NCBI GenBank assembly: GCA_028736075.1
Contig: CP117875.1
Coordinates: 2,728,001 to 2,792,000 of the forward strand
Length of the DNA: 64,000 nucleotides
Origin: Chryseobacterium sp. KACC 21268
GTDB lineage: Bacteria > Bacteroidota > Bacteroidia > Flavobacteriales > Weeksellaceae
Direction of reading: 5' to 3'
Position 1 is the stretch's first letter. The number at the start of each line of letters is the position of its first letter. Of the stretch, positions 1 through 64,000 are shown one piece after another. The translations under genes were made by a program, and so were the position numbers. The notes beneath the pieces are model-generated. The model saw only the letters and a list, made by a program, of their open reading frames with translations. It ran no database searches and was not told the origin of the DNA.

Positions 1-629
1 TTCTGGAAAAAGACGTTGAAACCTACGTTGCGGAAATCGATAACGAGTCCATCGATTATCTCAAAAAGCATTATCCAAGATTAGAGGAACAGCATTTCGT
101 TGGCGACTTTCTGAAAACTGATATTCCAGCGGTTTTTGGTGGCGAAGAATTGGCTGTGATTGGGAATTTCCCTTATAATATTTCGTCTCAGATTTTGTTT
201 AAAATCATTGACAATTTCCAATACGTTCCCGAAATGAGCGGAATGTTCCAGAAAGAAGTTGCTGAGAGAACTTCGGGCGTTCCAAGGACTAAAGATTACG
301 GGATTTTGTCGGTTTTGGTTCAGGCTTATTATGATGTAGAATATCTTTTCACGGTTCACGAAAATGTGTTCAATCCGCCACCAAAAGTGAAATCAGGCGT
401 AATCCGAATGAAGCGAAATCTAAAACCTGGATTGGAAGGAAATGAAGTTCTCTTCAAGCAAATCGTAAAAGCTGGATTTGGACAACGACGCAAGAAGATG
501 AGCAATTCTTTGAAAGTTTTGGGAATTCCTGAAGCTATGAGTTCTCATCGTTTTCTTGACATCCGTGCGGAGGAATTGTCTGTTGCGGATTTTATTGATT
601 TTACGAATGAATGGAAGTCGAGTTTGTGA
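1..629 (+). CDS. rsmA: 16S rRNA dimethyladenosine transferase, 3' part
   Basis: C-terminal part of the enzyme that dimethylates two adjacent adenines near the 3' end of 16S rRNA using S-adenosylmethionine. The reading frame is open from position 3 at the window edge, so the gene begins upstream and the ATG at 150 is internal. The residues before it (LEKDVETYVAEID) fit the SAM-binding fold, and NFPYNISS at about 153-176 is the (N/D)-(L/F)-P-Y-N catalytic loop of KsgA/RsmA. The C-terminal part contains the NPPPKVKSGVIRM segment typical of the family, and the tail RRKKMSNSLK also fits. The stop at 627-629 lies at the start of a short tandem repeat. Identification is firm; only the length is unknown. 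Confidence 0.95.
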   Translation, partial: LEKDVETYVAEIDNESIDYLKKHYPRLEEQHFVGDFLKTDIPAVFGGEELAVIGNFPYNISSQILFKIIDNFQYVPEMSGMFQKEVAERTSGVPRTKDYGILSVLVQAYYDVEYLFTVHENVFNPPPKVKSGVIRMKRNLKPGLEGNEVLFKQIVKAGFGQRRKKMSNSLKVLGIPEAMSSHRFLDIRAEELSVADFIDFTNEWKSSL

Positions 630-659
630 GTTTGAGAGTTTGAGAGTTTGAGAGTTTTA
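628..659. repeat. 8-bp tandem repeat (gagtttga, four units)
   Basis: Four consecutive copies of GAGTTTGA, the last ending in TA instead of GA. The array starts inside the rsmA stop codon. It is simple-sequence DNA with no visible coding role. Confidence 0.8.
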
Positions 660-686
660 TCGGAAACTGTAATTCAGACACAATGT

Positions 687-738
687 TGTCATTCCGTAGG
701 AATCTCTACAGTTAGGTTTAGATTCCTACGGAATGACA
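687..738. repeat. long palindromic repeat, copy 1
   Basis: Perfect 19-bp inverted repeat (arms 687-705 and 720-738, beginning TGTCATTCCGTAGG) around a 14-nt loop. The same palindrome recurs at 22957-23009. There is no T-run after either arm, so it is not an obvious terminator. I recall similar palindromes scattered in Chryseobacterium genomes, but that is memory and was not searched. Confidence 0.85.
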
Positions 739-782
739 AATATGATGTTTCAGGGATAACTTTAATTAAATAACAAATCCCA

Positions 783-887
783 TAGCCCCCGATTGCAGTG
801 GAAATCCTTTTTTGCGCTTACCAAAAGTTCTATTTAGATGGAAAACTTCTTGCAAAAAAGATTGTAGCGGAAAGCGGAATTAGCTCC
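783..887 (+). repeat. dispersed structured repeat, copy A
   Basis: About 105 bp with a conserved left end (AGCCC.CGA then GGAAATCC), an inner inverted pair TTTTTTGC/GCAAAAAA, and a conserved right end (AGCGGAAAGCGG then TAGCTCC). The same pattern occurs at 23050-23133, 36131-36218 (opposite strand) and 40582-40684. The ends are loosely complementary, so it can fold back on itself. It contains no ORF. Confidence 0.75.
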
Positions 888-909
888 AAATAATTACATT
901 TAAAATCCT

Positions 910-917
910 TATTTTTG
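910..917 (+). promoter_or_regulatory. -7 promoter box of idi
   Basis: TATTTTTG matches the Bacteroidota -7 consensus TAnnTTTG. It ends four bases before the idi ATG, which implies a nearly leaderless mRNA. No clear TTG -33 box is seen at the right distance. Confidence 0.5.
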
Positions 918-921
918 TGGT

Positions 922-1431
922 ATGGAAAAAGTGGTATTGGTAAATCCGAACGATGATGTTTTGGGGCAAATGGAAAAAATGCAGGCGCACGAAAATGGGC
1001 TTTTGCATCGTGCATTTTCTGTGTTTTTGTTCAACGACCGAGGCGAAATGCTTTTGCAGAAACGAGCCAACCAAAAATACCACTCGCCAAACCAATGGAC
1101 AAATGCCTGTTGTTCGCATCCACGCCTCAATGAATCTTATCTGGACGGCGCGAAAAGACGCACGAAAGAGGAATTGGGAATTGATTGTGAGTTGACTGAA
1201 AAATTCCATTTTATCTACAAAGCGGATGTTGGTGAAGGACTTTGGGAACACGAATTGGATCACGTTTTCACGGGGAATTTCTCGGGAAAATTTGATTTGA
1301 ATTTGGATGAAGTTTCTGAGATCCGCTATGTTTCTATCCAAGACCTTGAAAAGGAAATTACTGAGAATCCTGAGCATTTTACAGAATGGTTCAAAATCAT
1401 TTGGGCGGAATATCGCAATCAGTTGAATTAA
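922..1431 (+). CDS. idi: isopentenyl-diphosphate delta-isomerase, type 1
   Basis: Interconverts isopentenyl and dimethylallyl diphosphate, supplying isoprenoids such as menaquinone and carotenoids. The 169-residue protein has the Nudix-type fold of type 1 IDI. TNACCSHP carries the catalytic cysteine (about C64) and a metal-binding histidine. RRTKEELGI at about 79-87 is the degenerate Nudix box, and WEHELDHVF holds the second acidic metal and catalytic site. Length is normal for the family. The ATG at 922 is chosen because a TAnnTTTG box sits just upstream. The gene stands alone between rsmA and an oxidoreductase-like gene. Confidence 0.93.
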   Translation: MEKVVLVNPNDDVLGQMEKMQAHENGLLHRAFSVFLFNDRGEMLLQKRANQKYHSPNQWTNACCSHPRLNESYLDGAKRRTKEELGIDCELTEKFHFIYKADVGEGLWEHELDHVFTGNFSGKFDLNLDEVSEIRYVSIQDLEKEITENPEHFTEWFKIIWAEYRNQLN

Positions 1432-1440
1432 AATAAGGTC

Positions 1441-1528
1441 AACCACAAAAGTCACAAAAGTAACTGATTCCTTTTTTTGGCTTCTGTTAGTCTTAAAATG
1501 AAGTAAAACTTTCGTGACTTTTGTGGTT
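1441..1528. repeat. inverted repeat with long loop downstream of idi
   Basis: 21-nt arms with one mismatch (1441-1461 and 1508-1528, core CCACAAAAGTCAC) separated by about 46 bases. The loop contains a run of seven Ts. It could fold as an idi mRNA 3' structure or be a mobile-repeat remnant. Confidence 0.65.
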
Positions 1529-1635
1529 ATAAAAAGATTGCAAAAGCTAAAACTCTTTGTTTTTCTATTTTCCTAAAATCTGCTGAAACGTAAATCCGAA
1601 AAAATTGCTTAACTTTATTATCAAATCTTAAAATT

Positions 1636-2289
1636 ATGAAGGCTTTGGCAATTGGCGCAACTGGCGCAACGGGGAAAGATCTTGTGGATCAACTTTCGCA
1701 CGACCCTGAATTTGAGCAGATTGATATTTTCGTGCGACGCCGTTCTGATTTTCATAATGATAAAATTACCGCACACATCGTAGATTTTGACCGACCGGAA
1801 GAATGGAAACATCTTGTGAAAGGTGATGTGGCATTTGCCTGTCTGGGAACGACTTTGAAGTCTGCAGGAAGCAAGGACAATCAATGGAAAATCGATTACG
1901 ACTATCAATATAATTTTGCGAAAGCGGCGAAGGAAAATCAAGTGGAGGATTTTGTTTTGGTATCTTCTTATGGCGCAAGTCCTGATTCTAAAATTTTCTA
2001 TTCGCGTATGAAAGGTGAACTTGAGGAAGCCATCAAGAATCTGAAATTCGAGAAAACGACCTTTTTCAAACCAGGAATGTTGGAGCGTAAAAACTCTGAC
2101 AGAAGTGGCGAAGTTTTCGGATTGAAAGCTTTGAAGTTTGTGAACAAATTGGGGCTTTTCAAAAGTCAACAGCCTCTACCAACGTCGGTTTTGGCAAAAG
2201 CGATGATCAATGCTTCTAAGATCAAATCCAAGAGTTTTTCGGAGGTTAGTTTGCACAGTATTTTCAGCTTTGCTGAGAAATGTAAATAA
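1636..2289 (+). CDS. NAD(P)H-binding, SDR-like oxidoreductase family protein
   Basis: A 217-residue Rossmann-fold protein. The N-terminus (AIGATGATGKDLV) is the glycine-rich dinucleotide loop of atypical short-chain dehydrogenases. ACLGTTLKSAG and VLVSSYGAS are the following beta-strand segments, as in the HTATIP2/TIP30-like and YbjT-like NAD(P)-binding families. An YSRMKGELE segment replaces the classical YxxxK, so catalysis is uncertain and it may act as a redox sensor or assembly factor. A near-consensus -7 box (TAACTTTA) lies about 20 bases upstream. It is followed by a bidirectional terminator shared with galE. Substrate unknown. Confidence 0.75.
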   Translation: MKALAIGATGATGKDLVDQLSHDPEFEQIDIFVRRRSDFHNDKITAHIVDFDRPEEWKHLVKGDVAFACLGTTLKSAGSKDNQWKIDYDYQYNFAKAAKENQVEDFVLVSSYGASPDSKIFYSRMKGELEEAIKNLKFEKTTFFKPGMLERKNSDRSGEVFGLKALKFVNKLGLFKSQQPLPTSVLAKAMINASKIKSKSFSEVSLHSIFSFAEKCK

Positions 2290-2290
2290 A

Positions 2291-2315
2291 AAAACCAATC
2301 GGATTGATTGGTTTT
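2291..2315. terminator. bidirectional rho-independent terminator
   Basis: Perfect 10-bp stem (AAAACCAATC / GATTGGTTTT) with a 5-nt loop between convergent genes. On the minus strand a T-run follows, serving galE; on the plus strand the stem itself ends in four Ts. Confidence 0.85.
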
Positions 2316-2322
2316 GCTTGTA

Positions 2323-3342
2323 TTAATGTGTTCTTTCTTTCAAGTATTTTTGCCATTCCCAAGTGGTTCTGAGCGCTTCTTCCAAAGTGGTCTCGGATTT
2401 CCAGCCTAATTCTTTTTCGGCCTTGTCTGCATTGGCGTAAGCGATTGTGATATCACCTTCCCTTCTTGGACAAATCTGATATGGAATGGCTACATCATTT
2501 GCTAATTCGAAAGCTTTCACCACTTCCAAAACTGATGAGCCTTTTCCTGTTCCAAGATTATAAATATCAAGAACGGCTTCTTCTTCAGAATTCAATAATT
2601 TTTTTAGGGCAGCAACGTGCGCTTTTGCCAAATCGACAACATAGATGTAATCTCGAACTGCAGTTCCATCTTGCGTTGGATAGTCATCCCCCCAAATGCT
2701 CAATTTTTCTCTGATTCCTGCGGCAGTTTGTGTGACGTAAGGTACCAAATTATTAGGAATTCCCGATGGTAATTCTCCCAACAAATAACTAGGATGCGCA
2801 CCAATTGGATTAAAATATCTTAGTAATGAAACTCTTTTTTGATAAGCCTTAGAAAAATCTTTTAGGATATCTTCACCCATTTGTTTAGTTTTTCCATAGG
2901 AAGATTCGGGCTCTTTCAATGGTGTATTTTCATCAATCGGCATTTCGTCCGCTTGACCATAGACTGTACAAGAAGAACTGAAAATGAAATTCGAGATATT
3001 TCTTTTTCTGAATTCCTGAAGCACATTGACCAGCGAAAACAAATTGTTCTCATAATAATCCAACGGTTTAACCATACTCTCTCCCACTGCTTTTGAAGCG
3101 GCAAAATTGATGCAACCTTCGATATTGTGAGCATCGAAAACCTGAGTCAACAATTCTTTTCTTCTGAGATCGAAAGGATAGAAAATTGGACGTTTGCCCG
3201 TAATTTCTTCAATATTATTAAGAATGAATTTTTCAGAATTTGAAAGATCATCCACAATGATGACTTCAAAATTATTATTAATCAATTCTACAACTGTGTG
3301 AGAACCGATGTAGCCGAGACCGCCTGTTACGAGTATGGACAT
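2323..3342 (-). CDS. galE: UDP-glucose 4-epimerase
   Basis: Interconverts UDP-glucose and UDP-galactose (some relatives also use the N-acetyl sugars) with bound NAD. The 339-residue length is normal. TGGLGYIGSH (6-15) is the NAD-binding loop, SSSCTVYG (about 122-129) holds the catalytic serine region and Y149/K153 form the YxxxK pair. It is the last gene of a three-gene minus-strand unit, 29 bp after a small membrane protein that itself follows a sugar aminotransferase, so a role in surface polysaccharide precursor supply is likely. The terminator at 2291-2315 ends the unit. Confidence 0.95.
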   Translation of the reverse strand: MSILVTGGLGYIGSHTVVELINNNFEVIIVDDLSNSEKFILNNIEEITGKRPIFYPFDLRRKELLTQVFDAHNIEGCINFAASKAVGESMVKPLDYYENNLFSLVNVLQEFRKRNISNFIFSSSCTVYGQADEMPIDENTPLKEPESSYGKTKQMGEDILKDFSKAYQKRVSLLRYFNPIGAHPSYLLGELPSGIPNNLVPYVTQTAAGIREKLSIWGDDYPTQDGTAVRDYIYVVDLAKAHVAALKKLLNSEEEAVLDIYNLGTGKGSSVLEVVKAFELANDVAIPYQICPRREGDITIAYANADKAEKELGWKSETTLEEALRTTWEWQKYLKERTH

Positions 3343-3371
3343 AGTTTTTTATAGATGATTTGTGATTTTAT

Positions 3372-3800
3372 TTATAATTTTCCAATTTCTTCAATTTCAT
3401 TTTTTTTTGGATTGAATCTGTAATAATTTATTAAAAATCCTAAACCTACAATTATAAGATTTCTCCACAAGAAAGGATACAAATTTTGTAAAAAGGTTTT
3501 CTTAATGAAAATTAAATTAAATAACTGAAATGAAATTAATAATCCAATTGAAATATTGAGAAATAAAAAAGTCCTCCTTGATTCTTTAAAAATATTTATC
3601 AAAGTCAGAATAAAGAATATAAAAATTGAAAATAAAAAAAAATAAAAAGGAATTGAGTAAGCCAAATATTGATCTAATAACATATATCCTTTAAACAATA
3701 TATTTCCAACCGATAAACCAAAAAATATTATCCATCCAATGCAAAATACAATAGCAACAAAATATATAAACTTGTACTTGAATAATCTTTCTTCGTGCAT
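3372..3800 (-). CDS. small membrane protein, four predicted TM helices
   Basis: Not recognised. The 142-residue protein is almost entirely hydrophobic, with about four membrane segments (roughly 10-35, 45-70, 75-98 and 108-126) and a short charged C-terminus (NPKKNEIEEIGKL). The DNA is clearly more AT-rich than galE and the aminotransferase on either side. It starts 5 bp after the aminotransferase stop and ends 29 bp before galE, so it is very probably cotranscribed. A role in glycan handling at the membrane is only a guess from context. Confidence 0.6.
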   Translation of the reverse strand: MHEERLFKYKFIYFVAIVFCIGWIIFFGLSVGNILFKGYMLLDQYLAYSIPFYFFLFSIFIFFILTLINIFKESRRTFLFLNISIGLLISFQLFNLIFIKKTFLQNLYPFLWRNLIIVGLGFLINYYRFNPKKNEIEEIGKL

Positions 3801-3805
3801 TTTTC

Positions 3806-4930
3806 TTATTTAAAAAACTCCAAAACAGAATCTGTAATATACTTCAACTGCTCTTCATCCAATTCTGTGTGCATTGGCAAAGAAATTACTTCGTCCAGTA
3901 ATTTATCTGTATTAACAAAATCTGCAGGATCACTTTCCTGATAATACGCTTTCTGCTTTCTAAGCGCAACCGGATAGTAGATCATCGCAGGAATTTCTTT
4001 TTCGGTAAGATATTGCTGTAATTCGTTGCGTTTTCCATTGGTGATTCTCAATGTATATTGATGAAAAACATGAGTAGAATTCTCTGCTCTTTTCGGCGTA
4101 AGGATATTTTCGTTTTCAGCAAAAGCTTCGTCATAATAATCCGCGGCTTTTCTTCTAGCTTCGTTGTACGAATCAAGGTTTGGTAGTTTTTTTCTTAAAA
4201 CCGCTGCCTGAATACTGTCTAACCTCGAGTTCACTCCCACTTCATCGTGGTAATAACGCTCGTACATCCCGTGGTTTACGATGCCTCTCAGTCTGTGAGC
4301 CAACGCATCATCGTCTGTGAAAATTGCACCACCATCGCCATAGCATCCAAGGTTTTTGGAAGGGAAAAATGATGTTGTCCCAATTGTTCCCATTGTACCC
4401 GATTTTTTTTCGGTTCCATCGGAGAAAATGAAATCTGCACCGATTGCCTGTGCATTATCTTCAATTACGTATAAATTATGTTCTTTAGCGATTTTCAGAA
4501 TTTCTTCCATATTTCCGCATTGTCCAAAAATATGAACCGGAATGATTGCTTTAGTTTTAGGTGTGATTGCTTTTTTGATAGCCTCTGTATCAATAGTAAA
4601 AGTGTCGTAATCCACATCTACCAAGACTGATTTCAATTTTAATAAATGAATCACTTCCACCGTTGCAGCAAATGTGAAATCTGCAGTAATCACTTCATCA
4701 CCTTCCTGTAGATCCAGAGCCATCAAAGCGATCTGAAGCGCGTCGGTCCCGTTGGCACAAGGTATCACGTGTTTTACATCCAAATAAGTTTCCAGATCTG
4801 CCTGGAAAGATTTGACTTCCGGACCGTTTATAAAAGCCGCAGAATCCATCACGTTCAAAACTGCATTGTCAACTTCACTTTTTATTTTGTAGTACTGGCT
4901 TTGTAAATCAACCATCTGGATTTTCTTCAT
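3806..4930 (-). CDS. DegT/DnrJ/EryC1/StrS-family sugar aminotransferase
   Basis: PLP-dependent enzyme that aminates nucleotide-linked keto-sugars for surface glycans. The ATG at 4930 is preferred over an in-frame TTG at 4936, giving 374 residues, normal for the family. CANGTDALQIAL binds the cofactor phosphate, VIEDNAQAIGA carries the ring-binding aspartate, and K192 in FFPSKNLGCYGDGG is the Schiff-base lysine. NSRLDSIQAAVL is another family signature. It resembles WecE/FdtB-type transaminases, but the exact sugar cannot be told from sequence. It is the first gene of the unit that ends with galE. Confidence 0.88.
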   Translation of the reverse strand: MKKIQMVDLQSQYYKIKSEVDNAVLNVMDSAAFINGPEVKSFQADLETYLDVKHVIPCANGTDALQIALMALDLQEGDEVITADFTFAATVEVIHLLKLKSVLVDVDYDTFTIDTEAIKKAITPKTKAIIPVHIFGQCGNMEEILKIAKEHNLYVIEDNAQAIGADFIFSDGTEKKSGTMGTIGTTSFFPSKNLGCYGDGGAIFTDDDALAHRLRGIVNHGMYERYYHDEVGVNSRLDSIQAAVLRKKLPNLDSYNEARRKAADYYDEAFAENENILTPKRAENSTHVFHQYTLRITNGKRNELQQYLTEKEIPAMIYYPVALRKQKAYYQESDPADFVNTDKLLDEVISLPMHTELDEEQLKYITDSVLEFFK

Positions 4931-5073
4931 AATCAAATATTTATTATTTAAAGGCTTTTAAAATCGTTATGAATATTACTGAAAATATTTCTTGAAAGCG
5001 ATTTCAAAAGCAAAAACATTATTTTGTAAATTTACATTTATTTATCAGTTTAAAAAATCAAAATCCCTGAAAC

Positions 5074-6681
5074 GTGAGAAAAATCTTTACAATTTTATCG
5101 GTTAGCTTTTCTTTGATAGCAACGGCTCAAACAGAATTAGTTTTTGTATTCTTCAAAGATAAACCGAACAAGGCTGCGTTTTATTCCAATCCATTATCGG
5201 AACTCACGCAGAAATCTCTTGATAGAAGAACCAATTTGGGAATTTCCCTCGTTGATCAGGATGCGCCCATTGAGCAGTCATATATCACAAATATTCAAAA
5301 TCTGGGGTTTACGGTTACTGATTATTCCAAATGGTTAAACGGTGTTGCTGTCAATGCGACTTCGGCACAGATTCAAAATTTATCACAACTGGCTTTTGTG
5401 GATCGTGTGGAGAGTTTTGTTAAAAATCCAAATGGAGGCAGACGAAAAGAAAAAATTGAAAAGTTTAAAAAATTTGATCAGGAATTTGCTAATCGAGAAG
5501 GTTTGACAACTTTTAATTATGGCGGCGGTTTAAATCAAATTAACCAAGTAAATATCAGGGCGCTTCACGTGGCCGGTTTTACCGGAACTGGGATGACGAT
5601 TGCTGTGATCGACACAGGCTTTCCATCTGTGAATACAGGAAATGCTTACAAAAGACTTCGTGACAATGGTCACATCAAAGGTGGCTTCAATTTTATTAAT
5701 AAAAGTACAGACATCTACAATACATCTTTGAATTCACACGGATCGATTTGCCTTGGAACTATAGGCGGTTATCTGGACAATCAATTTGTTGGAAGTGCAC
5801 CAGATGCAGATTTTTACCTATATGCAAGCGAAGATGCATTAAATGAAATTCCAGAAGAGGAACTATATTGGATAGAGGCTGCAGAAGAAGCGGATAGAAA
5901 AGGTGTGGATGTAATTTCTACATCGCTGGGTTACACAGACTTCGACGATAGCCGATATGATTATACTTATGCGGATATGAACGGAACGACATCATTTATT
6001 GCAAGAGGTGCCCAGATTGCTGCTGAGAAAGGAATTTTCTTAACTGTTTCTGCCGGTAACAGCGGGAATGGTCCTTGGCATTACATTGGAACTCCGGGAG
6101 ACAACGCCAAAGTTTTCACGATTGGTGCTGTCACAAACCAAGGAAACATTTCATCATTTTCGTCGTATGGTCCAAACTCTGCGGGTGTTATAAAACCCGA
6201 GGGAAGCGCCAGAGGAACAGACACATATACTGTCTATGGTAATCAGGTGACGCAAGAATCCGGAACATCACTTTCTAATCCTCTAGCTGCTGGTGGTGTT
6301 GCTTGTCTATTACAATCATTGCCGAAAACGACATCTAGAGATGAGATCAAAAACAAACTAATACAAAACGCTTCTTTGTACCCAAATACATCTCCACAAA
6401 TGGGCTACGGTATTCTGAATTTTTACAAAACTTACCAAACTCTAAGCGTAAAAGATGTGAAAAAAGTTCAAGTCAAACTCTATCCAAATCCTGCAAAAAA
6501 CATTCTCAATATTTCTTCGGAAGCAACTATACAATCAATAGAATTGTATGATTTTCTAGGAAGATTAATAAAAACTGAGACTAAAAATAATGTCGATGTC
6601 TCTAAACTTTCAAAGGGCAATTATCTTCTTAAAATAAAAACAGCAGATCAGGAATTAATTGAAAAATTCATTAAAGAGTAA
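5074..6681 (+). CDS. secreted subtilisin-like (S8) serine protease with T9SS type A sorting domain
   Basis: Secreted protease of 535 residues. A signal peptide (1-18, ending ATAQ) is followed by a propeptide-like region to about 165. The S8 catalytic domain has the triad D180 (IAVIDTGF), H222 (NSHGSICLGTIGG) and S399 (ESGTSLSNPLAAGG). The oxyanion region is SAGNSGNGPW. The C-terminal 75 residues (KLYPNPAKNILNIS to the end) are a type A T9SS sorting domain, so the enzyme should cross the outer membrane by the gliding-associated secretion system. The GTG at 5074 is the only start giving an intact signal peptide. Single-gene unit ended by the hairpin at 6771. Confidence 0.92.
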   Translation: MRKIFTILSVSFSLIATAQTELVFVFFKDKPNKAAFYSNPLSELTQKSLDRRTNLGISLVDQDAPIEQSYITNIQNLGFTVTDYSKWLNGVAVNATSAQIQNLSQLAFVDRVESFVKNPNGGRRKEKIEKFKKFDQEFANREGLTTFNYGGGLNQINQVNIRALHVAGFTGTGMTIAVIDTGFPSVNTGNAYKRLRDNGHIKGGFNFINKSTDIYNTSLNSHGSICLGTIGGYLDNQFVGSAPDADFYLYASEDALNEIPEEELYWIEAAEEADRKGVDVISTSLGYTDFDDSRYDYTYADMNGTTSFIARGAQIAAEKGIFLTVSAGNSGNGPWHYIGTPGDNAKVFTIGAVTNQGNISSFSSYGPNSAGVIKPEGSARGTDTYTVYGNQVTQESGTSLSNPLAAGGVACLLQSLPKTTSRDEIKNKLIQNASLYPNTSPQMGYGILNFYKTYQTLSVKDVKKVQVKLYPNPAKNILNISSEATIQSIELYDFLGRLIKTETKNNVDVSKLSKGNYLLKIKTADQELIEKFIKE

Positions 6682-6770
6682 AGTTTTCCCAAGAATTATA
6701 TGAAAAAAATTAAGCTCTAATTCTTTCTCAGAAAATAAATAATAATTGTTTTATTATATTAAATCAAAAT

Positions 6771-6802
6771 AAAAACCTCTCAATCGCTTGAGAGGTTTTT
6801 TT
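6771..6802. terminator. bidirectional rho-independent terminator
   Basis: Twelve-bp stem (AAAACCTCTCAA / TTGAGAGGTTTT) with loop TCGC, followed by Ts on both strands. It lies between the protease gene and the convergent ppc. Confidence 0.9.
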
Positions 6803-6862
6803 ATATGAGACTAATAGTTTTTCTAAAATTAATCTGTAATTCTCTATTTCATAAAACCTTCG

Positions 6863-9409
6863 TTAGGCCGAATTTCTGCTCGCATTAATATTACCAAACA
6901 AAGATCTCATTACAAGTTTTTCGTAACTCTCACGATTGCCTTCACCTTTCTGAATCTTAATCAATGCGTATTGCTGAATGCTTAGTAATGGCAGCACAAT
7001 CTTTTCACGGATTTTCACGGATTTACGGTTCAGAGGTTCTTCCTGCATCAGGATTTTGTAGCCTGTCAACTCCAGCATCATCTCTTTGGATAAAGAAAAT
7101 TCTGCAAAAAGAATATTCCAAAACTCGCCAAACTTTTCATTATTTCTCATGTAATATGTCAATGGGAAATATGTTTTATTCATACTCATCATAGAGTTCA
7201 ACACCAGAGTTTTAAAGAAATCTGAGCCTTTGTACAATTCTTGAATCTCATCAAATCTTCCAGCATCCATCAAGGTTTTCAAAGCAAATCCGAATCCGAA
7301 AAATCCGGGTACATTCTGCTTCAGTTGCGCCCAAGATCCTACAAAAGGGATTGCTCTCAGATCTTCGAACTTAAGTTCAGATCCTGCGCCTCTTTTGCTT
7401 GGTCGACTGCCAATATTCGTGCGTCCGTAATATTCCAAAGTACTCATTTCCTGAAGATATGGTACGAACATCGGATGCGCCTTCAAATCTGAATATTTTT
7501 TATAACTAATGTCAGCCAGTTCCGAAATCAGTTGACGTTCTTTATCATTCAAATCTTTTTTGACACTTTTGAAAACATCATTCTCAATCCCGGCAGTTAA
7601 CAATTGTTCGAAGTTAAATTTTGCCTGATCCTTATTCCCAAAAACACTTGTAATCGTCTGCCCCTGGATTGTTAATTCAATTTGGTTATTTGCAATTGTT
7701 TTCCCCTGCGATGCGTAAAAATCGTGGGTTTTGCCACCTCCTCTTGCTGGCGGCCCACCTCTACCATCAAAGAAAACGACCTTCATTCCATTTTCCTCAG
7801 AGACTTTCGTCAGTTTTTCTTTTGATGTATAAATTTGCCAGTTTGCTTTCAGGTAGCCACCATCTTTGGTTCCGTCTGAGAAACCTAGCATGATGATTTG
7901 CTTATTATTTCTTCTCGCTAAATGTTTTTTGTAAACTGGATGATCATAAAGCGTTTTCATCACACGTTCTGATTTATCCAAGCCTTCCATTGTTTCGAAC
8001 AATGGTACAATGTCGATATGGATATCCTCATCAGAATAACCACATAGCTTCATCATCACATAGACATTCATCACATCTTTCACTTCATCAGAATTCGAAA
8101 TGATGTAACGGTGCATTCCTCGTTCACCATTATTTTCCTGGATGGTTTTGATGTTATAAACACTTTTCAAAGTTTCACAGGTCATTTCATCTTCAAAATC
8201 CTCGGGAATCAAAATTGCGCCAGAGTTTAGCAGAATATCAATCTTCTCAACATTTGTTTTAGAATTAACATCTTCATTAACAACTTTTTTAAAGATATCA
8301 TCTATCACATTCTGATGGACTCTGCTGTCTTGACGAATATCCAACGTCGCAAAATGTGTCCCGAAGATTTTCACCCGATCTCTGAAATCATCCAAAACAT
8401 CATAGAAAAGTCCATTATGTTCTTCTTTAAGAATTTTTTCAGCTTTGTCAAGCTCAGCAATGATTTCTGCGGCGGAAATCCTCGCATCTTCCTGGAATAT
8501 AGAATCATATATTCTTTTGCTAACCGCTTTCAAGACATCTGAAACACCTCGGAAACTCAATCTTCTTCTTACAATTTTGAGGTGTCCGTAATAATCTTTC
8601 AGAATCGATATCCTTAATTCTTCTGCAACTTTCATAGTGATATCAGCAGTCACGAAAGGATTACCATCTCTGTCACCACCTGGCCAAAATCCTAACTGAA
8701 TAATGTCCGGACTAGGTGTAAAATTAGATGTTCCGTAAACCTGTTTTATCTTTCTGTAAAGCTCACCAATACTTTGGTAATAGACATATCTTAAATAATA
8801 AATGATGCTCAAAGCTTCATCTAGCGGCGTTGGTCTCTCTTTATTTACGAAAGGGGTTTTGCCCAACTGCTGAAGCAGCGTATCAATCTGCGTCACAGAA
8901 TCATTAATAATTGCATCCCGCAAATCATGGATAATTCTTTGAACCGCATTTGGGTAGAATTGCGTTGGATGCGCGGTAAAAACAATCTTGATTGCAAAAT
9001 CATCCATTTTTTTCCTAATGGCTGCTAAATGATGATCCTGGTTGGCCCGATCGTACATATTCATCACAGTTCCAGAATCAGTTTCGGAATGAAGTTGTTG
9101 GAAAGCCGCATCTTCTATACTGTCAAACAAGACGACTTGTCTTTCTATGTATTGAATGATCTTAAAAAGGAGTTCTAGTTTTTGATCTTCCGTTTCCAGT
9201 TCGGTATGTTTCTGGAAAAACTCTTCCACAATTTCTTCCGGAGATTTTCCTACGTTGTAACCTTCTCTGCTTTCCTCAGCAAGAAAAGGAAGCAACATCC
9301 CAATATTTGTCATTTTATCGTAAGGCAGACTCATAAAGAGAGAATTGTAGATTTGGAATTTATTTTCTACAATCTGCCGGAATTTTTCAATTTTCTGATC
9401 GTTTAGCAT
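6863..9409 (-). CDS. ppc: phosphoenolpyruvate carboxylase
   Basis: Carboxylates PEP with bicarbonate to oxaloacetate, an anaplerotic cytoplasmic reaction. The 848-residue length is normal. H147 in FTAHPTQFYP is the first catalytic histidine. GFWPGGDRDGNPFVT is the PEP/metal-binding signature, MLGFSDGTKDGGY follows, and FDGRGGPPARGGGKTH is the mobile glycine-rich catalytic loop. GSRPSKRG lies near the C-terminus and the protein ends NASRNSA, close to the usual NTG-type tail. A TAnnTTTG box lies four bases upstream of the ATG. Monocistronic. Confidence 0.96.
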   Translation of the reverse strand: MLNDQKIEKFRQIVENKFQIYNSLFMSLPYDKMTNIGMLLPFLAEESREGYNVGKSPEEIVEEFFQKHTELETEDQKLELLFKIIQYIERQVVLFDSIEDAAFQQLHSETDSGTVMNMYDRANQDHHLAAIRKKMDDFAIKIVFTAHPTQFYPNAVQRIIHDLRDAIINDSVTQIDTLLQQLGKTPFVNKERPTPLDEALSIIYYLRYVYYQSIGELYRKIKQVYGTSNFTPSPDIIQLGFWPGGDRDGNPFVTADITMKVAEELRISILKDYYGHLKIVRRRLSFRGVSDVLKAVSKRIYDSIFQEDARISAAEIIAELDKAEKILKEEHNGLFYDVLDDFRDRVKIFGTHFATLDIRQDSRVHQNVIDDIFKKVVNEDVNSKTNVEKIDILLNSGAILIPEDFEDEMTCETLKSVYNIKTIQENNGERGMHRYIISNSDEVKDVMNVYVMMKLCGYSDEDIHIDIVPLFETMEGLDKSERVMKTLYDHPVYKKHLARRNNKQIIMLGFSDGTKDGGYLKANWQIYTSKEKLTKVSEENGMKVVFFDGRGGPPARGGGKTHDFYASQGKTIANNQIELTIQGQTITSVFGNKDQAKFNFEQLLTAGIENDVFKSVKKDLNDKERQLISELADISYKKYSDLKAHPMFVPYLQEMSTLEYYGRTNIGSRPSKRGAGSELKFEDLRAIPFVGSWAQLKQNVPGFFGFGFALKTLMDAGRFDEIQELYKGSDFFKTLVLNSMMSMNKTYFPLTYYMRNNEKFGEFWNILFAEFSLSKEMMLELTGYKILMQEEPLNRKSVKIREKIVLPLLSIQQYALIKIQKGEGNRESYEKLVMRSLFGNINASRNSA

Positions 9410-9413
9410 TTAA

Positions 9414-9421
9414 CAAAAATA
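9414..9421 (-). promoter_or_regulatory. -7 promoter box of ppc
   Basis: TATTTTTG on the minus strand ends four bases before the ppc ATG (TTTTTGTTAATG), the same geometry as idi and gldD. Confidence 0.5.
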
Positions 9422-9525
9422 AAAGATAAATTGTAAAATCACTCTTCGGAAATGTTATTTTTATCTTAATATCATACTTATTTACTAAAATTAATTTTCA
9501 ACAGTTGCAATCTAATACATCTTAA

Positions 9526-10047
9526 CTAAGCATTTTCCAAAACTTCAATAATTTCTGCTCCGTATTTATCAATTTTTGATCTTCCGATCCCACTTACATG
9601 CTCCAGATCTTCCAGGGTACTTGGTTTTCTCCTAGCGATCGACATTAGATGAGTATTATGAAAAATGATGTAGGGAGGCAATTGATATTCCCTGGCCTTG
9701 TCCGAGCGCCAGTCTTTGAGTTTATTATAAATAATCAGTTCCTCTTCAGAAGGCTGTTCTATCATCTCAAGTTTGATACTTTCTCTCTTACTATTCCCAC
9801 TTTTATAAGAATCTGCCTGAGCTATTTTATTACTATGATCAACAGTAAATTGACCAGGACTTTCTTTGATGTGATTGAGATCTTCTTTGTAAAAAACTAA
9901 AACCGACCAGTAATTAATTTCATCTTTAATTAATTCTGTATTCACCTTTACAATCTCGCAACCATTAACGAAATCACTCACCAGTTTCTCATCTTGCTTT
10001 TGAAACTGATCCGAAATTCTAATTTGAAAAACTTTAACTTTCATCAT
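9526..10047 (-). CDS. HRDC-domain protein
   Basis: A 173-residue protein. The C-terminal 75 residues form an HRDC (helicase and RNase D C-terminal) nucleic-acid-binding domain: LKDWRSDKAREYQLPPYIIF, then HLMSIARRKPSTLEDL and VSGIGRSKIDKYG. The N-terminal 90 residues (KVFQIRISDQFQKQDEKLV and on) are typical of a Bacteroidota family in which HRDC is not attached to a RecQ helicase or RNase D. Two adjacent ATGs at 10047 and 10044 are equally possible starts. It probably binds DNA or RNA; partner unknown. It lies downstream of ssb, separated by a terminator-like hairpin. Confidence 0.82.
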   Translation of the reverse strand: MMKVKVFQIRISDQFQKQDEKLVSDFVNGCEIVKVNTELIKDEINYWSVLVFYKEDLNHIKESPGQFTVDHSNKIAQADSYKSGNSKRESIKLEMIEQPSEEELIIYNKLKDWRSDKAREYQLPPYIIFHNTHLMSIARRKPSTLEDLEHVSGIGRSKIDKYGAEIIEVLENA

Positions 10048-10068
10048 ATTTCTATTTTAAAGTAAAAG

Positions 10069-10098
10069 AACCCCGGCAGGACAAAACCAGCCGAGGTT
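10069..10098 (-). terminator. terminator after ssb
   Basis: Nine-bp stem (AACCTCGGC / GCCGGGGTT read on the minus strand, one mismatch) with a 12-nt loop, followed by TTCTTTTA. It lies between ssb and the HRDC gene, so read-through may be partial. Confidence 0.7.
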
Positions 10099-10109
10099 TA
10101 AATCAATAC

Positions 10110-10442
10110 TTATTTTGATCCTAAAAGAAGAAGTTCTTCAATTCTGATTTCGGTTAGAAAACGTTTTGTTCCATCTTTGTCGTCGTAAGAGCGATACATT
10201 AGTTTTCCCTCTATCGCAATTTCTTTTCCTTTGGTGACATATTTTTCCATAATGTCCACCACTTTTCCATAGGCAACCAGATTGTGCCACTGCGTCTCAT
10301 CTACTTTTTCGCCATTAGCATTGATGTAATAATCAGAAGTAGCGAGACTTACGGACGCTTTTTTGTTGCCATTTTCGAAATTGAAAATCTCAACTTCTTT
10401 TCCTGTGTGACCAATCAATGTCACTTTGTTTCTTAAAGACAT
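10110..10442 (-). CDS. ssb: short single-stranded DNA-binding protein
   Basis: OB-fold single-stranded DNA-binding protein. MSLRNKVTLIGHTGKEVE begins the fold, and TQWHNLVAYGKVVDIMEKYVTKG and IAIEGKLMYRSYDDKDGTKR are the conserved Ssb strands. The protein is only 110 residues and stops right after the OB fold (IRIEELLLLGSK). It lacks the Gly/Pro-rich linker and the acidic DDDIPF-like tip that recruits repair partners. It is therefore probably an accessory Ssb, with a full-length copy expected elsewhere. Fold identity is firm; the main replicative role is not. Confidence 0.9.
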   Translation of the reverse strand: MSLRNKVTLIGHTGKEVEIFNFENGNKKASVSLATSDYYINANGEKVDETQWHNLVAYGKVVDIMEKYVTKGKEIAIEGKLMYRSYDDKDGTKRFLTEIRIEELLLLGSK

Positions 10443-10629
10443 AGCATAAAATTTTTAAAATTAAACTTCTAAAATCGGGACGTTCATTTGTCTATTTCCT
10501 GATTTCCTTGTTGCAAATTTTCAACAAAAAGAAAACTTGAATCGGTAGAAAAACATTTATATCCGTTTGTAATCGTTTGCAAATGGAATGATTTTTATAA
10601 TTTTAAAAGAATAAAATACAAATGAACCT

Positions 10630-11448
10630 ATGAAGATAATTCTCAAAGTACTAATGCGGCTCGCAGTGATAATCTTGTCCATTATTATCATTGGAGTGAT
10701 TGGATTCAATATCTCATCCTATCAAAACAGAAAACGTGCAGATGCCGATGGAATCAAATATTCTGGAATTTGCGATACTGTGAAAATAATCACGGAACAA
10801 CCGGAAATAGGTTTTACAGGATTTGATAAAAAAGACATTGCTGTTCTGAAATTTGAAATCAGTAGAAATGGAAAAGTTCAAGCTGATACGATTATCAAAG
10901 ATCAATTCTCTTACACCTCGGACGATGGTACTTATAAAAAAATTAAAATTCCTTTTGGAAAATTTCTGAAATCTGATACAATAGTTGTGACTACTCAAAA
11001 TAATTTGAAATTCTACATCTCGGGGTATCATCATTTTGCAGGATTACATTATGGAATGACAGGCTATGTGGGCGGACACGATTGCGGATTATCCGAAAAT
11101 GTCAACATTAATAAAAGTGATACCTACGGCGTAATTTCTAAAGAAATTGCATGGAATGAAGCCGACAAAAATGACAGAATAAAAACACTTGCCCCAAGTG
11201 ACGAAGAATTCCTTACAATCTCTGAAAAATCTAAAATTAACAGAAAAAAAGCAGAAGAAATCTTTATGCAAAATCGAAAGAATGTGCAGTTGATGTCTCA
11301 GCTATTCTACGGTATGCATATCGAGAAATCTGGGAATTACTATATCTTCAAGGAGGAAAGAGAAGATAAAAAAAGAAAAATGGATGTAATAAAAATCAAT
11401 GCAGAAACCGGTGAATTCAAAAGATTTGAAAATTACCCTTTTAATTAA
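10630..11448 (+). CDS. hypothetical membrane-anchored protein
   Basis: Not recognised. The 272-residue protein has one N-terminal membrane segment (about 9-30) and then a soluble, lysine-rich domain that should face the periplasm. GYHHFAGLHYGMTGYVGGHDCGL at about 137-159 is rich in Gly, His and aromatic residues and could bind a ligand or metal. A coiled-coil-prone stretch follows at about 195-220. It is 11 bp upstream of a second exported protein, so the two are probably cotranscribed. Confidence 0.6.
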   Translation: MKIILKVLMRLAVIILSIIIIGVIGFNISSYQNRKRADADGIKYSGICDTVKIITEQPEIGFTGFDKKDIAVLKFEISRNGKVQADTIIKDQFSYTSDDGTYKKIKIPFGKFLKSDTIVVTTQNNLKFYISGYHHFAGLHYGMTGYVGGHDCGLSENVNINKSDTYGVISKEIAWNEADKNDRIKTLAPSDEEFLTISEKSKINRKKAEEIFMQNRKNVQLMSQLFYGMHIEKSGNYYIFKEEREDKKRKMDVIKINAETGEFKRFENYPFN

Positions 11449-11459
11449 AATTCGACATT

Positions 11460-11987
11460 ATGAAACTAATTATCATCTTCCTGACATTCGGTATTTGGAC
11501 TTTTGGACAAACTTCCAAGAACAAAAAAGTTGGAGAAAAAATTGAAGGTAATTTTCTTGGAAATGGAAAAATAATTGTGGCGACTGCAGTCAAAACAAAA
11601 GAAGGAAAAGGAAATCCTGTAGAAAACGGAACTCCCGACGAATATGAAGTCCGGTTTTCAGACAGCAAGTTAAAACCAATAAAATCAGCTTGCTGTGAAA
11701 TCATTCTTATCAACGAAGGTGACCTAGACCAAAACGGTACAGATGAAATCTCCATCTACCAAGCATCGATGAATGGCTGCATTTACACGATGAGTACTTA
11801 TTCTTTCATTAATGGGAATTGGAAAAAAATTGCTAATAGTTTTTTGGTTCCAACCGGATGTGAGAGCATAAATTATGATGATTTGCAAAAAATAATCTTC
11901 CGTGAGAAAGACAATATTTATTATTTACGAAAAGATATGAGTGATGAAAACGGTAAAATAATCAAGAAAAAATTAGAATTGAAATAG
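11460..11987 (+). CDS. hypothetical exported protein
   Basis: Not recognised. A 175-residue protein with a signal peptide (about 1-16, ending WTFGQ). The segment NEGDLDQNGTDEISIYQ looks like the calcium-binding D-x-D-x-N-G-x-D-E loop of FG-GAP/VCBS-type repeats, which suggests a small beta-propeller-blade-like or adhesion fold. Four cysteines (CC at about 79-80, then two more) may form disulphides. It is directly downstream of the membrane-anchored protein at 10630. Confidence 0.6.
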   Translation: MKLIIIFLTFGIWTFGQTSKNKKVGEKIEGNFLGNGKIIVATAVKTKEGKGNPVENGTPDEYEVRFSDSKLKPIKSACCEIILINEGDLDQNGTDEISIYQASMNGCIYTMSTYSFINGNWKKIANSFLVPTGCESINYDDLQKIIFREKDNIYYLRKDMSDENGKIIKKKLELK

Positions 11988-12019
11988 CAATTGCAACATC
12001 AATTTTTGTAAATTAGTTA

Positions 12020-12388
12020 ATGAAAAACACACAAATGGAAAACCTCACCTGCCCAGAATGTGGCGACAAGATCATCGGCAGATCCGATAAGAAATTCTGT
12101 TCCGATGCCTGCCGAAATGCCTTCAACAACAAGCAAAATAAAAACTCAACCAACTACATGCGAAATGTGAACAACAGGCTTCGCAAGAACTACCGCATCC
12201 TTTCCGAAAATAATTTTGAAGGAAAAACAAAAGTTAATCGTCTTAAACTACAGAACGCCGGTTTTGATTTTGAATACATCACACAGATTGTGACTTACAA
12301 AAACGGCTCACAATACTGTTTCGTTTATGATCAGGGCTACAAAATCCTCGACAACGATTGGGTATTAATTGTAAAAAAGACCGAGTAA
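12020..12388 (+). CDS. zinc-ribbon hypothetical protein
   Basis: A 122-residue cytoplasmic protein with an N-terminal treble-clef/zinc-ribbon signature: CPECGDKIIGRSDKKFC followed by SDACRNAFNN, that is C-x2-C-x12-C-x3-C. The second half (NRLRKNYRILSENNFEGKTKV and on) is basic and then aromatic. ATGs at 12020 and 12035 are both possible. The MBL-fold gene starts 2 bp after the stop, so they form an operon. Nucleic acid binding is a reasonable guess only. Confidence 0.7.
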   Translation: MKNTQMENLTCPECGDKIIGRSDKKFCSDACRNAFNNKQNKNSTNYMRNVNNRLRKNYRILSENNFEGKTKVNRLKLQNAGFDFEYITQIVTYKNGSQYCFVYDQGYKILDNDWVLIVKKTE

Positions 12389-12390
12389 CT

Positions 12391-13476
12391 ATGATTTTTA
12401 TTTTTCCAATTCTGCTTATTTTTTTAGCTGTTTATATCTACTATCTCCCCGTTTTTGGCGGCGAATTCTCCGGAAAAAGACTGGTACGGATGAAACAGTC
12501 TCCTAACTATAAAAATGGAACTTTTCAAAATCTAAGCTTTACCCCGTCATTAGCAGAAGGTTTTACAATGCGGAAAGTTCTTTGGGAATTTCTGACAGAT
12601 AAAACGGAAAACAAAATCCCAAACGTACAGTTACCAACTCAAAAAATCAATCTTAAAGAACAGCCAATCACTGATAATTTTTTGGTTTGGATGGGACATT
12701 CGTCTTATTATTTTCAGATTGATGGAAAGCGATTTTTGGTAGATCCCGTCTTCAGTGGGAATGCATCACCGATTCCGGGAACTACAAGGGCTTTTGCTGG
12801 AACAGATATCTATTCGGCTGATGATTTTCCACCGATCGATTTTCTGATTATTTCCCACGACCATTATGATCATCTGGATTATAAAACAGTGAAGAGCCTT
12901 AATCCTAAAATTGATAAAGTCATCTGTGGTTTGGGTGTTGGTTCACATTTTGAAAAATGGGGTTTTGCAGAGGAAAAAATCATCGAGCTCGATTGGTACG
13001 AAGAAGAAGAATTGGCTAGCGGATTCACAATCACTTCTACTCCAGCACGTCATTTTTCCGGACGAAGATTCAAAAGAAACAATACGCTCTGGTCTTCCTT
13101 TGTCTTAGAAACTCCGAATCAAAAAATCTTCCTCGGTGGTGATAGTGGTTATGATTTTCATTTTAAAGAAATTGGAGAGAAATTCGGTCCATTTGACTGG
13201 GCGATTTTGGAAAATGGACAGTACAATGAAAAGTGGCGATACATCCATACGTTGCCGGAAGAATTCATCCAAGTTGCGGAAGATCTCAATGCGAAAAATG
13301 TTCTGCCTGTACACTCGGGAAAATTCTCTTTGGCGCAGCACGCCTGGAATGAACCTTTGGCAAAAGTGTTTGAGAACAGCAGAGGAAAAAACTTCAAAAT
13401 ATCAACACCCATTATTGGTTCAAAATTGATTTTGGATGATGATTCCCAGACTTTTGCTGAGTGGTGGAAATCTTAA
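12391..13476 (+). CDS. membrane-anchored MBL-fold hydrolase, NAPE-PLD/UlaG-like
   Basis: Metallo-beta-lactamase-fold hydrolase of 361 residues. The ATG at 12391 is preferred to an upstream in-frame TTG because it begins right after the preceding stop and opens with a membrane anchor (about 2-20). LIISHDHYDHLDYKT is the HxHxDH metal motif, TPARHFSGR carries the next histidine, LGGDSGYDFHF the bridging aspartate, and VLPVHSGKFSLAQHAWNEP the last histidine. This order matches N-acylphosphatidylethanolamine phospholipase D-like lipid hydrolases, so a phospholipid-type substrate is plausible but not shown. Confidence 0.85.
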   Translation: MIFIFPILLIFLAVYIYYLPVFGGEFSGKRLVRMKQSPNYKNGTFQNLSFTPSLAEGFTMRKVLWEFLTDKTENKIPNVQLPTQKINLKEQPITDNFLVWMGHSSYYFQIDGKRFLVDPVFSGNASPIPGTTRAFAGTDIYSADDFPPIDFLIISHDHYDHLDYKTVKSLNPKIDKVICGLGVGSHFEKWGFAEEKIIELDWYEEEELASGFTITSTPARHFSGRRFKRNNTLWSSFVLETPNQKIFLGGDSGYDFHFKEIGEKFGPFDWAILENGQYNEKWRYIHTLPEEFIQVAEDLNAKNVLPVHSGKFSLAQHAWNEPLAKVFENSRGKNFKISTPIIGSKLILDDDSQTFAEWWKS

Positions 13477-13496
13477 AATTTTGTTAAAATAAATAT

Positions 13497-13504
13497 TATC
13501 TTTG
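13497..13504 (+). promoter_or_regulatory. -7 promoter box of the large surface protein
   Basis: TATCTTTG (TAnnTTTG) ends 20 bases before the ATG at 13525. The leader holds a small GCGG/CCGC inverted pair. Confidence 0.5.
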
Positions 13505-13524
13505 CGGAAACTTACAACCGCAAA

Positions 13525-16500
13525 ATGAGGAAAATCTATTCTCTAGTTTTAATATTAACGTCTATTATTTTTTTCGCTCAGAAAAAAAACAATGATTATT
13601 CTTTTTACGAAAACAAAGGTCAAATTGTCGATCAAAATGGAAATGCAAATCCAGATGTAAAATATCTTCTCAATTCTCCTGGACTGAATGTTCAGATCAA
13701 GAAAAATGGTTTTTCTTATGATGTTTATGAAACCGAAAAGAAAGAATCAAAGAAAGAGATATCTAATAATGATTTAAAATCCGACAAAAAGAGAGATCAT
13801 TCTAATACAATTCTAAAACATAAACATCACAGAGTTGACATCAAGTTTGTAGATTCCAGAAGCAATCCCGAAATAGTTTCAGAGTTTAGATCTCAGGATT
13901 ATGAAAATTATTATAATCTACCTTACAAAAAAGAAGGTGTCAGCTTTGTTTATCGCTACAAAAAACTGACGTATAAAAATCTTTACGACAATATTGATTT
14001 AGTCTTTTTCAAACCGGAAGATTCTACAAAACCTGTTGAATATAATTTTTTGGTTCATCCTGGCGGAAGAATGTCTGATATTAAAATGAAATTTCAGGGT
14101 GCCAAAACAAAATTGAAAGATGGAAAATTATCTATGGATCTGAGATTTGGTGAGATGCAGGAAAATATTCCTAATTCCTGGATCGAAAACGACCGTAAAC
14201 AAAATATTACTGTCAATTACAAAGATTTTGGAAACCAGACTTTCGGTTTTGAATCTTCTATTAATAATTCTGATAAAACAATTGTGATAGATCCGGTTCC
14301 TACGAGGATTTGGGGAAGTTATTTGAGTGGGAACCAGGATATTTATGGAATAGTAAAAACTGATATTGAAGACAATGTCTACGTTTGTGGTCTTACATGG
14401 AGTAGTACCAATATTGCAACAGCGGGAGCATACCAGCCGACATTCAATACGACTGGATTTTCAGATTCATTTATAACTAAAATCAGCAAAGATGGATCTA
14501 CAAAATTATGGGGAACATACTGCGGAGATAAGTTTTATGATGAGTTTATGAGCGTTACCTTCGATCCTTCTTCCAATGTCTATGCAACGGGAATGACTTG
14601 GTTACCGAAAACTCCAACCAGTAATCAGTACAATGTTTTTAAAAGATTTTCCTTATTAAAATTCAATAAAAATGGAACCATGATTTTCTCCAAAATACTT
14701 GGAGGTAATGTAGAAGAAGTTCCATATGATATTGATTTTAAAAACAATAAACTTTATCTCGTTGGAGAAACCAGAAGTACCAGTGGATTGGCAACGACAG
14801 GCGCTTTTCAGGAAACGAAAATTGATGGATATACTGATGGATTTATTGGCAGATTTGATGCGATCACAGGAGATGCAGATTGGCTGACATATTTCGGAGG
14901 AAATAGCCCCACTAGCCTCTATCAAATATTCAATTCTGATAGTAATTATATAGAAATAATGGGTGCCAGTAGAGCATCTGACCTTGTAATGCAAAATCCT
15001 ATTAAGGGAACAAATATACAGGGAAAAACCACTGGGCTTTATTTGAAATTTTCCGATAACGGGAGTTTAATATACTCAACATATCTGGGTGATGACAGTG
15101 TTGACAGTGATTATTTTCGATATGCACGCCGAGTTGGTAACAACATTTTTTTTAGTGGCAGAACTACAAAAAGCACTTCAGAACAGGCACTTTTATATAA
15201 AATTGATACCAACACCAACAAACTAGTAAGCAGAAAAGAATTTAGAATCTACAATCATTTGCAGCATACGTCATATATAGACAGGCAGGGTAACATCTTT
15301 ATTTCGGGAATGGTGGATAACTCATCTTCTTGGCTATCACAGATTGGTACTCCGGATGCGTTTCTACCAAACCCTGTCAGTTACGCAGGAGTATATGCCA
15401 TAAAATACGATTCCGACCTCAATAAAATATGGGGAACATTCTATTGGGGTTCTCAATTACCTGATATTATAAAGGATTCCGAAGATAATCTGTACTTTTT
15501 TGGTATGGCAAGCGGATATTCTCCTTATGTAGGTACTCCTGGGGCTTTTCAAGAAACTGCTAGCTCTGTTTATAATGGCATGTACATCGCAAAATTCAAA
15601 GACTGCTCATCATTTGCACAATTAACTTCAAACTCTCCCGTCTGCGTTGGTAAACCAATTGAGCTTTCTGCAAATGGAGGTGCAAATTACGATTGGACAG
15701 GTCCTAATGGATTCACCTCCAAAGAGCAAAATCCGAAAATTCCAGATGCTTCACTGGCCTCTGCCGGAACGTACACGTGCTCAATTACTGGAACGCTCGG
15801 TTGTGACACCTCCACATCTATCACAATCGTAGTTGGTGACAATCTAAAACCAGTGCCAAATATTGCAACTCTTCCTAAGATTATAGGCGATTGCAAAACG
15901 GTAATTACATCAATACCATTAGCAACAGACAATTGTACAGGAACAATTGCTGCAACAACCACTGATCCACTATCCTACCAACTGCCGGGAACTTATACAA
16001 TCACATGGAAGTATGATGACGGAAATGGAAATATCACAACACAGGCGCAAAATGTAGAAATTACTCCTCAACCTTTACCCATTGCAAATCCGACACAAAC
16101 TTTCTGTAAGATAGAAAAACGTAAAATTTCCGATATCTCAGTAACCGCAAATAATCCAAAATGGTATGATGAAAATGGAATTCTAATTACAAATCTGTCT
16201 AAAGAACTGGATGATAATACAAAATACTACGTTTCTCAAACAGCTGGTGGCTGCGAGAGTGCAAAGACAGAAATTTTAATTAAACTTGCAGATCCTAATC
16301 CTCCTACCGGTGATGCTGTTCAAAGTTTCTGTTCAGCTACTATGCCTAAGTTATCAAATGTTGTAGTGAATGGAAATGCTATTAAATGGTATAATAATCT
16401 AGGAGTTTTCATCCCCAATCCCACAAGCACAGATTTAGAAGATGGTAAAACTTACTTTGCCTCTCAAACTTTGAGTGGTTGCGAAAGTACGGTAAGATTA

Positions 16501-17463
16501 CCTGTAAAGGTAAATGTGGTCACCAATTATCTTTCCGCAAATAATTACTCAAAGAGTATCTGTAATGATACTACTTCAAGCATAAAGACAGAAAATCTTG
16601 ATAAGTATAAAAAAGAATTAATTCCTAATCCTGATGATTACACTTTCTTAATTACGGATAGTAAGGGGGAAAAAATCATTGGAGATGCCGAACTTTTACT
16701 TAATGAAAATATTTTTGACGTTAAAATAATCTCGGGTCTTGGCTGTTACCAGCTCGTAAAATTGAGCTTGACACTTAACGAAAAACCAAAGATTGATCTA
16801 CCTGCTGAGAAAGAATTTTGTGATAATATTGGAACTCCGTTAGATGCAGGCTTCAATAAAGATTATTCATACAGCTGGAATACTGGCGAAACTACACATG
16901 AGATCAATGCAGACAAAGAACAAACTTACACTGTGCAAGTGACGACTCCATTTGGATGCACAAATACGGCGAGCGTCATTGTAAAAAAAGCTAAGCTGGC
17001 GGAGATTGAGAATATTTTGATTAATAATGATACTGCGATGATGCTTATGTCTTTCGTAGGAGAATATCTATATTCGATGGATCAAATTACCTCGCAAGAG
17101 TCTAACAAATTTATCAATTTGAAGAACGGAAATCATACTGTTTTTGTTAAAACCAAATTGGGCTGTGACCTGGGTTCAAAAACCTTCACTATATTTTCTT
17201 TAAGTAATATATTCACTCCTAATAATGACGGTGTAAATGATACCTGGAAGATCTCTGGAATAGAATACTACCCCAATTCTGAAGTGAAAATCATTGATAA
17301 AAATGGAATAACTGTAGTCAATCATACTACTAAAGGTGAAGCGTACGAATGGAACGGAGAGTCCAATGGCCGAAAACTACCGACAGATAGCTACTGGTAC
17401 CAAATTAAACTGAGTGATGGAAGAATACTGCAAGGTTATGTGGTAATTAAAAATCGAAATTAA
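13525..17463 (+). CDS. large T9SS cell-surface protein with CHU_C-type C-terminal domain
   Basis: A 1312-residue secreted protein. A signal peptide (1-18, ending FFAQ) is followed by ENKGQIVDQNGNANPDVKYLL, the start of a DUF7948-type domain (about 25-250). SBBP-like repeats carry GTYCGDKFYDE and GTFYWGSQLPD signatures (about 255-690). Next come an Ig/PKD-like domain (694-772), an HYR-like domain with ATDNC (773-853), more Ig-like modules with repeated WYN and GCES motifs, and finally IFTPNNDGVNDTW (about 1229) opening the gliding-motility-associated type B T9SS sorting domain. Expected on or outside the outer membrane, perhaps in adhesion. A 112-residue gene follows after 10 bp. Confidence 0.9.
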   Translation: MRKIYSLVLILTSIIFFAQKKNNDYSFYENKGQIVDQNGNANPDVKYLLNSPGLNVQIKKNGFSYDVYETEKKESKKEISNNDLKSDKKRDHSNTILKHKHHRVDIKFVDSRSNPEIVSEFRSQDYENYYNLPYKKEGVSFVYRYKKLTYKNLYDNIDLVFFKPEDSTKPVEYNFLVHPGGRMSDIKMKFQGAKTKLKDGKLSMDLRFGEMQENIPNSWIENDRKQNITVNYKDFGNQTFGFESSINNSDKTIVIDPVPTRIWGSYLSGNQDIYGIVKTDIEDNVYVCGLTWSSTNIATAGAYQPTFNTTGFSDSFITKISKDGSTKLWGTYCGDKFYDEFMSVTFDPSSNVYATGMTWLPKTPTSNQYNVFKRFSLLKFNKNGTMIFSKILGGNVEEVPYDIDFKNNKLYLVGETRSTSGLATTGAFQETKIDGYTDGFIGRFDAITGDADWLTYFGGNSPTSLYQIFNSDSNYIEIMGASRASDLVMQNPIKGTNIQGKTTGLYLKFSDNGSLIYSTYLGDDSVDSDYFRYARRVGNNIFFSGRTTKSTSEQALLYKIDTNTNKLVSRKEFRIYNHLQHTSYIDRQGNIFISGMVDNSSSWLSQIGTPDAFLPNPVSYAGVYAIKYDSDLNKIWGTFYWGSQLPDIIKDSEDNLYFFGMASGYSPYVGTPGAFQETASSVYNGMYIAKFKDCSSFAQLTSNSPVCVGKPIELSANGGANYDWTGPNGFTSKEQNPKIPDASLASAGTYTCSITGTLGCDTSTSITIVVGDNLKPVPNIATLPKIIGDCKTVITSIPLATDNCTGTIAATTTDPLSYQLPGTYTITWKYDDGNGNITTQAQNVEITPQPLPIANPTQTFCKIEKRKISDISVTANNPKWYDENGILITNLSKELDDNTKYYVSQTAGGCESAKTEILIKLADPNPPTGDAVQSFCSATMPKLSNVVVNGNAIKWYNNLGVFIPNPTSTDLEDGKTYFASQTLSGCESTVRLPVKVNVVTNYLSANNYSKSICNDTTSSIKTENLDKYKKELIPNPDDYTFLITDSKGEKIIGDAELLLNENIFDVKIISGLGCYQLVKLSLTLNEKPKIDLPAEKEFCDNIGTPLDAGFNKDYSYSWNTGETTHEINADKEQTYTVQVTTPFGCTNTASVIVKKAKLAEIENILINNDTAMMLMSFVGEYLYSMDQITSQESNKFINLKNGNHTVFVKTKLGCDLGSKTFTIFSLSNIFTPNNDGVNDTWKISGIEYYPNSEVKIIDKNGITVVNHTTKGEAYEWNGESNGRKLPTDSYWYQIKLSDGRILQGYVVIKNRN

Positions 17464-17473
17464 AAAAAATAAT

Positions 17474-17812
17474 ATGCTAGAGCTAAACGAACTTGAACTT
17501 GCACTATTGGAAGGTCTGTACACAAAATATCCGCAGCTAAAATCTCACAGTCCTTTTATCAAAATTACAGAGAGAAAACTCACCAATACTGGATTGGATG
17601 TACATCTTGAATACATTGATTTTAGTGGCGAATCAGATGAAATTAACGCGCTATTCAGCAATGGAGAAAATATACAGGTCAAGGGATTGAAAGAAGGCTT
17701 AAGCTACGTCATAGACGTCACGGCTGGACAGATAACCGCCATCGAGTTTTCTACTTACAATGAAAAATGGGATGGAAAATTAGCAGATTATAAGATCGTC
17801 GAAAAAGAATAA
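17474..17812 (+). CDS. hypothetical small cytoplasmic protein
   Basis: Not recognised. A 112-residue acidic protein with no signal peptide or membrane segment. It starts with a predicted helix (LELNELELALLEGLYTKYP) followed by an alternating beta pattern. It begins 10 bp after the large surface-protein gene and ends at a strong bidirectional terminator, so it is cotranscribed with that gene. Confidence 0.65.
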   Translation: MLELNELELALLEGLYTKYPQLKSHSPFIKITERKLTNTGLDVHLEYIDFSGESDEINALFSNGENIQVKGLKEGLSYVIDVTAGQITAIEFSTYNEKWDGKLADYKIVEKE

Positions 17813-17826
17813 ACTTATTTGAAAAT

Positions 17827-17860
17827 AAAAAAGGATGAGCAAAACACTCATCCTTTTTTT
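17827..17860. terminator. bidirectional rho-independent terminator
   Basis: Perfect 10-bp stem (AAAGGATGAG / CTCATCCTTT) with a 7-nt loop, with T-runs on both strands. It separates convergent genes ending at 17812 and 17880. Confidence 0.9.
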
Positions 17861-17879
17861 TTATATTAAATCTTAAAGA

Positions 17880-19256
17880 TTATTTAGTTGTCACAACTGT
17901 ATTTTTCTGCCAGTTACTGTGGAATTTGCAATCCTTGTATTTGTTATCAATTGAGATAAAGATTGAAGGTATTTTTGCATTTACCCATTTCTCAACGATT
18001 TCGTTTTTCTTCTTGTTGAGAGCCATTTCCTTGATTCTTTCGTAATCTGTAGAGAGCTCCAATTGATGTGCATCGATGATGTCATTTACTTCAATGATGC
18101 TGATCATCTTTCTCTTCTGCTGATCCTCCTGCTGGAAAGGTTCCGTGATATCATTCTTCTTAAGACCTGCAATCTGATAAGAAACTGTTGGATCCAGACT
18201 CAACTTTTCTAATTTATCAGAACCGTCTTGAGCATTTGTCATAATACCTGCAGAGAATTTGTTGCTTTTGTCATCAGAGAATTTGTAAGCGGCATCTTTG
18301 AAAGTCATTTTCTTGTTTATAATCAAAGTTCTGATACTGTCCAGCTGCTTTCTTGTGGATGCAATTTCCTGGGCGTTGGGCGTACTTTTGATTAGAATAT
18401 GTCTTGCATCATACTTCTTCCCATTTCTTTTGATAAGTGTAATCAAGTGGTAACCATATTCAGATTCTATAGGATCCGACATCTCACCTTCCTGAAGGTT
18501 AAGCGCTGCCGCCTCAAAAGGTTTTACCATCTGCCCTACGTTGATATTCTTATAAAGTCCACCCATTGCAGCAGAACCTTCGTCTTCGGAATAGATTCTT
18601 GCCTGGCTTTCGAAGCTTTCTCCTTTTTTGATGTCAGCTTTTATTTTATTTAATTTATCAATAATCTCCTGCTTGTGGGAAGATGAAATTTTTGGAAACA
18701 TACTGATTTTTGAAAGCGCTACTTCATCTTTTACATTCGGTAACTGGAACTTGAACTGGTTGTAGAAATCAGTCACCTCATTCGGCGTCACATCTGCTTT
18801 CTCTGTAATCCTTCCGTATTTTGCCTGCCCGTAATAGTTGTCAGCATCAATTTTCTCTATTGCCGTTTTCATCTCGTAAGACGTACGGAATTTGTAAGCT
18901 GCCAACATTGCCTTCTCGTCCGGAAACTGAGAAAGAATCTGAGTGTATTTTGTACCAGCCATTTCTTTAATAGCCGCAGATCTGTTTTCTACCAATGTAT
19001 CCTTCTTAGCTTCGTATATCAGTAACTTATTGTTCAGGATACTCTCCATAAAATCACATTTATCCCCCACATCTGCGCCTTGCTGTTTAGCATAGTTCGC
19101 TTGATCTTCTATGTCAGACTCCAATACAATTTCATCACCTATTACGGCCGCAATCCCATCTATGAGCTGACCTTTTTTTACCTGAGCAGAAAATTTTGTA
19201 CTGAACAAGCACAACATTACTGACAATAAAAAAAGACATTTCGTGTATTTTAACAT
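17880..19256 (-). CDS. SurA/PpiC-type periplasmic peptidyl-prolyl isomerase
   Basis: Periplasmic chaperone/isomerase of 458 residues. A signal peptide ends at FSAQ (about 25). GIAAVIGDEIVLESDI is the SurA N-terminal signature. Two parvulin-type domains follow: one with ARIYSEDEGSAAMGGLYKNI and SEYGYHLITLIKRNG (about 170-278), the second with DARHILIKS and FKDAAYKFSDDKSN (about 280-390). It should help outer-membrane and T9SS proteins fold. A second large PpiC-like gene lies just upstream (gap 65 bp), suggesting a joint envelope-biogenesis unit. A -7 box (TAATTTTG, 19277-19284) may give it its own promoter. Confidence 0.9.
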   Translation of the reverse strand: MLKYTKCLFLLSVMLCLFSTKFSAQVKKGQLIDGIAAVIGDEIVLESDIEDQANYAKQQGADVGDKCDFMESILNNKLLIYEAKKDTLVENRSAAIKEMAGTKYTQILSQFPDEKAMLAAYKFRTSYEMKTAIEKIDADNYYGQAKYGRITEKADVTPNEVTDFYNQFKFQLPNVKDEVALSKISMFPKISSSHKQEIIDKLNKIKADIKKGESFESQARIYSEDEGSAAMGGLYKNINVGQMVKPFEAAALNLQEGEMSDPIESEYGYHLITLIKRNGKKYDARHILIKSTPNAQEIASTRKQLDSIRTLIINKKMTFKDAAYKFSDDKSNKFSAGIMTNAQDGSDKLEKLSLDPTVSYQIAGLKKNDITEPFQQEDQQKRKMISIIEVNDIIDAHQLELSTDYERIKEMALNKKKNEIVEKWVNAKIPSIFISIDNKYKDCKFHSNWQKNTVVTTK

Positions 19257-19321
19257 TATTTTTATTTATTAAGGTGCAAAATTAAGATTATCAACCAATC
19301 TTGCTTCATTTTTTGTTATAA

Positions 19322-21157
19322 TTATTTCTTAAAATTTTTATTCAGTTCTGCCATAAAAGCGGGCTGAATTTCAACCTTCGTTTTTGCACGTTGTTCTGCA
19401 ATGGTTTTCTGAAGTACTTTCTCTGTCACAGCGTCTGTCATATCTTCCTGAGCTTCTGCCTGCGTCATTTGCTGTTCTGGTAAAAGTGCGTCAATTGCAA
19501 CTACAACATCTCTATCAGAAATTTTGGTTGTAAATGTTCCTTTTTTGAATGGCACGTTGTTCTTTTTGAAAATATCAGAAGATTCCTGAATTTTACCTTC
19601 TTCAAAGTGCACCAAAACCTGATTCTTATCGTTGACCTGATTTTTATATTTAGTTTTCAAAGTTTCCCATTTCTTAGGATCCTTGATTTCCTTTTCTATA
19701 TCCTTCAGCAATTTTGGATCAGAAATGACTGCAGCTCTGGATTCTGCACGCTTTTCCCAAACGTATTTTGATTTGTTCTCGTTGTAGTACTCTGTGTAAA
19801 GTTTTGGATTATTCTTCACTTCATCCTTCAGGTATTCGGAAAAGATATATTCTGAAAATAGATTTTTCCTAAGATCATCTATTGCAGGTTTCACTTCGGG
19901 AAGATTCTCAAAATTCTTTGCATAAACGCCTACAATGTACTGCTCTGCTTGATAGTTCACCAAGTCTGGCCACTGGTTGGTTGGCAATTGCTCCAGATTT
20001 TTGTATTGGGAATCAATTGCTTTTTTCAGATCTTCGTAAGTCACTCTATTCTTTCCGTAAGAGAAAAGAACGGCCTTACTGTTTTTTGGATTAAGATAGT
20101 TTTGATAAGATTTTTTAATCTCTGCAAATTCAGCTGTTTCAGTGAATTTTTCTTGAGTTTTCAACCAATCAACCAGTTTTGAAGTCACCTCTTCACCATA
20201 ACTGGTCGCCAGCATCTCTTTTTGGAAAAACTTTCTGTTAGTATCATTAAGTTCGTAAGGCTCAATATTGTAGATATTAAAAATAAAATATTTATCACCG
20301 AACAAAATTGGTGTTTTGGTGTAGAAATCTTTCTTTTGACCTTTCAAAGCGTTGTAAACTTCATCTGGCAAAATAGGTGAACCCATCACTGCACCTCCGG
20401 AATTTTTCTCATCTTCCGTGGTTCCGTAATCTTTCACAACAGCTTGAAACTTCTTCCCAGCGTCCAATTCTTTGTAGATTTTTGCTTTGTTCATTTCATA
20501 GTTCGCATCATTCGGAATCGTAAGGACTCCAAAAATCATGTAACCCAAGCTAGGTCTTGTCGCTACTACTTTTGCGAAGCCAACCACGTTTGGCTTGTCT
20601 ATGAATGTAGTGTAAGTGTTTGCCGGGGCATTTTTCACCTGCTGGTACAAGTCGTAATCCAACATTCCTGGTTTTACATAAAAAGGTTTCGATGCTTCCG
20701 GCGTTCCATTCTTTGCAAGAAAATCTTCCATCGTCATTTTTCCTGCTTTCACCTGATTGTAAAGTGTTTTGTAATCAGTTTTATCGTCTGCCTTTTTCTC
20801 TTTAATGAAAAGCAAAACCTGAGTTTCTGTCTTGTTGGAATTTACATAATCAGAAAGGACAGGCTCAATAATAGCTTTCGGATAAAACTTTTGCTCTCTC
20901 AGTTCAGACATTCTCTGGTTCACAGAATTGACGAAAAAATTAAGCGTATCGGCTCTTTTCTCCTTTGCCAATTGTTGCAACAGAAGGAATTCTACAGTAG
21001 AATTAACTGATTTATCGGGTCCATTATTTTCAAGACCATATTTATTTTCTTTAATATAATCTTTTACAGAAATGCTGTCTTTACCAACAATCAGATATTG
21101 CGCAGAAGTCATCTGAGAAACGAATGCTAAAACAGCAGGAAAAAAAATCTTCTTCAT
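19322..21157 (-). CDS. second PpiC-like periplasmic peptidyl-prolyl isomerase
   Basis: A 611-residue exported protein with signal peptide MKKIFFPAVLAFVSQMTSAQ. A central parvulin-like domain (LGYMIFGVLTIPNDANYEMNK to FGDKYFIFNIYNIEP, about 205-305) includes VVKDYGTTEDEKNSGGAVMG. An N-terminal helical domain precedes it, and a long C-terminal region ends in a KAE-rich helical tail. It resembles Bacteroidota PpiC proteins paired with SurA. The active-site histidine of canonical parvulins is not obvious, so it may act mostly as a chaperone. It lies between the PfkB kinase (51 bp) and the SurA-like gene (65 bp). Confidence 0.82.
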   Translation of the reverse strand: MKKIFFPAVLAFVSQMTSAQYLIVGKDSISVKDYIKENKYGLENNGPDKSVNSTVEFLLLQQLAKEKRADTLNFFVNSVNQRMSELREQKFYPKAIIEPVLSDYVNSNKTETQVLLFIKEKKADDKTDYKTLYNQVKAGKMTMEDFLAKNGTPEASKPFYVKPGMLDYDLYQQVKNAPANTYTTFIDKPNVVGFAKVVATRPSLGYMIFGVLTIPNDANYEMNKAKIYKELDAGKKFQAVVKDYGTTEDEKNSGGAVMGSPILPDEVYNALKGQKKDFYTKTPILFGDKYFIFNIYNIEPYELNDTNRKFFQKEMLATSYGEEVTSKLVDWLKTQEKFTETAEFAEIKKSYQNYLNPKNSKAVLFSYGKNRVTYEDLKKAIDSQYKNLEQLPTNQWPDLVNYQAEQYIVGVYAKNFENLPEVKPAIDDLRKNLFSEYIFSEYLKDEVKNNPKLYTEYYNENKSKYVWEKRAESRAAVISDPKLLKDIEKEIKDPKKWETLKTKYKNQVNDKNQVLVHFEEGKIQESSDIFKKNNVPFKKGTFTTKISDRDVVVAIDALLPEQQMTQAEAQEDMTDAVTEKVLQKTIAEQRAKTKVEIQPAFMAELNKNFKK

Positions 21158-21208
21158 TTGAATATTTTATAACACCCTTTTGAGTGAAAAATTTGTGTAA
21201 GGTTAAAT

Positions 21209-22129
21209 TTAGATTACAGATTCGAAAGTCGTAAGCTCCTTGAACTGGTTGATTCTCTCGCTCAATTCTTCTTTCGTCACACTTTCGATTCTCTCTGTCC
21301 CGAATTTCTCAACTGTGAAAGAAGCCATTGCACTTCCAACAATAATTGCGGTTTTCATACTTTCAAAACTGAAATCACCTTTCTTTGTAAGATAAGATGC
21401 GAAACCACCTGCGAAAGTGTCTCCAGCGCCGGTTGGATCAAAAACTTCTTCCAAAGGCAATGCAGGGATCGCGAAAATTTTTCCGTCGTGGAAAAGCAAT
21501 GCGCCGTGTTCTCCTTTTTTAATGATCACATATTTTGGTCCTAATTCGTGGATCTTCTTAGCAGCTTTCACCAAAGAATATTCTCCGGAAAGTTGTCTCG
21601 CTTCCTCATCATTAATTGTGATAACATCAGTCTTAGCAATTACTTTCATCAAGTTGTCCCAAGCGATGTCCATCCAGAAATTCATAGTATCAAGGATCAC
21701 CAATTTTGGCTGCGTTTTCATTTTTTCTAAAACAGAAAGCTGAACTACAGGATCAAGATTTCCCAACAAAAGCACTTCTGCTTCGGAAGAATGCTCAGGA
21801 ACTTTTGGATCGAAATCAGCTAAAACGTTTAGTTCTGTCACCAAAGTATCTCTGGAGTTCAAATCGTTGTGGTATTTCCCACTCCAGAAAAATGTTTTCC
21901 CATCTTTCACCATTTCTACCCCATCTACATTGATGTTTTTTGAAGTCATCATATCCAGATATTCCTGTGGGAAATCGCCGCCGATTACGGAAACCAAACT
22001 CACGTCTGTGTCCAAAGCTGCTGCTGCAAGTCCGATATAAGTGGCTGCACCACCGAGGATTTTATCTGTTTTTCCAAAAGGTGTTTCGATGGCATCAAAT
22101 GCTACAGTTCCTACTGCTAGTAATTTCAT
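21209..22129 (-). CDS. PfkB-family sugar/nucleoside kinase
   Basis: Cytoplasmic ATP-dependent kinase of the ribokinase/PfkB family, 306 residues. GTVAFDAIETPFG starts the fold, GGAATYIGLAAAAL is the first PfkB signature, and DPTGAGDTFAGGF holds the catalytic base D237 in the anion-hole loop. It resembles the adenosine/ribokinase-like branch found next to gldD in flavobacteria, but the substrate cannot be read from sequence. It lies 113 bp after gldD. Confidence 0.85.
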   Translation of the reverse strand: MKLLAVGTVAFDAIETPFGKTDKILGGAATYIGLAAAALDTDVSLVSVIGGDFPQEYLDMMTSKNINVDGVEMVKDGKTFFWSGKYHNDLNSRDTLVTELNVLADFDPKVPEHSSEAEVLLLGNLDPVVQLSVLEKMKTQPKLVILDTMNFWMDIAWDNLMKVIAKTDVITINDEEARQLSGEYSLVKAAKKIHELGPKYVIIKKGEHGALLFHDGKIFAIPALPLEEVFDPTGAGDTFAGGFASYLTKKGDFSFESMKTAIIVGSAMASFTVEKFGTERIESVTKEELSERINQFKELTTFESVI

Positions 22130-22242
22130 ATGTTAAGTTTTTTTGTCCGATGTCCGATGATGGATTTCGGAAGTATTTTATATTATTTTATTTTTTAGTT
22201 TTGATTCGAAAGTCTTCTGACCTTTGACTTCCAGCTTCGCAA

Positions 22243-22800
22243 TTATTTTTTCCATTCAAATGAATCGATCAAGTGCAAAAGGTCTTTTTTGATATAATCT
22301 ACAGCCGGCGCCAAAGAATCTGGACGCGGACGTGAATTGAAATATAAATTCCCAGTTACAAAATGTCTCGTGCTGTCTGTCACATAAAACTGAATATTTG
22401 ATGCGGTTTGACCTTTCAGTTCATAAAAATTTCCGTAAACATTTTTCTCTGGGTAAGCGAATGATTTAGTATCAATCGCGCTGGCTTTGATGGTGTGTTC
22501 GTAAACCATTTTCTCTGCTTCCTTCACGTGAAGTTGGAAATCATTCTTGATCGGAAAATAAGTAATGAAAACATTAGCCTTCATATCAGGATAAGAGAGA
22601 TTGTACCAACAGGCTTGTTTTGCATCTTTGATCTTAGCAAAATCCGAATATTCAAAAGAGTAATCACAAGGTGCAGAAAAGCTCAGATATTTCGGGGCTG
22701 GATATTCCAAACGCAAATCGCCTTTCGGTTTTGGAACCGGTTCTTTGCCGCAGGAGAAAAGTGATAAGCCGATGAAAACTCTGATCAGATTTTTAAACAT
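22243..22800 (-). CDS. gldD: gliding-motility lipoprotein GldD
   Basis: Lipoprotein needed for T9SS-dependent gliding in Flavobacterium johnsoniae. The 185-residue protein has lipobox LFSC (C17) and the GldD core KPKGDLRLEYPAPKYL, with YPDMKANVFITYFPI further on. The C-terminus DYIKKDLLHLIDSFEWKK is also typical. In F. johnsoniae it sits next to gldE; here no gldE is adjacent, and the downstream genes are a PfkB kinase and two isomerases. A TAnnTTTG box lies four bases before the ATG. Confidence 0.93.
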   Translation of the reverse strand: MFKNLIRVFIGLSLFSCGKEPVPKPKGDLRLEYPAPKYLSFSAPCDYSFEYSDFAKIKDAKQACWYNLSYPDMKANVFITYFPIKNDFQLHVKEAEKMVYEHTIKASAIDTKSFAYPEKNVYGNFYELKGQTASNIQFYVTDSTRHFVTGNLYFNSRPRPDSLAPAVDYIKKDLLHLIDSFEWKK

Positions 22801-22804
22801 TCCG

Positions 22805-22812
22805 CAAAAATA
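22805..22812 (-). promoter_or_regulatory. -7 promoter box of gldD
   Basis: TATTTTTG on the minus strand followed by CGGA and the ATG, implying an almost leaderless transcript. Confidence 0.5.
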
Positions 22813-22956
22813 ACAATTAGAATTGATACAGAGAATTTTGAATACTTAATTTTTGTTAAGAATAATTGATTTACAGAGAAATAATCATATATTAATGAGT
22901 GATATTTTTAACTCTATTGCTGATTTGGAGATTTTGCGGATTTATTTTAAAAGCAT

Positions 22957-23009
22957 TTTTGTCATTCCGTAGGAATCTCAACAGTTTAGATTCCTACGGA
23001 ATGACAAAA
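22957..23009. repeat. long palindromic repeat, copy 2
   Basis: Perfect 22-bp arms (22957-22978 and 22988-23009) with a 9-nt loop CAACAGTTT; the core TGTCATTCCGTAGGAATCT is identical to copy 1 at 687. It lies 41 bp upstream of dispersed repeat copy C. The 461-bp gap between gldD and rpoD holds these two repeats and otherwise AT-rich sequence. Confidence 0.85.
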
Positions 23010-23049
23010 TCGTGTTTTTGTACTGTGTTTTTGTTTTAACACTGAATTT

Positions 23050-23133
23050 GCAGCCCGACTTGAACGGAGCTCATTTTTTGTGGCTGGAAAAGCGATGGCA
23101 AAAAATAGCGGGAGTGGAAGGCGGAAAAGCTGC
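23050..23133 (+). repeat. dispersed structured repeat, copy C
   Basis: About 84 bp from GCAGCCCGACTTGA to GGAAGGCGGAAAAGCTGC. The ends match copy D at 40582, and the middle keeps a TTTTTTG/CAAAAAA pair. It lies in the long leader region upstream of rpoD. Confidence 0.75.
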
Positions 23134-23261
23134 CCAAATAATATTAATTAGTTTTAAAAAGCGTTAAAATTGAAGATTAATCTGATGAAAATAAAATATT
23201 TGTAACCTTTTTCGGTTTCTGATCGTATAATATAATGCAACCTAAAGAATGAGGTTTTTAT

Positions 23262-24128
23262 ATGAGACAATTAAAAATTACAAAACAGGTTACCAACAGG
23301 GAAACCGCATCACTAGACAAGTATCTGCAAGAAATCGGAAAAGTGGAATTGATCACGGCCGATGAAGAGGTAGATTTAGCACAAAGAATCCGCGCTGGCG
23401 ACAGAGCTGCGTTGGAGAAATTGATCAAAGCTAACTTACGTTTCGTGGTTTCCGTTTCCAAGCAGTATCAGAATCAGGGACTTTCTCTTCCCGATCTGAT
23501 CAACGAAGGAAATCTTGGTCTAATGAAAGCGGCGAAAAGATATGATGAGACGAGAGGTTTCAAATTTATCTCCTACGCTGTTTGGTGGATTCGTCAGTCG
23601 ATTTTGCAGGCTTTGGCCGAGCAGTCGAGAATTGTGAGATTGCCATTGAATAAGATTGGTTCTATCAACAAGATCAACAAAGCTTATGCTCACCTGGAGC
23701 AAGAGAACGAAAGACCACCTTCTCCGGAAGAGTTGGCAGAAGTTCTTGATATGAGCGAGGAAGACATCAAGGAATCTATGAAAAACAGTGGTCGTCACCT
23801 ATCGATGGATGCGCCACTTGTGGAAGGTGAAGATTCTAACCTTTATGACGTTTTGCGTTCGGGAGAATCGCCTAGTCCAGATAAGGATCTGATGTTGGAA
23901 TCTCTACAGATCGAAATCGAAAGAGCACTTCAAACTTTGACGCCGAGAGAGGCTGACTTGGTAAGATTGTATTTCGGATTGAACGGAAAACACCCAATGA
24001 CGCTTGAAGAAATTGGTGAAACTTTTGACCTTACGAGAGAAAGAGTTCGCCAGATCAAAGAAAAAGCAATCAAAAGATTGAAACACAACACAAGAAGTAA
24101 GATTTTGAAATCTTACCTTGGAAAATAA
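23262..24128 (+). CDS. rpoD: primary sigma factor RpoD/SigA
   Basis: Housekeeping RNA polymerase sigma factor. At 288 residues it is the short form usual in Bacteroidota. [18 protein letters not shown] is region 1.2, then region 2 with [38 protein letters not shown] and [13 protein letters not shown]. Region 3 starts [15 protein letters not shown], and region 4 has [15 protein letters not shown] and the helix-turn-helix [20 protein letters not shown]. It would recognise the TTG/TAnnTTTG promoters seen across this window. A strong terminator follows within 30 bp. Confidence 0.97.
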
Positions 24129-24152
24129 AATTCATTTTTCGGAATGAAATTG

Positions 24153-24180
24153 AAGCAAGACTTTTTGGTCTTGCTTTTTT
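24153..24180 (+). terminator. rho-independent terminator of rpoD
   Basis: Nine-bp perfect stem (AAGCAAGAC / GTCTTGCTT) with a 6-nt loop and a run of Ts. Confidence 0.9.
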
Positions 24181-24206
24181 GTATTTTTGATTTTGATCTA
24201 ATAACA

Positions 24207-24671
24207 ATGAAACATAATTTTCTGATTTTAATTTTCTTAACTATCTCTTATTTAGTTTTCTCTCAAAATTTAATCGTCCATTATAAAATTGGAGGTTATC
24301 AATTTGGAGAAAGTGGGGAGTACGAAAAAGAAGAAACTGTAAGTGTTTATCCAGAAAAACAGAATTTTAGAATGGATTTTATTCAATTAAAAAGATCTTG
24401 GATTTATAATGAATTGACTAAAAAAAACGATTCTTCAAAAACTGATACTCTAGAATTAAAATCAATAAAAATCAGAAAAAGTAAAATAGAAAATCTAATT
24501 TCAGAATTAAACAAGCAACGTAATAATTTTAATTATGATTTTATAAAACAAAACATAAAACTATCAATATCAAAAAAAGAAATTATTAGAATTACTAATA
24601 AAAAAGATTTATTTTATCTAATTGGAGACGAAAAGACAAAAAGATCAGATGAGTTTGATCGAAAAAATTAG
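24207..24671 (+). CDS. hypothetical exported protein
   Basis: Not recognised. The ATG at 24207 is preferred over an upstream in-frame ATG at 24144, which falls before the rpoD terminator. This start gives a good signal peptide (MKHNFLILIFLTISYLVFSQ) and a 154-residue AT-rich, lysine-rich protein. NLIVHYKIGGYQFGESGEYE could be a beta-strand pair. It overlaps the next gene by 23 bp in another frame. The low GC suggests recent acquisition or relaxed selection. Confidence 0.6.
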   Translation: MKHNFLILIFLTISYLVFSQNLIVHYKIGGYQFGESGEYEKEETVSVYPEKQNFRMDFIQLKRSWIYNELTKKNDSSKTDTLELKSIKIRKSKIENLISELNKQRNNFNYDFIKQNIKLSISKKEIIRITNKKDLFYLIGDEKTKRSDEFDRKN

Positions 24672-24972
24672 ACAATTAAAACAATTGAAAGATTTTGATC
24701 AATATATTAAATATCTAATACCTAAATTAAATTTGGATATGATTTGGATTGATGCTTGGAATTTTGCAATTATTGAAAATGGAGATAAAAAATATAAATT
24801 AGATTTTAATAATGATTTAGGTCAACCAATAAATAACTCTACAAAACCATTTATAAATTTAGATATTAATGTTAAATTAAAAGATATTCTTCCTAAGAAT
24901 TCGCTTCTAAGAAAGGAAATTGAACTTGAATCTTTATTTGAAGAGTATGTTGTTTGGTACTTAAAAAAGTGA
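24649..24972 (+). CDS. hypothetical small protein
   Basis: Not recognised. About 107 residues from ATG 24649 (a TTG at 24622 would extend it by nine). AT-rich, with a helical N-terminus (MSLIEKIRQLKQLKDFDQYI) and WIDAWNFAIIENGDKKYKL in the middle. It overlaps the upstream exported-protein gene by 23 bp and ends 4 bp before the FAD monooxygenase start. Confidence 0.5.
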   Translation: MSLIEKIRQLKQLKDFDQYIKYLIPKLNLDMIWIDAWNFAIIENGDKKYKLDFNNDLGQPINNSTKPFINLDINVKLKDILPKNSLLRKEIELESLFEEYVVWYLKK

Positions 24973-24976
24973 AAAA

Positions 24977-26089
24977 ATGAGCATCTCAATCATCGGTGGC
25001 GGAATTGGCGGTTTGACTTTGGGAAATGTTCTGAAGCAACACAACATCGATTTCAAAATCTACGAAAGTGCACCGGAAATAAAACCCGTCGGAGCTGGAA
25101 TCGCAATGGCAGGAAATGCAATGAAGATCTTTGACAAACTCGGTTTGAAAGAGAAAATCGAAAATGCAGGAACGAAAATGCACGCTTTAATTATTACTGA
25201 TGAAAAGCTGAAAACCATTTCAAAAACCGACGTTCTGAAGCTTGAAAGCAAATACAAGGTTTGCAATATCGCGATTCATAGAGCTGAACTTCAAAAAGTT
25301 TTAAGTGAAAATATTTCAGAACATATCATTCTTAATAAACGTCTTTCGACCATTGAGAAGAAAGAAAATTATCATTTGACTTTTGAAGACAAAACAGAAA
25401 TCGAAAGTGAAATTGTCTTTGGAGCCGATGGCGTGAAATCGTTGGTCCGAAATCAAATTCTTAAATTTGGACAAATCCGAGAAGCGAAACAAAAATGCTG
25501 GCGCGGAATTCTGAAGACCGAAATTCCAGAAAAATATAGTCACGATGCCTACGAAATGTGGGGAAAAGGAAAACGTTTCGGCTTTGTGAAAATCAAGGAA
25601 AATACTTTGTATTGGTATGCTTTGGTGAACGAGAAATTCTATTCTGAGAATATTGATCTATTGGAAACCTTTAAAGAATTTCATTCTGATGTTTTGGAAA
25701 TGATCTCTAAAACTTCGAAAGAAAATATTATTCTTAATGACATCTTCGACCTAAAACCAATGGAAAAATGGTCTGCGGAAAATCTTTGTTTGATTGGAGA
25801 CGCAGCACACGCCACAACACCTAATATGGGACAAGGTGGTTGCCAAGCAGTCGAGGATGCGTACATCATCGGAAAACTCTTGGAAACTGAAAAAGACTGG
25901 AACAAGATCTTTAATCAATTTGAAAAAATTAGAAGATCAAAAGTGAATCACATTGTAAAAACCAGTTGGACGCTTGGGAAAGTGGCGCAATGGGAAAACT
26001 TTACAGGACTTCGGAATTTTGTTTTTAGAAATATGCCGGAAAGTGTAAATCAGAAGCAGATGGAGAAGATTTTGAAATTGGAATTGTAG
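24977..26089 (+). CDS. FAD-dependent monooxygenase (UbiH/salicylate hydroxylase-like)
   Basis: Flavoprotein aromatic or alkene hydroxylase family, 370 residues. IIGGGIGGLTLGNVL (about 4-18) is the GxGxxG FAD-binding fold, FGADGVKSLVR is the DG motif that contacts FAD and NAD(P)H, and GDAAHATTPNMGQGGCQAVE (about 274-293) is the second FAD-binding signature. The overall layout is of the class A flavin monooxygenases. The substrate is unknown; related annotations range from zeaxanthin epoxidase-like to tetracycline-modifying enzymes. GC content is higher than in the two small genes just upstream. Confidence 0.87.
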   Translation: MSISIIGGGIGGLTLGNVLKQHNIDFKIYESAPEIKPVGAGIAMAGNAMKIFDKLGLKEKIENAGTKMHALIITDEKLKTISKTDVLKLESKYKVCNIAIHRAELQKVLSENISEHIILNKRLSTIEKKENYHLTFEDKTEIESEIVFGADGVKSLVRNQILKFGQIREAKQKCWRGILKTEIPEKYSHDAYEMWGKGKRFGFVKIKENTLYWYALVNEKFYSENIDLLETFKEFHSDVLEMISKTSKENIILNDIFDLKPMEKWSAENLCLIGDAAHATTPNMGQGGCQAVEDAYIIGKLLETEKDWNKIFNQFEKIRRSKVNHIVKTSWTLGKVAQWENFTGLRNFVFRNMPESVNQKQMEKILKLEL

Positions 26090-26123
26090 TTTTTATTGGT
26101 CTTCGAGAGCCTCAGACTGACAA

Positions 26124-26666
26124 CTAATCTTCTTTTTTCAGACTTTCAATCAAACCTTCCAACTCTTTGATCTTGTCTTTCAGGTTTTTGATGTCGTTTT
26201 TGTTGTTGGAAACTTTGCTCTTCAGCATTACCGTTCTGGCGCGTTCGCTGTGGTCGTCCTCGTCATCGTCCTCGTTGATTTCTTCCACATCTTCCTGGAT
26301 CTCATCAATATCTTCTTGGATTTCTTCTACATCTTCCTGGATTTCCTCGATGTCTTCCTGGATTTCATCAATATCTTCCTGGATCTCATTAACATCTTCC
26401 TTCAAATCCTCGATATGTTCTGTACTTTTATTGACTGACATCTGAATGAAAATCGCCAAATAAATCGCTTCCAACGACACAACCGTGGTGAGAACCAACA
26501 ACATATGTTCAAATTCTACAATATTGAAAATCGGTAATGCAAAACAGACGATGAAGAAAATCGTATGGAAAACCAATGACTGAATAGAACCTACCCACCA
26601 AATGATCCCATTGGCAATCTTCTCTAAAATGGTCAGTTTTTCCTGAGTTTCTTCTGTGATTTTCAT
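26124..26666 (-). CDS. DUF1003-like membrane protein with long acidic coiled coil
   Basis: A 180-residue protein with two membrane helices (about 29-50 and 54-77) followed by FIQMSVNKSTEH, as in the DUF1003/low-affinity iron permease-like family. Residues 94-135 are six tandem heptads of the type EIQEDID, a strongly acidic coiled coil. A second coiled coil (NNKNDIKNLKDKIKELEGLI) closes the protein. It probably oligomerises, with the coil in the cytoplasm. The DNA behind the heptads is a 21-bp tandem repeat. Confidence 0.7.
   Translation of the reverse strand: MKITEETQEKLTILEKIANGIIWWVGSIQSLVFHTIFFIVCFALPIFNIVEFEHMLLVLTTVVSLEAIYLAIFIQMSVNKSTEHIEDLKEDVNEIQEDIDEIQEDIEEIQEDVEEIQEDIDEIQEDVEEINEDDDEDDHSERARTVMLKSKVSNNKNDIKNLKDKIKELEGLIESLKKED
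26262..26387. repeat. six 21-bp tandem units inside the coiled-coil gene
   Basis: Units of 21 bp (consensus on the plus strand TCTTCCTGGATTTCATCAATA, varied by silent or conservative changes), each encoding one EIQED(I/V)(D/E) heptad. The last unit is degenerate (EINEDDD). Confidence 0.8.
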
Positions 26667-26717
26667 TGATAAATTTTGATAAAAGTAAGGATTAAAAAAG
26701 CGATTTGCAACAAGACA

Positions 26718-27620
26718 TTAATTAATGACATCGCTCAGCGCCGCATCGAGATTGTTGTACTGGAATTTAAAACCAGCATTTTCAATCTTGTTTGATGAAA
26801 TTCTACTGCCTTCTAAAGCCAAGACGGACATTTCGCCTAAAACTGTTTTGATGATGAATTTTGGAATATTGGGTAACCAAAGTTTCTTATCAAGATGGGA
26901 AGCAATCTTTTTGGTAAGTTCCCTATTATTGATAAAATCTGGTGCAGATGCGTTGTAAGCTCCATTCATCGAAACATCTTCTACCGCTTTGACATAAATA
27001 TTGACCAGATCATCGATATGGATCCACGGGAAATATTGGTCGCCAGTTCCTAATGCAGCTCCGACATTCAGTTCGATTGGTTTTTTCAAGACTCCCAATG
27101 CGCCTCCTTTTTCTGATAAAACAGTAGATGTTCTGACACATACTACTCTACTTCCAAGTTCTTGAAACTGGAAAGCTTTCTCTTCCCAATCTTTGCAGAC
27201 ATTTCCCAGAAAGTCATTGGCAGGTTGGTCATTTTCGGTGAAAATCTGTTGCGACGTTGTTTGTCCATAGATTCCGACGGCTGATGAGGAAATTACCGCT
27301 TCTGGGTAAATCTTTCGTTTTTGCATCTCATCAAATATGAACTGAGCAGAATCGACACGACTTTTGTAAACTTCCTCTTTATAAGCCCTTGTCCAACGTT
27401 TGCTGATTGACGCGCCAGCAAGATGAATGAAAATGTACGTGTTATCTAGCGCACCTTCTTCCAGGAATTTCTTTTCATAATTCCATTCATAGGATCTGAA
27501 GTCAGAATTGTGAGGTTTGGAACGGACGAGAATCTCTACTTGATAACCTCTTTCGAATAATTTTCTTGCAAGTTTTTTGCCTACAAGTCCTGTTGCGCCA
27601 CTGATGAGAATCTTTTTCAT
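26718..27620 (-). CDS. TIGR01777-family NAD-dependent epimerase/SDR39U1-like
   Basis: Atypical short-chain dehydrogenase of 300 residues. ISGATGLVGKKLARKL is the dinucleotide loop, FIHLAGASISKRWTRAYK and SRVDSA are TIGR01777 signatures, SSSAVGIYGQ is the catalytic strand, and a C-terminal DUF1731-like segment (LPNIPKFIIKTVLGEMS) follows. Relatives include E. coli YfcH and cell-division-associated SulA homologues of cyanobacteria. Reaction unknown. A free-standing gene between the coiled-coil protein and the CvfB-like gene. Confidence 0.88.
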   Translation of the reverse strand: MKKILISGATGLVGKKLARKLFERGYQVEILVRSKPHNSDFRSYEWNYEKKFLEEGALDNTYIFIHLAGASISKRWTRAYKEEVYKSRVDSAQFIFDEMQKRKIYPEAVISSSAVGIYGQTTSQQIFTENDQPANDFLGNVCKDWEEKAFQFQELGSRVVCVRTSTVLSEKGGALGVLKKPIELNVGAALGTGDQYFPWIHIDDLVNIYVKAVEDVSMNGAYNASAPDFINNRELTKKIASHLDKKLWLPNIPKFIIKTVLGEMSVLALEGSRISSNKIENAGFKFQYNNLDAALSDVIN

Positions 27621-27722
27621 GAAGGAATTTCCTATTTGGAATCAAAAACGAGTCCAAGTAAAGTCAATCCCACCTTTAGTTTTTGAGAACTGACAATAAA
27701 CATCTGGAATATGAAAAAAGAT

Positions 27723-28547
27723 TTAAAGAAGTTTTATTCTATCGTCAGCAATCTCGATGATTTTATCTTTGTACAGACTTCCAATGGCTTTTTTAAAGTT
27801 CTTTTTGCTCATTTGAAGTTCATCTTTGATTTCGTCTGGCGAGGATTTATCAGAAAGATAAAGCAATCCGTAATTGTCATTCAGCTTATCAAGAATAGCC
27901 TGTTTGAACTCATCCACATTTTCGAAACCTTGTGGCTGAAGAGTGACATCTATCTTCCCATCCTCACGAATGGTTTTGATGTAACCGGATTCTTCGGAAA
28001 GTGGATATAATTTTTTGAAAACATCGGATTCGTAAACCAATCCGATAAATTGTTTGTTAATAACGACATTCCAACCCAATTCGGATTCATTCATCATAAT
28101 CAAATCGACCTTATCGCCAACTCTCAGTGGCAAATCTTCATACTGAGGATTACGTTTGAACTTGGTAGTTCCTGTTGTTAAACCTGTTGCTTCGTCTTCG
28201 TAAACATAGACGATGTAGCGTTTCCCTTCTATGATTTTAGATTTCTGTTGTTTGTATGGGATGAAAAGATCTTTGATGATTCCCCAATCCATAAAAGCAC
28301 CTGTTGGTAAACTTTGTACGCAAGTCATAACAGCAAACTCTCCTACTTCGGCATTTGCTTTTTCGGTAGTTGCCTTTAAGTTACCATCGTCCTGATAAAC
28401 GAAAACTTCTACTTCGCTCCCAATTTCCCAGGATTCATCTGCAAAAACTTTTTGGATGAATGCTTTTTCGCCAAGTTCATCTTTTAGGATATAACCAGAA
28501 GAAATTTGTTCTGCGATTGTGAGAGTTTGGGTTTGACCAGGTTTCAT
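27723..28547 (-). CDS. CvfB/YitL-like S1-fold RNA-binding protein
   Basis: A 274-residue cytoplasmic protein with S1-type OB folds and a C-terminal winged helix, the CvfB layout. LGEKAFIQKVFADESWEIG belongs to the first OB domain, PTGAFMDWGIIKDLFIPYK is the hallmark S1 motif, and LGWNVVINKQFIGLVYESDV is the next domain. The C-terminus (SPDEIKDELQMSKKNFKKAI) is the winged helix. Known relatives bind RNA and affect virulence-gene expression. A TAnnTTTG box (28564-28571) gives a 16-nt leader. Confidence 0.87.
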   Translation of the reverse strand: MKPGQTQTLTIAEQISSGYILKDELGEKAFIQKVFADESWEIGSEVEVFVYQDDGNLKATTEKANAEVGEFAVMTCVQSLPTGAFMDWGIIKDLFIPYKQQKSKIIEGKRYIVYVYEDEATGLTTGTTKFKRNPQYEDLPLRVGDKVDLIMMNESELGWNVVINKQFIGLVYESDVFKKLYPLSEESGYIKTIREDGKIDVTLQPQGFENVDEFKQAILDKLNDNYGLLYLSDKSSPDEIKDELQMSKKNFKKAIGSLYKDKIIEIADDRIKLL

Positions 28548-28563
28548 AGAGTTGAATTTGACG

Positions 28564-28571
28564 CAAAAATA
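28564..28571 (-). promoter_or_regulatory. -7 promoter box of the CvfB-like gene
   Basis: TATTTTTG on the minus strand, 16 bases before the ATG at 28547. Confidence 0.45.
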
Positions 28572-28693
28572 GAGAAACTTTTCTTAATCTAATTTTTTAC
28601 GGAAAATTTCGTCACCAAAACATATTTTCAACATCACTAAAATGATGGTCGCTAATTTTACTACTATTAAATTTCTAATTTTAGACATAATAA

Positions 28694-29509
28694 TTACCTG
28701 ATTTTATAAACTGCAATATCTGCAGAAACGTTCCCTAATAAACTTAGACTAATTCCTCCACTGACTACTCCAAAATTAAGTTTATCGCCTTTCTTAAGAT
28801 TATAAATATGATTGATAGCAGCCTGTGATACTGACACGTTGGCCAGTGCTAACAAATTAAGTCCTCCAAAAAGCTGATAATCCAAAACGGTTGAAACATT
28901 ATCAGTATTAGTCTTGCCAATCACTGCGGCAGGCGTATTATTGGACAATAACTGTGCAGTCAACCCTTGCCCGAATCTTAATGAATAATTGATCGCATAG
29001 AGCCCGGTATCCGAAACGATATACTGGTCACCAGCAATAAACTCTGATCCAATCTCCGTCACCATTGTGCTGAGACGTATTGTACTAAATTCTGAATCCA
29101 GCACATTGACTCCTAATGAAAGCAATGATACGCCCGATCTTCCTCTTGCTGCGAAAGCACTAGGATCACTAAACATCTTCTTCCAAACACCTTTTGACAA
29201 ATCCGGACGTGTATAGTCTGCGTCATAAATATAGTAGCCTGGGCTGGTGATGTTTTCTGTCTTCGGACTCGTGCTGCTTACAGGATTTGTAATCTGCACA
29301 AATGCGCCATGCTGTGCTTTCCCGTACAGATTGTCTTTCAACTTGAGCGAGTCTGCTGTGATTCTTGGCGGAATAATTCCCTCTGCAACGTGTGACAAAG
29401 CCGACTTATGAACTTCGAAAGTTGACAATGGTTTGGAGGTATTGATTCCTACTTGAGCCTTGGTATTAATGAATATCAATGCAAAAAAAGTGATGCAAAT
29501 AATTTTCAT
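28694..29509 (-). CDS. secreted protein with QVGINT start, possibly C1q-like C-terminus
   Basis: A 271-residue exported protein with a signal peptide (1-18, ending NTKA). The mature start QVGINTSKPLSTFEVHKSA is a pattern common in secreted Chryseobacterium proteins. The middle holds PRITADSLKLKDNLYG and GYYIYDADYTRPDLSKGVWK, and the C-terminal 120 residues (YIVSDTGLYAINYSLRFGQG to IYNLKKGDKLNFGVVSGG) read like a C1q/TNF-type jelly-roll beta fold. No T9SS sorting domain is seen. Function unknown; it neighbours a small lipoprotein and a TPR-AraC regulator that may control it. Confidence 0.7.
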   Translation of the reverse strand: MKIICITFFALIFINTKAQVGINTSKPLSTFEVHKSALSHVAEGIIPPRITADSLKLKDNLYGKAQHGAFVQITNPVSSTSPKTENITSPGYYIYDADYTRPDLSKGVWKKMFSDPSAFAARGRSGVSLLSLGVNVLDSEFSTIRLSTMVTEIGSEFIAGDQYIVSDTGLYAINYSLRFGQGLTAQLLSNNTPAAVIGKTNTDNVSTVLDYQLFGGLNLLALANVSVSQAAINHIYNLKKGDKLNFGVVSGGISLSLLGNVSADIAVYKIR

Positions 29510-29698
29510 AGTCTTAGTTTTAATGGTTGCAATAATGGTCTATAGAAATAAGTATTTCTTTTTCATAGAATTGCATTTAACTATAAAAATTAATTATAAT
29601 CAAATGGTATAGCTTAGTTTTTATATAACCTCAATCCATTAGTTATGAATTGAGGTTGTTTATAATGAAATAGGATGAATGTTAAATACTTATATTTC

Positions 29699-29920
29699 CT
29701 ACCAACCTGTTCTGTCTTTTGGTGGATCTGTCTCTTCTCTTGCAGCCACTTTCACAGTTGCAGAATCTGCGCTTACAGGATTGTTTGATACTCTAGATTC
29801 TACTTTGTTTTGAACTTGGATTGTAGATTCGGCTTGTGAGGTTACATCATCATCTTGTCTACAAGAAACAAAATTAAGAGATACTACTGCGATTGCTAAG
29901 ATTGAAAAGATTTTTTTCAT
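29699..29920 (-). CDS. small surface lipoprotein
   Basis: A 73-residue lipoprotein: signal MKKIFSILAIAVVSLNFVSC with the lipid-bearing cysteine at C20, followed directly by RQDDD. That acidic stretch resembles the lipoprotein export signal that sends Bacteroidota lipoproteins to the cell surface. The rest is low-complexity Ser/Val/Asp-rich. No known domain. Likely associated with the divergent regulator gene at 30215, from which it is 294 bp away. Confidence 0.65.
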   Translation of the reverse strand: MKKIFSILAIAVVSLNFVSCRQDDDVTSQAESTIQVQNKVESRVSNNPVSADSATVKVAAREETDPPKDRTGW

Positions 29921-30148
29921 TATGATATAATTTTTTAATTTCTAAAATTGATTGAACAAAAGTTTAATTCTGTTTTTATTCTGTGACGAAATTAGATTGT
30001 AATTTTGACCCACGAAAACTTTTGTGGTCATTATTGGGAAATTATGACGTCCTAATTCGTAAATTAAGACAGATGTAAAAAATTGAAAATCAATGTATTG
30101 ATTAAATTATTAGAAATTTTGCAATCATAATCTTTTTCTGTTAAATAG

Positions 30149-30181
30149 TTGTCAGATATATTTAGCTTTTGCGTATTTTTG
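30149..30181 (+). promoter_or_regulatory. promoter of the TPR-AraC regulator
   Basis: TTG (30149-30151), 22-base spacer, TATTTTTG (30174-30181), a good Bacteroidota promoter; leader of about 30 bases. Confidence 0.6.
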
Positions 30182-30214
30182 CAGATACAAATGATAAGGT
30201 TTTAAAAATTTCTC

Positions 30215-31987
30215 ATGAAAGATTATTTCATTGTCATATTATTCTTAATTTCTGGTTTTGCTTTTTCGAAAGACAAGGATCCGAAATCCTATGACTTTTT
30301 GCGGACAAAATATGAAGCTTTTGATGAAGGCGACAGTCGTGCATTTTTATATTTGAAACCATACATCAAAAAGGCAAAAAGTGAGAACAAACAGGATCAA
30401 TTGTTCCAGGCTTATAAAGATGCCGTCTTCTACACAAAATCCGTAAGTGGCAAACTGCAATATGCAGATAGCTGTATAGACGCTGCGTATAAGACCAAGA
30501 ATGATGATATGATCTCATCATCTTACGTTCTACGTGGAAGTGTCTATTACACCAAGCTCAAAAAGTTCAAACCTGCGCTAGATGAGTATCTAATGGCCTA
30601 CAAGTACTCCAAAAACTCCAGTGATCTATATTTAAAAAGCAAAATATCTTATCACTTAGGTGTAGTAAAAAATTATCTTGGCTACAGCGAGGAAGCATTG
30701 GAATTATTTAAAAACTGTATCCGGTTTTTTGAAAAAGAAGCCAACATTCCAACTGCTGACAATGAGAACAGAATCTACAATAATCAAAAAGGTTATCTCA
30801 ACAGTATTCATCAGATGATTGTCTGCTACAGACATCTGAAAGATGCAAAAAAGGCAGATTCATTGACTGACATTGGATTACTTAAAACATTTAATAATAA
30901 AGACTTTGTACAGGAGAGAAGTTATTTCCTGAAATCAAAAGGCATATCGGAGTACAACAATAATAAGTACAAGGCCGCGATAGATAATCTGGATCAATCT
31001 CTAAGCCTAATGAAAGATGATTTCGCCTGGAGTTCAATTGATTACTTCTACAAAGGCAAAAGTTATTTAGCGCTTAACAAAGAAGAATTGGCCATTTCCA
31101 ATTTCAAAAAAATAGACTCTATTTTTAATAAACAAGAATTCATCCTACCTGAATTAAGGGAAAATTATGAAATTCTTATCAATCATTATAAAAAACAAAA
31201 GGACTCAGAGAAACAGCTTTATTACACCACGCAACTCCTCAAAGCAGACAGCATCATCTCTAGAGATTTTGCATATCTTTCTCTGAAAGTTCACCGGGAA
31301 TATGATACCAACACGCTGATTGAAGAAAAAGGAAGACTGGAAACTGCGAACACTTGGGGCGTATTTTTGATACTTAGCCTGGTGACCACTGCAGGAATCC
31401 TTACTTATGTTTTAGTAAAAAGACATAAAAATGATAAGAGTACACTGGACAAATATCTTGCTCTTCAGGAAAAACTGAGTACCAAAAATTATGTAAGCAG
31501 TGACAATTCTAACGCCTACACGCCAGTTGCAATGCAGGAAAACAGTGAGGATAAAAAGACACATATCACAGAAGCTGTAAAACAGGATTTGCTGCAAAAG
31601 CTGAGAAAATTTGAGGATAAGAAACAGTTCACCCAGAAAGGACTTACCATTCAGAAATTATCTGTCCAATTTGAAACCAATTCCAACTATCTCTCTCACG
31701 TTATCAATGAGCAAAAGGGAATGAACTTCAACAGATACCTTGGTGATCTGAGAATCCGATACATCACACGTTTGCTTTTCGAAAAGAATATCTATCTTAA
31801 TTATACAATCGACAGTCTTGCGAAAGAATGTGGAATCGCATCCAGGCAGAATTTTTCGGATCTGTTTTTTGAGATCAATGGCATCAGACCAACAGATTTC
31901 ATCAGAAAGCGAAAAAAGGAGTTGGACAGTCTTAACTACTCCTCTTCTTCCATCAGCAACATTCGTGGATTGTTTTCCGAAAATTAA
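30215..31987 (+). CDS. membrane-spanning TPR and AraC-type DNA-binding regulator
   Basis: A 590-residue one-component sensor. A signal peptide (1-18, ending GFAFS) leads into a periplasmic TPR-rich domain (about 30-360; for example YYTKLKKFKPALDEYLMAYK and SEEALELFKNCIRFFE). One membrane helix (about 379-401) follows, then a cytoplasmic linker and a C-terminal AraC-type double helix-turn-helix (about 476-575: LTIQKLSVQFETNSNYLSHV, then CGIASRQNFSDLFFEINGI). This design is common in Chryseobacterium. The target is unknown; the divergent secreted/lipoprotein pair is a candidate. Confidence 0.87.
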   Translation: MKDYFIVILFLISGFAFSKDKDPKSYDFLRTKYEAFDEGDSRAFLYLKPYIKKAKSENKQDQLFQAYKDAVFYTKSVSGKLQYADSCIDAAYKTKNDDMISSSYVLRGSVYYTKLKKFKPALDEYLMAYKYSKNSSDLYLKSKISYHLGVVKNYLGYSEEALELFKNCIRFFEKEANIPTADNENRIYNNQKGYLNSIHQMIVCYRHLKDAKKADSLTDIGLLKTFNNKDFVQERSYFLKSKGISEYNNNKYKAAIDNLDQSLSLMKDDFAWSSIDYFYKGKSYLALNKEELAISNFKKIDSIFNKQEFILPELRENYEILINHYKKQKDSEKQLYYTTQLLKADSIISRDFAYLSLKVHREYDTNTLIEEKGRLETANTWGVFLILSLVTTAGILTYVLVKRHKNDKSTLDKYLALQEKLSTKNYVSSDNSNAYTPVAMQENSEDKKTHITEAVKQDLLQKLRKFEDKKQFTQKGLTIQKLSVQFETNSNYLSHVINEQKGMNFNRYLGDLRIRYITRLLFEKNIYLNYTIDSLAKECGIASRQNFSDLFFEINGIRPTDFIRKRKKELDSLNYSSSSISNIRGLFSEN

Positions 31988-31996
31988 ACGGTAAGT

Positions 31997-33346
31997 TTAT
32001 TCTAAGAATGCAGCTACATTTACAGTTTGCTGCTCTCCGGAAGTAAGATTTTTAATGGTAACATTCCCCTCTTTTATTTCCTGCTCGCCCAGAAAAACTA
32101 AATTCTCGATACCTTTTTTCTCTGCGTAAGTGAATTGTTTTTTAAGTTTGGAAGGGTCCGGATACAGTTCTGCGGAAATATTCTTCGCTCTTAATTTTGA
32201 AATTAGCTTCATCGCTTCGATTGATTCTGCTTCACCGTAATTTGCGAAAAGGTATTTGACTTTCACATCAGAATCTTCAGGGAAAATTCCCAATTCCTCC
32301 ATCACGAGATAGATTCTGTCCAATCCAAAAGAGATCCCAATCCCGGGAACATCCTTCACACCAAAAACCTCTGTCAGATTATCGTAACGTCCTCCACCAC
32401 CGATGGATCCCATTGCAACATCCTTCGCTTTTACTTCGAAAATGGCACCTGTGTAATAATCCAAACCTCTTGCAAGTGTGATATCGAAAACCAAATCTTG
32501 GGAATTAATTCCAAGTTCTAAAGCATTTTTGATCACGAATTCCAATTCTTCTACGCCTTTCGAGCCAGTTTCGTTGCCTTGGAATCTTTCTTTTAGATTT
32601 GATAAATTTTCCAGTGCATTATTGGTTTGATTGAATAGAAAATCCAGTTTGGAAATGGCTTCTTCAGAGATTCCTTTTTCCAGCATTTCTTTCGTCACGC
32701 CATCTTTCCCGATTTTATCAAGTTTATCTAGCGCAACAGTGAAATCAATTAGTTGATCGGCAATTCCTGCATACTCTGCAATTCCCGAAAGAATTTTTCT
32801 ATTATTAATATGAACTGAAACGGATAAATTCAAATTGTTAAAAGATTTGAAATATAATTGTAGTAACTCTACTTCCTGCCAAAGACTCGTACTTCCGACC
32901 ACGTCTGCATCACATTGATAAAACTCTCGGAATCTCCCTTTCTGAGGACGATCTGCACGCCAAACCGGCTGGATCTGATAACGTTTGTAAGGAAAAGCCA
33001 ATTGTCCCTGATTCATTGCAACAAATCTTGCAAAAGGAACTGTAAGGTCATAACGAAGAGCTTTTTCAGAAATCTGAGAGATTAATTTTTGAGAATTCTT
33101 ATTTCCCCAATCTTCATCATTTGTTTTTGAAGCGTAGTCACCGGAATTCAAAATTTTGAAAATAAGTCTATCCCCTTCTTCGCCGTATTTTCCCGTCAAA
33201 GTGGAAAGGTTTTCGAAACTAGGCGTTTCCAAAGGCTGGAACCCAAATAGTTCAAAATTATTTTGAAGAATATTGATGATGTATTTTCTTCTGGAAACTT
33301 CTTTTGCGGTAAAATCTCTAGTTCCTTTTGCTAAGCTTGGCTTCAT
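31997..33346 (-). CDS. hisS: histidine--tRNA ligase
   Basis: Class II aminoacyl-tRNA synthetase charging tRNA-His. The start at ATG 33346 ([12 protein letters not shown]) is preferred over an extension of 15 residues upstream, because KGTRDF is the conserved N-terminus; 449 residues is normal. [14 protein letters not shown] and [12 protein letters not shown] are motif 2 and histidine-specific elements. [14 protein letters not shown] and [12 protein letters not shown] are the signature histidine-binding motifs, and the C-terminal anticodon domain is intact. It is convergent with the regulator gene, with a 9-bp gap. Confidence 0.95.
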
Positions 33347-33388
33347 TATATAATAGATAAATGATGATTGATTAATGATAAATCGCTG

Positions 33389-33396
33389 CAAAAATA
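33389..33396 (-). promoter_or_regulatory. -7 promoter box of hisS
   Basis: TATTTTTG on the minus strand, about 42 bases before the ATG at 33346. Confidence 0.45.
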
Positions 33397-33520
33397 AGAA
33401 TTATAAGCGGAATAAGAATTTTAAAAATTTCATCTTTCATATCGTTACTTATTCAAAAACATCAACAATTAAAATTTTGTTAAAACATACAACATTCAAA
33501 GTCGTGAAAACTTTAATAAT

Positions 33521-33528
33521 TAACTTTG
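33521..33528 (+). promoter_or_regulatory. -7 promoter box of the hemolysin III gene
   Basis: TAACTTTG, 14 bases before the ATG at 33543. No clean TTG -33 box was seen. Confidence 0.5.
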
Positions 33529-33542
33529 TTAAAAATCAAAAA

Positions 33543-34178
33543 ATGTCGAAGAAAAACAGAAAACAAGAAGAATTCTACAATGTCATCACCCACGGTTTAG
33601 GTGTGGTTTTGTCTGTTGTCGCTTTGATTTTGATGATTTATTATTCAGTCATCAGCGAGAATACGATCGCAATTGCTTCTTCTTTAATTTTCGGAATCAG
33701 TTTAATCCTACTTTATTCTGCATCAACGATTTACCACGCCGTTTACAGATTGAAATGGAAAAAGATTTGCCAAAAAATAGATCATCTCAGCATCTATGTT
33801 CTGATTGCCGGAACTTACACGCCGGTGGCATTATTGGGATTGAAAGGCGCTTGGGGCTGGAGTATGTTTGGTTTGATCTGGGGAATGGCTCTGATCGGAT
33901 TTATTTTCAAATTCTCACCGCTGAGAAACAATGAGAAGATATCGCTTTCGCTTTATGCTTTAATGGGTTGGGCTTCGATTATCGCGATCAAACCGATGAT
34001 TGAGAATCTCTCCACCGGCGCATTAACATTGATCATTCTTGGCGGATTGTGTTACACATTCGGGATTTATTTTTATGCTAAAGACAGAAAACCGTTTTAC
34101 CATCCGATTTGGCACCTATTCGTTTTGGGTGGAAGCATTCTCCACTTTTGCGCCATTTTCTTTTTTATTCTTCCCTGA
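33543..34178 (+). CDS. hemolysin III/PAQR-family membrane protein (TrhA-like)
   Basis: Seven-helix integral membrane protein of 211 residues. The ATG at 33543 is used; a longer frame from 33375 runs through the promoter box. Family signatures are NVITHGLGVVLSVVAL (helix 1), STIYHAVYRLKWKKICQKID and HLSIYVLIAGTYTPVALLGL, and the C-terminal HPIWHLFVLGGSILHF. Conserved histidines and an aspartate form the PAQR metal site. The family is linked to membrane-fluidity homeostasis (TrhA); the haemolysin name is historical. Confidence 0.9.
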   Translation: MSKKNRKQEEFYNVITHGLGVVLSVVALILMIYYSVISENTIAIASSLIFGISLILLYSASTIYHAVYRLKWKKICQKIDHLSIYVLIAGTYTPVALLGLKGAWGWSMFGLIWGMALIGFIFKFSPLRNNEKISLSLYALMGWASIIAIKPMIENLSTGALTLIILGGLCYTFGIYFYAKDRKPFYHPIWHLFVLGGSILHFCAIFFFILP

Positions 34179-34351
34179 TTGATTTGCATTAATGTAAAAT
34201 CTGTAAAAATTAACGCATTAAATTATCGATAATAAATTATATTTTTTTGAAACTTTAACAATACCAATTCAATTGTTAAATCCACAAAACAGTAATTTAC
34301 AACAACTTAAATACAATTCAAAATCTCCATCAATAAAAGAAACTGAATCAA

Positions 34352-34382
34352 TTGCGGTTCTGAAATCCTTATTGTAAATTTG
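34352..34382 (+). promoter_or_regulatory. promoter of pruA
   Basis: TTG (34352-34354), 20-base spacer, TAAATTTG (34375-34382): close match to the Bacteroidota consensus, about 22 bases upstream of the ATG. Confidence 0.65.
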
Positions 34383-34404
34383 TAAAAATCAAAAATTAAA
34401 ATTT

Positions 34405-36030
34405 ATGTCTAAAGCCATTTCTCAAGTGCCTTTTGCACAAAACGAACCCGTAAATTCTTATGTACCAGGTTCCGACGAGGTAAAAAGCCTTATTTCTACT
34501 TATAAAAAAATGTGGAAAGAAAAAACCGAAATCCCAATGGTAATCGGTGGAAAAGATATCAAAACAGACAAAAAAATAAAACTGAGCTCGCCTCAGGATC
34601 ATCACCACGATTTCGGATTCTACTATGAAGGCGATATCTCACACGTTGACAGCGCGATAGAAACGGCGTTAGCTGCTAAAAGCAAGTGGAATGCCTTAGG
34701 TTGGGAACACAGAGCCGCCATCTTCTTGAAAGCCGCTGACCTTTTGGCCGGACCTTACAGAGATGTGATCAACGCAGCGACGATGATCGGACAGTCCAAA
34801 AACGTTCATCAAGCAGAGATTGACGCCGCTTGCGAATTCATAGATTTCTTGCGTTTCAATGTTGAGTTTATGACGGATCTTTATTCTGAGCAACCAGTTT
34901 CTGACGCTGGAATTTGGAATCGCGTGGAGTACAGACCTTTGGAAGGTTTCTGTTTTGCGGTGACGCCTTTCAACTTTACAGCGATTGCAGGAAACTTGCC
35001 AGCTTGTATGGCGATGATGGGAAATGTGGTGGTTTGGAAACCATCTGACAAACAGATCTATTCTGCAAAAGTCATTATGGACGTTTTGAAGGAAGCTGGA
35101 CTTCCAGACGGTGTTATCAATATGATCTTCACAGACGGAAAAGAAACGGCTGAGAAAGTTTTGGCTCATCCAGAATTTGCAGGTCTTCATTTCACAGGTT
35201 CTACAAAGGTTTTCCAAGGAATGTGGAAGATGATCGGCAACAATATCCACAACTACAGATCTTACCCGAGAATCGTTGGAGAAACTGGCGGAAAAGACTT
35301 CGTGATGGTTCACCCATCTGCGAATATCGAGGCCGTTGCAACTGGTTTAGTAAGAGGTGCTTTCGAATATCAAGGTCAAAAATGTTCCGCAGCATCCAGA
35401 GCCTATGTTCCAAAATCCCTTTGGAATGAAGTAAAAGCAGTGATGGAATCTCAAATCAAATCCATCAAAATCGGTTCTCCAGAAGATCCATCAAACTTTG
35501 TGAATGCCGTGATCGACAAAAATTCTTTCGAAAAATGCAAAGGCTATATCGACAGAGCTGAAGCAGCAAACGACGCAACAGTTGTAATTGGTGGAAAATA
35601 CGATGACAAAAAAGGCTGGTTCGTGCATCCAACAGTTATCGAAACCATCAATCCTTACTACGAAAGTATTGTGGAGGAGATCTTCGGACCAATCCTGACT
35701 GTCTTTGTTTATGAAGATGAAAACTGGGCAGACACTTTGAAATTGGTTGACACTTCGACGCAATATTCTTTGACAGGTTCTATTTTCGCACAAGACAGAT
35801 ATGCGATCGACGAGGCTTACAAAGCTTTGGAAAACGCTTCCGGAAACTTCTACATCAACGACAAACCTACGGGTGCAGTGGTTGGACAGCAACCTTTCGG
35901 CGGGTCTAGAGCATCTGGAACCAATGACAAAGCAGGTTCTAAGATGAACTTGACGCGTTGGGTTTCTGTAAGAAGCATCAAGGAAACTTTTGTCTCTCCA
36001 AAAGATTACAAATATCCATATTTAGGCTAA
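34405..36030 (+). CDS. pruA: L-glutamate gamma-semialdehyde (delta-1-pyrroline-5-carboxylate) dehydrogenase
   Basis: Second step of proline catabolism: oxidises glutamate semialdehyde to glutamate with NAD. The 541-residue length is normal for stand-alone PruA. VTPFNFTAIAGNLP is the NAD-binding segment, GETGGKDF carries general base E293, and GQKCSAASR the nucleophile C327. The C-terminal NDKPTGAVVGQQPFGGSRAS is a family hallmark. The first-step enzyme, proline dehydrogenase, is encoded 3 kb away on the other strand (39173-40342) with a similar promoter box, so the pathway is complete but not an operon. Confidence 0.96.
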   Translation: MSKAISQVPFAQNEPVNSYVPGSDEVKSLISTYKKMWKEKTEIPMVIGGKDIKTDKKIKLSSPQDHHHDFGFYYEGDISHVDSAIETALAAKSKWNALGWEHRAAIFLKAADLLAGPYRDVINAATMIGQSKNVHQAEIDAACEFIDFLRFNVEFMTDLYSEQPVSDAGIWNRVEYRPLEGFCFAVTPFNFTAIAGNLPACMAMMGNVVVWKPSDKQIYSAKVIMDVLKEAGLPDGVINMIFTDGKETAEKVLAHPEFAGLHFTGSTKVFQGMWKMIGNNIHNYRSYPRIVGETGGKDFVMVHPSANIEAVATGLVRGAFEYQGQKCSAASRAYVPKSLWNEVKAVMESQIKSIKIGSPEDPSNFVNAVIDKNSFEKCKGYIDRAEAANDATVVIGGKYDDKKGWFVHPTVIETINPYYESIVEEIFGPILTVFVYEDENWADTLKLVDTSTQYSLTGSIFAQDRYAIDEAYKALENASGNFYINDKPTGAVVGQQPFGGSRASGTNDKAGSKMNLTRWVSVRSIKETFVSPKDYKYPYLG

Positions 36031-36130
36031 AAGCCTGAAGTCAGAGGTCAGATGACGGAAGATTTCAATCCGAAAAAAACTTCGTGTTGAAAACTGCCGG
36101 CATCTGACTTTTCTCTTTTATAAAAAATTA

Positions 36131-36218
36131 GGAGCTGTTTCCCGCTATCCGCTACTACTCCTCGCGCCAAGGCTTTTCCCTAGGCTTGCTGTGGGGTAAC
36201 CGCTACTATCGGGGCTAT
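36131..36218 (-). repeat. dispersed structured repeat, copy B
   Basis: Read on the minus strand it runs TAGCCCCGATAGTAGCGG to GTAGCGGATAGCGGG and CAGCTCC, matching copies A, C and D at both ends; the middle differs. It lies in the 250-bp pruA-pncA gap. Short imperfectly inverted GTCAGATG/TCGGACATC-like stretches lie either side. Confidence 0.75.
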
Positions 36219-36280
36219 AGGTTTCCACATATACCCAACTTCGGTCTTCGGACATCCGACTTCCGACAATATTCTAACAG

Positions 36281-36886
36281 ATGAAAAAAGCATTAATAAT
36301 AGTTGACGTTCAAAATGATTTCTGCGAAGGTGGCACATTGGCGGTTCCGGAAGCGAATACTATCATTCCGTACATCAATGGCCTGATGGAAGACAATCAA
36401 TACGAAGAGATCATTCTGACGCAAGATTGGCATCCGGCAAATCATAAAAGCTTCGCCTCCAACAACGGAAAAAATGTTGGCGAAACGATCACATTGAACG
36501 GCGGTGCACAATTTATGTGGCCAGACCATTGTATTCAAGGAACTTTCGGGGCTGAGTTTCACAAGGACTTGAACCGTGAGAAAGTGACGCACATCATCCA
36601 AAAAGGGAAAAACATAGAAATCGACAGCTACAGTGGTTTTCAGGACAACAATCATTTTGTGAAAACAGGATTGGAAGATTATCTGAAATATCACGACATT
36701 CAACTGGTCGAGATTGTTGGTTTGGCTTTGGATTATTGCGTGAAGTTTACCGCGATTGACGCTTTCAATGCAGGTTTTATCACTTGTCTCCACTTCAACG
36801 GAACAAAAGCGGTGAATGTAAAACCAGATAGTGCGAAGAATACGATATATGATTTGGCTGAGAAAGGAATTACTATTTTAGCTTAA
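36281..36886 (+). CDS. pncA: nicotinamidase
   Basis: Hydrolyses nicotinamide to nicotinate in NAD salvage. The 201-residue protein has D9 in VDVQNDF, a metal site in DWHPANH and WPDHC, and the cysteine nucleophile C153 in LALDYCVKFTA. This is the PncA/isochorismatase fold with the triad D-K-C. The stop codon overlaps the next start by one base (TAATG), so the downstream membrane protein is translationally coupled. Confidence 0.94.
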   Translation: MKKALIIVDVQNDFCEGGTLAVPEANTIIPYINGLMEDNQYEEIILTQDWHPANHKSFASNNGKNVGETITLNGGAQFMWPDHCIQGTFGAEFHKDLNREKVTHIIQKGKNIEIDSYSGFQDNNHFVKTGLEDYLKYHDIQLVEIVGLALDYCVKFTAIDAFNAGFITCLHFNGTKAVNVKPDSAKNTIYDLAEKGITILA

Positions 36887-37572
36887 TGGAAAAAGTAATC
36901 TTTCGGAAAAGCATCAACAAATCTATTATTGAAGAAGTAGCATCTATCTTAGAAAGAGAGAGTATTGATTTTCAATTGATTGACAATGAGAAATACTTCG
37001 ACGCAACTTTCGTTACGGATCCTAGTAAGATTGAATATCAACTTCTCATTCAAAAAGATGATTTTGAAAATGCAGAGAAACTGATAACAAAATATTACTC
37101 GGAAAATCTTGTGATTCCTGAAGATTATTATCTCAAAGAATTCAGTGATGAGGAATTGACAGAAATCATCCACAAAAAAGATGAATGGAATGAATTCGAT
37201 TATGAAGTTGCAAAAAGCTTGTTAAAAGACAGAGGAATTGTCATTTCAGAAACTGATATTGAAAGAATCAATTCTGAAAGACTAGAAAAACTGAAAACCA
37301 ATTACGAAAAACCGAATGAAGTTAAAAACTTGATTGTTTTGGGTTATATTTTTTCGGTCATTGGATTTTTCGCTTCGTTTGTGATGACCTTTTGTCTATT
37401 TATTAGTTACGGTGTGAGTCTTGTCATTTTAAAACTCAAAAAGCAGCTACCGAACGGAGAAAGAGTTTATTACTTCAATGAACGAGACAGAAAACACGGC
37501 CGAAGAATATTGGTCTTAAGTCTCATCTTTACGGTTTTCTGGTTTATATTTTTCTTGTTCAAAAATAATTAA
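36886..37572 (+). CDS. hypothetical DUF2007-like protein with membrane helices
   Basis: Not firmly recognised. The 228-residue protein starts with a ferredoxin-like alpha/beta stretch (ILERESIDFQLIDNEKYF, LIQKDDFENAEKLI), as in the DUF2007 putative signal-transducing family. An acidic helical segment follows, then two membrane helices (about 146-180 and 206-226). It starts on the last base of the pncA stop codon and ends in a strong terminator, so it forms a two-gene unit with pncA. Confidence 0.65.
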   Translation: MEKVIFRKSINKSIIEEVASILERESIDFQLIDNEKYFDATFVTDPSKIEYQLLIQKDDFENAEKLITKYYSENLVIPEDYYLKEFSDEELTEIIHKKDEWNEFDYEVAKSLLKDRGIVISETDIERINSERLEKLKTNYEKPNEVKNLIVLGYIFSVIGFFASFVMTFCLFISYGVSLVILKLKKQLPNGERVYYFNERDRKHGRRILVLSLIFTVFWFIFFLFKNN

Positions 37573-37597
37573 GGCTGGAATTTCCAGTCTTTTTTTA
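37571..37597 (+). terminator. rho-independent terminator
   Basis: Eight-bp stem (AAGGCTGG / CCAGTCTT, one G-T-type mismatch) and a run of seven Ts, immediately after the stop at 37572. Confidence 0.8.
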
Positions 37598-38110
37598 TGG
37601 ATTAAATTTCCTTTTAATCCTGGTTTTATGTCTGGAATAATGCGTTTGGTGGCTGTCTTTATCAATGGACATCACGCTGATATTGCCATCAACTTCCAAA
37701 ATTGCCAGCTTCACTTCAGAAACCGCTTCGATGCCGTGTTCGTGGATGGATTCTTCCAATTCGTCTTCCGAAATTTGGACTTTCTTCAAAACATCAGTGA
37801 AGACCTTTCCGTCCTTGACCAAAATATATGGATGGTCTTCTATCAATTCTTTCACAAACTTGCTTTTGAAGATAAATTTCTTGACAATGAAATTTGCAAC
37901 AAACAAAACCAAGGCTGCCACAATTCCGCCAATCAACGTATTATTAGGACCAACCATCGCATTCTGAACAGCGTTGCTTATCAACAACAATAAAATCACA
38001 TCGCCAGCATTGAGTTGTGACAATTGATTCTTACCGAAAATCCTTACGGCGATGACCATAAAAAAGTACACGGCAAGCGAACGAAGAACGATATCAAGAA
38101 TTGGATCCAA
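37595..38110 (-). CDS. DUF421/YetF-like membrane protein
   Basis: A 171-residue protein with three N-terminal membrane helices (about 8-28, 36-52, 58-78) and a cytoplasmic DUF421 domain. VIAVRIFGKNQLSQLNAGDV and the LLISNAVQNAMVG stretch are family hallmarks, then DHPYILVKDGKVF and ISEDELEESIHEHGI. Residues EVKLAILEVDGNISVM complete the domain. Some relatives influence spore or stress physiology, but the function is unknown. Its 3' end meets the terminator of the opposite gene. Confidence 0.88.
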   Translation of the reverse strand: MDPILDIVLRSLAVYFFMVIAVRIFGKNQLSQLNAGDVILLLLISNAVQNAMVGPNNTLIGGIVAALVLFVANFIVKKFIFKSKFVKELIEDHPYILVKDGKVFTDVLKKVQISEDELEESIHEHGIEAVSEVKLAILEVDGNISVMSIDKDSHQTHYSRHKTRIKRKFNP

Positions 38111-38173
38111 GGTGAAAAATTATTAAATAAAGATAGAAAATAAGTTGAATAAGATTTCAAAAGAAAGTTCATT

Positions 38174-38181
38174 ATCTTTGG
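38174..38181 (+). promoter_or_regulatory. -7 promoter box
   Basis: TATCTTTG, 22 bases before the ATG at 38204. A TTG lies 26 bases further upstream, a longer spacer than usual. Confidence 0.45.
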
Positions 38182-38203
38182 GTTAGAAATATATAATATA
38201 ATT

Positions 38204-38644
38204 ATGATCAAGAAATTATTAGTAGCATTAAGCTTTATCGCCGTATCAATGATGTTTGCCCAAAAAAACAATGACCAACAAGCTGTTTCCGAAGCCTCAG
38301 AAAAATTGAGACTCGCAATGATCAGCGGTGACAAAACCGTCTTAGAATCTTTGATTCTACCGGAATTAACCTACGGACATTCCGGCGGTCACATTGACGA
38401 TGCGAAAGAATTTGTAGAAAAATTAGCGAGCAAAAAGTCTAATTTCCTCAACATTGATATTACAAACCAAAACATCCAGATCGTTGACAAAACAGCAATC
38501 CTCCGTCATCATTTGTTCGCAAACACCGAAGACCTTGGAAAGGCACCTGCAGTTGTGAATCTGGATATTTTATATGTTTGGTCTAAGACTAAAAGTGGTT
38601 GGAAATTGTTGGCTAGACAGGCTGTGAAGGCGGAGAAGAAATAA
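38204..38644 (+). CDS. exported DUF4440/NTF2-like protein
   Basis: A 146-residue protein with a signal peptide (ending MMFAQ, about 20). The remainder is an NTF2-like alpha+beta fold: QQAVSEASEKLRLAMISGDK, LILPELTYGHSGGHIDDAKE, then TAILRHHLFAN and VWSKTKSGWKLLARQA, the DUF4440/SnoaL-like pattern. Such domains bind small hydrophobic ligands or act in catalysis; the substrate is unknown. It is 5 bp upstream of an AT-rich gene of unknown function. Confidence 0.8.
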   Translation: MIKKLLVALSFIAVSMMFAQKNNDQQAVSEASEKLRLAMISGDKTVLESLILPELTYGHSGGHIDDAKEFVEKLASKKSNFLNIDITNQNIQIVDKTAILRHHLFANTEDLGKAPAVVNLDILYVWSKTKSGWKLLARQAVKAEKK

Positions 38645-38649
38645 GATAA

Positions 38650-39144
38650 ATGAAATCAATTACAAATTATCTAAATAAGATTATAAACTATGATTGGGAT
38701 AAGTTCAATCAAATAAAAGATATGTTTAAACAAGCAAAAAAATGGAATAATCTTTTAGATGAATTTGACCAAATTTTAGTTGAAAATTCTTATTTTGTAT
38801 TGGAAAACACTGATAAAATCATAGAAGAAATAAGACTTTACGAATCTAATTTTCAGTCACTAAACATTAAAGGAAAGTTACATATCGTTGTTGAGAGATT
38901 TAGAATTACAGGAAATCTGATTGATAAACTCAATAATTTTAAATTTCAAAATATAATGACGGAAGGTTCTTGTAATTGTTTAATAAGAAAAAAGCTTAAT
39001 TTAACACCTAAACCAGAAACTATAAAACAAATAAGAACCGATTTTGATGGATATTATTATTCAAGAGTTTATAGATGTAATGAATGTAAAGAAATATGGA
39101 TTTTAGAAGAATTGGACGATGGAACTGCGAGATGGCAGCATTAA
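38650..39144 (+). CDS. hypothetical AT-rich protein with C-terminal Cys motif
   Basis: Not recognised. The 164-residue cytoplasmic protein is AT-rich and Lys/Asn-rich. The C-terminal third holds two cysteine pairs (CNC at about 108-110 and CNEC at about 147-150) in a ribbon-like arrangement, so it probably binds zinc. The N-terminal part is helical (IKDMFKQAKKWNNLLDEF). Its composition differs from the neighbours and it resembles the small acidic/basic proteins often found as immunity or accessory genes. It ends at a bidirectional terminator. Confidence 0.6.
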   Translation: MKSITNYLNKIINYDWDKFNQIKDMFKQAKKWNNLLDEFDQILVENSYFVLENTDKIIEEIRLYESNFQSLNIKGKLHIVVERFRITGNLIDKLNNFKFQNIMTEGSCNCLIRKKLNLTPKPETIKQIRTDFDGYYYSRVYRCNECKEIWILEELDDGTARWQH

Positions 39145-39147
39145 CAA

Positions 39148-39171
39148 AAAATCCGCCTCACAGCGGATTTT
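39148..39171. terminator. bidirectional terminator
   Basis: Nine-bp stem AAAATCCGC / GCGGATTTT with a 6-nt loop between convergent genes ending at 39144 and 39173. Confidence 0.85.
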
Positions 39172-39172
39172 C

Positions 39173-40342
39173 CTATTTCGATTTTCTTCTCTTCAATTCT
39201 TTATCAATCAGTCCCAATTCCCGTCCGGTTTGTCCGGCAACAGACGTATTTTCCTGCGCTCGTCTTGTAAGATACGGAACAACATCTTTCACAGGACCGT
39301 AAGGCAGATATTTGGCAACGTTGTAATGTTTGTCCGCCAAGTAATAAGTAATGTTATCACTCATCCCGTAAAGCTGGCCAAAATAGATGTGCGGATTGTT
39401 GTGCTCCAGATTGTTGGTCTGCATTTTATCCATCACCAACTCGGAGGATTTCTCGTTGTGTGTTCCGAAAAACGCTGAAACTTTATCGAGATTCGCCATC
39501 ACAAAATCAATTCCCGCGTTGTAATTATCATCGGAAGCTTGTTTGTTGGGTTGGATTGGGTCTGGGTAGTTTTGCTCCTCGGCGCGTTTTCTTTCCTTCT
39601 CCATATAAGCGCCACGAACTATCTTATAACCAATGAAATAGCCTTTTTCTTTAGCTCTTTCAAGATGTGCGTTCATATATTCCAAACGACCGGTTCTGTA
39701 CATTTGAATGGTGTTCCAAACGATGGGTTTTTCCTGATTGTACTTTTCCATCATTTCCTCACAAAGTTGGTCGGCCGCGTCTTGCATCCAGGATTCTTCG
39801 GCGTCCACCATTACTTTTTTGTTGTTCTCGAAACAGAGTTTGCAAACTTCGTCGAAACGCGTCACTACTCTATTCCATTCTTCTTTTTGGCTGGTCGTAA
39901 GTTCTTTGCCCTTTCCAACTTCTTCATAAATATCAATTCTTCCAAAAGCCGTCGGTTTGAAGACGATAAATGGAATCGCCGGATTTCCAACAGAAAATCT
40001 GATGATATCTTTGATTTCCTTGCAAACCGCATCAAAAACTTCCTCTTCTTCTTTTCCTTCAATCGAGTAATCAAAAATGCTTCCAACCCCACGTTTGAAC
40101 ATCTGTTTAACCACAGACATACTTTCCTCGCGGGTCTCGCCACCACAAAACTGCTCGAACAAAGTTTGCTTCACGATGCCGTCCACAAACGGAAAATTGT
40201 TCTTAACAGTAAAATTAAGCAGTGAAACGCCAATATTCGTCAATGCAGGCTGTTCGATGGCCTTGAACATCCAATACGCTTTTCTCAGCTGAGCATCCGT
40301 TTTATCGGCAAATGCGAGCTTTGTATCATTGAAAATACTCAT
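39173..40342 (-). CDS. proline dehydrogenase
   Basis: Flavin-dependent oxidation of proline, the first step of proline use. The ATG at 40342 is preferred to a TTG at 40360, giving 389 residues, as for stand-alone monofunctional PRODH. The TIM-barrel signatures are VMVDAEESWMQDAADQL, YFIGYKIVRGAYMEKERKRA (FAD and substrate binding), GTHNEKSSEL and LPYGPVKDVVPYLTRRAQEN. PruA is encoded at 34405 on the other strand; a -7 box of the same type precedes both genes, suggesting shared control. Confidence 0.94.
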   Translation of the reverse strand: MSIFNDTKLAFADKTDAQLRKAYWMFKAIEQPALTNIGVSLLNFTVKNNFPFVDGIVKQTLFEQFCGGETREESMSVVKQMFKRGVGSIFDYSIEGKEEEEVFDAVCKEIKDIIRFSVGNPAIPFIVFKPTAFGRIDIYEEVGKGKELTTSQKEEWNRVVTRFDEVCKLCFENNKKVMVDAEESWMQDAADQLCEEMMEKYNQEKPIVWNTIQMYRTGRLEYMNAHLERAKEKGYFIGYKIVRGAYMEKERKRAEEQNYPDPIQPNKQASDDNYNAGIDFVMANLDKVSAFFGTHNEKSSELVMDKMQTNNLEHNNPHIYFGQLYGMSDNITYYLADKHYNVAKYLPYGPVKDVVPYLTRRAQENTSVAGQTGRELGLIDKELKRRKSK

Positions 40343-40357
40343 ATCAAGAATTTGTCC

Positions 40358-40365
40358 CAAAAGTA
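40358..40365 (-). promoter_or_regulatory. -7 promoter box of proline dehydrogenase
   Basis: TACTTTTG on the minus strand, 15 bases before the ATG; a TTG lies 16 bases further upstream, near the usual -33 position. Confidence 0.55.
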
Positions 40366-40517
40366 AATATTATTTCGATTTCAAAATGAATTTTTAGCCG
40401 AAATTTTATCATTAATTTAAAATTAATTGATCAGAAAATCAATATCTCAACATAATTCTAAATCCATCAAACGAACGATAATTTTTGAGTCTAATTTTTA
40501 TTAATTATTAAAAATAA

Positions 40518-40547
40518 AACCCTTTCGAAGTTTGAACTTGAAGGGTT
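40518..40547 (-). terminator. terminator of purH
   Basis: Bulged stem AACCCTTCAAGTT / AACTTCGAAAGGGTT on the minus strand followed by TTTATTTTT. It lies beyond repeat copy D, downstream of purH. The 367-bp gap between proline dehydrogenase and purH holds only this and the repeat. Confidence 0.75.
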
Positions 40548-40581
40548 ATATTTTATAGAAACGTTGATTTATATTGAATCT

Positions 40582-40684
40582 GCAGCCCGACTTGAGCGGA
40601 AATCCTTTTTTGCGTAAACTAAAGTTCTATTTGGACTGAAATCGTCTGCAAAAAAGATTGGGAGCGGAAGGCGGAAATAGCTGC
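40582..40684 (+). repeat. dispersed structured repeat, copy D
   Basis: About 103 bp from GCAGCCCGACTTGAGCGG to GGCGGAAATAGCTGC, with an inner TTTTTTGC/GCAAAAAA pair. Best-preserved match to copy A over both halves. Confidence 0.8.
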
Positions 40685-40709
40685 CCAAACAAAATCAACT
40701 ATTTTAATA

Positions 40710-42227
40710 TCAATGCAAGAAATGTCTCATTCCCGTAAACAACATTGGGATTTGATGCTCATTCGCCGCTTCAATAGAATCATTGTCTCTCATACTTCCA
40801 CCTGGCTGAATAATCGCCTTGATGCCTTCCTGCGCGCAGAAATCCACCACATCTCGGAAAGGGAAAAATGCATCCGATGCCAAAACCAACTCACCGTCGA
40901 ATTTCTCTTTGGCTCTTTCAATCGCTTGTTGTGTTGCCCAAATTCTGTTTACCTGTCCTCCACCAATCCCGATGGCTTGAACGCCGTTTGAAACCACGAT
41001 TGCGTTGGACTTTACATATTTCACCACCCTTTGAGAGAACAGTAATGCTTTTCTTTGTTCGTCCGTTGGAGCGCTTTCTGTCACTAATTTAATATCTTCT
41101 GAGAATTGGTCGTCGGCACTTTGAACCAACATTCCGCCATCAATTTTCACCCAAGCTTGTTTGTCTGTCACCTGGTTTTTGATTTTGATAATTCTCAGGT
41201 TTTTCTTTTTTCTGAGGATTTCCAAAGCATCTTCATCAAAGTCTGTAGCCATCACGATTTCGAGGAACGTTTTGTTCAATTCCTCAGCCGTTGCCGCATC
41301 AACTTTATAATTCATTCCGATGATACCGCCGAAGATGGAAACTGGGTCGCATTCGAATGTTTTGGTGTAAGTTTCCAAAGCTGTAGCTCCGACCGCAACA
41401 CCACAAGGCGTCGAGTGTTTTACGGCACAACAAGCCAATTCATCCTTGAACTCATTCACTACTTTCCAACACAAATCCATATCTCTCAAATTATTGAAAG
41501 ACAATTCTTTGCCTCCCAAAATCTCAAAATCTTTCATTGCGCCATTTTCGAAAGTCGAAGTGTAATAAGCTGCGGATTGATGCGGATTTTCGCCGTAACG
41601 CAGGTCTGAAATCTTTTTGTAGGAAGCATTCAGATAAGTTGGATATTCTTCATCTAAAAGCATTCTGGAAATCGCGGCGTCATAAGCAGATGTCAGATTG
41701 AACACTTTTCCAGCCAATTTCTTTCTGGTTTCGATGGTCGAATCACCATTTTCTGACATTTCATTTTTGATGATTTCGTAATCGTTCACGTCTGTCAAAA
41801 CCACAACAGAATTAAAATTCTTGGCTGCAGAACGCAACATAGAAGGCCCGCCAATATCGATGAATTCTACTTTTTCGTCAAGAGAAATTTCTTTGTTCAC
41901 GTTCTCGAAAAACGGATAAAGATTCACGATGACCATATCAATCAGTCCGATTTCGTACTCCTGAACGGTTTTCATATGTTCCTCATTGGAACGAACCGCC
42001 AACAATCCGCCGTGAACTTTCGGGTGCAGGGTCTTCACTCTGCCGTCCAGCATTTCCGGGAAATCTGTGACTTCATCGATTTGAATTGGATTCAATCCGG
42101 CGTCTTTCAAATGTTTGAATGTTCCGCCAGTGGAAATCAATTCGTAGTTCTGTTCTTCGAGAAATCTTGCGAAATCCACCAAACCGCTTTTATCAGATAC
42201 GCTGATAAGTGCTCTCTTTTTACTCAT
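40710..42227 (-). CDS. purH: bifunctional AICAR transformylase/IMP cyclohydrolase
   Basis: Last two steps of de novo IMP synthesis. The 505-residue length is normal. The N-terminal cyclohydrolase domain has [48 protein letters not shown] and [14 protein letters not shown]. The C-terminal transformylase has [43 protein letters not shown] and [10 protein letters not shown]. It is the last of three purine genes on this strand (purM, purN, purH), though gaps of 75 and 197 bp suggest separate or staggered transcripts. Confidence 0.96.
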
Positions 42228-42424
42228 ACCTTCTCTTTCAAATTTTACTTTTTACAGTTTTATCCAAACTGTGATTTACCGGTTCTTTCACCTCCGGATT
42301 TACTTTTTATTACTTAGATTTTTATATTTATTTAAATAAAGTTATTTCTAAATTAAATATTGTAAACAATTATATGATAAATATTTACAATGTTTTTACT
42401 AATTTTTACTTTAAATAATTAATA

Positions 42425-42988
42425 TCATTTATTCAAAACCATATCAATGGCTTTAGGAAAAATATCGTATTCGACAAGATGAACTTTTTCAGCTACCTTT
42501 TCAGCAGTGTCATTTTCATCAATCTCAAATTTTCCTTGCAGAATCACTTCTCCTTCATCGATTCCCGAGGTCACATAATGAACGCTTGCACCACTTTCTT
42601 TTTCGCCAGCTTCAATGACCGCATTGTGAACGTGATGTCCCCACATTCCTTTGCCACCAAATTTTGGCAGTAATGCTGGATGAATATTTATGATTTTCCC
42701 TTCCCATTTTTCACAGAATTCAGGTTTTAAAATAGATAGAAAGCCTGCCAGAACAATCAAATCTGTATTCTCAGGAACGGCTTGTTCAAGATTCTCAGCG
42801 AAGTCTTTTCCGCGTTTGATTAATTCATTCGGGATTTGATGTTTCTGCGCTCTTTCAAGTCCGTAGCACTCTCTGTCCGCAATGACCTGGATGATTCTTG
42901 CATTTCGGATTTCTCCGCTATCAATGCAGTCGATAATCCTTTGAAGATTGGTTCCTGAACCTGAAATTAAAATGGTGATGTTTTTCAT
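42425..42988 (-). CDS. purN: phosphoribosylglycinamide formyltransferase
   Basis: Formylates GAR with 10-formyltetrahydrofolate in purine synthesis. The 187-residue protein has ILISGSGTNLQRII (substrate phosphate loop), VLAGFLSILKPEF, and INIHPALLPKFGGKGMWGHH with the catalytic N/H pair. VHYVTSGIDEGEVILQG holds the catalytic aspartate. It sits 75 bp downstream of purM; the gap contains an imperfect inverted repeat. Confidence 0.95.
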   Translation of the reverse strand: MKNITILISGSGTNLQRIIDCIDSGEIRNARIIQVIADRECYGLERAQKHQIPNELIKRGKDFAENLEQAVPENTDLIVLAGFLSILKPEFCEKWEGKIINIHPALLPKFGGKGMWGHHVHNAVIEAGEKESGASVHYVTSGIDEGEVILQGKFEIDENDTAEKVAEKVHLVEYDIFPKAIDMVLNK

Positions 42989-42994
42989 TTATAA

Positions 42995-43060
42995 ATGTAA
43001 CAATGTATCAGTTTAATAATTTAACAATTGAACAAATTGGTAAACTGGTACATTATTAAA
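42995..43060. repeat. imperfect inverted repeat between purM and purN
   Basis: Left arm AATGTATCAGTTTAATAATTT, right arm about AAATTGGTAAACTGGTACATT, mostly complementary. It nearly fills the 75-bp gap and could form an mRNA hairpin there. Confidence 0.6.
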
Positions 43061-43063
43061 TTG

Positions 43064-44056
43064 CTAGATTGATAATTTTATTTTCTCGCTTCCTTCCGTA
43101 ATTTCGCCCATTACATAAGCGTCTTCCAAAAGGTCAAGGATTTTATCAACGTGATTTTCGTCGGTCACAAGAACCATTCCAACGCCCATATTGAACGTTC
43201 CGAACATCTCTTCTCTTGCGATGTTGCCACGTTTTTCCAATTCCCGCATCACGGTCGGAATTTGGATTTTTGAAGCATCGATGGTTGCGCAAAGTCCTTC
43301 CGGGATGATTCTTGGGACATTCTCGTACAATCCGCCTCCTGTGATGTGCGCGATGCCGTAAAGTGGTGCTTCTTCCAACACTTTGTGAATGTCTTGATAA
43401 TATAATCTTGTCGGCACCAAAAGCGTTTCGTACAAAGGTTTTCCTTCAAATTGCTCTTCAAAATCCGGGAATATTTTTCTCACCAATGAAAATCCATTGG
43501 AATGAAATCCAGAACTTGGAATCACAATTATTTTGTTTCCTGCTCTGATTTTGGAACCGTCGATAATCTGGTCTTTTTCTACAATGCCGACGCAGAATCC
43601 AGCAACGTCGTAATCGCCTGGCTGATACATTCCGGGCATCTCGGCAGTTTCGCCACCAATCAATGCGCAGTTGTTGTCTTTACAAGCTTTTACCATTCCC
43701 AGAACGATTTCTGCTGCAATCTCGGAATCAAGTTTTCCACAAGCTAGATAATCAAGGAAAAACAAGGGTTTTGCACCGTGGCAAAGAATGTCGTTTGCAC
43801 ACATTGCGAAACAGTCGATGCCGATTGAAGCATATTGTTTGGTGTCCAAAGCGATTTTCAGCTTGGTTCCAACACCATCGGTTCCAGAAACCAACACGGG
43901 ATTTTTGTAGCCAGCAATCTCATAGAAAGCACCAAAGCTTCCAAGATTGTTAAGAACGTTTTTGTTATGGGTTTCGGCAACGGCAGATTTGATTTTATCT
44001 ACGGTTTTGTAGCCTTCTTCTTTATCGACTCCGGCGGATTTATAGGTATTGCTCAT
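43064..44056 (-). CDS. purM: phosphoribosylformylglycinamidine cyclo-ligase
   Basis: AIR synthetase of purine biosynthesis, ATP-dependent, cytoplasmic. The 330-residue length is normal. LVSGTDGVGTKLKIA is the N-terminal glycine-rich ATP site. GIDCFAMCANDILCHGAKP and LIGGETAEMPGMY are family signatures, and GIAHITGGGLYENVPRI lies in the C-terminal domain. It is followed by purN and purH on the same strand. Upstream, a separate promoter, 27-codon ORF and terminator occupy 44249-44412. Confidence 0.95.
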   Translation of the reverse strand: MSNTYKSAGVDKEEGYKTVDKIKSAVAETHNKNVLNNLGSFGAFYEIAGYKNPVLVSGTDGVGTKLKIALDTKQYASIGIDCFAMCANDILCHGAKPLFFLDYLACGKLDSEIAAEIVLGMVKACKDNNCALIGGETAEMPGMYQPGDYDVAGFCVGIVEKDQIIDGSKIRAGNKIIVIPSSGFHSNGFSLVRKIFPDFEEQFEGKPLYETLLVPTRLYYQDIHKVLEEAPLYGIAHITGGGLYENVPRIIPEGLCATIDASKIQIPTVMRELEKRGNIAREEMFGTFNMGVGMVLVTDENHVDKILDLLEDAYVMGEITEGSEKIKLSI

Positions 44057-44087
44057 TTTTAGATTTTTAATTTCATTTATTCTTATT

Positions 44088-44107
44088 CATTGGATTGAAA
44101 TCCAATG
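44088..44107. repeat. perfect short palindrome upstream of purM
   Basis: CATTGGATT / AATCCAATG separated by GA. I recall similar WISIQ-coding palindromes as recurrent intergenic motifs in Bacteroidota; this is memory, not a search. Confidence 0.5.
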
Positions 44108-44248
44108 TTGATAAATCGGTCGCCACGCTTTGGCTTGTTTGACTTTTTTTCTCTTCATCAACTCTTTCAGGTTTTTGAGGCCTGAAAGAATATCAGAATT
44201 TACTAGATTTATTTCAAACTTACTTCTTCAGATTTTTTAAATAAAAAA

Positions 44249-44273
44249 GCCGACAATCTTTTAGATTATCGGC
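44249..44273 (-). terminator. terminator of the 27-codon ORF
   Basis: Eleven-bp stem (GCCGATAATCT / AGATTGTCGGC, one mismatch) with loop AAA followed by TTTTTTATTT on the minus strand. It starts 8 bases after the small ORF stop codon. Confidence 0.8.
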
Positions 44274-44280
44274 CGTTATT

Positions 44281-44364
44281 TTAGTTCACAAGTTCGGAGG
44301 TGCTGATGTAATTCTCTTTGCAAGAATTAGGATATTTCTCAAAATGAACTTGTTGAATTTTCAT
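44281..44364 (-). CDS. putative 27-residue peptide gene
   Basis: Short ORF on the minus strand, too short for the usual cut-offs. It starts ATG at 44364, begins MKIQQVHFEKYPNSCKEN and ends SELVN. It is preceded by AAGGAC, a possible ribosome-binding site, four bases before the ATG. A consensus promoter (44381-44412) lies just upstream and a strong terminator just downstream, so the unit looks like a complete tiny gene between the FMN reductase and purM. It could encode a functional peptide, or be a leader or an sRNA. No homologue is known to me. Confidence 0.5.
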   Translation of the reverse strand: MKIQQVHFEKYPNSCKENYISTSELVN

Positions 44365-44380
44365 TGTCCTTATTTGATGG

Positions 44381-44412
44381 CAAAGTTACGCATTCTTAAT
44401 ATCAATTTCCAA
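44381..44412 (-). promoter_or_regulatory. promoter of the 27-codon ORF
   Basis: TTTG -33 element (44410-44413 on the minus strand), 21-base spacer, TAACTTTG -7 box (44381-44388). The TTTG of the -7 box ends 16 bases upstream of the ATG. Confidence 0.65.
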
Positions 44413-44416
44413 AATC

Positions 44417-44953
44417 TTATCCAAAAAAGTTTTTAACAATAGATAATTTTTCTTCGAACTCCGCCTTTTTCTCCGCATTCACAATCCCTTGTTCTGCATC
44501 AAAACTCTCTTTGAATTTTGGTAAAGTAAAGCTTTGTAAAATATTGGCTCCGCTGAAAGGTGCTCTAGCTTCGAAAGCTGCTACCACATTCTTACCACCT
44601 CCAGGACCAGGTGCGGTTGCCAAAAGGAAAACCGGTTTTTCGCCAAAATGCTTGCGGTCTTTGATTCTTGATATCCAATCGAATACATTTTTAAAAGCCA
44701 CGGTATAAGTGCTATTATGTTCCGCTAAAGAAATGATCAGCAAATCTGCAGCATCCACTTTCTCAGCAAATCTCAAAGCCAAAGTAGGAATTCCGTCGTG
44801 CTTTTCTCTGTCTGTGCTGAAGAGTGGCATCTCGAAATCATTAAGATCAAGGACTTCCACTTCTGCGCCTGTAAATTGTTTTGCTGCAAATCCAGCTAAT
44901 GTTTTATTGATCGAATCTTTGGCGTTGCTTCCGCCAAATGCTAGTATTTTCAT
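44417..44953 (-). CDS. NADPH-dependent FMN reductase
   Basis: Flavodoxin-fold reductase of 178 residues. ILAFGGSNAKDSINKTLA is the FMN phosphate loop, EVLDLNDFEMPLFSTDRE follows as in the SsuE/azoreductase-like family, and LLIISLAEHNSTYTVAFKNVFDW is the next strand with flavin contact. GPGGGKNVVAAF adds a glycine-rich loop. It probably reduces flavins or quinones with NADPH. It stands between the small-ORF unit and a divergent lipoprotein gene. Confidence 0.88.
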   Translation of the reverse strand: MKILAFGGSNAKDSINKTLAGFAAKQFTGAEVEVLDLNDFEMPLFSTDREKHDGIPTLALRFAEKVDAADLLIISLAEHNSTYTVAFKNVFDWISRIKDRKHFGEKPVFLLATAPGPGGGKNVVAAFEARAPFSGANILQSFTLPKFKESFDAEQGIVNAEKKAEFEEKLSIVKNFFG

Positions 44954-45047
44954 TGTCTGATTTTAAAGATGCAAATGTATACACTTTAAAATTTAAATAT
45001 ATCGATTTATGATATTTTCATATTATTTTATTTAATAATGGTTTATA

Positions 45048-45076
45048 TTGAATATTAGTTAAAATATTTACTTTTG
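45048..45076 (+). promoter_or_regulatory. promoter of the Fn3 lipoprotein gene
   Basis: TTG (45048-45050), 18-base spacer, TACTTTTG (45069-45076): a near-ideal Bacteroidota promoter, about 22 bases before the GTG start. Confidence 0.7.
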
Positions 45077-45098
45077 TATTTAACTAAAACTAATTATC

Positions 45099-46361
45099 GT
45101 GATAAAAAATCTATCCAGATCATTTTTCTTAATTCTTTTTTCACTATTCATTTTTTCTTGCAGCACCGACGAAGACAGTTTGGATAATGAAAAACCCAGC
45201 ACTCCAACTAATATTACGAGTAGTGAAATTACAAAAAACTCTTTTTTATTAACCTGGAAAGCTTCTACTGACAACGTTGGCGTTACAGAATACACAATTT
45301 ATCTTGATAACACCAAATTCACTACTACCGAATCAAAATATACTTTTGCAGGATTAAGCCCCAACACTTCTTACAGCGTTTCTGTGGAAGCTAAGGATGC
45401 TGCAGGAAATACTTCGGAGAAATCGCCGGCTATGCCCGTGAAAACACTCATCCCAGAAGTGGATATTTATCTCTCTGCCAGCTCCAAATATCTAAAAAAT
45501 GGTGTAGCAGTTGAGTTGGAAAATGTTGCAGGTTTTACATCTTCAGGCAATCTCATCCACGTTCAGGCGGGAAATGTTTACAGTGCAGGAAACGTAAACC
45601 GCACTTCCCAGCGTATTGCAGCGTACTGGAAGAATGGACAAATCAATCTATTGGAACCAAGCAATTCCACCAGCCTAAGCAACGTAGAAGACATCTCGGT
45701 TTCAGGAAATGATGTGTATGCAGTGGGATCTGTCACACAGTACTCTCCTTTCTATTATTATAAATGCTACTGGAAAAACGGCGTCAGAACAATATTGGAT
45801 GGTTCTCAGTATTCCGGATCATTTTCACAGCCAGAAACCTCCGTAATGAATATTGATAAAGGCGATGTCTATATTGCAAGTGAAAACTATAACCAAATCT
45901 ACAAGCCTGTCTATTGGAAGAATGGTGTGATGCAAAGCCTTAGTTTCTCTTTGCCAATCAATCAGGTAAGTATTAATTGCATAGATGTTGAAAACAATGA
46001 TATCTACATCGCAGGCTCAGCATTGGATATCAACAATTCCCGAATTGGTTTTTATTGGAAAAATAATGTGTTTCAGCGAATAGATGGCTGTGAAAATGTC
46101 TCTGCAATAGATGTTATAGGTTCTGACGTCTACGCAGCTGGCAGAACTGCTACAGGAGTTGCATATTGGAAAAACGGAAAAAAAACAGACATCCCATTTG
46201 GCCAAGGCATTCCAGATATTCAGGTTGTTAATAACGATGTCTATGTATCTGCGCAACAAATTACAGAAACAACAAGCGTTACCAAAATCTTCAAAAACGG
46301 CTTAGAAATATCTACAGTTTCCGGGATTGGACACTCCAGAATTTTTGTTGTGGAAAAATAA
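45099..46361 (+). CDS. surface lipoprotein with Fn3 domain and repeated YWKNG motifs
   Basis: A 420-residue lipoprotein: signal with lipobox IFSC (C21) followed by STDEDS, an acidic export-type signal. A fibronectin type III domain (about 34-115, TSSEITKNSFLLTWKAS and VSVEAKDAAGNTS) is followed by a beta-propeller-like region of repeated YWKNG units and NDVYVAG strands. The GTG at 45099 is used because it follows a near-consensus promoter and gives the intact signal. Likely outer-membrane or cell-surface. The Fn3 module resembles the one in the endonuclease at 49580. Confidence 0.82.
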   Translation: MIKNLSRSFFLILFSLFIFSCSTDEDSLDNEKPSTPTNITSSEITKNSFLLTWKASTDNVGVTEYTIYLDNTKFTTTESKYTFAGLSPNTSYSVSVEAKDAAGNTSEKSPAMPVKTLIPEVDIYLSASSKYLKNGVAVELENVAGFTSSGNLIHVQAGNVYSAGNVNRTSQRIAAYWKNGQINLLEPSNSTSLSNVEDISVSGNDVYAVGSVTQYSPFYYYKCYWKNGVRTILDGSQYSGSFSQPETSVMNIDKGDVYIASENYNQIYKPVYWKNGVMQSLSFSLPINQVSINCIDVENNDIYIAGSALDINNSRIGFYWKNNVFQRIDGCENVSAIDVIGSDVYAAGRTATGVAYWKNGKKTDIPFGQGIPDIQVVNNDVYVSAQQITETTSVTKIFKNGLEISTVSGIGHSRIFVVEK

Positions 46362-46474
46362 GACTCCTCAAACTTAATTCGTATTAGCACAACAGAATTA
46401 AATTGGTCTTAAAATTGATAATGAAAATTCAAACCAACTTCATTATTGATTGATAATTCTAAATCTGTAACGCT

Positions 46475-46858
46475 ATGATCTTCGACAAAAATTTTATTAA
46501 GCCAAGTAACGAGAGTACATATCACGTTTACCAAGAAGAATCTGGAAATGCAGATTTCGTCAATCCATATAATGATAATCCTTACCTTATCAGCTCGCTT
46601 CAAAAGTTGAAAAATAAGGTAGTTTGCAAGAGAAAAAGAAAAGCCATCAATGAATGTCTGAATAACTACAAAGATGACATCGTGCCAAATCCAGAGATTA
46701 ACGTATTTAAAAGCGTGGATGATATGAATACGACAGCTTCATTTGCAGATTACGCCAGATCATCATATTTGAAAGTTCTAAAAGACTTAGAAAACATTCA
46801 GAAACTGATTGACAAACTGGATATTAATGAACCTGACACTATCAGAATCATTCAGTAA
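46475..46858 (+). CDS. hypothetical protein
   Basis: Not recognised. A 127-residue hydrophilic protein without signal or membrane segment. It contains NPYNDNPYLISSLQKLKNKV and a helical C-terminal half rich in Lys/Asp. A terminator-like hairpin follows about 40 bases downstream. It may be a small cytoplasmic binding protein. Confidence 0.6.
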   Translation: MIFDKNFIKPSNESTYHVYQEESGNADFVNPYNDNPYLISSLQKLKNKVVCKRKRKAINECLNNYKDDIVPNPEINVFKSVDDMNTTASFADYARSSYLKVLKDLENIQKLIDKLDINEPDTIRIIQ

Positions 46859-46897
46859 GGAAAATTTAATCATACTTCAAATCGATATTTTATATAA

Positions 46898-46926
46898 AAG
46901 GACCTGAATCATTAGGTCTTTTTTTA
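46898..46926 (+). terminator. terminator
   Basis: Short stem AAAG.GACCT / AGGTC.TTT with an 8-nt loop and seven Ts. Confidence 0.7.
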
Positions 46927-47045
46927 TGGTTTTGAATGAATTTAATATGAACAAATCTTACTTTTGCAGAATTACAAAACACTGTAAAGTTTTGATTTAA
47001 TTCAAAATTCTTTATTTTCCCATAGTGAGATAATAAAGATTTTAT

Positions 47046-47053
47046 TACATTTG
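47046..47053 (+). promoter_or_regulatory. -7 promoter box of the GH3 gene
   Basis: TACATTTG, 23 bases before the ATG at 47077. No clear -33 TTG at the expected distance. Confidence 0.5.
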
Positions 47054-47076
47054 TCAACAACCACTAAATAATTTTT

Positions 47077-49338
47077 ATGTTAAAGAAAATTGTCTTTCTT
47101 AGTCTAATAACAATGACATATACGGCTGCCACAGCCCAAAACAAAACGACACCAATCTACCTTGACGAAACAAAACCAGTTGAACAACGGGTAAAAGATG
47201 CACTCTCCAGAATGACTCTGGAGGAAAAAGTAGCAATGCTTCATGCCCAATCCAAATTCAGTTCACCAGGCGTTCCAAGATTGGGAATCCCGGAATTTTG
47301 GACAACTGATGGACCTCACGGTGTACGCGCAGAAGTGAAATGGGACGAATGGGACCAGGCTGGATGGACAAACGACTCCATCATCGCCTATCCAGCCTTG
47401 ACCGCTTTATCTGCCACGTGGAACAAAAAAATGTCTTTGAACTACGGAAAAGCACTTGGAGAGGAGGCGCGATACAGAAAAAAAGATATTTTGCTCGGAC
47501 CTGGTGTTAATATTTACAGAACGCCTTTAAACGGAAGAAACTTTGAATATATGGGAGAAGATCCCTTTCTGACTTCCAAAATGGTAGTGCCTTACATCCA
47601 AGGTGTACAATCTAATGGTGTTGCGACTTCCGTAAAACATTATGCTTTGAACAATCAGGAGATGTTCCGTCACACGAGTAATGTAAAGGTTGACGATAGA
47701 GCGCTGTATGAGCTTTATCTGCCACCTTTCAAAGCCGCTGTCACGGAAGGTGATTCGTGGACTATTATGGGTGCTTATGACATGTACAAAGGTCAATATG
47801 CCAGCCAGAATCAGTATCTTTTGAATGATATTCTGAAAGGTGAATGGAATTATAAAGGCGTTGTAGTCTCAGATTGGGGCGCAGTAAATAATACGGAGCA
47901 AGCCATCAAAAACGGTTTGGATCTGGAATTTGGAAGCTGGACCAACGGACTTTCTGCCGGAACCAAAAATGCTTACGATAACTATTATTTGGCTCAGCCC
48001 TACTTAGATTTAATTAAATCAGGAAAAGTTGGAACGAAAGAATTGGACGACAAAGTTACCAGACTTCTGAATCTGGCTTACAAAACCACAATGAACAAGA
48101 ACAAACCGTTCGGAAACGTGGCATCTGAAGATCATAAAGCGGTCGCTAAACAAGTGGGTGAAGAAGGAATTGTTCTCTTGAAAAATCAAAATAATGTTTT
48201 GCCGATAGACCTTAACAAAGTCAAAACCATCGCAGTAATCGGAGAAAATGCTATTAAAATGATGACTGTGGGCGGTGGTTCTTCTTCTCTCAAAGCTAAA
48301 TATGAAACGCTTCCATTGGACGGTATCAAATCACGTTTCGGAAAACAGGCTGAAGTGACTTACGCAAGAGGCTACGTTGGTGATCCGGGTGGAGAATACA
48401 ATGGTGTAAAATCCGGACAAGACCTGAAAGACGACCGACCTGCTGATGTCATTTTGAATGAAGCCGTTGAATTGGCAAAGAAATCCGACTTTGTGATTTT
48501 CGTTGGCGGATTGAATAAAGCGGATCATCAAGATGCAGAAGGTGTTGACAGAAAGAGTTATGGACTGCCTTACGATCAGGATAAAGTGATCACAGCACTT
48601 GCAAAAGCGAATAAGAATTTTGCAGTCGTTCTGGTTTCCGGTAATGCCGTGGCGATGCCGTGGATCAAAGATGTTCCCGCGATTGTGGAGTCCTGGTATC
48701 TAGGTTCTGAGGCTGGTAATTCGTTAGCTTCAGTTCTTGCCGGTGACGCAAATCCTTCCGGGAAACTGCCTTTCACTTTCCCTGTGAAGTTGGAAGATAA
48801 CTCAGCGCACCAGTTGGGTGAATATCCTGGGAACAAAGAAGAACTGGCGGCCGGAAAAGGCAAAGACCAGAAAAACCCGATCAACATTACTTACAACGAA
48901 GGTATATTCGTAGGTTACCGTTGGCACGATACGAAGAAAATCAAACCACTCTTCAGCTTTGGTCACGGGTTGAGTTACACAAGCTTTGAATTTGGTAAAG
49001 CGAAAGCAGATAAAACTACGATTGGTCAAGATGAGAAAATCACTTTTACATTTACTGTTAAAAACACAGGTAAAAAAGCTGGTGCGGAAGTGGCGCAACT
49101 CTATATTTCTGATTTGAAATCATCCCTTCCAAGACCGAATAAGGAATTGAAAGGATTTGAAAAAGTATTCCTGAATCCTGGTGAGGAGAAAGAAGTGAGT
49201 ATTACTGTGGACAAAGCAGCTCTAAGTTTCTTCGATGCAGATAAGCACGCTTGGGTAGCTGAGCCGGGAGACTTTGAAGCTTTGATTGGAAACTCTTCTG
49301 ACAATATCAAAACAAAAGTAAAATTCACTTTAAAATAA
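47077..49338 (+). CDS. secreted GH3 beta-glucosidase-like glycoside hydrolase
   Basis: Exported family 3 glycosidase, 753 residues. The signal peptide ends ATAQ (about 21). The TIM-barrel domain carries WTTDGPHGVRAE, LGPGVNIYRTPLNGRNFE (the -1 subsite) and the nucleophile D266 in VVVSDWGAV. The second alpha/beta domain has KTIAVIGENAIKMM and VGGLNKADHQD. A C-terminal Fn3-like domain (SFGHGLSYTSFEF and the rest) closes it. No T9SS sorting domain is seen, so it is probably periplasmic. Acts on beta-glucosides or related oligosaccharides. Transcription ends at 49364-49392. Confidence 0.93.
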   Translation: MLKKIVFLSLITMTYTAATAQNKTTPIYLDETKPVEQRVKDALSRMTLEEKVAMLHAQSKFSSPGVPRLGIPEFWTTDGPHGVRAEVKWDEWDQAGWTNDSIIAYPALTALSATWNKKMSLNYGKALGEEARYRKKDILLGPGVNIYRTPLNGRNFEYMGEDPFLTSKMVVPYIQGVQSNGVATSVKHYALNNQEMFRHTSNVKVDDRALYELYLPPFKAAVTEGDSWTIMGAYDMYKGQYASQNQYLLNDILKGEWNYKGVVVSDWGAVNNTEQAIKNGLDLEFGSWTNGLSAGTKNAYDNYYLAQPYLDLIKSGKVGTKELDDKVTRLLNLAYKTTMNKNKPFGNVASEDHKAVAKQVGEEGIVLLKNQNNVLPIDLNKVKTIAVIGENAIKMMTVGGGSSSLKAKYETLPLDGIKSRFGKQAEVTYARGYVGDPGGEYNGVKSGQDLKDDRPADVILNEAVELAKKSDFVIFVGGLNKADHQDAEGVDRKSYGLPYDQDKVITALAKANKNFAVVLVSGNAVAMPWIKDVPAIVESWYLGSEAGNSLASVLAGDANPSGKLPFTFPVKLEDNSAHQLGEYPGNKEELAAGKGKDQKNPINITYNEGIFVGYRWHDTKKIKPLFSFGHGLSYTSFEFGKAKADKTTIGQDEKITFTFTVKNTGKKAGAEVAQLYISDLKSSLPRPNKELKGFEKVFLNPGEEKEVSITVDKAALSFFDADKHAWVAEPGDFEALIGNSSDNIKTKVKFTLK

Positions 49339-49363
49339 TCTATTCTTAAATGAATGATAACAA

Positions 49364-49392
49364 AAAGCCTGAGACATTCTCAGGCTTTGTTT
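49364..49392 (+). terminator. rho-independent terminator of the GH3 gene
   Basis: Eleven-bp stem (AAAGCCTGAGA / TCTCAGGCTTT) with a 3-nt loop, followed by GTTTTTG. Confidence 0.85.
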
Positions 49393-49523
49393 TTGACAAA
49401 AACTTATTTCTATAAGTCACGTACAAGTTGTAGTTTTGAAGATATCAGATGACGTTTTACATCTTGTATTCTGTCAGCCTAAGGCTCTCCAAGGCCAAGC
49501 AAAACCTCCCAATAAAACAAATA

Positions 49524-49553
49524 AAAACCCGGAAGACTAATCTTCCGGGTTTT
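49524..49553. terminator. strong bidirectional terminator
   Basis: Thirteen-bp stem (AAAACCCGGAAGA / TCTTCCGGGTTTT) with loop CTAA, immediately beyond the 3' end of the nuclease gene. Confidence 0.9.
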
Positions 49554-49579
49554 ATTATATAAATGATTATTATCAAATA

Positions 49580-51337
49580 TTAATCAACAATAATCTTTGA
49601 AGACTGGTTTTTAGTTTTCACAATGTAAACGCCTTTTGACAACTTGTGAAGGCTTACTTTACCTTTGTTCTCCACTTTCTCAATGGTTTGAACCAACTGT
49701 CCGCTAAGACTGTAGATCTTTACAGTTTCGTTTTTATCAATTCCGCTGATGTAGAACTCATTGTTCTTCACTGGGTTTGGATAGATCGCGATTTTCTGAT
49801 TCTTCGCATCGATGTTGTCTGTTGCCAGTTTTGCATAGCAAGTCCAAGAAAGGTTATCAAAAGATACTCTGTTGCTTGTCACATCATCTACCAATTCAAT
49901 CACGATGTTTCCTTCTACATTGATATCATTCACCGTAAAGGTTGCAGCAGTTCTTGAGTAAGGAATCTGACCCTTCACCACACCATTGATTTTCAAAGTG
50001 TAATTACCATTGGAATCTGCGAATGGCAAATAGGTTTTCACAGTCAAAGATCCGATTCCACCAGAGATGGTAGAAGACTTCAACGAACCTTTTCTGATAC
50101 AGATGGCTCTGTTACTTGTGCCGTCGATATTGATCTGGTTATCTGTTCTTGCGAAGGTTGCATTCCAAACGATGCCTTTGTTTGACCATTCTCTATCTGA
50201 ATAAGATGAGTTGGCTGCCGGCAAATTCTCAAAATTTTCTATACCACAGCTTGGTGCTTCTTCGCCAGGATTTCCGGGACCAGGTGTAGTCACTAAAATT
50301 GCGGCACTCTCTTCAGATTTGTTACCTGCAGCATCTTTTGCAACGACATAGAAGCTATATTGAGTACTGCTCGTAAGTCCAGTTACCGTTCCGCTATTTG
50401 TAAACACTGTTTTGTTAAATACATTATCCACATAAATATCATAAGCTGTTACGCCAATATTGTCGCTGGATGCCGTCCAGGCCAAAGAAACAGTGTTGAT
50501 TGTAGCACCTGTTGAAACCAGATTGAGTGGTGTAGATGGAGCTTCTGTATCAGATGTTGTTCCACCATTGAAGGTATCCGGCCAAGTGTTCTGTGCAGCA
50601 GGCCCGCCCCAAATGACAGTTGCCAGATATGGATTATCAATGAATGGATTTCTGTTTTTCTGAATACCAGCTACAACGTTATTTCTTTGAATTTCGAAAG
50701 CAGAAACAGGATCTTCCACATTCCATTTTAGAAGGATATCCGGGAAATCAGATGAATAAGTGCTTGGATTCATTGTGATGTTTAGCGGAAGACATCTTGA
50801 GTTGTATCTCACATACATGTACATCAGGATTCTAGCTACATCGCCTTTCCACTCTTCGCCAGGATACCATCCGCCACGGCTAGTTTTGTACGCCGTTGCT
50901 CCAGTTCCGTCATCAAAAAGAAGACTTCCTCTTGTGCTGTTCAGTGTATTATCTGTTGGTCTCAGGTGATGACCGTCAGAACCAGGACCAGAAGTTCCCA
51001 GGTTAGGCGTTCCTTTTGATTTTGCGTACACGTGTTCTCTGTTCCAAGATCCTGTGTAAGGACGGCTTCTCTGGTGTGTTCCCGAACTTTGTGAGCCATA
51101 CATCAAAAGAAGATTGGATGGGTTCTCCGGATCAGCATCACTTGTTTTGAACAGAGATGCTAACCCCGCAGAATAAGCGATAGTCTGCGTGTGTGTAGTG
51201 GTGATAAGGGTTGCAAGATCATTCTTCAATTCGTTTTTAGTTTTGTTGAAGTTGACACCAGAATAATAAGATGGTGCCGACTGTGCAAAAGCCACGAATG
51301 AAATAATACTTGCAAAAAATGAAAACTTTAATTTCAT
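49580..51337 (-). CDS. secreted endonuclease I-family nuclease with Fn3 and T9SS type A domain
   Basis: Secreted DNase of the endonuclease I family, 585 residues from ATG 51337. An upstream frame extension overlaps the next gene and lacks a signal. A signal peptide (1-18, ending AFAQ) is followed by the nuclease core with SWNREHVYAKS (catalytic H and metal-binding region) and GHHLRPTDNTLNSTRGS. An Fn3 domain (STPLNLVSTGATINTVSLAW and on) and a lectin-like beta domain come next. The C-terminal IAIYPNPVKNNEFYISGID is a T9SS type A sorting signal. Probably released or surface-attached, to scavenge DNA. Confidence 0.9.
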   Translation of the reverse strand: MKLKFSFFASIISFVAFAQSAPSYYSGVNFNKTKNELKNDLATLITTTHTQTIAYSAGLASLFKTSDADPENPSNLLLMYGSQSSGTHQRSRPYTGSWNREHVYAKSKGTPNLGTSGPGSDGHHLRPTDNTLNSTRGSLLFDDGTGATAYKTSRGGWYPGEEWKGDVARILMYMYVRYNSRCLPLNITMNPSTYSSDFPDILLKWNVEDPVSAFEIQRNNVVAGIQKNRNPFIDNPYLATVIWGGPAAQNTWPDTFNGGTTSDTEAPSTPLNLVSTGATINTVSLAWTASSDNIGVTAYDIYVDNVFNKTVFTNSGTVTGLTSSTQYSFYVVAKDAAGNKSEESAAILVTTPGPGNPGEEAPSCGIENFENLPAANSSYSDREWSNKGIVWNATFARTDNQINIDGTSNRAICIRKGSLKSSTISGGIGSLTVKTYLPFADSNGNYTLKINGVVKGQIPYSRTAATFTVNDINVEGNIVIELVDDVTSNRVSFDNLSWTCYAKLATDNIDAKNQKIAIYPNPVKNNEFYISGIDKNETVKIYSLSGQLVQTIEKVENKGKVSLHKLSKGVYIVKTKNQSSKIIVD

Positions 51338-51347
51338 ACGATATGAT

Positions 51348-51893
51348 TTAATTAATTTTAATAGTTGTTGCAGAATGGTCATCAAAGTAGATTTCCAGCG
51401 GATTGTCATGAATAGCGACGGAAACTGGCGCCTCAAATTCCAGAAATAAAATACGGTCAAAGAGGTAAAGTGTAGCAATCATATCAATGTCTGTAACAGC
51501 AGAATGAATGCTGACTTCTTTTCCCAACTCAGATTCATCAGGAGTCAGGTTGAGATTCTGCGACTGAATTTGATTTTCTGAGAATGCAAGAACGGTGGTC
51601 CAGAGTCCCGGATGCTTTTCACCTTCTCCTACGAACAGCTGATTGGTTTCTTCATTCATTCCAATCACATAAAGCGGGGCATTTTTTCCTCCGACATTGA
51701 TTCCTTTCCGCTGTCCCAATTTGAAATGTTCCACACCTTGATGTTCTCCTACCAGAAAACCATCAAAAAGTCCGTACTTTCTTTTTGAGACATGCCTCAT
51801 CAATTCATCTTTCTTAGATTGGAAAGACACTTCTTTATCTTCATAAATTGAAGAGACTGATGGTATTTCTACGATTTGACCTTTATTAATCAC
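51348..51893 (-). CDS. stand-alone MnmA/TrmU central and C-terminal domain protein
   Basis: A 181-residue protein that looks like the tail of the tRNA 2-thiouridylase MnmA. GLFDGFLVGEHQGVEHFKLGQ and RKGINVGGKNAPLYVIGMN match the central beta-barrel region, and SVSIHSAVTDIDMIATLYLF plus EFEAPVSVAIHDNPLEIYF the C-terminal domain. The ATP-pyrophosphatase domain and its SGGVDS loop are absent, so it cannot thiolate by itself. The start is GTG at 51893. It begins 51 bp from a gap of about 290 bp of AT-rich sequence with no gene seen. It may be an RNA-binding helper or a decayed copy. Confidence 0.72.
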   Translation of the reverse strand: MINKGQIVEIPSVSSIYEDKEVSFQSKKDELMRHVSKRKYGLFDGFLVGEHQGVEHFKLGQRKGINVGGKNAPLYVIGMNEETNQLFVGEGEKHPGLWTTVLAFSENQIQSQNLNLTPDESELGKEVSIHSAVTDIDMIATLYLFDRILFLEFEAPVSVAIHDNPLEIYFDDHSATTIKIN

Positions 51894-52138
51894 TTATAAT
51901 GGATTATTTGTTGTTGGCGATTAAATTATAGTTCGATATTATTAACTAATATTCAACGGGGGCGCTAAAGTAATTAATTTAATTTAAATAGAGGTGCATT
52001 ACAGAAAGTTTAACAAATACATGACAAACGATCCTTCATTTCAGCCCAAATCATTTATTTCAAATCTTATAAATTAAAATAAATATTATTGGAAAGACAT
52101 TTACAATTCCAGATTTACATTCCGAAATACCACAAAAA

Positions 52139-52164
52139 AAGACCTGAGTAAAAACCCAGGTCTT
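52139..52164 (-). terminator. terminator of the DJ-1/PfpI gene
   Basis: Stem AAGACCTG / CAGGTCTT with a 10-nt loop followed on the minus strand by seven Ts. Confidence 0.8.
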
Positions 52165-52187
52165 GATATGATGATCTAAATGAATGG

Positions 52188-52736
52188 TTATAAATTTTGA
52201 TCTTCGTGTTTGCCTTCATTAATTTCCTCTACCATCTTTGCATTGAAAGCCGGAAGATCTTCTGGTGTACGGCTGGTAACCAGACCATTGTCCACCACTA
52301 CTTCACTGTCTTCCCAGATGGCGCCGGCATTTTTAAGATCAATACTGATGGATTTTACAGAAGTTAGCTTTCTCCCATTCACCGCTTCTGCGCTGATCAG
52401 GATTTGAGGTCCGTGACAGATTGCCGCTACAGGCTTATGCTGAGTGAAGAAGTCTTGCACAAATGACAAGGCCGCTTCATTGGTTCTCAGCTGATCGGGA
52501 TTGATGACACCACCCGGCAAAACCAGAGCATCATAATCTGAAGCCGAAACCTCATCTAATGTTTTATCTACCTTATATTCTTTTCCCCAATCCTTTTCTG
52601 CCCAAGCTTTGATGCTACCTACCTGAGGACTTACAATGTGTGCTGTCCAGCCTTGTTGTTCCAAATGTTCTTTTGGAGAACTCAATTCACTTTCTTCAAA
52701 TCCGTGGGTTGCTAGTATTGCAATTTTTTTTGACAT
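52188..52736 (-). CDS. DJ-1/PfpI-family protein (type 1 glutamine amidotransferase-like)
   Basis: A 182-residue class I glutamine amidotransferase-like protein. ILATHGFEESEL carries the conserved glutamate (about E15), ALVLPGGVINPDQLR follows, and AAICHGPQILISA has the nucleophile C107. This is the YhbO/PfpI layout, linked to deglycase/protease or stress functions. Length is normal. Free-standing gene with its own terminator. Confidence 0.9.
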   Translation of the reverse strand: MSKKIAILATHGFEESELSSPKEHLEQQGWTAHIVSPQVGSIKAWAEKDWGKEYKVDKTLDEVSASDYDALVLPGGVINPDQLRTNEAALSFVQDFFTQHKPVAAICHGPQILISAEAVNGRKLTSVKSISIDLKNAGAIWEDSEVVVDNGLVTSRTPEDLPAFNAKMVEEINEGKHEDQNL

Positions 52737-52900
52737 AATAAATTATTTTGTGGTTGTATGTCATCTGGTAAGAAAATATAGTGCCGAGCGTGGGTTGGGA
52801 AATTATAAAAGTTTGTTAAAGCCGATAGTACTTGATTTTAGAATATTAGATTTTAAATCACTGTTGAGATTGTTTAAATTTGATGCTCCCTAAAAAATAA

Positions 52901-53257
<357 letters not shown>

Positions 53258-53310
53258 TTATTATTCAAGCTATTGATTTTACTGTTTGTTTCATACATAT
53301 ATCCAAAAAA

Positions 53311-53328
53311 CCCGATCCAATGATCGGG
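53311..53328. terminator. bidirectional hairpin terminator
   Basis: CCCGATC caat GATCGGG stem with Ts on both sides; it can end both the upstream plus-strand gene and the small minus-strand gene at 53341. Confidence 0.75.
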
Positions 53329-53340
53329 CTTTTAAGTTTG

Positions 53341-53481
53341 CTATTTGCTTTTTTGATTAGGGTTTTGTTGCTTTCCTCTATTCCCTTGGTTCTGGGCGTA
53401 CTGTCTGTTGGTTCCAGAAGTTCCTTTGTTAGGGTTTTGGATATTAGCCTGGTTCTGTGTTGGTGTGATTTTGTTTTTCAT
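53341..53481 (-). CDS. small Asn/Gln-rich basic protein (46 residues)
   Basis: Reverse-strand ORF of 46 codons, starting MKNKITPTQNQANIQNPNKG and continuing with TSGTNRQYAQNQGNRGKQ. The N/Q-rich, NPNKGTSGTN and GNRGKQ style matches short Chryseobacterium/Flavobacterium proteins I recall as hypothetical; I cannot verify this. A terminator (53311-53328) follows on the minus strand. A plus-strand ORF that overlaps it (53221-53493) has an unusual composition and is judged a shadow. Function unknown. Confidence 0.65.
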   Translation of the reverse strand: MKNKITPTQNQANIQNPNKGTSGTNRQYAQNQGNRGKQQNPNQKSK

Positions 53482-53650
53482 TGTTTTTTTTAATTGGTTA
53501 AGAATGTTTACTATTTCCACTTTTAAAGTCCTTTCCTATTTATAAAATTCTAATAATTGTAATTGAGTTTGACATAAGAATTTCCAACATCTTCACTCAA
53601 AATAGGCTTACTATATTCCTGAATTCCATTTTATTAATATAAAAACTTCA

Positions 53651-53857
53651 TCAATCATAATCACCCGAATCTCCGAAAGGTTCATATGCATCATCCCAAT
53701 AATCATCGGAATTATCATAATTGGAATTGTTAGAATTTGAATCATTGTTATCCCAATCATCTGGCCTTTCATCCAGACCTCTTGATTGCCAATAAGAATC
53801 ATGGTTTGGATTTAATTGATTTGAATGATTGTCTAAATCAGATTTTGAATTACTCAT
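53651..53857 (-). CDS. small Asp/Asn-rich acidic protein
   Basis: 68 residues, strongly acidic: MSNSKSDLDNHSNQLNPNHD, then YWQSRGLDERPDDWDNND and a Ser/Asn/Asp-rich tail. YWQSRGLDERPDDW looks like a conserved short motif of Bacteroidota hypothetical proteins, which supports a real gene despite low complexity. It lies 170 bp upstream of the N/Q-rich gene on the same strand. Possibly intrinsically disordered. Confidence 0.65.
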   Translation of the reverse strand: MSNSKSDLDNHSNQLNPNHDSYWQSRGLDERPDDWDNNDSNSNNSNYDNSDDYWDDAYEPFGDSGDYD

Positions 53858-53969
53858 TGTTTTGAATTGTTTTTTTAATTACCTACTCTATCTGCTTTTC
53901 GGATTCCGCATTTTAATTTGTCGACATTAAGAATCCATCAAACTCAAATCCAAAAATCAAAAAAAATAC

Positions 53970-53994
53970 GCTTCCGAAAACAACATCGGAAGCG
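53970..53994 (-). terminator. terminator of the LytTR gene and restriction operon
   Basis: Nine-bp perfect stem (CGCTTCCGA / TCGGAAGCG) with a 7-nt loop, followed on the minus strand by TATTTTTTTT. Confidence 0.85.
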
Positions 53995-54030
53995 CAGGAA
54001 CAAAAGCTTTTTATGGAGCACCAAAAGCGG

Positions 54031-54780
54031 TTAGCCAAAAGTTTTTCGGATGACAGGTTGGTAGTTTTCTGCCACTTTTATCAAGTCAGATTTCGTTTTG
54101 CCATGCCCGTCAAAAATGCTCACCTCTATCTTTCCAGTTTTGGGGTCGTAGCATTTGATATGTTTCTTGTTCACACGAAAAGATTTATGGACCGTAATAA
54201 ACTGGGACTTCAGCAGGCCACTCTCTTCCATTCTGGTAAATGAAAAATCTATCAGACTGGCAGCTGCCCTGTTGATGAAATAGATTTGCTTGTTGTTTGA
54301 CTCATTTTTGTTGGCACAGAGATACACGATATCATCGATAAGAATTCTGTTCTTCTTTTTGTTGAAGTCCAAAGACACATATTGTGGGGGCGAAAAGAAG
54401 TTGACCTCCTGCAAAAATCTTTTAAAACTCTTTACAAACTGATCTTCTTTGTACGGCTTTGTGATATGATCAACACAGATCTCGGCATCCCGTTTCAGAT
54501 TTTCGATATCTTCAATATAATCTGCAGTGTTCACGCTGGCAAAGAAGACCGGAATCTTGACTTCCTGAGCTACTTCCATGCCTGTCATGCTATCATTGCC
54601 CAGGTCCAGATCTGCTACCAATATCTCGGGATTCAAAGCTTTGACCTCATCAAAAAAATAATCAGAACTTTTGCTTTTCAGCACAATCTCCACGTTGGGA
54701 AGCTGATTGAGGTACGACTCCAATTTTTCGAGTTGCCGACTATTATCTTCTAGAAGGGCGATGCGGTAGGTGTGGGTCAT
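54031..54780 (-). CDS. LytTR-family response regulator coupled to mcrC
   Basis: Two-component response regulator of 249 residues. The receiver domain (1-120) has acidic pocket LLEDNSRQ, phospho-acceptor D57 (ILVADLDLGNDSMTGME) and the conserved lysine in HITKPYKEDQ. The C-terminal LytTR domain (about 130-245: VSLDFNKKKNRILIDDIVYL, FITVHKSFRVNKKHI) binds DNA. The ATG overlaps the mcrC stop by 4 bp (ATGA), so translation is coupled to the restriction genes. No sensor kinase is visible nearby. It may tune the operon or connect it to stress; function inferred. Confidence 0.88.
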   Translation of the reverse strand: MTHTYRIALLEDNSRQLEKLESYLNQLPNVEIVLKSKSSDYFFDEVKALNPEILVADLDLGNDSMTGMEVAQEVKIPVFFASVNTADYIEDIENLKRDAEICVDHITKPYKEDQFVKSFKRFLQEVNFFSPPQYVSLDFNKKKNRILIDDIVYLCANKNESNNKQIYFINRAAASLIDFSFTRMEESGLLKSQFITVHKSFRVNKKHIKCYDPKTGKIEVSIFDGHGKTKSDLIKVAENYQPVIRKTFG

Positions 54781-56021
54781 AGTTTAATTTCATTAAATAA
54801 ATTCAATATCTTTTCACCAAGTAATTTATCCAATTCTTCTTCGTCATTAAATATCGAAATTTTACCGAGTGAACATGAGTGATCTTTATTATCATAAGCA
54901 ATAAAATCCTCATTTCTTAGCATAGTTTCTTGCGAAGGATATAATAATAATGCTTTTGTTGATCCCCAATAGTCATTATAAACATACATTTGTCTTAAAT
55001 CATGCGTTGATGGTCTTGATTGGTCAATATTCTTCCATTTAGTATCTACAACTAAAACTTTACTTTTTTCACCATTAATTCTTTTTTCCAAAACAATATC
55101 TGGACGAATGGTGATACCATCCCAAAAGCCAGTTGAATTTTGGCCATACACTTGGACATCTTTATCTTGGCAAACTTGTTTCAATCTTACCAAAACATAT
55201 TCTTCCCATAGACTGTTCATATCAAAAAGCAAAGCCAGCATCTTTTCGGAACCGCTGGAAACATTGGGTGCATAATTAAGAATAATTAGTCTGGCGATGG
55301 CTAAAGCATTCTCATAGGGTGCGGTCTTTCTTGACTTTGGAATTTTCGAAAATGTATTTTCGTTGGCTTTGATGGGTTTCACCTCAGGAAAATCGAGTTG
55401 TACCTTTTTACACCTGCTGTAGAGGTAACTTCCTTTCGATAACGTAGCAATAATTTCCAAAGCCTGTCCCAAAACCTGGTGTATCAAGTGGTCTTTGTCA
55501 TAAACTTGATGCGTGGTGTAGAATCTCTCTTTGTGAACAAGATTCTTCTGAATGTGACCTGCAAATTCAAGCTTGCCTTTCAGTGCTTTTACGTTTCCGG
55601 TTTCTTTGTAATATTGTTTGATCAATCCTTGATGAATTAATAATTGAACCTCTTTCAAAAACCATTCAAAATAAATATCTAATAAATGGATGGATTGTTT
55701 TGTTACGTTTGCCTGACCAACCTGCTGAATGTTCAGTTTTTTGGTGACACGCAACATTTCTATCAGAACTTTCTGCCACTTTGTTTTATTTCCTTCACTT
55801 TCACTTTCATAACGGTCTATCTTTGGGAGAATTTCTATCGTAAGGTTATCCACTTGAATGACTCCTACAAATTGCTTGAATACTACTCCATTGTGTTTTA
55901 AATCAAAATATTGATAATTGTGTAAAACATTGAGTTTCGATAAAGCCACAAAATGACGTTGCTCAAACTTGCCTTTTTCAATAGGCAAAAAGCTGTGTTC
56001 GAAAACTTGAATCCTACTCAT
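54777..56021 (-). CDS. mcrC: McrC-family restriction nuclease subunit
   Basis: Nuclease partner of the McrB-like motor, 414 residues. The N-terminal region (RIQVFEHSFLPIEKG to EILPKIDRYESESE) is the McrC DUF2357-type domain. The C-terminal PD-(D/E)xK core is visible: GITIRPDIVLEK with D308, and VLVVDTKWKNID with D326-x-K328. VYNDYWGSTKALLLYPSQ completes it. It starts one base inside the mcrB stop codon (TAATG) and its own stop overlaps the LytTR gene. With McrB it should cleave modified DNA, but the base modification recognised is unknown. Confidence 0.9.
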   Translation of the reverse strand: MSRIQVFEHSFLPIEKGKFEQRHFVALSKLNVLHNYQYFDLKHNGVVFKQFVGVIQVDNLTIEILPKIDRYESESEGNKTKWQKVLIEMLRVTKKLNIQQVGQANVTKQSIHLLDIYFEWFLKEVQLLIHQGLIKQYYKETGNVKALKGKLEFAGHIQKNLVHKERFYTTHQVYDKDHLIHQVLGQALEIIATLSKGSYLYSRCKKVQLDFPEVKPIKANENTFSKIPKSRKTAPYENALAIARLIILNYAPNVSSGSEKMLALLFDMNSLWEEYVLVRLKQVCQDKDVQVYGQNSTGFWDGITIRPDIVLEKRINGEKSKVLVVDTKWKNIDQSRPSTHDLRQMYVYNDYWGSTKALLLYPSQETMLRNEDFIAYDNKDHSCSLGKISIFNDEEELDKLLGEKILNLFNEIKL

Positions 56022-58903
56022 TAATTATTAACCTCTATTTTCAGAAGAACTTTTAAAGCTTCGATGATATTAAAACCATCATCAATAACTTTTAAACGAA
56101 TCATACTGCCACTTTCTGGATAATTCTGTGAGGGGAAACTCGCGAAAACATCTTTGTTATATTTCTCAGGAACATCAAAAAACTTTTCTCCTAAAATCAT
56201 TCCTATTTTCTCGTAATCTCCGTAGAAATATTCTTGCAACAACGGGATGATATTATTCTTAAAAGTATTTCTGAGATCTTGCTCTGTTTTTACATCAATG
56301 AAGTAAGAATGACCGATGGTATGGTCTCTGTCCAGCAATATTTCAACTCTTTTATTAATTGTTGATAATAATTTTTTCAGTTCTATTCCTTCGATAATTT
56401 TATCGTTAAGAACTTCAAGATTGGGTAACATTTCTTCAAAACAAAAACGTCTTCTCAATGCGGTATCAAGAGATTCTACGCTTCTATCTGCGGTGTTCAT
56501 TGTACCGATAATATAGAGATTGGAAGGAACGCCAAATTTATCTTTGCTGTAAGGTAGTTCAACTATAATCTCATCCTTACCGAGCCTTTTTGTATCTTCA
56601 ATAACAGTGATTAACTCTCCAAATATTTGGGAAATGTTACCTCGATTAATTTCATCAATGAATAAACCGTAAGGACAAGCATTCTCAAACTTAACTACTC
56701 TTTCCTCTTTAGTGTAATTTTCAATGGAATCTTTCAAGCTCAAAAATCCAGCAAGCTTTGCTGCCTCATTACAACACTCATAGAAAATTCCTTTTTCAAT
56801 AGTGTAACTTACTTCAGAAGATTCATCGTTTAATTCCTTATCCAATGTAGGTTTAATTCCTTCAATAAAATCTTCATAAGAAAAAGATTGATGGAAAGTA
56901 ATGAATTTGTAGTTTTTAGAGGTAACAACTTTTTCCTTATAATTTCTAATCTTTTGTGATAATTCTAGTAGCTCATCAATTAGTTCTTTTTTGTCATCAA
57001 CAATTTCCCAAACAGAACCAGTTGATTTGTTGAAAATCAGGGGTTCAGTTCTTTTATTATATTGAACAGTAGCTGAGTCTTCAATTGTGTGTGCAGATAA
57101 TTGTCCCCAAACTGTTTGGCTTAAGCTTTTAGTATTTGAAACTTGCAGTTTATAATCTACAAACCTATGTTTCTTAATATCCGGTACCGTTGAACTTTTA
57201 TTTTCAAGAAGTATGAGAGCAAATACTTGCCACCAACTAAGTTTATTAATAATTTCAAATTCAAACTCTTGTTTACTTACAGTTTTATTTTGAACTTCGA
57301 AATGAGTGTAATACTCATTCAGTAATTTGTGGGTCTTCCCTGTTCCTGGAGGTCCGTAAAGTATTTTATTTAATGGTATAATTATATTATCATTTTCTAC
57401 GTAAGAAGTAGATTTTTCAAAGTATTCGCGTAAAAACCGTAAGTAATTTTTTTTACCTAATATTGCTTCCTTGCCTCCACTGCCAACTTTGCCATAATAG
57501 GAAGAAAATGAGGATTTTTTTTCTTTTAGATTGTTGGCTATTATAGTAATTTGATATTCAATGTTATTACCATTGAAAGTGAATAATTCAGTATCAAAAC
57601 TACTTCTGTAGAAGTTTTCGTATTCTAAAAATTCAGCTGTAATTACACTTTTGTCAGATTTAAAATTTTTTGAAAAATAGTTGTTTTCTTCTCCGTCCCT
57701 TTTAATAAACCAATCAATAAAGTTTTCTTTTACATTTATTGAATATAAACTTCTGACCATAGTGCCTAATATCTCATCAAATTTAAACAAACCACTTTCC
57801 AGCTTTTTCAGAATTTCATTGTCGTTGAAATCTATGTTTTCTTTCAGTGCTAAACTTAGTTCACCACCTTTATGATCTGAATTCCAAAAAAAATCTTCAT
57901 CTAAGCTGTTGATTAATATTTTTTTTGCTTTTGTCTTCCACTTCTTATCAAAATGTAACTCAATCCAAATCTTTTGAGGATATTCTTTTCTCGTAATCAA
58001 TTCATAATGGCAGAAACCACTTTTACCTATAATTCTTACATTATCGGAAATCCAAACATAATGATCATGGACTTTCTGAATCTCAAAATTATTTATTAGG
58101 CAGTTACTGTTTAGAATATATTGTTTGAAATCTTCTGTAATTTCACGAAAATTTTTATTTGTATCCAACTTATTTATATGTTTTTCTAAAAGAATATTAT
58201 ACTCCTTTAGATTTATTACTTTTTCTTTAAGATATTTAGCTGTTGAATATTTTTCTAATGACTGATAATTATCAATATTGCTAATAAGTTTTTCAGCAAT
58301 AACACTGAAATAAGATCCGAATTGGGTATTCCTATTTTCATCAGGAAAAGTTCGAAACAACCTACATAAAGTATCATAATCATCATTTTGGTGTAAAACT
58401 TCTTTATTTATTTGCTTCCAAAACTTATAATATACTGGGTAATTCTGTGGATCTTGACAGTTTTTAATTACTGAAAATAAGTGAGGAATAAAAGATTGTA
58501 GATTTTTATTCAATGTAAAATCAAAACTAATTAGAGAATCACTTAATTTGATATAATTAAATAATTCATAAAGTTCTAAGTAACTATTGTTTTGCAGTTT
58601 TTTCCCATCTTTGAAATTATTAATTCTGTCTGCAACATTAACAATTGAGTTAATTTTTGATACAAAAATTGATAAAATTCTTTTATGTGATTCAGTAAAA
58701 CTTTCATTAGATTTTAAAACATTTATAACCTCACTTATAATTCTTTGATCTTTATCATCTAATTTGTATAATTTATCCTCAATTGGAACTAGCCAATTCA
58801 AATTTATCTCACTATTAAATCTTGTTCGATATTCATCAGGATACAATTCTTTCAATTTATCAAATGAAATATTATGTATTTCTAAATATTCTTGTATTTT
58901 CAT
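56021..58903 (-). CDS. McrB-like AAA+ motor of the McrBC system, long N-terminus
   Basis: A 960-residue protein. The AAA+ domain is at the C-terminus: Walker A GPPGTGKT at 517-524, Walker B FIDEINRGN with D750-E751, and MNTADRS at 802-808, the McrB hallmark. An insert after Walker A (about 540-690) carries WWQVFALILLENKS and SLSQTVWGQLSAHT, as in other McrB-like proteins. The 500-residue N-terminal region is not recognised; IWIELHFDKKWKTKAKKI could belong to a DNA-binding or nuclease-like fold. The ATG overlaps the hsdR stop by 4 bp. The DNA is distinctly more AT-rich than hsdR. Confidence 0.88.
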   Translation of the reverse strand: MKIQEYLEIHNISFDKLKELYPDEYRTRFNSEINLNWLVPIEDKLYKLDDKDQRIISEVINVLKSNESFTESHKRILSIFVSKINSIVNVADRINNFKDGKKLQNNSYLELYELFNYIKLSDSLISFDFTLNKNLQSFIPHLFSVIKNCQDPQNYPVYYKFWKQINKEVLHQNDDYDTLCRLFRTFPDENRNTQFGSYFSVIAEKLISNIDNYQSLEKYSTAKYLKEKVINLKEYNILLEKHINKLDTNKNFREITEDFKQYILNSNCLINNFEIQKVHDHYVWISDNVRIIGKSGFCHYELITRKEYPQKIWIELHFDKKWKTKAKKILINSLDEDFFWNSDHKGGELSLALKENIDFNDNEILKKLESGLFKFDEILGTMVRSLYSINVKENFIDWFIKRDGEENNYFSKNFKSDKSVITAEFLEYENFYRSSFDTELFTFNGNNIEYQITIIANNLKEKKSSFSSYYGKVGSGGKEAILGKKNYLRFLREYFEKSTSYVENDNIIIPLNKILYGPPGTGKTHKLLNEYYTHFEVQNKTVSKQEFEFEIINKLSWWQVFALILLENKSSTVPDIKKHRFVDYKLQVSNTKSLSQTVWGQLSAHTIEDSATVQYNKRTEPLIFNKSTGSVWEIVDDKKELIDELLELSQKIRNYKEKVVTSKNYKFITFHQSFSYEDFIEGIKPTLDKELNDESSEVSYTIEKGIFYECCNEAAKLAGFLSLKDSIENYTKEERVVKFENACPYGLFIDEINRGNISQIFGELITVIEDTKRLGKDEIIVELPYSKDKFGVPSNLYIIGTMNTADRSVESLDTALRRRFCFEEMLPNLEVLNDKIIEGIELKKLLSTINKRVEILLDRDHTIGHSYFIDVKTEQDLRNTFKNNIIPLLQEYFYGDYEKIGMILGEKFFDVPEKYNKDVFASFPSQNYPESGSMIRLKVIDDGFNIIEALKVLLKIEVNN

Positions 58904-61900
58904 AACCTATTCCTCTTAAAATTCTCCGCCTGCTCCAGCACATTTTTATAAACCTCATCCTGCGTAATCGGCGGATACCCAAACTGATGCAGCTTTACAA
59001 TAATCTCCATTTTCAATTGCGCTTTAATGTCATCTCTATCACTCCAGTCGGGAAATTTAGCGGTATCATCTACAATCTTTTTGATTTCTCGGGCAAGCTC
59101 CAGCATTTTGTCTTTGTCGAATTCAAACCCATATTGTTTGCAGACCATATCGAGAATATCGTAGAAAGCTTTCTCTTCATAGTTGATTCCCAGATCTTCA
59201 AACGAAGCCATTTCGGTACGCAGCTTTAAGATCAGGTCGAGAATCTGTTCCGAAGTATCAGCTTGGATGCCGTCGTAATCCAACAGGTCAGCTTCACTTC
59301 GCTCGTTGTAGCTGTTGATGATTTTCTGTAGTCTTTCAGAGAACTCGATGCCTTTTACTTTGTTTACTTTTTTGAAGTCAGAGATGGCCTGTTTTAAAAG
59401 GCGCTCAAGGATTTTTATCTTGGTATTAGGCAATTCAAGGTCATTGATTTTCTCAAGAAACTTATCGTTAAACAAATCAATTGCATTGGCCTTATTGTCA
59501 TCCAGTTTAAAGATTTCTTCCACGCCTTCCGAGATAATGGCATCTTCTACCATCTTGCTCACTTTCGCATTCATCTGTGCAGTATCTGGAACTTCGCCTT
59601 TGGTCAGCTTGACCACAATTGATTTAATGGCAAAATAAAAATGAATCTCATCGGTTTCTTTGTCATTAAAGATTTCCGAACCGCAAGTGAGATTGTAGGC
59701 AGCCTTTAGTTTTTTGGTCACATCTACAAAGAACTTTTCCGACTTTTCTGTGAGCAAAACCAATTCAGAGGCACGGTTCAGACAATGCAACTGTTCAACA
59801 GGCGAACCTTTGAAATAGTCGGTGGTATCAAACTGATAGAAAAACTGTCGCAGTAAATCCAACTGATCTCTCACGATAATCACCGCTTTGTCAAGATCTT
59901 CAAAATCATCGGCTGCAGTGGTATTGTTGAATAAGCCCAAAGCGTGATTCAGGTTTTTCTTGATGCCGATGTAATCGACCACCAGACCTTTATCCTTGCC
60001 TTCAAACTTTCTGTTCACACGGGAAATCGTCTGTATCAGATTATGCTTTTGCAAGGGTTTATCAATATAAATCGTATCCAAAAACGGAACATCAAAACCT
60101 GTGAGCCACATATCGACCACGATGGCTATTTTGAAATTGGAATGGATCTGTTTAAACTGCCGGTCCAATTCTTTTCGGTCTTCTTTGTTGCCGAGCAGAT
60201 TCCACAAACTTTCTTCGTCATCTTTGTTTCTGGTCATTACCATTTTAATGCGCTCGATGGGTTTGATTTCTTTCTGCTCTTTTTCGCTAAGGTTTTCCGC
60301 AATACTTTTTTCACTCCATTCTGGTCTTAGCCTGATGATTTCTTTATAAAGTTTATAGGCAATCTCACGCGAGGCACAAACGAACATTACCTTTCCGGCA
60401 ACGGTTGCTTTCTCCTCGATTCGCTTTTCATAATGCGTAATGAAATCCTGCGCAATCGCTTCGATTCTTCCAGGGTCACCCAAAATCACTTCCATTCTTG
60501 CAATGGCTTTCTGGCTGGCTTCCACGTGGTATTCCGAAGCGCCTTCTGCTACAGCGTTTTGATAATACTGTTCAATTTCAACCACTTTTATATGGTTAAG
60601 ATTAACCTTTGCAGCACGTCCTTCATACACCAGTCGAACCGTGATTTCATCCACCACAGATTCAAACATCGTGTAGGAATCTACCACAGGACCAAATACA
60701 TCCAGAGTTTTATCGATAGGCGTTCCCGTAAATCCTACATACGTCGCATTCGGAAGAGAATCGTGAAGATATTTTGCAAAACCATACGATTTTTTAACTC
60801 CATCTTCATCAATGCGGACTTTCAAATCAAGATTGACCTGCGAGCGGTGGGCTTCGTCGGAGATACAGATAATATTGGTACGGTCACTTAAAATCTCACT
60901 ATCCTCTGCAAATTTCTGAACGGTCGTCAGAAAAACACCGCCACTTTCTCTGCCCCGCAATCTTGATCTAAGATCGGCTCTGGATTCTATATTCACAATA
61001 TTTTCGTCCCCAATGAAATCTTTTGCATTAGTAAAATCTCTCGACAGCTGATCATCCAGATCGGTACGGTCGGAGATAATAATGATGGTCGGACTTGCCA
61101 ATTGCGTGGAACGCATCAACAGTCTCGACAGGTAAAGCATTGTATAACTTTTCCCGCAACCTGTCGCTCCGAAGTAGGTTCCGCCTTTCCCATCGCCTTC
61201 CGGTTTGCGGTGTTTCTGGATATTGTCAAACAGTTTGTTGGCAGCATAATACTGCGGATAACGGCACAGGATTTTTTCTTCTTTTTTAGACGTATCTGGA
61301 AACAGGATAAAGTGATGCAGAATATCACAAAGCCTCTGCTTGTTCAGCATTCCGTGGACAATGGAAGTTACGGTATGGATTCCCGTTAAGGTTTTTTTTT
61401 CTTCGCCCGTTATTTTGTGCCAACCGTAGAAGAAATCGTAAGGCGCAAACAGAGAACCTGCTTTGTTGTTCACGCCGTCGCTGATGATGCAGAACGCATT
61501 GTATTTCATCAGTTCCGGAATATCTCTTCGGTAGCGTAAACTCAGTTGTTTGTAAGCATCGTGAATGGTAACCCCTTCTTCTATCGTTGTTTTAAACTCA
61601 AATACCACCACCGGAATCCCATTGATGTACAGAATCAAATCCGGAATCCGTAGTTCTTTTCCCTGAATCTCCAGCTGGTTTACAATCTTAAACCGATTGG
61701 TTTTCAAAAGACTGCTTTCATCAATATCGATATAACGGATGTGCAAATCTTTCTTAGAAGGATTGTTTCTCTTAAAAATGAGACCGTCTGCCAAGAGTTT
61801 GCCAATGTATTTATTACTGTCGTAAAGATTGGAGGCAGGTTGATACGCCAGTTCATTGATTAGGGTTTCCAGCTCTATCGTTTCCAAATCGGGGTAGCGA

Positions 61901-62046
61901 GACAGCAAAAAATCACTCAAATCTTCCCGAATTAAAACCTCCTGATGCGATGCCCGAACTACGCCTTTGCCATTCACGTACTCATAGCCTTCCTCTTTCA
62001 GAAGATGGATGAATGATTTTTCTAGTTGGGATTCGGTGTATTTCAT
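58900..62046 (-). CDS. hsdR: type I restriction enzyme, R (HsdR) subunit
   Basis: Motor/nuclease subunit of a type I restriction system, 1048 residues from ATG 62046 (a TTG at 62067 would overlap the upstream gene). The N-terminal nuclease has D136 in RIPDLILY and E150-x-K152 in VFEFKT. Helicase motif I is GATGCGKS (293-300), motif II SDEAHRS with D397-H400, and motif III GFTGTPID; NRKFEGKDKGLVVDY is in the second RecA domain. The long helical C-terminus should bind HsdM. HsdM and HsdS are not in view and may lie past the right edge. A run of nine As occurs in codons for EEKKT at about 61392-61400. Confidence 0.92.
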   Translation of the reverse strand: MKYTESQLEKSFIHLLKEEGYEYVNGKGVVRASHQEVLIREDLSDFLLSRYPDLETIELETLINELAYQPASNLYDSNKYIGKLLADGLIFKRNNPSKKDLHIRYIDIDESSLLKTNRFKIVNQLEIQGKELRIPDLILYINGIPVVVFEFKTTIEEGVTIHDAYKQLSLRYRRDIPELMKYNAFCIISDGVNNKAGSLFAPYDFFYGWHKITGEEKKTLTGIHTVTSIVHGMLNKQRLCDILHHFILFPDTSKKEEKILCRYPQYYAANKLFDNIQKHRKPEGDGKGGTYFGATGCGKSYTMLYLSRLLMRSTQLASPTIIIISDRTDLDDQLSRDFTNAKDFIGDENIVNIESRADLRSRLRGRESGGVFLTTVQKFAEDSEILSDRTNIICISDEAHRSQVNLDLKVRIDEDGVKKSYGFAKYLHDSLPNATYVGFTGTPIDKTLDVFGPVVDSYTMFESVVDEITVRLVYEGRAAKVNLNHIKVVEIEQYYQNAVAEGASEYHVEASQKAIARMEVILGDPGRIEAIAQDFITHYEKRIEEKATVAGKVMFVCASREIAYKLYKEIIRLRPEWSEKSIAENLSEKEQKEIKPIERIKMVMTRNKDDEESLWNLLGNKEDRKELDRQFKQIHSNFKIAIVVDMWLTGFDVPFLDTIYIDKPLQKHNLIQTISRVNRKFEGKDKGLVVDYIGIKKNLNHALGLFNNTTAADDFEDLDKAVIIVRDQLDLLRQFFYQFDTTDYFKGSPVEQLHCLNRASELVLLTEKSEKFFVDVTKKLKAAYNLTCGSEIFNDKETDEIHFYFAIKSIVVKLTKGEVPDTAQMNAKVSKMVEDAIISEGVEEIFKLDDNKANAIDLFNDKFLEKINDLELPNTKIKILERLLKQAISDFKKVNKVKGIEFSERLQKIINSYNERSEADLLDYDGIQADTSEQILDLILKLRTEMASFEDLGINYEEKAFYDILDMVCKQYGFEFDKDKMLELAREIKKIVDDTAKFPDWSDRDDIKAQLKMEIIVKLHQFGYPPITQDEVYKNVLEQAENFKRNRL

Positions 62047-62054
62047 TTTTATTT

Positions 62055-63764
62055 TTATATCGTCCAAACTTTTTCTGCTATATTATAAAGGTCTTTTGCT
62101 CGTAAATTTATAGCGTTCTCATCCCAAATACTTAATATCAAGTACTTGTTCATTGTTTCAAGACCTGACGCATAGTCCTCTAACCCTTTTTTATCACCTT
62201 TTCCTTCTTTTTTTGTTTGCCAATCCGAATCCCGGATTGACGAATTTAAAGACTGCGTGATGATAGTTAAGTTACCTAGTGTCAACAATTTTCTACTCCT
62301 TTTGATGGTATCATCTTGGGTTGGTAATGTTCCCCAGTTTTTAGACCAATTCTTAGGCATTAGGTGCTCTAAACTGTATTTGTTAATTCCTAACAAAGCT
62401 GTAGAATGCAGATGAGATTTTCGATGTTTAGATTCTAATAAATATAAAATTCCAGCAGACTGTTTATTGATTAAAATTGATTTATTAAAGCCTTCCAAAA
62501 CTTCTTGATTTGTCGGAATAAACGTAGATGTATCTGTACTTTTTTCAATAAATTCTTTAATAGCTTGAACAGTCAGAATCTTGTTACCTATGAATCTTTC
62601 CGTAAATAATTGATTATAATTTTTATTCATTGTATGTGCAACCATCCTTCTCATTATGTATGACTCTAGGAACTGGAATATATTATCTTGTTCTACGGTA
62701 TTTGTTACATTTTTTAAAACATAGAGTACATATGAAATCAATGTGCTATTATCTAGTCCGAAAATTATAGCATTTAATCTTTCTATATGGTTGCTTGAAG
62801 ATATCTCTCTATTGATGATTTCGTAATCAAAGTTTTTTGCAAATATTTCTGCATACTCCTTAATTTCATCTAGTAATGTATTATTGTTTCCATCGAGATA
62901 ATTTTTTATGAAGTCTTTATATGATTCAAACAGATGTTCACCACGAGCATAAGCAATTTTATCTTCAGTTTTTACACCGAAACTTTTGTCTTGTATCTTA
63001 ATTTGAAGGAATGCATCAAAAAATAAATCTATAAATGTTCTCTTAACGCGACCAGCTGTTATCTCGCGATCCCAATATTTTTTGACATCTTCATCCTTTT
63101 CAAAAAGATTTTTCCAGTACTTTTCGTATAGTTTAATATCACGGTTGAAAAAATAGTTTTTCAACAACTCAGCAGTTGTCAATGTTACCCCTAAAGAATT
63201 AATCGTATCAAATATTTGTTGCTCATCTTCATTTGGATCTAAGTCGATTCCAACAAATAATATATTGGCAAGTATTTTTTGAAAATCTAAATTATCAACA
63301 TTGATTGATTTTTTAAAGTAACCATAACATTTGGTTATGTTATCTTCTCCAGGCAAATCAACTAAATCAATTACAGACAAAACCTCGGTAAACTTATCTA
63401 TATCATTATGACTGTGTGATAAAGCCAGTTCATCGGTCATTAATCTGAAAGTCCTATCAAACATTGCGTTTTTACCACTTTTCAAACAGAGAACTTTAAA
63501 AAAAATATTTAATGTTGTTAGCCTTTGTTGACCATCAATTAAGGTTCGAATATCCCCAACTTTACTTGCTGACGAGGTTGGTTGCTGTTTAAGAATTACA
63601 GAACCTAAAAAATAAGGTTTGTTCGTTTTTGAAACTGCTTCCATATCTTCTAAAAGTCTCTCCCATTGTTTTTCACCCCAAACGTAAGCTCTCTGAAAAA
63701 AGGGAATTTCTAAAATACGGTTACCGTTAAAAATATCATTAATTGTTTTTTTTGATGCGTCCAT
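62055..63764 (-). CDS. GmrSD-like DUF262/DUF1524 protein
   Basis: A 569-residue protein of the GmrSD family, which in E. coli and phage-defence islands cuts modified (glucosylated) DNA. The N-terminal DUF262 domain (DGQQ-type nucleotide hydrolase) has IPFFQRAYVW (about 20-29) and D77GQQR81 followed by LTTL. Mid-region helices link to the DUF1524 C-terminus with EHLMPKNWSKNW (H467, HNH-like) and TLGNLTIITQSLNSSIRDSD. It ends 8 bp before hsdR and starts 19 bp after the truncated gene. AT-rich like mcrB. Embedded in the type I operon, it may act as a second barrier against modified phage DNA. Confidence 0.87.
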   Translation of the reverse strand: MDASKKTINDIFNGNRILEIPFFQRAYVWGEKQWERLLEDMEAVSKTNKPYFLGSVILKQQPTSSASKVGDIRTLIDGQQRLTTLNIFFKVLCLKSGKNAMFDRTFRLMTDELALSHSHNDIDKFTEVLSVIDLVDLPGEDNITKCYGYFKKSINVDNLDFQKILANILFVGIDLDPNEDEQQIFDTINSLGVTLTTAELLKNYFFNRDIKLYEKYWKNLFEKDEDVKKYWDREITAGRVKRTFIDLFFDAFLQIKIQDKSFGVKTEDKIAYARGEHLFESYKDFIKNYLDGNNNTLLDEIKEYAEIFAKNFDYEIINREISSSNHIERLNAIIFGLDNSTLISYVLYVLKNVTNTVEQDNIFQFLESYIMRRMVAHTMNKNYNQLFTERFIGNKILTVQAIKEFIEKSTDTSTFIPTNQEVLEGFNKSILINKQSAGILYLLESKHRKSHLHSTALLGINKYSLEHLMPKNWSKNWGTLPTQDDTIKRSRKLLTLGNLTIITQSLNSSIRDSDWQTKKEGKGDKKGLEDYASGLETMNKYLILSIWDENAINLRAKDLYNIAEKVWTI

Positions 63765-63783
63765 TTATATTATACTGTTCTAT

Positions 63784-64000
63784 TTAATAATCGAATAATA
63801 TTTTAATTTTGTCAAAGAGTGGATTAAAATCGTCAAAATCTTCTTTTGGTAAACCTCCAAATTTTTGAAATGCTTTTGATTTAATTTTATCTTTAATTTT
63901 ATAAAAAGGTCTATCCAAAATTTGATCTTCTTCCACGCAATCTAAATCTATTAATTTTTGCTGCGAAATCAAATTCTCAATCTCTACAAAACTTTGAAAT
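63784..64000 (-). CDS. C-terminal part of unknown protein, cut by window edge
   Basis: The frame stays open to position 64000, reading FQSFVEIENLISQQKLIDLD then CVEEDQILDRPFYKIKDKIK and ending FDKIKILFDY. The apparent start at 63972 is only a TTG inside the frame. The visible 72 residues are acidic and lysine-rich and match no family I can name. It is 19 bp upstream of the GmrSD-like gene, so it is the first visible member of the operon. It could be an HsdS/HsdM-adjacent gene, but there is no evidence for that. Confidence 0.55.
   Translation of the reverse strand, partial: FQSFVEIENLISQQKLIDLDCVEEDQILDRPFYKIKDKIKSKAFQKFGGLPKEDFDDFNPLFDKIKILFDY

What the first reader, a model, noticed from the sequence alone, without database searches (positions are those of the whole stretch)
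54031..64000. Composite restriction operon: GmrSD-like, HsdR, McrB, McrC and a response regulator in one transcription unit
Seen: on the minus strand the genes lie end to end with gaps of 19 and 8 bp and then overlaps of 4, 1 and 4 bp, ending in one terminator (53970-53994). Three restriction types are thus mixed: type I (HsdR), type IV GmrSD-like (DUF262/DUF1524) and type IV McrBC. Defence islands often place these side by side, but this degree of translational coupling across types is unusual. Inference: they may act as one layered system covering unmodified, glucosylated and methylated DNA.
Basis: partly seen in the sequence, partly recalled or inferred. Interest (0 to 1): 0.78.

Follow-up and report, generated by a model that had tools for sequence, protein, structure and literature searches.

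The report
Restriction operon ending in viperin-linked regulator
The stacked restriction genes are an ordinary bacterial anti-phage operon that carries extra defence genes, but its last gene belongs to a family of signal-response regulators found between restriction operons and other antiviral genes such as bacterial viperin, and it has a conserved binding-site array of its own next to it.

Summary
In the window's own genome (genus Epilithonimonas) it runs hsdM-hsdS-[OLD-like AAA ATPase]-[single-chain GmrSD-like DUF262/DUF1524]-hsdR-mcrB-mcrC-response regulator. This is a type I R-M locus with a cargo slot between hsdS and hsdR, plus an optional McrBC tail. Both arrangements are already published (RLO genes, TgvAB, Bell et al. 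2024), so that part is a new member of a known kind.

The unreported part is the last gene, a REC-LytTR response regulator (RR). It occurs in 29 of 320 Weeksellaceae genomes. Its upstream neighbour is the end of a restriction/defence operon in 24 of 28 readable cases. All 12 prokaryotic viperins (pVip) found in these genomes lie directly downstream of an RR. Directly after the RR stop codon come LytTR-type direct repeats (21-bp period, 30 of 30 loci), then (within the family) a terminator, a promoter-like block and an exchangeable gene: pVip, AAA+DUF7192, or small peptides in the window. Homology breaks exactly at both ends of this unit. I infer that the RR controls the next defence gene, not the restriction operon. 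No wet-lab data support this; nearest parallels are BrxR-type and CARF/RtcR-type regulators.

The parts
63784..64000 (-). 3' end of a 671-aa AAA_15 ATPase with C-terminal TOPRIM-like motifs (OLD-like); the gene continues to position 65799; hsdS (65814-66974), hsdM (66943-68508) and an 85-aa ORF (68570-68827) follow upstream, outside the window
   Evidence: TOPRIM motifs read by eye
62055..63764 (-). single-chain GmrSD-like protein (GmrSD_N/DUF262 + GmrSD_C/DUF1524), cargo in the hsdS-hsdR slot
   Evidence: PF03235 1.3e-34, PF07510 6.8e-15; 96-98% identical relatives before hsdR in G048, G132 and G191
58900..62046 (-). hsdR, type I restriction translocase/endonuclease
   Evidence: 94-96% identical in other genera
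56021..58903 (-). mcrB-like GTPase, C-terminal AAA+ domain; N-terminal ~490 aa of unknown specificity
54777..56021 (-). mcrC-like nuclease subunit
54031..54780 (-). REC-LytTR response regulator (defence-linked family)
53995..54027 (-). LytTR-type direct repeats: R1 CTTTTGGTGCTC (54016-54027) and R2 CTTTTGTTCCTG (53995-54006), period 21 bp
53967..53996 (-). terminator hairpin closing the restriction operon (11-bp stem, T8)
53937..53951 (-). conserved promoter-like block GGAT-TT-TTTGAT ahead of the downstream gene
   Evidence: alignment only
53651..53857 (-). 68-aa acidic small ORF (P1), first ORF after the array
53344..53481 (-). 46-aa small ORF (P2), conserved after the downstream cargo in most RR loci

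Best explanation
Two modules lie end to end. (1) A type I restriction-modification operon (hsdM-hsdS-hsdR) carries exchangeable extra defence genes: an OLD-like ATPase and a GmrSD-like enzyme between hsdS and hsdR, and an McrBC-like pair after hsdR. HsdMSR cuts DNA lacking the host's methylation pattern; the GmrSD-like and McrBC-like enzymes are expected to cut modified DNA, so that phages escaping one are met by another (inferred from homology). (2) The last gene is a LytTR response regulator co-transcribed with whichever defence operon precedes it (inferred from the close spacing). When activated, probably by phosphorylation at D57 by a kinase encoded elsewhere, it binds the 21-bp-spaced direct repeats just 3' of its own gene and drives the promoter behind the terminator, switching on a second defence gene. 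That gene is viperin in 12 relatives, AAA+DUF7192 in 4, and small peptides (P1/P2) here. Shown: anatomy, linkage, repeats, terminator, exchange breakpoints. Inferred: activation, kinase, direction of control, peptide function.
For: Operon: complete hsdMSR with cargo. The cargo slot holds known defence modules in relatives: AAA_15/OLD-like, RloC/PrrC-like, ThsB, HamB, KAP NTPase, SoFic. McrBC follows this HsdR in 10 of 28 full-length relatives and also follows unrelated hsd loci. GC mosaic: hsdR 41.5%, DUF262 31%, McrB N-terminus 25%, RR 41%. RR module: 29/320 genomes; upstream neighbour is a defence operon in 24/28 readable cases, McrC in 13; 12/12 pVips sit just downstream of an RR (genome-level hypergeometric P 2.7e-14, not corrected for relatedness). 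The 4 without upstream restriction all have pVip downstream. Control: 17/17 paralogous LytTR loci sit by a LytS-type kinase and none matched my defence-gene set. Direct repeats at a 21-bp period in 30/30 loci, and by inspection in the distant kinase-RR-pVip locus L199. Breakpoints: G000 vs G078 homology starts 9 bp before the RR start; G190 vs G191 homology ends 138 bp after the RR stop. Structure: REC + LytTR, best match full-length ComE; D57 invariant.
Against: No expression, binding or phage data. No cognate kinase lies beside the RR in Weeksellaceae. Chryseobacterium/Epilithonimonas RR loci often share one chromosomal neighbourhood (PfpI, k7, k8 genes), so part of the linkage could reflect a shared insertion hotspot. 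The viperin gene is absent from the window's genome, so the regulated gene here would be only small peptides of unknown function. The promoter block is recognised by conservation alone and its distance from the repeats is longer than in published LytTR promoters. Activation versus repression cannot be told.
Confidence: 0.68

Rival explanations
1. Hotspot resident: the RR is merely a housekeeping gene at the edge of a defence-island insertion site, so defence operons land beside it without any functional link.
For: In Epilithonimonas and Chryseobacterium the outer flanks (PfpI, k7, k8, c6) recur around the locus; G000 and G078 share both flanks but carry different hsd operons.
Against: The RR is absent from 291 of 320 family genomes, and is missing at the same site in G068, G135 and G141, which still carry RM or McrBC there. 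It occurs with defence genes in other genera, in Flavobacterium terrae and in distant kinase-RR-pVip loci. The binding-site array is kept whatever the downstream gene.
Confidence: 0.2
2. The RR regulates the restriction operon itself (autoregulation of the hsd promoter).
For: It is the last gene of the unit with a 4-bp ATGA overlap; defence-island regulators such as BrxR control their own islands (PMC9122601).
Against: A PWM scan finds no comparable array upstream of hsdM or elsewhere in the 20-kb locus. Genome-wide, the only other non-repetitive pattern match lies inside a protein-coding, asparagine-rich stretch.
Confidence: 0.08
3. Chance juxtaposition of independent defence genes in a defence island, each with its own promoter, without any joint function.
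For: GC mosaic and very variable cargo show independent origins; sigma-70-like matches are moderately above shuffles (77 vs 57), although that scan does not cover Bacteroidota promoters.
Against: Overlapping or nearly touching genes, the only strong terminator after the RR, and recurrent hsdS-cargo-hsdR-mcrBC order across genera.
Confidence: 0.1

Closest known systems
Type I R-M loci with embedded GmrSD-like genes: TgvAB of Vibrio VPI-2 (PMC11411939) and RLO/RloF genes of Campylobacter (PMC4619093, PMC5183652)
   Same: DUF262/GmrSD-family gene between hsdS and hsdR in one operon
   Different: Here the GmrSD-like protein is a single chain, an OLD-like ATPase shares the slot, McrBC follows hsdR, and a response regulator ends the unit
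E. coli K-12-type McrBC branch associated with type I R-M (Bell et al. 2024, PMC11090510)
   Same: mcrB-mcrC in line with hsd genes, same direction, potential single operon
   Different: McrB N-terminus (about 490 aa) has no recognised modified-base domain here; a regulator follows mcrC in 13 of the 29 RR genomes; branch membership was not tested by phylogeny
Prokaryotic viperin (pVip) with nucleotide kinase VakA
   Same: In 12 relatives the gene after the RR matches the pVip models, often with the VakA-like kinase
   Different: The window's genome has no pVip; the RR link was not found in the held papers
LytTR response regulators (ComE, AgrA) and LytTR Regulatory Systems (PMC6193735)
   Same: REC-LytTR fold; direct repeats about 9 bp long separated by 12 bp, i.e. 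21-bp period
   Different: Array lies 3' of the regulator gene, next to a terminator; no adjacent kinase or membrane partner in Weeksellaceae
BrxR/WYL regulators of defence islands (PMC9122601) and CARF/RtcR regulators (PMC11090510)
   Same: A regulator family that co-localises with many unrelated defence systems
   Different: Those are WYL wHTH repressors or CARF-sigma54 activators; this one is a two-component response regulator

Membership tests
Type I restriction-modification | hsdM, hsdS and hsdR all present with expected domains | tested here: met
   HSDR_N, SWI2_SNF2, N6_Mtase, HsdM_N, Methylase_S
Type I restriction-modification | sequence-specific methylation and HsdR-dependent restriction | not testable with these tools
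   needs methylome and plating data
GmrSD family type IV enzyme | DUF262 (GmrSD_N) and DUF1524 (GmrSD_C) domains | tested here: met
   both above Pfam cut-offs
GmrSD family type IV enzyme | cleavage of glucosylated hydroxymethylcytosine DNA | not testable with these tools
   specificity cannot be read from sequence
McrBC type IV system | McrB AAA+ GTPase with MNTxD-type signature and McrC with PD-(D/E)xK | tested here: met
   motifs MNTADRS and RPD...VVDTK read by eye
McrBC type IV system | known modified-base recognition domain in McrB N-terminus | tested here: inconclusive
   no Pfam hit in residues 1-490; structure model poor, pLDDT 42
LytTR response regulator | REC domain with phospho-acceptor Asp plus LytTR DNA-binding domain | tested here: met
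   (D57 invariant in 19)
LytTR response regulator | direct-repeat target sites with about 21-bp period | tested here: met
   (30/30 loci); literature spacing; binding itself not tested
Two-component system | cognate histidine kinase encoded next to the regulator | tested here: not met
   none beside the RR in Weeksellaceae; present in distant L194/L137, L195, L199
OLD-family nuclease (AAA protein) | AAA_15-type ATPase plus TOPRIM | tested here: inconclusive
   AAA_15 met; TOPRIM motifs seen by eye only; no solved relative

The most novel reading that the evidence does not exclude
A defence-linked LytTR response regulator plus its own promoter forms an exchangeable connector that sits at the 3' end of unrelated restriction operons and switches on a second-line antiviral gene (viperin, AAA+DUF7192 or small peptides), giving bacteria a two-component, staged antiviral response.
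Probability: 0.5. Interest if true: 0.8.

Novelty: new variant of a known kind. Interest (0 to 1): 0.58.

Why it matters
How bacterial defence genes are switched on is poorly known. A signal-response regulator tied to both restriction operons and bacterial viperin, with a conserved predicted binding site, makes the question 'is viperin induced, and by what?' directly testable. It also gives a sequence handle (RR plus 21-bp repeats) for finding further second-line genes, such as the AAA+DUF7192 pair. The restriction operon itself is a useful but ordinary example of cargo exchange inside type I loci.

Tried and rejected
McrB N-terminal structure (residues 1-501, 4 sequences): pLDDT 42, not used. 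RNAalifold on the aligned terminators returned no pairs, because loop lengths differ and shift the 3' arm; folding each sequence alone shows the stems. Genome-wide search for a second array in the own genome: one non-repetitive extra match inside a coding, asparagine-rich stretch, judged chance. The same degenerate pattern in 15 RR-free genomes gives counts like its reversed control, so single pattern hits mean little. PDB sequence search with the AAA/TOPRIM protein found nothing useful. A general pVip-regulator rule was tested class-wide: only 3 of 14 pVips outside the family have a kinase-RR pair upstream; 3 others have a divergent gene that looks like a sigma54/RtcR-like regulator, so the RR-pVip link is strong in Weeksellaceae but not universal. 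Literature search for a response regulator linked to viperin found none in the held library. Sigma-70 promoter scan is uninformative for Bacteroidota.

Full report
OBSERVATION. On the minus strand the genes are separated by +19, +8, -4, -1 and -4 bp, and the strongest terminator-like site in the region, 53967-53996, follows the last gene. Pfam, NCBIfam and PADLOC support the names: GmrSD_N + GmrSD_C, HsdR, McrB-like, McrC, REC + LytTR.

WHAT THE WINDOW EDGE HID. The window is G000:C1:2728001-2792000 of a 4.07-Mb, one-contig genome; named relatives place it in Epilithonimonas, family Weeksellaceae. Reading on gives a 671-aa AAA_15 ATPase with TOPRIM-like motifs at its C-terminus (motifs read by eye, not detected by Pfam), then hsdS and hsdM. 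So the unit is hsdM-hsdS-AAA/TOPRIM-DUF262-hsdR-mcrB-mcrC-RR, with an 85-aa ORF in front.

THE OPERON IS A CARGO-CARRYING TYPE I LOCUS. In the 28 full-length relatives of this HsdR (58-96% identity, the window's own included), hsdM-hsdS and hsdR keep their places where they were mapped, while the genes between them differ in nearly every genome. Cargo identified in ten proteins of relatives includes AAA_15/OLD-like, RloC/PrrC-like AAA_13, Thoeris ThsB, Hachiman HamB, KAP NTPase and SoFic. McrB-McrC follows hsdR in 10 of the 28 and also follows unrelated hsd loci in G037, G135, G141 and G124. DUF262-HsdR-McrB-McrC is found again in G132 and G191. HsdR is 94-96% identical between genera and GC content changes gene by gene, from 25% (McrB N-terminus) to 41.5% (hsdR): recent transfer and modular assembly. 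Published precedents: GmrSD homologues between hsdS and hsdR (PMC4619093), TgvAB embedded in a type I operon and active against modified phages independently of HsdR (PMC11411939), rlo/mlo genes in C. jejuni (PMC5183652), and McrBC of the K-12 branch associated with type I R-M in potential single operons (PMC11090510). This part is therefore a new member of a known kind. The motifs I checked look intact, so the enzymes are probably active; their base specificities are unknown.

THE LAST GENE IS SOMETHING ELSE. The 249-aa REC-LytTR regulator has close relatives (E<=1e-40) in 29 of 320 family genomes, the window's own included. I mapped their surroundings. Upstream neighbours: McrC (several unrelated lineages, spacing -31 to +9 bp) in 13, HsdR directly in 3, HsdR or type III Res plus one gene in 3, DUF262 in 2, a PbeA-like helicase-HNH protein in 2, and a DISARM/type IIG-like cluster in 1: 24 of 28 (one lies at a contig edge). 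The other four have pVip immediately downstream. As a control, the 17 paralogous LytTR loci fetched from the same family sit beside a LytS-type histidine kinase and none had a match to my set of defence proteins within about 1.5 kb (this set is not exhaustive).

VIPERIN. The gene after the RR in many relatives matches the pVip models of PADLOC (E 4e-124 for one copy) and is often followed by a VakA-like cytidylate kinase. Searching all 320 genomes with that pVip gave 12 hits, and all 12 lie directly 3' of an RR on the same strand, 140-152 bp away. The genome-level hypergeometric probability is 2.7e-14, uncorrected for relatedness. Outside the family 3 of 14 pVips have a kinase-RR pair upstream, so the bond is clade-wide rather than universal. 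The window's own genome has no pVip.

THE CONNECTOR. Directly after the RR stop codon all 30 compared loci have two similar 12-mers with best self-match at exactly 21 bp, usually with a weaker third: CTTTTGGTGCTC / CTTTTGTTCCTG in the window, CTTTCATTACCC / CTTTCATTACTC / CTTTCATTACTG in a distant locus. The method picked the best of 20, 21 and 22 bp; 18 of 30 loci reach 9 of 12 matches against 1.6% of shuffles. Known LytTR regulators bind 9-bp direct repeats separated by 12 bp, the same 21-bp period (PMC6193735). Then follow the terminator (compensated stems in most Weeksellaceae, absent in the distant loci), a GGAT-TT-TTTGAT block, and the next gene. The next gene is pVip (12), AAA+DUF7192 (4), or small ORFs; a conserved 45-46-aa peptide (P2) closes the unit in 17 of the loci examined. 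Breakpoints are gene-precise: G000 and G078 share sequence only from 9 bp before the RR start onward, though upstream one has McrBC and the other a different HsdR; G190 and G191 share HsdR-McrBC-RR until 138 bp after the RR stop, then one has pVip and the other AAA+DUF7192. In the RR tree G190/G191, G143/G309 and G162/G242 are well-supported sisters with different neighbours.

MECHANISM. Shown: anatomy, recurrence, array, terminator, breakpoints, a REC-LytTR model at pLDDT 90 whose best match is full-length ComE, and invariant D57. Inferred: the RR is made together with the restriction operon, is activated by a kinase encoded elsewhere, and turns on the promoter downstream of its own gene. A PWM scan of the 20-kb locus finds no second array upstream of hsdM, so control of the restriction operon itself is not indicated. 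In this genome the target would be P1/P2, whose role is unknown.

ALTERNATIVES. A shared insertion hotspot explains part of the co-location in Epilithonimonas and Chryseobacterium, where PfpI and k7/k8 genes recur on the outside. It does not explain the retained array, the 12/12 pVip link, loci in other genera and distant families, or RR absence at the same site in G068, G135 and G141. I give it 0.2.

LIMITS. All evidence is sequence-based. Gene maps come from a simple longest-ORF caller. pVip and RR counts are not corrected for relatedness. The held paper library lacks most subscription journals, so 'unreported' means not found there.

Noticed in passing
L083:483-2325, L087:14233-16079, L130:10892-12477, L169 downstream of RR; also L199 after pVip (AAA only): An AAA ATPase (MoxR-like) followed by a DUF7192 protein occupies the same downstream slot as pVip; a candidate antiviral pair without a PADLOC hit for DUF7192.
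   Followed up: partly
L198, L204, L206 (upstream of pVip, divergent): Outside the family some pVips have a divergent ~600-640 aa gene that looks by eye like a sigma54-type (RtcR-like) regulator, a different control scheme for viperin.
   Followed up: no
window 53344-53481 and 53651-53857: Two small low-complexity peptides (46 and 68 aa) after the regulator; the 46-aa one is conserved after the cargo in 17 RR loci and is nearly confined to RR-positive genomes in the genus.
   Followed up: partly
L194/L137, L195, L199: Distant Bacteroidota loci keep a His_kinase-RR-pVip order, suggesting that Weeksellaceae lost the adjacent kinase.
   Followed up: partly
L179:RR (G244) and L138:RR (G152): The regulator is broken or cut short in two genomes: an internal stop in G244 and only a partial match in G152.
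   Followed up: no
L002:16571-17533: An 85-aa ORF and a divergent HTH_17 protein at the left edge of the operon recur at the matching edge in G078; a possible boundary of the exchanged block.
   Followed up: no
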